From a virus: a DNA stretch of 21,402 bases. Positions 1 to 21,402 of this stretch are shown piece after piece. Where the stretch lies: positions 1 to 21,402 of IMG/VR virus record IMGVR_UViG_3300046501_000195; one strand, given 5' to 3'. The position numbers and the translations under genes were made by a program. Each line of letters begins with the position of its first letter. The stretch's first letter is position 1. The notes below the pieces were generated by a model. That model had not been told where the DNA came from. It saw nothing but the letters and a program-made list of their open reading frames with translations, and made no database searches.

Positions 1-124
1 GCTGGTCCTGGGGTGCGTTTTGCACGCCGTGCTGCTTCAGGGCGAGATCCAACGGTGAGCTAAGCATGTAGTACCGGGGATGGAGTGCCTTCGGACGGGG
101 GTTCAATTCCCCCCACCTCCACCA
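1..124 (+). ncRNA. ssrA: tmRNA (ssrA), 3' portion
   Basis: This is the 3' part of transfer-messenger RNA, which rescues stalled ribosomes by trans-translation. The conserved stretch GCATGTAGTACCG (64-76) and the T-arm/acceptor end with GGGGGTTCAATTCCCCCC (97-114) closing in ACCTCCACCA (115-124) match the universal tmRNA 3' end; the CCA is encoded. The upstream part (1-60) would be the pseudoknot region. The 5' end and the tag reading frame lie outside the window. The gene is directly followed by a phage integrase, as expected for a prophage that uses the tmRNA 3' end as its attachment site and restores it on integration. Confidence 0.93.
92..124 (+). other. Putative attL core at the tmRNA 3' end
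   Basis: Integrases of the P4/DUF4102 group commonly recombine within the T-arm and 3' end of tRNA or tmRNA genes. Here the integrase gene starts 176 bp after the tmRNA 3' end and nothing chromosomal lies between them. The core is inferred from that geometry. The matching attR repeat would lie beyond the right edge and cannot be checked here, so the exact limits are unknown. Confidence 0.5.
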
Positions 125-150
125 ATGATTGCCACGGAGTGGCGCGAGAA

Positions 151-192
151 GGGCCGGAATCACCTGGATTAGCAGGGGTTCCGGCCCTTTTT
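151..192 (+). terminator. Rho-independent terminator downstream of ssrA
   Basis: GGGCCGGAA (151-159) pairs perfectly with TTCCGGCCC (179-187) around a 19-nt loop and is followed by TTTTT (188-192). Flanking AA/TT extend the stem. It is placed to end tmRNA transcription before the integrase gene. Because it lies on the phage side of the putative attL, it may be phage-supplied and replace the native ssrA terminator; that is an inference. Confidence 0.8.
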
Positions 193-254
193 CGTTTCCG
201 AACACGTTCGCCGGGGTCAGGTCATGAACGTATCAATCCGCGAGACCGTGGGGG

Positions 255-296
255 TATATCTAGGGGTAGCTCGACCCGTCCCAGAACAGCTACCCC
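255..296 (+). promoter_or_regulatory. Inverted repeat and possible -10 element upstream of the integrase
   Basis: GGGGTAGCT (263-271) and AGCTACCCC (288-296) form a perfect 9-bp inverted repeat with a 16-nt spacer. It ends three bases before the integrase ATG. TATATC (255-260) could serve as a -10 box but no good -35 is visible. The integrase has no recognisable Shine-Dalgarno, and the hairpin would occupy that place in the mRNA. The repeat could be an operator, an integrase arm-type site or a translation-blocking hairpin; the sequence does not decide. Confidence 0.4.
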
Positions 297-299
297 CAG

Positions 300-1496
300 A
301 TGCCACTGACTGATACCGCGATCCGCAAGACCAAGCCCACCGACAAGCCGCAGAAGATGTTCGATGGTGGCGGCCTGTACCTCCTACTCAATCCCAATGG
401 CTCCCGCTGGTGGCGCTGGAAGCACCGCGTCGGCGGCAAGGAGAAGCTGCTCTCATTCGGGGTATACCCGGATGTGTCGCTGGCGCAGGCGCGTGAGAAG
501 CGCGACGAGGCTCGCAAGCAGTTGGCCGCTGGCATCGACCCTGGAGCCAACCGGAAGGCAGTCGCCGCTGCGGCCAAGCCCACGGAGCGCGTGTTGGAGA
601 GCTTCGAGGTGGTCGCGCGCGAATGGTTGGCTGGTCGCCCCTGGGTGGACAGCTACAAGAAGAAGGTCGTGGCCTGGTTCGTCAACGACGTGTTCCCGTG
701 CATCGGCGCGCGGCCGCTGGCTGAGCTGGAGGCACCAGACTTCCTCGCCGTGGCCAGGCGGATGGAGGAGCGCGATGCCCGAGAATCGGCGCACCGGGTC
801 ATGCAGAACTGCGGCCAAGTCATGCGTTACGCCATAGCCACAGGCCGGGCCAGGCGAGATCCAGTCGCTGACCTTAAGGGCGCGCTGCTGCCGTCGGAAG
901 AAAGGAACCATGCCGCAGTGACCGAGGCCCGAGCGCTGGGACCGCTGCTGCGCGCCATGCAAGACTACTCGGGCACCGTCCCCGTCCAGATTGCCCTGCG
1001 GTTGGCGCCGCTCGTGTTCGTCCGCCCGGTCGAGTTGAGGACCATGGAATGGACGGAACTGGACTTGGACGCGGGGACTTGGCTAATCCCAAAAGGAAAG
1101 ATGAAGCGCCGGACGGAGCATTTGGTCCCGTTGGCGCGGCAAGCGGTCGAGCTATTGAGGGAGATCCATCCGCTGTCCGGGGATGGTCGGTTTGTTTTCC
1201 CGGGGCACCGCGACCGTAAGCGCCCGATGAGCGAAAACGCGGTGCTGGCGGCATTGCGCCGCATGGGGTTCACGAAGGATGAGGTGACAGGGCATGGCTT
1301 CCGCGCGACGGCGCGCACCATGTTGGACCAGGAGCGGGGCTTCCGGCCGGACATCATCGAGCACCAGCTGGCGCATCGGGTTAAAGACCCAAACGGCCGG
1401 GCCTACAACCGGACCACCCACCTGCCTGAGCGGATCAGAATGATGCAGGCCTGGGCTGATTACCTGGACGAGCTGAGGCTGGGCGCCGGAGGATAG
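300..1496 (+). CDS. int: P4-type tyrosine recombinase, prophage integrase
   Basis: This 398-residue site-specific recombinase would integrate and excise the prophage at the adjacent ssrA end. The N-terminal DUF4102 domain (about residues 1-90) has the typical MPLTDTAIRK start, FDGGGLYLLL and FGVYPDVSLAQAR. A SAM-like core-binding region follows (about 100-190), then the catalytic domain. Catalytic residues are recognisable: Arg242 in VRPVEL, His332-x-x-Arg335 in GHGFRAT, His359 in LAHR and the nucleophile Tyr369 in AYNRT. Length is normal for the family. ATG 300 is the only usable start after the in-frame stop at 267-269, although no Shine-Dalgarno precedes it. The gene faces into the prophage and converges on the minus-strand accessory operon. 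Confidence 0.96.
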   Translation: MPLTDTAIRKTKPTDKPQKMFDGGGLYLLLNPNGSRWWRWKHRVGGKEKLLSFGVYPDVSLAQAREKRDEARKQLAAGIDPGANRKAVAAAAKPTERVLESFEVVAREWLAGRPWVDSYKKKVVAWFVNDVFPCIGARPLAELEAPDFLAVARRMEERDARESAHRVMQNCGQVMRYAIATGRARRDPVADLKGALLPSEERNHAAVTEARALGPLLRAMQDYSGTVPVQIALRLAPLVFVRPVELRTMEWTELDLDAGTWLIPKGKMKRRTEHLVPLARQAVELLREIHPLSGDGRFVFPGHRDRKRPMSENAVLAALRRMGFTKDEVTGHGFRATARTMLDQERGFRPDIIEHQLAHRVKDPNGRAYNRTTHLPERIRMMQAWADYLDELRLGAGG

Positions 1497-1553
1497 CCGG
1501 ATAGTCGCGAAACCTAAGCCGGGCGAACGCACTCGGCCACCACATGGCGCCGA

Positions 1554-1883
1554 TCATGAATCGCCGTTGGTTTGCGGCCCTAAACAACCCACTCCGTTGT
1601 GCCTCGGCCGGTTGGAGATATTCTCTGACACCTCGTCCCGTAACCGAGCTTGGTGCCGGATGGCCCACATCTCGCACCCCCGCTTGCCTGCCTCGTAGCT
1701 GGTGCACTGACGAATAAGCAACGGTGAGTCGATACCAGGCTTCTGCACTTCCAGCCTGGCAACCCACCCGCCGCCCACCTTGTCCAGCAGGATGGCAACA
1801 TGTTCCCCATCCAAGGACAGCGCGTCGGCCACGGTGCTGTACTGCTGCCGTTTTTCCCAGCGGAAGCCCTCTGGTAGCACCAT
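1554..1883 (-). CDS. Hypothetical protein, last gene of the SRAP operon
   Basis: This protein of 109 residues was not recognised. It is mixed alpha/beta in character, with a hydrophobic strand-like segment (EHVAILLDKVGGGWVARLEV) and a basic, Arg-rich second half containing two cysteines (QCTSYEAGKRGCEMW). ATG 1883 is used here. A TTG at 1892 in the same frame would overlap the upstream stop as TTGA and add three residues, which would fit translational coupling; neither has a clear ribosome binding site. It is the third cistron after the SRAP gene and the clamp-motif gene, so it may share a DNA-damage role, but nothing in its sequence proves that. Confidence 0.7.
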   Translation of the reverse strand: MVLPEGFRWEKRQQYSTVADALSLDGEHVAILLDKVGGGWVARLEVQKPGIDSPLLIRQCTSYEAGKRGCEMWAIRHQARLRDEVSENISNRPRHNGVGCLGPQTNGDS

Positions 1884-1888
1884 GGCCG

Positions 1889-2233
1889 TCAAAAGAGCGG
1901 CAGCTGGTTGGGGTCCGGCAGGATGCGCTCGTTGCCCAGGCGGTAGCGGTCTTCGGCCCGGATATACCAGTCCTCGGTTGGCTCCAGCTCTTCGTCGTCG
2001 TCGCCGTACAGCGTCTGTGTCTCGATGAGGTAACCGGACCGGTCAGCGATGTCATACAGGTATTCCCACCAATCCAGCAGATACGTCGACGCGTTCTCGG
2101 CCCTGAGCAGCGCGAAGAAAGCAGCGTTCTCGCGCTCCATGTCCCGCCGAAAGTCACCAAACGTCCGCTCGACGGGGTCAAAGCGCTTCACCCAGCGCTC
2201 TAAACGATCGATCAGCGGCTGGTCGCGGACCAT
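1889..2233 (-). CDS. Small protein ending in a beta-clamp binding motif
   Basis: This 114-residue protein is of unrecognised family. It is highly charged: an N-terminal amphipathic part (RDQPLIDRLERWVKRFDP), a central helical aromatic segment (TYLLDWWEYLYDIADR), an acidic stretch (GDDDEELEPTED) and a C-terminus PDPNQLPLF. Residues 110-114 (QLPLF) match the beta-sliding-clamp binding pentapeptide QLxLF, at the extreme C-terminus where such motifs usually sit. The gene starts 28 bp after the SRAP stop, which supports an operon. ATG 2233 is chosen because the longer in-frame extension runs into SRAP coding sequence; ATG 2284 is an alternative that would overlap SRAP by 23 bp. Clamp recruitment is inferred from the motif only. 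Confidence 0.78.
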   Translation of the reverse strand: MVRDQPLIDRLERWVKRFDPVERTFGDFRRDMERENAAFFALLRAENASTYLLDWWEYLYDIADRSGYLIETQTLYGDDDEELEPTEDWYIRAEDRYRLGNERILPDPNQLPLF

Positions 2234-2261
2234 AGACACCACACGGGGTGACCGGGACGGG

Positions 2262-3197
2262 TCAGGCGGCGATACGGTGTTCATAGAACGGATGCTGCTT
2301 GTCGTCGAAGATGTCGTAGAGCGCATGCAGGTTGGTCGGGTCCGGGTTGAGCCAGGCGTCGATGTGCTCGGGCTTGATATTGATGATCGTCCGGTCGTGG
2401 CCGGCGGCGGCCACCTCGGGCTCCGGATCGTCGGTGACCGCAGCAAAGCTCAGCAGGTCCGGCTCCACGCCCTTGGGGTCGGTCCAGTGCGACCACAGGC
2501 AAGCGATCAGCATTCGCTCGCCGGTGCGCGGCACGAACTCTAGGATCTTGTTCTCGCCCTCTACTTCTACGTGCTCGTAGAAGCGATCGGCGACCATCAG
2601 GCCGTGCGTGTGGCCGAACTGCCCGCGCCAGAAGCCTTCCAGGTTGTCGCGCCGGGCGTTGTAGGTGCCGGGGTACTGCCGATCGTAGGCCGCGGGCTTG
2701 CCGTCGGGCCGGCACTGGTAGCGCATCGGCTTGACCACGCGCTGGCCACCCTCCCACACCATGACCGGGCAATAGACACCCGGATAGATCCGGCTGTCGT
2801 CGGGCTCCATGTCGGTGCGCTTGAGCGCGTCCAGGCGGCGGCGGGCGGCCTTGCCTTTGTTTGTGCCGATGCGCACGTCTTCCTGCGCCTTCTTCGTCGG
2901 CTTGGCTGCCAGGGAACGCTGCGCATCGGCCACGCGGCGCCGCAGGGCGAAAAGCTCCTCTTCTAGAGCCGACATCGTTGCCGCATCGGCCTCGAGCAAG
3001 TTCTCGCGTAGCTCAGGCGGCCCGATCTGCTGCAGCTCCCGAATCATGGCACGGGGCGCCTTGGCCAGGCTCTTGCGCAGCGGGTCCCTGCCCCTCTCCC
3101 ACCAGAACGTTTTGACGTAGGTGTTGAGATCCATCACCGCGCCAAAGGCGCGCTGGAACTGCTTGAACTCGGCTTGGACCTGGGCGGAATAGCACAT
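2262..3197 (-). CDS. SRAP (HMCES/YedK-type) abasic-site protein, long form
   Basis: This 311-residue SOS-response-associated peptidase family protein would form a covalent thiazolidine link with abasic sites in single-stranded DNA, shielding them at replication forks. Family residues are present: Cys2 directly after the initiator Met (MCYSAQ), Asn180-Ala-Arg182 in GTYNARRDN, Glu208 in RFYEHV and His267-Asp-Arg269 in AAAGHDRTI. It is longer than the roughly 220-residue E. coli YedK because of a helical, charged insertion (about residues 40-130) between Cys2 and the core. Start ATG 3197 is fixed by the required Cys2; no strong Shine-Dalgarno is seen. It heads a minus-strand operon with two small genes and is a typical prophage-carried accessory gene. 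Confidence 0.93.
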   Translation of the reverse strand: MCYSAQVQAEFKQFQRAFGAVMDLNTYVKTFWWERGRDPLRKSLAKAPRAMIRELQQIGPPELRENLLEADAATMSALEEELFALRRRVADAQRSLAAKPTKKAQEDVRIGTNKGKAARRRLDALKRTDMEPDDSRIYPGVYCPVMVWEGGQRVVKPMRYQCRPDGKPAAYDRQYPGTYNARRDNLEGFWRGQFGHTHGLMVADRFYEHVEVEGENKILEFVPRTGERMLIACLWSHWTDPKGVEPDLLSFAAVTDDPEPEVAAAGHDRTIINIKPEHIDAWLNPDPTNLHALYDIFDDKQHPFYEHRIAA

Positions 3198-3247
3198 GGC
3201 GTCTTGGACCGGATAGGGCGCGACGGGGCCAGATTATCGCCACGACC

Positions 3248-3264
3248 GTCTCAGGACGTGAGAC
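3248..3264. promoter_or_regulatory. Palindromic operator candidate between divergent genes
   Basis: GTCTCA (3248-3253) and TGAGAC (3259-3264) form a perfect 6-bp inverted repeat with a 5-bp spacer. It lies in the 109-bp gap between the SRAP gene (leftward) and a small rightward gene. On the minus strand a GATAAT -10-like element follows (3232-3237), which places the repeat near the -35 region. The bound protein is unknown; the repeat does not resemble a known LexA box. Confidence 0.35.
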
Positions 3265-3306
3265 CGCCCCGCCCTAGCCTGCGCGCCCGATCAGGAGCCC
3301 AGACCC

Positions 3307-3519
3307 ATGAACCGAGCCGAGCTGGAACAGCGCCTGGATGCCATCGCCGCCCGCGTGCCTGCGCTCCGCGACACGCACGTGGACAAGGGCGACCTGCTTG
3401 CCGAGCTGGCCGGCGAGCTCGATCTGGTGGAAGACGCTGCCTACGACGCCCAGGACGCGCTGTATGTCGCCAACCGCGTGGACCGCATCCTGTCCGCCGC
3501 CGGCTGCCTCGTGCTCTAA
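3307..3519 (+). CDS. Small hypothetical protein
   Basis: This 70-residue protein is predicted to be all-helical and acidic (about 15 Asp/Glu). It has heptad-like spacing of hydrophobic residues through ELEQRLDAIAARVPAL and DLLAELAGELDLVEDAAYDAQDAL, so a helical hairpin or coiled coil is plausible. Start ATG 3307 has a good Shine-Dalgarno, AGGAG at 3293-3297, nine bases upstream. It diverges from the SRAP gene and its stop overlaps the stop of the next, convergent small gene. Function is not recognised; it is a typical small phage accessory protein. Confidence 0.72.
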   Translation: MNRAELEQRLDAIAARVPALRDTHVDKGDLLAELAGELDLVEDAAYDAQDALYVANRVDRILSAAGCLVL

Positions 3520-3674
3520 GCGCTGCGCACGATTGCTTGCCCGAGGGCGGTCAGCAACCCGCCCCGGACCAGGCCGGCATGCTCAAGCAGCGCGGCTTGA
3601 GTTAGGCTAAGTTTGACGGTGCCATGCGTAATCCCGGTCAGCGTGGCTTTCAGCAGCTCTCGTGCGACATCCAT
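3516..3674 (-). CDS. Very small hypothetical protein
   Basis: This 52-residue protein has two hydrophobic helical segments, VARELLKATLTGITHG and SLTQAALLEHAGLVRGGLLTALGQAIV. ATG 3674 is preferred over the longer reading frame (up to 3791) because GGAG lies seven bases upstream, while the extension is Arg/Ser/Pro-rich and resembles out-of-frame translation. Its stop overlaps the stop of the 70-residue plus-strand gene by three bases. It was not recognised. It is weakly amphipathic rather than a clear membrane protein. Confidence 0.5.
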   Translation of the reverse strand: MDVARELLKATLTGITHGTVKLSLTQAALLEHAGLVRGGLLTALGQAIVRSA

Positions 3675-3756
3675 GTCAGTGCTCCGTGGCGATGTGTTCC
3701 TAGCGTGCCCGGTTCGCCGCAATCGGTCAGCACCACGGAGCCGCGGCGTGCTGTAG

Positions 3757-3894
3757 GAATTTTCTGAATCGGGCAGCTGGTACGACCGCACGGAGCCGAT
3801 CCGCTACCAGACCGAGCCCGAAGACGTGGCCCACCTGGACGGCAGGCTCAACGCGATGTTGGAAGCCAACGAGCTGCTGCCGCCGGACGAGTAA
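3757..3894 (+). pseudogene. Possible 3' remnant of a plus-strand gene
   Basis: A 45-codon open stretch starts straight after a TAG (3754-3756) and has no usable start codon near its 5' end. The product looks protein-like and acidic: SGSWYDRTEPIRYQTEPEDV, then AHLDGRLNAMLEANELLPPDE, then TAA. The composition resembles a genuine C-terminus more than noise. It could be the tail end of a gene whose 5' part was lost by recombination. It is not recognised, and a short untranslated coincidence is possible. Otherwise the 252-bp gap from 3675 to 3926 holds only the leader of the 52-residue gene and no clear terminator for the tail operon. Confidence 0.35.
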
Positions 3895-3926
3895 ATCTGC
3901 ACTCGGCCCGCAGTTGCGACCGCTAC

Positions 3927-6457
3927 TCAGACAGGAAGCCCTCGCGTTTCGTTGGTGAGGTAGGCCAGCAGATCCGCCGGCACCACATCGCCACCGACTG
4001 CGCAGCTACTCAGATCCGCGGTGCTGATGCTGCGCTGGCCGTAAACGTTACCGATAGCGAGCCGGGCACCGATGGCCAACGCTTTGACCACGTTAGTCAG
4101 CGCGACGGTGACAGTCCCCGCGATCGCAGTGCCATCCACCTGCAGCGCCGCCGTGGCGGCATCAAGGTCGACACTGAGCACGGCACGCTTGAATCCACTT
4201 CCGCTCAAACCCGGCACCGTCCAATCAACCTGAGCGGCGGTGCCGCCGAGATCCCTGGCGATGAAGCGCACGAGGTTGGCGCCGGCCAGAAATAGTGCCC
4301 ACCCACCCACGTCGCTGCGCGTCGGATCACCCTCGCCAATCAACCCCTGTGCAGAGCCCGGCGTTCCGACCTGCCGCAGCACAAGGCCGACTGCCAACTT
4401 TCGTCCATGCGCCGCCGGCGGCGGGACGGTGACGGTGTACTGACAGATGACGTGAAGCGCCGGCGCAGCCTCGGTGTGATACCCCCCATCGTTGGCGACG
4501 AACAACGCGCCTTGGCCGTTTGCCCAAAGTCCTTCAATCGACTGCGAGCTCACCAGGCCTAGATAGGACGCCACCACGCCGTTGGTGATGGCGTCGCGCA
4601 CCTCCACGTTGCCGTTCGTGCCGTTCGCGCCGTAGCTCGTGTAGAGGTACTTATTGAGGTCATCCCAGTGCAACTGATCCGCAGATGCTTGCACGGTGCA
4701 CGTGTCGAGCGCAGCCCCGTCGACGCAAGAGCGCAGGTAGCAGGTCGGAGAATTGGAGATCGAGATCCACAGCGCGTCGCGGCTGGGGACGTACGCAATG
4801 CCATTGGGCTCGCCGATGGCAGATACATCGATTTCGTCGGTGAGCTTTACGCCCGCGCGCGTGATGTGGCGAACCTTCTTGTTGGCCGTGTCGACAAACC
4901 AGATGCTGTCGTCCGTGCTGTCCCAGGCCACCCCCTGGATACCCTGGATGCCAGGGAAGTCGGCCGCCAGCAGCGGGATCTCTTTCACCAGCTTGCGCCG
5001 GCTGGGAGACAGGATCTCAATCGCCGGCGTGAATGGCGAAGTGAACGTGGCTTGCCCGAAGTTGCCGACCAGCCAGTAACCCGCCGCATCCCTGGTCATG
5101 CCGGTACAGGTGAAGCCGCCGGACGTCGGCGAAGCCAGCGGCGCCGTTGGCACGTCCACCACCTCGACCAGGCTGTGGGCAGCAGACCCAAGAGCCGCCG
5201 TCCCGGCGCCATCTGCCAAGAGGATGGGCGCGCGGCCGGCCGTCGCCACGATGCCGCGCCGATCAATGGCCGGCGTGGAGCTGCGCGAGGTCAAGGCGAT
5301 GGCGCCGTCCTGAGACGCCCAACGCCGCGCCAGGCCGTTGTTCGAAGCCAGCTCGCGCGCACTGAAGTAGAAGTTCACGCCAGCGACCGTGCATGGCCCC
5401 AGTGCGCTGGAGAGCAGCGCGCCGCGCGCGTCGCGCCAAATCCCGTCGGCTTTATAGGCAGCATCGGGCCCGATGGGCAGGTCGGTCACAACTACCGATT
5501 GAGCGTCGACCACTCCCTGCACCGCTGAAGCGGCAGTATTGACCACTGCGCTTCGACCTTCCTGGAGCGCCTTGACCGCAGCGCCGGTGGCAACCTGGCT
5601 CTGATAGCTGAGCTTGGCACCAAACTGCCACGTATTGGCCGTTGCCGCTGCGGCGGTACCGCTGGCTGCGTCATAGGCGATGCTGGCAACCGCAAAGCCA
5701 GCCACGCCGTTGCGATACGACAGGATGCTGGCTGGCGCGGAAATGCCTACGACCTGTCCGGCCTGCACCGCGATCAAGCCGAAATCGGTCGAGGTCAGTG
5801 TCTTTGCCCCTGCGCTGGCGATCGACACCTCCTTTGCGCTGAGCCGCGTATAGGTGGTCCCGGAGACGGCGTAGACGCACACCTTGATCGTGGCGGCAGC
5901 CAAGGCATAAAGGCTAAGCGCGTAGAGGAGTGAATCCTGATTCGCGGGCTGCGCGATGATGCGTGTATTGGCTCCAGCGACCGTTGCGCTGACAGGATCA
6001 ACTGTCAGCCCCATCGCCTGCAGCTTCGTCTCCATCAGAGCATCGACACGGGGGCTGATGGCACCGAGCGTGTCTGCACGCAGCCACTGCCAAACGCTAC
6101 CGCTCCAACGAAACTGTCCGGAGTTGCTGACGGAAGCGCCACTGACGGGGTCCACATGCGAACCGGTGTCGCCGATGACTTGGCCGCCCTCCCCAGCCAC
6201 TGTTCCGGCCCGCGCTGCCAGCGCGTTCCAGCTTGCCTCAACAAACGTTGCCTGTGCCGCCGCCTGAGCGCTGTCTGCATAGCTGGCAGCTTCGATCGCA
6301 AGTTGGCCTGCAAGTTGCGCGCTCGCCTCGGCGCCACTGTCGCCGTCAGCGCATCGGTCTGGAAGACATCGATCTGCTGGTCCTTGAATCCATTGGTCTT
6401 GTCGACCAGGTCAACGACCTGGGCGGAAAGCTCTGCGTAACTGATGGGGTCTGCCAT
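3927..6457 (-). CDS. Tail fibre / receptor-binding protein, frameshifted near its 5' end
   Basis: This is the last gene of the tail operon, 33 bp after the tail-tip gene. Translation from ATG 6457 gives MADPISYAELSAQVVDLVDK... and reads well to about residue 40 (nt 6338). The fibre-like sequence (EASAQLAGQLAIEAASYADS, then AQAAAQATFVEASWNALAAR) then continues in the -1 frame to the stop at 3927. One missing base near 6290-6370 would restore an approximately 843-residue protein. In the long frame read from GTG 6200 (757 residues), residues 355-590 carry blade-like repeats (GMTRDAAGYWLVGNFG; GVAWDSTDDSIWFVDTANKK; NGIAYVPSRDALWISI; HWDDLNKYLYTSY; EGLWANGQGALFVAND) typical of an NHL/SMP-30-like beta-propeller. 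Residues about 597-757 look like a concanavalin/LamG-type jelly roll. The gene may be inactive, or the break may be a sequence error. Confidence 0.8.
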
Positions 6458-6490
6458 TGAGGTGCTCACTTGATCTGTGGTGGCGCCGCG

Positions 6491-9400
6491 TTATTCCGCG
6501 GATTTGTATTGGATGTTGTGGGTGGCCAGCGTGCGATCGACCGCGGTGCCGGCGAAGAACATGCGGTTGCCGAAGTCGGGCTTGCAGACCTTGCGGCGAC
6601 CAACGACGCGGATGTCGGCGACCTCCCAGTCATGGGCATGGGTCAGCAACTCATGGCCCGCCAGGTCAGGCGTGCGCACGATCGACCCGTCACGCATGTC
6701 CATCGGCGTGCTGCTGGACTGGATGACCTCCGCGTGCGCGGTGCTGACCACGTAGCAATCTTCAAAGCCGACACCCATGGCCAGCAGCGCCTGCCAGGTG
6801 CGAACCCCGGTGCGCACGTCGACGCATTCGACCAGCTCGCCCACCTGCAGGTCGCGCACGAATCGGCCATCGGGCAGCACGGTGGTCTCGTAGTCCACGC
6901 ACCAGGGCGTCGGGTCCACCGGGGTCACGCCGCCGCCGCTGCCGCTGCCCGTGGTGCCGGAGTTCTGCCCGGCCGGGTTGGCCGACTCGTTGTAGTTCTG
7001 GACGTTGACCTTGATGGACAGCGCCTGCGTGTTGCCCTGCGTGGTGCGTGCGCGAAAGGCCACCGTGTTCCACGTGTCGGCCGTGGTGTAGCGCACCTGC
7101 AGCGGGATCATGGCCTTGTTGGACACGTCCATGTTGACGGTCTGGATCTGCTGCCAGCTGCCGCTGTCGTATTGCACCTCCAGGATGATGGTCTCGCTGT
7201 TGCGGGCGCCGGCGCAGAACACGTCGATGAAGACGTCCGTGCGCTGGGCGGCGAAGCGTTTGCCGTGGAAGCCACTGCCGCTGGCCGGCCCGACAAAGCC
7301 GCTGACGGTCTGGGTGAAGTCCTGCCAGGCCGATCCGTTGATGGACGCAAAGGACACGTCCTGGATGGTGAAAGGCGCCAGGCGCCCGCCGCCGGTGTGG
7401 ATGCGGGTGGAGCCCAGGGCCAAGGCCGATGATTCCAGCAGCGAGGTGGTCAGCAGCCCGCGGATCTCCACGTCGCCGCCGAAGCGTGCCGAGCCGTCCT
7501 TGTTGATCTGCCAGCCGGTGTAGGTGTCGCTGGCGACGTCCCATTCGTAGTTGCTGGACTGGATGTAGGCACCGATCTTGGCGTTGGTGATCGAGGCGTC
7601 GCGGATCATGGCGTTGTTCATGTAGACCACGCCTTCGACCACCTGGAACGGGATATAGAACTGGGTCTGGATCACATCGCCGTCAGCGGTCGCGCCCACG
7701 CTGATGCCGGACAAGTAGGCCTTGCCGTCGACGGTGACCTGCGCGCGCACGCTCCAGCCGGCGCTGAGGCTGCCGTCTATGTTGGCCACGGCCTCGGAGG
7801 TCTCGTCGACCGCGGCGCGCAACGGGCCGACCTCAGCACTGACGATCTGCTGCGCGATCGCCGATGCGCCCTCGGCATCGACCTTCACCTTGTCCACGCG
7901 GGCGATGTAGGCCCGCGATGCGCGGCCGGACTCGTTGGTGTCGTTCTGGGCCAGCGCCTGGGCGACGATGGAGCTGGAGTGCTGGTCGATGTCCTCGATG
8001 ACCGCTGTCAGCTTGAGCTGGCTGTCGGTCAGCTGCTGGGTGACGCCCACCAGCTCCTCGCCCAGGTTGTTGGCCAGCACCCGCTGCACGGTCAACATGG
8101 TGTTGGACAGCGTGCCGCTGGTGTTCATGGCGCGCACGGCAAAGGTCCAGCTGCCCGACGCCGGCAGCGTCGATTCAAACGCGGTCGCGTGGTAGCCGGT
8201 GTCGTTGCCCAGCGGCGTCATGGCGGACCAGCTGGGCGCGCCCTCGCTGCCCTCGGTGTAGCGGATCTGCACGCCGGTGAAGTCCGGCGACTGGATGGTG
8301 TCCGTGTCAAAGGCCCAGCTGTAGCGTCGGATGCCGCCGGACAGCTCATCGATCGTGAAGCTGTCGATGTTGACCGGAGCACCGTCGGTGCCCGTGGTGG
8401 TGTACGTGCCGGACACGGCATTGCCCGCTTCGCCATCCAGGTTGAACGGCCGCACCAACACCGCATAGGTGCCCGCGCCCGGGATGCGCCAGCGCGCCGT
8501 GCGGCCGGTGGTCTCGGCGACCTGCTCCAGCTCCCCGTTGCCGCCGATGTCCGAATACACGCGCGTGACACCCACCGGCCCACTGACGTCGAACGTCGCC
8601 GCCAGCTGGGTGAACACCGTGTCGCCCTGCACCACCTGCGACTCGGTCACGGCTAGGTTGCTGGCGGTGGGTTTGGTTTGCAGCAGGCTCTGGTTGTCCG
8701 GCTTGCGGTACGTGCCGTTGATCACGTAGTCCCAGAACTCGTCGCTCTCCGGCACCACGGAGATGCTGGCACCCTTGAGGTCGGACTGCGGCTCGATGCC
8801 GGTCACGCGCACGCGGTAGCCGGGCGTCTGCTTGAAGTCGTAGATCCAGATGTGGTCGTCGGCTGGGTTTCCGTTGCCGGGCAGTGGAGCATCGCTCGGC
8901 CACGACTCATCCAGCACGATGTCTTGCGTGGTTCCGCTGAAGTTCCTGACTTTGATGACGCGGTAGACGCGCTCTCCCGGGACCCGCACTCCGATATAGG
9001 CGTTCCCCGCGGCTGGCGCAGGGACTGGCTCATCCAGGTGCAGCGTGGTCAAGCCGGCGCTGGTAGATGCACCTTTCAGGCGGCCGCCATAGCCCCACTG
9101 AGTCATGTCGTGCTGCAAGGCCAGCACCGACATGCGGCGGTAAGTCATGTGCTCAAGGTCGGTGTCGTAGCCGATCGACTTGAACTGGTACAGGCTTTGC
9201 CCGAGGTGGTAGCGCGCCATGATGGCCGCATGTGCCGCGGTGGTGATCCCTTCCCCTGAGACCTTGGCGGGATTGAGCGCGGTGAGAACGCCCGGTGCAT
9301 TCACGTAGATCGTCTGGCTGGACCAAGTGTCGCGATCGAAATACGTGTACTCGACGCCATCCGCACCAGCGACCAGCGAGTAGTCCACCTTGAAGCTAGA

Positions 9401-10984
9401 CGCCATGATGGTGGCCATGTTGACCACGCCGCTGACGGGCTGGTCCGCGCCAGCCCACACCACCGAGAACTTGCCGCCGGCCCAGCTGATCTGGCCCATG
9501 CCGGCCAGCGCGATGGTGTTGCATACCTCGTCGTGGGACTTGGCGTCCTTGACGATGTAGTCGTAGGTGTAGCTGTTGGCCGTGCAGTGGAGCATGAAGC
9601 CCTTCAGGGCCTCGATGTCGATCATGTCGTCGGTGAGACCCAGGCCGGCATAGCGGAGCGGGCCCTCCGGTGTTTGGATGTAATGCCCGCGCGCGTACTT
9701 CAGGAGCTGCGCGCCAGGGTTGGACAGACCACTTCCACGATCGGTCGCAGTGACCCAATCGCTGCCATTCCACACCGGGATTGGCTCGGCCTTCACTACG
9801 CCGCGGATCTCATCCGGGTAGCCGTTGAGCTGGCCCGTGGCCTTGATGCGAACACCGATGCGAGGGATTCCGGTGTAGTCGGCGTCGTCAGCCTGCACGC
9901 TGCCCAGCGTGGTCCAGTTGAACTTGTTGGTCTGCTGGTTGCTCCCGCTGTAGTTGCCTTCGCCGCGAATTCTTACGCGGACGTCGTACTGGCCACGATC
10001 CAGATCCTCAGAAAGGGTGACCCGTCGAATGGTGGTTTGATCGGAACTGGTGAACGTCCTCAGGATTAGATTGTCCCACGCACTCGCCCCGACCAATCGC
10101 GACTGCACTTCAACTGTCTCGCTGACCAAGTAATCCTTGCCACTGGTGCCAGTCCCACCCAGTGCGTATTCCAGATTGATCTGGACGCCTAGCGTTTCGG
10201 CGCTGGTAGTGCGCTGCACCCATGCCTGGGTGGCGGACAACTCACCGCCATCGATGGTGTCAACGTTGCTGAGTAGCGGAATGTCCTGATCGGTCATTCC
10301 AGGGAAGCCGTTGTACCAAGTGGTCACGCCGTCAAAGCTGCTCAGCAGGGCATCACCGTTGTAAAGGTCTCCGATCGATTGACAGTTCAGCCCAGGCGTG
10401 AAAATCATCGCCACGTACTGCTGGCTTCCGATGTAGTAGGTATAGGGCTGCGACAAGTAGTCCGGGGTGCTGCGGACCTCGCCAAAGGTCAGCGCGAACG
10501 GATCATAGGGACGCAATGCGTTCCGCGCTGCACCGATGTTGTAGACGCTGTCCTTGCTCTGCGTTCCAGATGCCGTCGGAGCCTTCGGGCCGAGCACTTT
10601 GTTGATCAGCATGGAGCCGACAACGAAGGTGGCCGCGTACGCCACGCTTGCACCTAGGGTCCCCAGGCCCGCAGCCCATGTCGCGCCAGCACCAGCGGTG
10701 AAGTAAATCAGCACAGCCATGGCGACGTAATACAGCGCGTTTTCGCCGAGGCCGCCGCGGACCTCGATCACTTGGCCGTTCTTCGGCTTGTCGTGGTGCC
10801 ATAGGTGCCGCTTAACCTCACGGTTTCCCACGGTTACCGCCCACGGCTGCCCGTCAAGATTCTCCACATGACGCTGCAAAAATGCGTACAGGCTCTCGCC
10901 AGGAAGCAGCTCCCACCGCTCAGACCGCTGTCCATCAATCAGGACCGGATGCGGCGTGACAGTGAGCTGGGTCATGTAGCCCAT
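6491..10984 (-). CDS. J: Tail-tip host-specificity protein (lambda I::J fusion) with C-terminal Hint domain
   Basis: This 1497-residue protein forms the tail tip and contacts the host receptor. The N-terminus (about 1-78) is a beta-grasp domain like lambda gpI, ending in VIEVRGG, followed by a hydrophobic stretch (about 84-128) as in gpI; the J body then begins. Two fibronectin-III-like domains (about 768-960), a heptad-rich region (about 970-1070) and a DUF1983-like segment (about 1080-1150, ending AKIGAYIQSSNY) are the J hallmarks. After a Gly/Ser/Pro-rich linker, residues 1362-1497 form a Hint domain: Cys1362 starts CVDYETTVLPDGR, then VGELVECVD, a STAH block with His1417, and a final FFAGTA...ATHN with His1489-Asn1490, six residues from the end. 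Start ATG 10984 has AAGGA eight bases upstream; ATG 10975 would instead overlap the K-like stop as ATGA. Confidence 0.93.
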   Translation of the reverse strand: MGYMTQLTVTPHPVLIDGQRSERWELLPGESLYAFLQRHVENLDGQPWAVTVGNREVKRHLWHHDKPKNGQVIEVRGGLGENALYYVAMAVLIYFTAGAGATWAAGLGTLGASVAYAATFVVGSMLINKVLGPKAPTASGTQSKDSVYNIGAARNALRPYDPFALTFGEVRSTPDYLSQPYTYYIGSQQYVAMIFTPGLNCQSIGDLYNGDALLSSFDGVTTWYNGFPGMTDQDIPLLSNVDTIDGGELSATQAWVQRTTSAETLGVQINLEYALGGTGTSGKDYLVSETVEVQSRLVGASAWDNLILRTFTSSDQTTIRRVTLSEDLDRGQYDVRVRIRGEGNYSGSNQQTNKFNWTTLGSVQADDADYTGIPRIGVRIKATGQLNGYPDEIRGVVKAEPIPVWNGSDWVTATDRGSGLSNPGAQLLKYARGHYIQTPEGPLRYAGLGLTDDMIDIEALKGFMLHCTANSYTYDYIVKDAKSHDEVCNTIALAGMGQISWAGGKFSVVWAGADQPVSGVVNMATIMASSFKVDYSLVAGADGVEYTYFDRDTWSSQTIYVNAPGVLTALNPAKVSGEGITTAAHAAIMARYHLGQSLYQFKSIGYDTDLEHMTYRRMSVLALQHDMTQWGYGGRLKGASTSAGLTTLHLDEPVPAPAAGNAYIGVRVPGERVYRVIKVRNFSGTTQDIVLDESWPSDAPLPGNGNPADDHIWIYDFKQTPGYRVRVTGIEPQSDLKGASISVVPESDEFWDYVINGTYRKPDNQSLLQTKPTASNLAVTESQVVQGDTVFTQLAATFDVSGPVGVTRVYSDIGGNGELEQVAETTGRTARWRIPGAGTYAVLVRPFNLDGEAGNAVSGTYTTTGTDGAPVNIDSFTIDELSGGIRRYSWAFDTDTIQSPDFTGVQIRYTEGSEGAPSWSAMTPLGNDTGYHATAFESTLPASGSWTFAVRAMNTSGTLSNTMLTVQRVLANNLGEELVGVTQQLTDSQLKLTAVIEDIDQHSSSIVAQALAQNDTNESGRASRAYIARVDKVKVDAEGASAIAQQIVSAEVGPLRAAVDETSEAVANIDGSLSAGWSVRAQVTVDGKAYLSGISVGATADGDVIQTQFYIPFQVVEGVVYMNNAMIRDASITNAKIGAYIQSSNYEWDVASDTYTGWQINKDGSARFGGDVEIRGLLTTSLLESSALALGSTRIHTGGGRLAPFTIQDVSFASINGSAWQDFTQTVSGFVGPASGSGFHGKRFAAQRTDVFIDVFCAGARNSETIILEVQYDSGSWQQIQTVNMDVSNKAMIPLQVRYTTADTWNTVAFRARTTQGNTQALSIKVNVQNYNESANPAGQNSGTTGSGSGGGVTPVDPTPWCVDYETTVLPDGRFVRDLQVGELVECVDVRTGVRTWQALLAMGVGFEDCYVVSTAHAEVIQSSSTPMDMRDGSIVRTPDLAGHELLTHAHDWEVADIRVVGRRKVCKPDFGNRMFFAGTAVDRTLATHNIQYKSAE

Positions 10985-11367
10985 CGGTAGAATCCTTCGA
11001 TTGGTGCGCCGAACGCGGGTAGATCCCGGATCGAGTGAGTGCAGCTGAAAGGAATGCCAGCGCCGACGTGCAGGACCCAGCCTTGGTGCCCAAGCCAGAA
11101 GTACAGGCCAACGTGCGTCGGGATTGAGATGCCACGATCGAACATCAGGACCAAGTCGCCATCCACAGGGCTCTCGGTCGGCGCGGTCAGCTTCTTTGCA
11201 ATTGAAGACACCATTGGCAGGCGTTTGCGCCCGCGCGGATGACCGCCCGGAAGCTCGATGTTCCGGCCGAACAGCGCAAGGGATACCTCACGGACCAGGT
11301 CAACGCAGTCAAAGCATGCCGGGTCGTAAGCTCGCCCAATGAACGGGTCGAGATCAGCGGGCCGCAT
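10972..11367 (-). CDS. NlpC/P60 cysteine peptidase, lambda K-like tail protein
   Basis: This 131-residue tail-tip peptidase probably cleaves peptidoglycan peptides during DNA entry or processes tail proteins. The catalytic Cys21 lies in ACFDCVDLVREV, the catalytic His85 in PTHVGLYFWL, and a third polar residue is probably His100 in WVLHVG. Lambda gpK has an additional N-terminal JAB domain; here only the NlpC/P60 part exists. ATG 11367 overlaps the upstream stop as TGATG, and the stop lies inside the start of the I::J gene, so it is translationally coupled on both sides. Its position between the L-position gene and I::J matches lambda K. Confidence 0.9.
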   Translation of the reverse strand: MRPADLDPFIGRAYDPACFDCVDLVREVSLALFGRNIELPGGHPRGRKRLPMVSSIAKKLTAPTESPVDGDLVLMFDRGISIPTHVGLYFWLGHQGWVLHVGAGIPFSCTHSIRDLPAFGAPIEGFYRWAT

Positions 11368-11834
11368 CAATGCACCCCTGGCGTGAGCTCCGGGGTGAAT
11401 CGCTTGTTCATCGCCTGCTGCCGCATCAGGAAGTCCATGCCGCAACTCGCGGTTGCGCGCTCAGGCGTGACCGAAACCATCGACATCGGCAACACGTATG
11501 TCTCTTCGACCTTGTTGGGATCTCGCCGACTGGCAAGCATCATCTTGGCCATGACAAGTTCATTCGGTCCGACCCGCTCCAGCTCTTCGGTGAGCCCTCG
11601 CCCCACATTGGTGAGGACGATCTGCGTCCGCGGCGTCTCACCGGCGATGTCGCTGAGCAGCGTGAAGCCGAACTGGTAGCCCAAGTACAGCTGTCCATTG
11701 CTGGTCCAGTTCTTGTTGTCATTGACGATGTAGAGCGGACCACTCCACGCGTCACATGACACCTGCAGCAACATGATCAGGCCATCGGTATCGCGCTTGA
11801 TCTGCAGCTGCTTGGTCAGGTCCGCCGAAATCAT
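11367..11834 (-). CDS. Minor tail protein, DUF1833 family (lambda L position)
   Basis: This 155-residue tail protein belongs by recognition to the DUF1833 phage family: it starts with a short helix and LLQVSCDAW, then beta-rich sequence with GYQFGFTLLSDIAGE, QIVLTNVGRGLTEEL and a C-terminal PERATASCGMDFLMRQQAMNKRF. It occupies the place of lambda gpL, at the tail-tip hub, but has only two cysteines, so the Fe-S cluster of gpL is not obviously conserved. ATG 11834 overlaps the previous stop as ATGA. The exact role is inferred from position. Confidence 0.82.
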   Translation of the reverse strand: MISADLTKQLQIKRDTDGLIMLLQVSCDAWSGPLYIVNDNKNWTSNGQLYLGYQFGFTLLSDIAGETPRTQIVLTNVGRGLTEELERVGPNELVMAKMMLASRRDPNKVEETYVLPMSMVSVTPERATASCGMDFLMRQQAMNKRFTPELTPGVH

Positions 11835-12184
11835 CGCAGGTACTCCAGAACTACGTCACGCTGCCCGTAGTGGAACTGCACCGCCTGGGATGTCAGCGTG
11901 CCGATGTTTCCCTTTTCGAAATTGACCATCAGCGTCTGACCGGTCCGAGGATGCACGATCGGGAACGGGTTGATGCGTTTGACCTCGGTGAAATACCACG
12001 CTTCGAAGCCATCACTGTCTTGGGCCGTGACAAAGAGCAGCGTTGCGTTGAGCTTCTGCAGGACCTGGCTGTTGCGAACCCGGTACTTTGGACCCCCGCG
12101 TTCCATGTTGGCTGATTCAACTTCCGGGTCAAATGTCTCTGAGGGGTTCAGGCGAATTTTTGCGAAATCGGTAAGCGTGGCCAT
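11831..12184 (-). CDS. Minor tail protein, lambda M-like
   Basis: This 117-residue protein lies between the tape measure gene and the DUF1833 gene, where lambda encodes gpM (109 residues), a tail-tip protein. The sequence is beta-rich, with a basic YRVRNSQVLQKLNATLLFV and EAWYFTEVKRINPFPI, and a C-terminal QFHYGQRDVVLEYLR. Homology to gpM was not verified; the assignment rests on length and gene order. The ATG overlaps the tape measure stop as TGATG. Confidence 0.78.
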   Translation of the reverse strand: MATLTDFAKIRLNPSETFDPEVESANMERGGPKYRVRNSQVLQKLNATLLFVTAQDSDGFEAWYFTEVKRINPFPIVHPRTGQTLMVNFEKGNIGTLTSQAVQFHYGQRDVVLEYLR

Positions 12185-14997
12185 CAGACCATCGCCTTCA
12201 AGCCGTACCGGCCTTTCAGTGCGCCGCTGATCTCGCCGGTGCCGTTGCCGATGTCCTCGGCGATACTGCTCTTCAGTGGCTTGATGATCATGCTCAAGTC
12301 GAACCCTCCGGTCCCGTTTGGCGTAGCGGTCGAGCTTTCGACCTGTGCGCCGCCCTGGACGCTGATGTTGATTTGTGGTGTTGCCATATGCCCTGCACCG
12401 CCGGCCGAAGCGTAGGCGGCCGGAGCTTGCAGGACGGCGCCGCCGTCCGCGTAGCCCCGGCGTCCAAGCCGCATCGCTTCAACCGTGCTGACGCCTCCCG
12501 CGCGCGCAACGTCTGCCTGAGACCAAACCACCTCGCCTTTGTGGACGACGCCAGCAGGTTCGTTGGCGCCGCCGACCCCGGTGTAGCCACCAGATGCAAA
12601 ACCCCAGCTGCTGCCAAAGAGCGTGGACAGGGTGCCGGTGTAGGTGCTTCCTCCACCGTAGAGCGATTGAATGATCTGAGCCGACGCGGCCTCCGCCGCC
12701 ATCCTCTGCAAGACCCTGGCGAAGTTCTCCGCCATACCCTTGATGCCATCGGAGAAAGGGTCAAAGAGGAAGTCGGCGAACGAGTCCTGCATGTTGCGGG
12801 CGGCCTGGTCCCAGTACAGAGACATTTTGTTGCTGGATGCTTCAGTGCTGACAACGATCGTGTTGTTCTCCTCGATGATCTTGTCAGCCACATCCATTGA
12901 ATCCAGGACATCCAGCAGTGATGCGTTCGCCTGGATCGACTGCGCCAGCGCAGGATTAACCTTGCCGATCCCGGATAGCTGGATGTCATACGCGGCGGCG
13001 GCTGCCTTCGTCGTATCGCCGTACAGCGCCACCTGGCGATCAAGCTGAGCATTCATCGACTGGTAGGATTCCAGGAGCGACTTGGCAGCCCGATCCTCCT
13101 CGCTGAGCTTTGCCGTCCTGGGCGTTGCCTGCCGCTGATCGAACTGCTTGTCGATATCGGCATAGGCTTTGGACACCAGCCTGTCCATCGATTGGTCATA
13201 GTTGCGGGCGTCGCTGGGCGCCAGCTTCTCGTACATAGCGACGATCTTGTTGTAAGCCGCCTGCTTCGCCGACGCCCTGTCGAGTCCAGATATCCGATCC
13301 TCAAGTGCAGCCGATGCTGCCTTCTGCGCCGTCGCGTTCTCGATCAACGCCTTCGTCGCCTCATTGTCCGCCTGCCGGCTGTCATCGCCCGGATCGTAGA
13401 TCGGCGTCGGCAGGCCGCCGCTCGCGCCCATTCCGCCCAGGAACTGCTTGCCGGCCATGTTGCCGATCGTGGCCAGCGTGCCGAGACGACCCTGAGGAAT
13501 CAGGCTGCCCAGCCCGAAGACGCTGCCAGCCGTGTTGCTCAGGCTCAGGGCCGATTGCGACTTCTGCAGCGCGGCGTGCTTCTGCACGATCTCATCGATC
13601 ATGGCGCCATAGGTCTTGGCCTCCTGCCACGCACCGGTGATCTCGTCGGTCACGCCATGCCACCAGCTGGTGATGGCCGGCATGTGCTTCTGAGATTTCT
13701 CGGCCACCTCATCCAGGTGCTGTGCGTACAGCGCAATGGCCTCCGATGTCGCTTGCTGCTCCTGCCCTTCCTGCTGCAGCGAGACAATCCGAGCCGCCTG
13801 AGCGCGGGTCAGGAAACCCTCCGCCTCATTGAGCTTGAGCAGCGCATCGACCGGGCTCGCGGCGATGCTCTCGAACGCCGCCACAGTCTTGCTGGTGGCC
13901 TGCCCAGTTGCAGCTTCCATGCGCGCCGCAGCTTCGGCCACCAGCATGAAATTCTCACCGGCCAGCTTGCCGGACTGCGAGACTGCGGTGAGCGCGTTCA
14001 CAGCATTGCCGCTGCTCACCCCGGTAAGGCTATCCAGTTGCGATACCAGGTTGCCGTACTGGGCGGCACTGATATCTGCATTGCGGCCCGTCAGGATCAG
14101 GTTCTTCTGGAAATCATAGAGCTGGTCCGTGCCCTGCTTCCACGCAACTACCGCCGCTATAACCGCTGCGCCCGCGGCCCCCACGGCTGCACCCATCCCG
14201 CTGAAAAGCGCGCTTGCAGCGCCAGCAGAATTCCCCAGCTGCATGATCTGGCTCCCGGCCATGCCGAAGTTGCCGGTGCCCAGATAGGTCACCAGCTGCG
14301 CCAGGTTCCGCTGGTTCTCCGCGGTCTGCAGGTTGAGCCGACCGAATGCGCCGGTCAGCTCGTCCGAGCCCTTGCCGGCGCTCAGCAGCTTGGCGCGCGT
14401 GGCGTCGATCTGCCCCTGGAACTGCTGGAACTGCTGCGGCTTGATCATGCCCAGGTCGGCGGCCTTCTCCAGCCGTTCTTCCATGTCAGCCAGCTTGTCG
14501 AGCTTGGCGATGGTGGGATCGATCTGGCCGATCAGCTGCTTGAGGTTGATAGCCTGGCGCTCAGTGGCCTGTGCAGCCTCGCGCGCCTGATTGGCGACCC
14601 GTGCCTCGGCTTCCTGCAAAACCTTGGCGCGCGCGGCCATGCGATCCTGCTCGGTACCGGCGTTCTTCATGGCCTGGGCCTGCACATCGATCCCGCTGGC
14701 GGCGATCGCGGCGGCTTCGGCCAATGCGCGTTCGGAAAGGTTCGCACCCTTCATCGATTCGGCGAAGGCAACCGCGTCCTTGGCGATTCGTGCATACCTG
14801 CCGTCGTCAGTCGGCATGGCGCCATTGACCTGCGCGCCCATCTGCTGCGCGGTGCGAGTCAGGGACTGGAAGTCCTTTTCCAGCCGATCGGTGGCGCCGC
14901 TGACCTTCTCAGCCGCGGCGGCGTTGTCATCCAGCGCCTTGGTGCCGGCGACAAGGCCGCTTGAATCGACGGAGTAGCCAAGCTCGGCGAGGTCCAT
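12184..14997 (-). CDS. Tail length tape measure protein (lambda H-like)
   Basis: This 937-residue protein sets tail length and is ejected with the DNA. The N-terminus (MDLAELGYSVDSSGLVAGTK) is a classic tape measure start. Long Ala/Gln/Glu-rich helical coiled-coil regions cover about residues 20-240. A Gly/Ala membrane-active segment lies at about 260-287 (MGAAVGAAGAAVIAAVVAW), and further helices follow. The C-terminal FASGGYTGVGGANEPAGVVH...GEVVWSQ block (about 795-850) is shared with lambda gpH/HK97-type tape measures. At about 1.5 angstrom per helical residue the tail would be near 140 nm. It starts three bases after the chaperone T stop. Confidence 0.93.
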   Translation of the reverse strand: MDLAELGYSVDSSGLVAGTKALDDNAAAAEKVSGATDRLEKDFQSLTRTAQQMGAQVNGAMPTDDGRYARIAKDAVAFAESMKGANLSERALAEAAAIAASGIDVQAQAMKNAGTEQDRMAARAKVLQEAEARVANQAREAAQATERQAINLKQLIGQIDPTIAKLDKLADMEERLEKAADLGMIKPQQFQQFQGQIDATRAKLLSAGKGSDELTGAFGRLNLQTAENQRNLAQLVTYLGTGNFGMAGSQIMQLGNSAGAASALFSGMGAAVGAAGAAVIAAVVAWKQGTDQLYDFQKNLILTGRNADISAAQYGNLVSQLDSLTGVSSGNAVNALTAVSQSGKLAGENFMLVAEAAARMEAATGQATSKTVAAFESIAASPVDALLKLNEAEGFLTRAQAARIVSLQQEGQEQQATSEAIALYAQHLDEVAEKSQKHMPAITSWWHGVTDEITGAWQEAKTYGAMIDEIVQKHAALQKSQSALSLSNTAGSVFGLGSLIPQGRLGTLATIGNMAGKQFLGGMGASGGLPTPIYDPGDDSRQADNEATKALIENATAQKAASAALEDRISGLDRASAKQAAYNKIVAMYEKLAPSDARNYDQSMDRLVSKAYADIDKQFDQRQATPRTAKLSEEDRAAKSLLESYQSMNAQLDRQVALYGDTTKAAAAAYDIQLSGIGKVNPALAQSIQANASLLDVLDSMDVADKIIEENNTIVVSTEASSNKMSLYWDQAARNMQDSFADFLFDPFSDGIKGMAENFARVLQRMAAEAASAQIIQSLYGGGSTYTGTLSTLFGSSWGFASGGYTGVGGANEPAGVVHKGEVVWSQADVARAGGVSTVEAMRLGRRGYADGGAVLQAPAAYASAGGAGHMATPQINISVQGGAQVESSTATPNGTGGFDLSMIIKPLKSSIAEDIGNGTGEISGALKGRYGLKAMV

Positions 14998-15000
14998 GAG

Positions 15001-15336
15001 TTATCCAGTAGATGTTGGCTGCATGGCGCGGTCGCGCGCAGCTTTCTGTTCTTCCCGCACTGCGCGCAGGTAGGCATCGTCCATGGCCATCAGCATCTCG
15101 ACCTCGACCGGAAGCACGTCCCGGCAGGTCATGCGCTGCCATTCCTGCACCTCGCCGTAGCTCAGTGCCTCCGGCCCGCTGCGGCGCCGCGCGGAGACCT
15201 CCCAGAACCAGGCCCAGACGTGGACACCTTGCTCAGGGATGCGCACCTCGGGAGAGTCCTTCCCGAAGCGCTGGTTGAACTGCCGGCGCGTCTCGCCGTT
15301 CTCGCCCGCCATGTCGTAGCGGCAGGTGAGATACAT
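15001..15336 (-). CDS. Tail assembly chaperone T-like frame
   Basis: This frame lies between chaperone G and the tape measure, exactly where lambda has T, which is translated only as a frameshift extension of G. Independent initiation at ATG 15336 would give 111 residues (MYLTCRYDMAGENGETRRQF...), but no Shine-Dalgarno precedes it. The frame stays open far upstream without any ATG, GTG or TTG. The codons before the ATG read like protein (FAELTKRLHEA), which suggests entry by frameshift from G. The C-terminal part is helical and charged (AYLRAVREEQKAARDRA). The product should bind the tape measure during tail assembly. Confidence 0.75.
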   Translation of the reverse strand: MYLTCRYDMAGENGETRRQFNQRFGKDSPEVRIPEQGVHVWAWFWEVSARRRSGPEALSYGEVQEWQRMTCRDVLPVEVEMLMAMDDAYLRAVREEQKAARDRAMQPTSTG

Positions 15337-15340
15337 CGCT

Positions 15341-15730
15341 TCATGCAGCCGCTTGGTCAGCTCCGCGAAAGAACTCAGCCCGGTCGGCCACCTCCCGGTC
15401 GATCTGATCGCCGATCCAGGTGAAGCGCTTGATGACCTTGCGCAGGTTCGCGTCGCTGTATTCCGGCGTCTCGCCGTCCAGGGTCAGGCCTTCCCACTGC
15501 CAGCCGCCCACGGAGGCCACCAGCATGTCGATTCGGCCTGCCTCCAGCTTCTCGGCGGTGAGCTTGCCACGGCCCGCCAGGCGCTCGTTGGACAGCTTGC
15601 GGGAGGCGGCGCGCACCTGCGGGTGCGTGTCCGGCAGGATGGTCAGTCGCAGGCCCACCAGCTCGTCGGTGGCGGGGTGCTTGATATCGATGGCGCGCTC
15701 GGCGGCCACGATGGTGCTCAGGTCGGTCAT
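15341..15730 (-). CDS. Tail assembly chaperone, G-like
   Basis: This 129-residue protein fits the first tail assembly chaperone by position, between tail tube and tape measure, and by its tail-chaperone-like sequence: an N-terminal beta segment with IDIKHPATDELVGLRLTILP, then helices (QVRAASRKLSNERLAG; SDANLRKVIKRFTWIGDQID). It probably coats the tape measure before the tube polymerises. ATG 15730 has GAGGAT about ten bases upstream. The last eight codons overlap, in the +1 frame, an open reading that continues into the T gene; a TTT_C slip site lies at 15367-15370. Confidence 0.85.
   Translation of the reverse strand: MTDLSTIVAAERAIDIKHPATDELVGLRLTILPDTHPQVRAASRKLSNERLAGRGKLTAEKLEAGRIDMLVASVGGWQWEGLTLDGETPEYSDANLRKVIKRFTWIGDQIDREVADRAEFFRGADQAAA
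15367..15370 (-). other. Candidate +1 programmed frameshift site joining chaperones G and T
   Basis: In the G frame the codons are GAG TTC TTT CGC. A tRNA-Phe on TTT can move one base forward onto TTC, its better match, and reading then continues GCG GAG CTG ACC AAG... into the T frame. The fusion would be about 242 residues (121 from each frame). G/T frameshifting is conserved in tailed phages, usually -1, while a few use +1 or -2; the frame relation here requires +1 or -2. Which slip operates is an inference. Confidence 0.5.
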
Positions 15731-15751
15731 GTCCGGTGATCCTCGTGTTGC

Positions 15752-15826
15752 GATCCGAAAGAAAGATCCGGTGGAAGCGATTCGGATCAGGTCTCGCTTG
15801 TCAGGCGCGCGCCCTATCCACCGGAT
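15752..15826 (-). other. Interleaved inverted repeats, potential RNA pseudoknot
   Basis: In the 103-bp gap between tail tube and chaperone G there are two perfect inverted repeats. GATCCGAA (15752-15759) pairs with TTCGGATC (15781-15788), and ATCCGGTGGA (15766-15775) pairs with TCCACCGGAT (15817-15826). Their arms alternate, so in the mRNA they could form an H-type pseudoknot or two competing hairpins ending about 21 bases before the G start codon. No U-tract follows, so a simple terminator is unlikely. Confidence 0.45.
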
Positions 15827-15833
15827 GTGCGGG

Positions 15834-16301
15834 TTACGGGGTGACCGGCGCGGCGACGCGCATCGGGACCTGGTTCAGTCCGAGCGTGAAGGTGTTCAGC
15901 ACGAAGTCCTCGTTGCGGCCACCGTTGAAGGTCGGTCCGGTGACCAGGCCGCGCAGGAACTCCATCGAGCCATCGGTGCGCTCGATCTTGAAGGCGTAGT
16001 TGTCCGGCACGGTGGGCGCGCCCGCTGCACGCAGCGCGGTCTGGCCCGGGTCGGCCAGGTCTTCTGCCACCTCGATGGTGGGGCTGCCGGCATCGGTGAT
16101 GCCCTTGCCCTTGAGCGACACCAGCGTGTCCCATGTGTCGTAGGTGAGGATGTTGGTCGAGATGCCGCGCTCGCCCAGGTTGCCCATCTTCTTGACCTGC
16201 ACCCAGGTCAGGGCCGCGAACGCGGTCTGCGTCAGATCTTCGTTCTGCGGTTCGGCGCAAATGTAGAGCTTGCCGCCGCTGTTGGTATTTGCCTCGGGCA
16301 T
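15834..16301 (-). CDS. Major tail tube protein (lambda V position)
   Basis: This 155-residue protein fits the tail tube subunit by length, by a beta-rich sequence and by gene order (terminator protein, tube, chaperones). Features: an N-terminal KLYICAEPQNEDLTQTAFAA, a central DTLVSLKGKGITDAGSPTIEVAED, and an EFLRGLVTGPTFNGGRNEDFV segment before a C-terminal strand region. Gaps flank it on both sides, unlike its tightly packed neighbours, and ATG 16301 has a strong Shine-Dalgarno (AGGAG, eight bases upstream). Both fit high separate expression. Confidence 0.88.
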   Translation of the reverse strand: MPEANTNSGGKLYICAEPQNEDLTQTAFAALTWVQVKKMGNLGERGISTNILTYDTWDTLVSLKGKGITDAGSPTIEVAEDLADPGQTALRAAGAPTVPDNYAFKIERTDGSMEFLRGLVTGPTFNGGRNEDFVLNTFTLGLNQVPMRVAAPVTP

Positions 16302-16327
16302 TGCTGTTTCTCCTGGCTCAGGTCATG

Positions 16328-16348
16328 AAAAACCCGCCAAGAGGCGGG
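16328..16348 (-). terminator. Rho-independent terminator ahead of the tail tube gene
   Basis: On the minus strand CCCGCC (16348-16343), loop TCTT and GGCGGG (16338-16333) are followed by TTTTT (16332-16328). The element lies after the tail terminator gene and only 27 bp before the tube start codon, so no promoter fits in between. It may attenuate transcription, stabilise an mRNA 3' end, or be read through by an antitermination complex. Confidence 0.75.
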
Positions 16349-16376
16349 ATTGGTGGTGGAACGTTGGTGATGGCAG

Positions 16377-16778
16377 TCAGCTGTCGAAGCCGCGCCACAT
16401 GATGGTGACCGGCGCCATGATTCGCTCCGGGTCCTGGATCAGCGTGCTGACCCAGGGCTTGCGGTATACGCGCACGCCGGCGAAGGTCGTGCCCTTCCCG
16501 AATGCGGCGATGATGTAATCGGTGATCGTGGTGCCGGTGATGATTCCGGTGCCGGGCCGGTAGCAGGCCGAGAGCTGGCCGAAGCCCTGCAGCAGCGACG
16601 GGCCATCGTCGGCCATGCCGTAGTTCTGTGTCTGGTTCGGGAACCACTGGAACTCGAGCCAGGCGCCCGCAGCCGGCGGCGTGAAGTTGATACCGGGAAA
16701 GGAGACGGGCAGCTGCTTGGCCGTGGCGAACTCGCCGACAAGCGCGGCGAAGGCGTCGTAGATCTCGGTGTCGTTCAT
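16377..16778 (-). CDS. Tail terminator-like protein (DUF4128-like, lambda U position)
   Basis: This 133-residue protein probably caps the tail tube and joins it to the head. The N-terminal helix MNDTEIYDAFAALVGEFATAK is followed by the hallmark LPVSFPGINFTPPAAGAWLEFQ segment (cut here after 20 residues in the family motif), then a beta-rich core and a hydrophobic C-terminal strand. The start overlaps the previous stop as ATGA and AAGGAG precedes it. It is placed just before the tube gene, like lambda U. The DUF4128 assignment is from recognition of the motif pattern and was not searched. Confidence 0.82.
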   Translation of the reverse strand: MNDTEIYDAFAALVGEFATAKQLPVSFPGINFTPPAAGAWLEFQWFPNQTQNYGMADDGPSLLQGFGQLSACYRPGTGIITGTTITDYIIAAFGKGTTFAGVRVYRKPWVSTLIQDPERIMAPVTIMWRGFDS

Positions 16779-17200
16779 GGGATCTCCTTCTTCACCTTCT
16801 CGATGGACTCCGCAACGATGAAGTCCCAGCGCTGCGCGGCTGAGCGCATGAAGCCCTTGCCGGCCTGGTCGTACTTGCGGCCAAGGCTGTCCTCCTTCTG
16901 GTAGCCGTGCTCCTGGCGCAGCGCGTACACGGCGGTCCAGCCGGCGAAGACCGTCTCACCCAGCTGCATGCCAGCAAACACCAGGGACGGATCGCCGGAT
17001 TCGGATGAGGGCATGCCCTCTTTGGACGCTGCAACGGAGTTCTGCAGGTTCCCGGTGTCGAACGGCAGCTTGCCGCCCTGCCCCTCCGGCGTGTTCGCTT
17101 CGTTCAACACGGCCTGCGCTGAGTCGCGGAACACTGCCAGCGTGCGCTGCTTGGCCTTCTCGTTGGACGCCTTGACCTGGTCACCGAATTTGCTGGCCAC
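16775..17200 (-). CDS. HK97 gp10/lambda Z-like neck protein
   Basis: This 141-residue protein belongs to the HK97-gp10/minor tail Z group at the head-tail interface. It has an N-terminal helix rich in Lys/Gln (KFGDQVKASNEKAKQRTLAV), a PFDTGNLQNSVAAS motif typical of the family (DTGxLxxS), an ETVFAGWTAVYALRQEHGY segment and a C-terminal helix (GFMRSAAQRWDFIVAESIEK). GTG 17200 is used because GGAGG lies six bases upstream; it overlaps the preceding gene by 20 bp. Its stop overlaps the next start as ATGA. Confidence 0.85.
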   Translation of the reverse strand: MASKFGDQVKASNEKAKQRTLAVFRDSAQAVLNEANTPEGQGGKLPFDTGNLQNSVAASKEGMPSSESGDPSLVFAGMQLGETVFAGWTAVYALRQEHGYQKEDSLGRKYDQAGKGFMRSAAQRWDFIVAESIEKVKKEIP

Positions 17201-18305
17201 GTAGCGCCTCCGCTGCCATGTTGATCTGGTACTTCTTCGTGCAGCGGCAGGCCACTGTTTCCTCTGCCGGCGCGCCGAGCGAAGAATCCCCCGGGTAGTT
17301 CATCAGTGCGCCACTGGGCGACTGGAACGGCTGGCCAAACGTGCGCTTCTGGCCCTGCATCGCCGCATGTGTATGCCGCACGCGGTTGTCGCCGCCGGTC
17401 TGCCATGTGCCGGTGACGTTCTCCGGCGCCAGCTGTCCGCTCTCGATCTGCTGCCTGTAGGCCTCATCCCGACCCGCGTTCAAGCTGGTGATCGACTCGG
17501 TGCGCGCGATGGTTTCGCCGCGCAGCGCCAGCAGGCGGTCCGAGTAACGCCCGGCGATCTTGTCGATGTCGGCCTGGCTCACCGACTTGCCGCCGGCTAT
17601 GGCGCGCTTGACGATGCCGTCCAGGCGCTTGTCGCGTCGCGCGCGGGTGAAGTAGTTGGCCATCTGCCTTGGATCGCCGCTGGCCAGCTCCGCGCGCAGG
17701 TTCTGCACGAACTGCGCCTGGTGGGCGGTGATGCCGATCTGGCCACCAGTGCGGCGCCCGGTCTCGCCGACGCGCCCGACGATGTCCAGCGCGGTCTGGC
17801 GCGGCCCGCGGCCTGCTGCCTTGGCCTGGACCAGCGTCTGCCGGATCATCTCGCGCTGGTCGTTGATGATGCCGGTCACCAGGCGCGTGCTGTTGGCCTG
17901 CAGCCAGCGTTCTGCCGTGGTATTGCGCAAGTTGAAGCTGGCGTTGAGCGCTGGCGACTTCGCAGCCGGGCGCGACGAGTAGCCACCGGTGATGACCGGA
18001 TCCAGCCAGCCACCGGTGATGGCCGGGTCCAGCGTCAGCCGGATCCTCGGCATCTCGCTGGCCCCCTGCTGGCCGCCAGTCTTGTAGGCGTCGCGCAAGG
18101 CCTCCGTGAGCCCTGCAAACCCGGCGTCATTGATGCCCAAGGCCTCGACAGCTTCATCGACAAGGCCCCTGTCCAGCAAGACAGCGATGTATTCGGGGCT
18201 CACCCTTCCTTTGGCCTGCTTGATGGCGTCTTGGAAAGCCTTGACGAAAGCCGGCTCCAACTGCTGCGCCAGCTGTTCGAGTTGGCGGGCGGAAGCCTTG
18301 GGCAT
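17181..18305 (-). CDS. Head morphogenesis protein, SPP1 gp7/Mu F-like
   Basis: This 374-residue minor head protein is probably incorporated in few copies and ejected or involved in DNA entry. The C-terminal domain shows the family signature: ARTESITSLNAGRDEAYRQ (about residues 268-286), TGTWQTGGDNRVRHTHAAMQ and a final GAPAEETVACRC. The N-terminal half is helical. A 9-residue tandem duplication (LDPAITGGW / LDPVITGGY) lies at about residues 91-108. This family normally sits next to the portal gene, upstream of the capsid gene; here it follows the capsid and connector genes. It starts three bases after the previous stop. Confidence 0.88.
   Translation of the reverse strand: MPKASARQLEQLAQQLEPAFVKAFQDAIKQAKGRVSPEYIAVLLDRGLVDEAVEALGINDAGFAGLTEALRDAYKTGGQQGASEMPRIRLTLDPAITGGWLDPVITGGYSSRPAAKSPALNASFNLRNTTAERWLQANSTRLVTGIINDQREMIRQTLVQAKAAGRGPRQTALDIVGRVGETGRRTGGQIGITAHQAQFVQNLRAELASGDPRQMANYFTRARRDKRLDGIVKRAIAGGKSVSQADIDKIAGRYSDRLLALRGETIARTESITSLNAGRDEAYRQQIESGQLAPENVTGTWQTGGDNRVRHTHAAMQGQKRTFGQPFQSPSGALMNYPGDSSLGAPAEETVACRCTKKYQINMAAEALRGQQIR
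17981..18034. repeat. Two-copy 27-bp tandem repeat inside the Mu F-like gene
   Basis: The units 17981-18007 and 18008-18034 both begin AGCCACCGGTGATG and continue as near-identical copies with three differences. They encode LDPVITGGY and LDPAITGGW. The repeat is in frame, so unit gain or loss would keep the gene open. Confidence 0.8.
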
Positions 18306-18308
18306 GAG

Positions 18309-18665
18309 TCACCTGCGACAGTGGAATTCGAACATGAGCACCTGCCCGCCCGGTGACAGCGGCTGCAGGTCGATGAATCGGTATGGCGTGCCGCCAAGCA
18401 GCAGCACGTCGTCCAGGCCCGGCACGACGTCCACGTCCGTGGAGATCAGGCCCAGCTTGTCGCCGGTCAGCACCAGCGTGGCATCGCGGTTGGTGAGGCT
18501 GTATTCCAGCTCCACCACCTTGCATTCATGCAGCGTCGGCAAGCCGGGCTGCGGGTTGTAGATCGGGCCTGTAGGTGCGCCTGCGCGCTGCAGCTGATTG
18601 GTGTAGCCGAACTCATCGATCAACTCGACCGCGACGGCCTGCATCTCATCGTAGAACTCGTTCAT
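18309..18665 (-). CDS. Head closure/stopper-like neck protein
   Basis: This 118-residue protein lies in the connector block between the DnaT-like adaptor and the Mu F-like gene. An N-terminal helix (NEFYDEMQAVAVELIDEFGY) is followed by a beta-rich part with TLVLTGDKLGLIS, VDVVPGLDDVLLLGGTPYRF and a C-terminal LMFEFHCRR strand. Length and the strand-rich fold fit head completion/closure proteins (lambda FII or SPP1 gp16 position), but no specific motif proves it. The start overlaps the upstream stop as ATGA. Confidence 0.8.
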   Translation of the reverse strand: MNEFYDEMQAVAVELIDEFGYTNQLQRAGAPTGPIYNPQPGLPTLHECKVVELEYSLTNRDATLVLTGDKLGLISTDVDVVPGLDDVLLLGGTPYRFIDLQPLSPGGQVLMFEFHCRR

Positions 18666-19174
18666 ACGACCCTGACCGCCGGCAGCAGCGCAGGCCGGCG
18701 CAGCAGCGGCGCCAGGATCTCGTCGATCACCGATACGACCGGCCTGTTGGGCGTGGTGCCCTCAACTGTCTTGTCGCTGTAAGCCACCTCAATGGGCCCC
18801 ACCTTCTTGCGGATGGCCAGGGAGCTGGCAACGAAGTCGGGAGACAGGCTGCCGGGCTTGCTCAGCTCGCGGGCGGCGGCTTCGTACGTTGCCCGCTCTA
18901 CCTCATCTGGCACCACGTCCACCGGCAGCAGGTAGCCGCTGTAGTCCACAGCACCCGTGCGCGGCCACTCATTGGGCTGAGCCCGGCCATCCGTGCGAAC
19001 ACCGGTGAACATCGACTGCCAGGTGCCACTGGGCAGCATGTAGCGGTAGCGCTGATCGATGTAGTCGGTGGCGCGCACCAATGCCGCGGTGCGCGCCTCC
19101 TCATTGCCGGCCGCCCATGCGGCATTACCGCGCTGTTCGAAATAGGCGTTTGAGCCTTCCAGGGATCCGTACAT
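18662..19174 (-). CDS. DnaT-like / head-tail adaptor protein
   Basis: This protein of about 170 residues belongs to the phage family often labelled 'DnaT-like ssDNA-binding', found in connector blocks and probably acting as the head-tail adaptor under the portal. The family core is seen in the N-terminal half: YGSLEGSNAYFEQRGNAAWA followed by EARTAALVRATDYIDQRYRY. ATG 19174 is preferred to ATG 19195 because a GAGGA Shine-Dalgarno sits eight bases upstream of it. The 5' end overlaps the preceding small gene by 50 bp. Confidence 0.82.
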   Translation of the reverse strand: MYGSLEGSNAYFEQRGNAAWAAGNEEARTAALVRATDYIDQRYRYMLPSGTWQSMFTGVRTDGRAQPNEWPRTGAVDYSGYLLPVDVVPDEVERATYEAAARELSKPGSLSPDFVASSLAIRKKVGPIEVAYSDKTVEGTTPNRPVVSVIDEILAPLLRRPALLPAVRVV

Positions 19175-19376
19175 TGGCCGCTTCCTCGCTTGCATCGACG
19201 GCCGGGGCCGGTTCGGTTTCTGTCACGGTCAGCACGCCGTGCTTGACCCACTCGGCAACGACCACGTTGCGGCTGGCCTCGGGCCAGTTGGGCACCAGCA
19301 CAGGCTGCCCAGGCGGTAGCGCCGTGCCGTCAGGCAAGTGCAGGGTTTCCCGGCCGTTGTGGGTGACCGCGGTCAT
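19125..19376 (-). CDS. Small hypothetical neck/capsid-region protein
   Basis: This 83-residue protein was not recognised. The N-terminal half is strand-like (RETLHLPDGTALPPGQPVLV; NVVVAEWVKHGVLTVTETEP), and the C-terminus is basic (IPGRLKRLFRTAR). The ATG overlaps the stop of the upstream HeH gene as ATGA, which supports real, coupled translation. Its 3' end runs 50 bp into the DnaT-like gene in another frame. Small uncharacterised genes at this place are common in lambda-like structural clusters. Confidence 0.72.
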   Translation of the reverse strand: MTAVTHNGRETLHLPDGTALPPGQPVLVPNWPEASRNVVVAEWVKHGVLTVTETEPAPAVDASEEAANVRIPGRLKRLFRTAR

Positions 19377-19723
19377 TCGCTGGCCTGCGGCGCCTCTTCC
19401 AGCGCGGCCTGCAGCGATGCCACGGAAGAGCGGCGATCCTTGGTGATGCCCAGCTCTGCGAGCTTGGCGATCAGGGCGTCCTTCTCGTCGGCCTCATCGG
19501 CTCCTTCAGGCTCGCCGGCTCCACCGGTTTCGCCTGCCTCGGCTTCATCGAGCTCGGGGGCGTCCTTCTCGTCGGCCTCGAAGGAAAGCTGCCCGATCTT
19601 CTGGGCAGCCTCCAGTTCCTTGGCCGACAGCCGGACATCCCGAGTCTCACCGGCCGGGATGAATGCATACGCCCCGGCCACCTGTACGCCGTAGGTGTTG
19701 CTCCCGCTGTTGGTGATCTTCAT
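19373..19723 (-). CDS. FI-like protein with C-terminal HeH domain
   Basis: This 116-residue protein lies directly downstream of the major capsid gene, the position of lambda FI. Domain 1 (residues 1-47) is strand-rich (NTYGVQVAGAYAFIPAGETR). A very acidic linker (about 48-80; many Glu/Asp/Ala/Gly) follows, then a short helix-extension-helix domain at about 83-111 (ALIAKLAELGITKDRRSSVA and beyond), the pattern of HeH/SAP-like domains. A role in DNA packaging or capsid surface binding is inferred. ATG 19723 has GGAG nine bases upstream; the open frame continues further up (to 20410) inside the capsid gene but that part is a shadow. Its linker contains a 22-bp in-frame direct repeat. Confidence 0.83.
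   Translation of the reverse strand: MKITNSGSNTYGVQVAGAYAFIPAGETRDVRLSAKELEAAQKIGQLSFEADEKDAPELDEAEAGETGGAGEPEGADEADEKDALIAKLAELGITKDRRSSVASLQAALEEAPQASE
19474..19579. repeat. 22-bp direct repeat in the acidic linker of the FI-like gene
   Basis: The copies at 19474-19495 and 19558-19579 are identical (GGGCGTCCTTCTCGTCGGCC plus TC) and lie 84 bp (28 codons) apart. Each encodes ADEKDA in the minus-strand frame. Recombination between them would delete 28 codons of linker without breaking the frame. Confidence 0.85.
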
Positions 19724-19737
19724 CGTGTCGTCTCCGG

Positions 19738-20694
19738 TTAAGGCGCGGCGGTCACGCCGTCCATGTAGGCCATCGCGGACGGCAGGCGAACTTCGGTGCC
19801 ACCGGTGCGGGCGATCAGGCCCGTCTCGAAGCCCATGATCGACTTCTGACGGGTCGGCAGGACGAAGCGCGGCATCGGCAGGTGGAAGCGCAGGACTTCC
19901 GGCGAGTTGCGGTAGGCCACCGCACGACCCACGCCGCCAGCACCAGCGCCAGCCAGCGCACGAACGCGGCGGATGGTCACCGGCTGGTTGCTCGCAGCCG
20001 TGTAGACGTTGCCGGCGCGGAAGCGCTCCAGGATCGTGGGCGAGTTGCCTTCGGTGCCGAGGTAGGTCGAGGCCAGGTAGTCGAACGCGGCCGGCGGTAG
20101 GGCGACGGTGTCGGCGAACTCCACCTCGTTGGTCGAACGCGGCGCGATGGACAGCAGGGCGTTCAGGTCGATCAGGATCTGCGCCGGGGTCTTGGCGGAC
20201 CAGAACGTCGCATTGCCCGTGCCGGTCGCAGCGGCGGTCACCGTGGTAATGCCGGCATAGTTGGTGAAGCCCTGCCAGCCCTTCTCGGTCGAGCCGGTCA
20301 TGGCGATGTCGTACAGCTTGCGCTCGATGGAGCTGGAAGCCGAACGGGCCTTGGCGTCGCTCAGGTTCACGCCGTACAGCGAAGCCTGATTGACCTCCTC
20401 CAGGTTCCACTCCCAGCCGGAGCCGAGCATGGCGAAGTCATGCGACTTCAGATCGCGGGTGACCTGGTTGAACGGCATGTCGGTGCCCGCGCCCGACAGG
20501 AACTTGGCCTCGCCAGCCAGGTCCATGGTCATGAACTGCGTGCCGATGGACCACTGGTTGCCCTCGGTCACGACCGGCAGCACGTCGGCGTAATTGAAGG
20601 TCGGGTACTTGGTCTGGTAGATCGTCGCTTCGACGTTACGGCCCTGGGCGATAACGAACGGCAACGCGGTCTGTGCGTCGGTGAAGAGAGTCAT
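19738..20694 (-). CDS. Major capsid protein (DUF2184 family)
   Basis: This 318-residue protein is the likely major capsid subunit with HK97-type fold. Recognisable family parts: the N-terminal arm (TLFTDAQTALPFVIAQGRNV), TTF-like region PTFNYADVLPVVTEGNQWSI, a central E-loop/spine segment (ASSSIERKLYDIAMTGSTEK) and the DUF2184-typical C-terminal FHLPMPRFVLPTRQKSIMGF followed by ETGLIARTGGTEVRLPSAM. It lies between the decoration and FI-like genes. ATG 20694 has GGAG nine bases upstream and starts two bases after the previous stop. Confidence 0.9.
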   Translation of the reverse strand: MTLFTDAQTALPFVIAQGRNVEATIYQTKYPTFNYADVLPVVTEGNQWSIGTQFMTMDLAGEAKFLSGAGTDMPFNQVTRDLKSHDFAMLGSGWEWNLEEVNQASLYGVNLSDAKARSASSSIERKLYDIAMTGSTEKGWQGFTNYAGITTVTAAATGTGNATFWSAKTPAQILIDLNALLSIAPRSTNEVEFADTVALPPAAFDYLASTYLGTEGNSPTILERFRAGNVYTAASNQPVTIRRVRALAGAGAGGVGRAVAYRNSPEVLRFHLPMPRFVLPTRQKSIMGFETGLIARTGGTEVRLPSAMAYMDGVTAAP

Positions 20695-20696
20695 GT

Positions 20697-21176
20697 TCAG
20701 GCGCTCCGGTGCTTGAGGCTGATTTCCACGATGCTGCCATCGCTGCCAGTGGTGTCGAAGAAGCAGTCCGGAATCAGGACGGCGCCTGCGGCTGCGGTGG
20801 TGACGAAACGGTTGGTCGCGGTGACGTAGTACACGTCGTCGCCCGGGATGACCGCTGCGCCGGCGGTGACGTACATCTGGCCATCGGTCATGAAGGCGCC
20901 GGTGAAGTACTGCGGGTAGCCGTCGACCAGCGTGGCGCCCGGAGCAACTGGCGGCACAGCAGGGTTCAGCACGGCCAGGCCGAGGAACGCGGTGCCAGTG
21001 GCCGAGATCATGTGGTCGTTGCCGGCACCTGCAACGCGGAAGCCGGGCTGACCGAAGCGGATGCCTTCAGCATTCGAGACGGTGCGGCTGATCTTGTTGC
21101 ACTTTTCCTCGCTGGCGATCTGGCCGGGGAGCCCCTTGGCAGGGTTGAGCGCATAAGCGGTTTGTGCGGTAGCCAT
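20697..21176 (-). CDS. Capsid decoration/cement protein
   Basis: This 159-residue structural protein precedes the capsid gene, like lambda D. An N-terminal arm (MATAQTAYALNPAKGLPGQI) leads into strand- and Gly-rich sequence (AGAGNDHMISATGTAFLGLA; MYVTAGAAVIPGDDVYYVTA) typical of DUF2190-like/gp24-type cement proteins with SH3-like folds. ATG 21176 has a strong AAGGAG eight bases upstream, fitting an abundant product. The family name is by pattern; a stabilising role on the capsid surface is inferred from position. Confidence 0.82.
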   Translation of the reverse strand: MATAQTAYALNPAKGLPGQIASEEKCNKISRTVSNAEGIRFGQPGFRVAGAGNDHMISATGTAFLGLAVLNPAVPPVAPGATLVDGYPQYFTGAFMTDGQMYVTAGAAVIPGDDVYYVTATNRFVTTAAAGAVLIPDCFFDTTGSDGSIVEISLKHRSA

Positions 21177-21188
21177 GGTGGGGCTCCT

Positions 21189-21402
21189 TTAGTGGGTGGC
21201 GGGGAGATGGGCCGACTGCATGTCGGCGATCATCTTGGTGCGCGCATCGGTGACCACCTGATCCGCGTTCGGCTGCGTCTTCGCGTCCTTCAGTGCCTTG
21301 GTCACCGGGTCAACCTTGGCGTCAGCCACGGCGATGTCGAAGCGGGCGCGGACGTAGGCGTCGGACTGCGGCTTGCCGGCGCTGTCGAGCATGGCGGCGT
21401 CG
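21189..21402 (-). CDS. Scaffold/prohead protease-type protein, C-terminal end (partial)
   Basis: The window cuts this gene, and only about 70 C-terminal residues are visible. The frame is open to the edge; ATG 21392 is an internal Met, not the true start. The tail (SDAYVRARFDIAVADAK...DPVTKALKDAK) resembles the C-terminus of DUF2213 phage proteins, which combine a protease-like domain with a scaffold and lie just upstream of decoration and capsid genes. The catalytic part is outside, so the assignment leans on position and on this short similarity. Confidence 0.7.
   Translation of the reverse strand, partial: DAAMLDSAGKPQSDAYVRARFDIAVADAKVDPVTKALKDAKTQPNADQVVTDARTKMIADMQSAHLPATH

Follow-up and report, generated by a model that had tools for sequence, protein, structure and literature searches.

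The window analysed here is the whole of a 21,402-nucleotide stretch of viral DNA (IMG/VR record IMGVR_UViG_3300046501_000195, positions 1 to 21,402). Its tail-tip protein, hereafter J, is encoded on the minus strand (6491..10984, 1497 aa) and is clearly of the lambda type, matching the PHROG 31 central tail fiber J family (E = 1.5e-158) and the NCBIfam TipJ family (6.1e-50). Two minus-strand ORFs downstream of J (3927-6200, 757 aa; 6035-6469, 144 aa) have no PHROG match and probably encode further tail-fibre parts. A plus-strand ORF judged by eye to be a tyrosine-recombinase-like integrase (300-1496) lies beside the tail module and makes a temperate element probable. The window also encodes a protein starting MCYSAQ (2262-3197, minus strand), which we take to be like SRAP/HMCES-type proteins.

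Three features, all on the minus strand, make up the C-terminal end of J. Residues 1201-1335 or thereabouts (6980..7384) are predicted by AlphaFold2 to form a TNF/C1q-like jelly roll (pLDDT 84), for which VIA returned matches of moderate score to the TNF-like lectin PLTL (Z 8.4), the C1q head (8.3) and lambda gpJ residues 987-1126 (7.9). The latter is the LamB-binding end of lambda gpJ, and the predicted jelly roll of J probably sits where lambda J has its receptor-binding end. A scan of viral contigs with this domain gave almost nothing, with one weak partial match, and it was absent from all phage records searched. There follow a flexible Gly/Ser/Pro linker (residues 1339-1361, 6902..6970), comparable to Gly/Ser/Pro-rich linkers in the relatives described below, and a predicted Hint domain with a short C-tail (residues 1362-1497, 6494..6901), which on these models probably hangs by the linker from the receptor-binding end. 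The J proteins of phages Xp15 and CP1 have the J core in common with the protein studied here, but have different ends and no Hint domain. Loss of Hint from the Xp15-type J is only one possible direction of change, as the Xp15 protein terminates in a different C-terminal domain.

A Hint domain at this position had been proposed by the first-pass annotation, and structure prediction bears the proposal out. With the single J domain as query, no match was found in Pfam, NCBIfam or PDB sequences, a Pfam search with 15 family members gave nothing meaningful, and no Pfam, NCBIfam or PHROG model picks up the family. The best PDB match to the sequence profile was the Npu DnaE intein, aligned near end to end and weak (E = 0.09). 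An AlphaFold2 model of J residues 1352-1497, built on a 20-row alignment from iterated viral-contig searches, is confident (pLDDT 90, pTM 0.83). Compared with solved structures by Foldseek, it came closest to BIL2 of the Tetrahymena BUBL1 locus (2.6e-6), the gp41-1 intein and the bacterial intein-like (BIL) domain of C. thermocellum. VIA-align gave Z scores of 12.5-16.6 against about 50 entries, the highest being to the Ssp DnaB mini-intein (Z 16.6, 1.8 A over 126 residues); among the matches listed, all are inteins, BIL or Hedgehog domains. The register is exact: in several alignments the first intein residue pairs with model residue 11 (Cys1362) and the last with model residue 139 (Asn1490) (aligned ends MtuRecA 1-440, NpuDnaB to 139, gp41-1 to 125). 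With related sequences, a confident model and matches to solved structures behind it, the Hint-like signal first noticed in the sequence is real, and the C-terminal domain of J is predicted to adopt the Hint fold.

Residues of catalytic type were counted over 29 collected members of the family; some are mutually close, and this kinship means that the counts do not stand for 29 independent events. Cys1362 (6899..6901, minus strand) begins the domain directly after the linker, as first described, and is the structural equivalent of intein Cys1 and the predicted thioester nucleophile. Cys occupies this position in 29/29 members. The VGELV turn (1381-1385), FFAGT (1476-1480) and the terminal T1488-H1489-N1490 (block G; 6515..6523, minus strand) were likewise found where the annotation had placed them, and Asn1490 falls on the terminal Asn of the gp41-1, NpuDnaB and MtuRecA inteins. 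The final His-Asn is also present in all 29 members. Position +1 is indeed Ile1491, and a Cys, Ser or Thr is found there in one member alone (Ser in L024). The C-tail after Asn1490 is seven residues long rather than the six originally counted (I1491-E1497, IQYKSAE; 6494..6514, minus strand) and includes Lys1494. Across the family the tail varies from 4 to 11 residues and is otherwise scrambled (IQYKP, IAKQETIQQPV, AVKQIQ, VADQKM, ASISYEKM, IKMVDEAQA), yet it contains a Lys in 29/29 members. Cys1, His-Asn and the tail Lys are all kept at down to about 25% identity. A KP-stop sequence was considered as a conserved peptide signal and rejected, since only the Lys is general and, in part of the family, KP coincides with the coupled stop and ribosome site.

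The block-B assignment, by contrast with the first reading, had to be moved. STAH (residues 1414-1417; 6734..6745, minus strand) had been taken as a TxxH block, but its His is not conserved, the counterparts in relatives reading TEHG, TPNG, TESG and TTSG, and it is not a functional block B. In the profile alignment the TKDH of Npu DnaE falls on S1423-S-S-T1426 of J, with Thr at the position of the His; the block-B equivalent is therefore S1423-S-S-T1426-P1427 (6704..6718, minus strand). T-P-M is invariant in alignment A4, and the same stretch reads SKDTPF in DLP_6. The block-B His is missing from 29/29 members, being replaced by Thr in 27 and by Ala in two (L058 and L059), and block F does not keep its usual Asp across the family. 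In most inteins the block-B His assists the first step. Some inteins nevertheless splice without it (PMC7664689), so that its loss alone does not imply inactivity.

A tblastn search with the last 136 residues of J matched a sole phage record, that of the jumbo phage LucasX (E = 9e-6). A family emerged when the search was iterated over viral contigs, and in it the Hint domain forms the end of otherwise unrelated proteins, namely epsilon15-like tail nozzles (the N-terminal half, in L028, L012, L006, L017 and L019), fibres with Fn3-type repeats and jumbo-phage baseplate-region proteins. The carrier is a 450-aa protein in LucasX-type jumbo phages, a 286-aa protein in XacN1 and an 1825-aa VlrC protein in DLP_6, where it adjoins baseplate wedge genes; the respective members LUCX_306, ORF231 and AAY80_267 are annotated as hypothetical or VlrC. 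Phage PhiXhv-12 has two Hint-bearing proteins, the second of which is encoded in the baseplate cluster (L068:5467-7010) by a gene overlapping that for a 2OG-Fe(II) oxygenase. Directly after a Hint-bearing gene of the same phage is that for a 140-aa stand-alone protein (L051:8423-8842, XYR92700.1), which has the look of a decayed Hint domain, lacking both Cys1 and the terminal Asn. Downstream of the tail genes of L034 is a 183-aa ORF (4896-5447) in which a lipoprotein-type signal (LVGC) and a short linker precede Hint, a predicted membrane-anchored stand-alone form; a protein encoded at 7451-8458, also downstream of those genes, is similar to the MCYSAQ protein of the window. The carriers typed so far are exclusively tail or virion-type proteins, and a search of plasmids for the family gave no match.

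In these carriers the Hint domain could in principle act as an intramolecular chaperone and be removed once the tail tip has assembled. S74-type domains are chaperones cut from tail spikes, and the C-terminal position on trimeric-type fibre and tail proteins would suit such a role. However, the domain also occurs on nozzle halves, jumbo baseplate-region proteins and the predicted lipoprotein, which have no common folding problem, and the long flexible linker joins it to the carrier with no packing on the carrier. The L034 protein fits Hint as a working part, binding or conjugating, better than as a disposable chaperone, and we consider a chaperone role hardly probable.

The relationships of the Hint domains do not follow those of their carriers. 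Outside J proteins, the closest relatives of the J domain are in nozzle proteins, where Hint is about 62% identical and the carriers are unrelated; between J and the nozzle L028, 62% of Hint residues are shared (dS 0.84) and the regions before Hint are unrelated. The Hint tree is discordant with the carriers. Nozzle domains group with J at one well-supported place (100/99) and with the fibres at another (98/92), and the starred branches require the nozzle label to have changed at least three times; apart from J and nozzle, carrier labels were set by eye and are rough. Between J copies dN/dS is 0.13-0.30, the ratios being approximate with dS near saturation, and the domain is under purifying selection. 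These sequence comparisons show the Hint domain to be a mobile module swapped among unrelated host-contact tail proteins, a point that the first-pass annotation had missed.

Several members divide the epsilon15-like nozzle into two ORFs (L028:3897-7070, L012/L029, L006, L017/L039 and L019/L041); in epsilon15 and Carin1 the nozzle is a single chain of about 825 aa. Hint closes the ORF for the N-half, and the ORF for the C-half begins 9 nt past the TAG. Read-through of this TAG into a spliceable nozzle precursor was considered, the next ATG being in frame 9 nt on. It was rejected: in several nozzle genes TAG-GAG both stops the Hint module and serves the following ORF as its ribosome site; since this site dictates the spacing, and equal spacing is found ahead of unrelated genes (L008, L009/L040), the spacing is not evidence for a precursor. 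Trans-ligation of the two halves by Hint was also rejected, as phage CP2 has the same nozzle split with no Hint domain and ligation is thus not needed for a split nozzle.

The family is concentrated in phages and prophages of the Xanthomonadaceae. Its profile was found in 8/395 genomes of this family (to which Pseudoxanthomonas belongs), the seed genome being one of the eight, versus 0/368 others from the class (Fisher p = 0.008), and in 3/299 genomes of an order-level sample. Among 50,697 phage records, all matches came from phages of Xanthomonas or Stenotrophomonas, apart from Erwinia phage Ep032, which is like the PhiXhv phages in size and similarity. A more distant viral protein, A0A6J5T0C5, has the same fold, and the wider family is therefore not confined to Xanthomonas/Stenotrophomonas-type phages. 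This distribution bears on whether the module might be a selfish, intein-derived mobile element, with tail genes as landing sites and self-removal that spares the carrier. Movement between unrelated genes would agree with such an element, as would the TAG-GAG ends of the nozzle genes. But no endonuclease or transposase is attached, and a neutral element would predict neither the restriction of typed carriers to tail and virion proteins nor the host bias, which makes this explanation very unlikely.

On the predicted fold and the conserved residues, we think it somewhat probable that a mobile auto-processing module of BIL-like type, with predicted catalysis, makes up the last 136 residues of J and is attached to its probable receptor-binding end. 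An N-S acyl shift at Trp1361-Cys1362 would form a thioester between the carbonyl of Trp1361 and Cys1362. With no +1 nucleophile in J, as in type A BIL domains, water or an amine would then resolve it; in type A BILs, which retain His-Asn, an amine that attacks the thioester can bring about the joining of fragments (PMC4031507). Asn1490, helped by His1489, would cyclise and free the short C-tail, so that the Hint part would be released or the new C-terminus of J transferred to an amine. Catalytic activity, the agent resolving the thioester and the timing are what we infer here. The retention of Cys1 and the terminal His-Asn in 29/29 members makes self-cleavage at Cys1362 plausible; their presence in every copy examined of a module found on unrelated host-contact proteins suggests a tail tip that cuts itself or attaches itself to another partner. 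Against auto-processing, the block-B His is replaced and the block-F Asp is not conserved, the invariant Cys and His-Asn could serve folding, and the lipoprotein form in L034 has almost nothing on its N-side worth releasing.

The same observations feed the main rival, which we consider possible but on balance unlikely: a catalytically silent Hint fold by which the tail tip would adhere or bind, with Cys1 and His-Asn as structural leftovers. Such a binder would agree with the absence of the block-B His throughout the family and with a host-biased domain on host-contact proteins. It would also suit the predicted lipoprotein, in which Hint makes up the bulk of the 183 aa as a self-sufficient domain might, and the PhiXhv-12 stand-alone relative without Cys1 and Asn. 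However, Cys1 and His-Asn are invariant in the 29 members, and a folding constraint alone would not obviously require exactly the catalytic residues.

Within auto-processing, the module might be a conjugating device in which the Cys1362 thioester passes the C-terminal end of the receptor-binding tail protein on to an amine, of Lys or otherwise. BIL2, from the ubiquitin-like BUBL1 locus of Tetrahymena, does this with ubiquitin-like domains. Its thioester is attacked by a Lys amine, which gives an isopeptide bond (PMC8616854). By analogy, the acceptor may be the protein's own invariant tail Lys, another virion protein or the bacterial surface. The invariant Lys and the closeness to BIL2 mean that conjugation, though unproven, has to be weighed seriously beside plain cleavage, and we rate it as quite unlikely; the fold alone does not choose between the two, because the Foldseek lead of BIL2 is slight. 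If conjugation is true, adhesion of these phages' tails includes a covalent step, which could explain a module common to unrelated phages of one host family and placed on host-contact proteins.

An active auto-processing module would give tail-tip maturation or host binding a self-processing or covalent step, of which no description for lambda-type J proteins was found in the papers searched. The Hint fold itself and phage proteins annotated as Hint are already known, and such proteins in BFVD have the same fold as the J domain. A family without the block-B His, with a Lys-containing C-tail and swapped among the host-contact tail proteins of phages that share one host family, was not found in the mostly open-access literature searched; it would be an unrecognised intein-like family moved by phages of different tail types onto host-contact proteins. 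Isolated phages (LucasX, XacN1 and DLP6) carry it, and the family is therefore testable now.

Compared with known systems, J has the horseshoe beta fold with pseudo-two-fold symmetry and the position-1 Cys of the Hint superfamily. It resembles class 1 inteins (Ssp DnaB mini-intein, gp41-1) in fold and end residues, but has Ile1491 in place of a +1 Cys/Ser/Thr, seven residues to the stop and so hardly any C-extein, and no block-B His. Class 3 inteins lack Cys1 and use a WCT triad with a block-F Cys nucleophile, whereas Cys1362 is present and invariant. Nor is there a homing endonuclease, the 136-aa domain having no insertion, as the first-pass annotation had it. The Hedgehog Hog domain (1at0, Z 15.1) is also a Hint fold at the C-terminus of a surface protein, but has a sterol-recognition region after Hint where J has its seven residues. 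In Hedgehog the thioester is passed to an outside nucleophile. BIL2 of BUBL1 (6tmm, 6y75) shares Cys1 and the terminal Asn and is the top Foldseek match, with other inteins scoring similarly; it has a catalytic His69 and zinc, whereas the family here has no block-B His and its use of Lys is suggested by conservation. The structure matches and residue counts agree with the earlier view that the J domain is closer to bacterial intein-like domains than to a splicing intein. Like the A-type BIL of C. thermocellum (2lwy, Z 14.8), it has the Hint fold, Cys1, a terminal His-Asn (H1489-N1490), no +1 Cys/Ser/Thr and no endonuclease, and sits on variable surface-type proteins. It differs in its S-x-x-T-P block B, in a tail of 4-11 aa with an invariant Lys where the BIL has further protein on the C-side, and in residing on phage tail proteins; as A-type BILs carry Thr-x-x-His in block B, we do not file the family among them.
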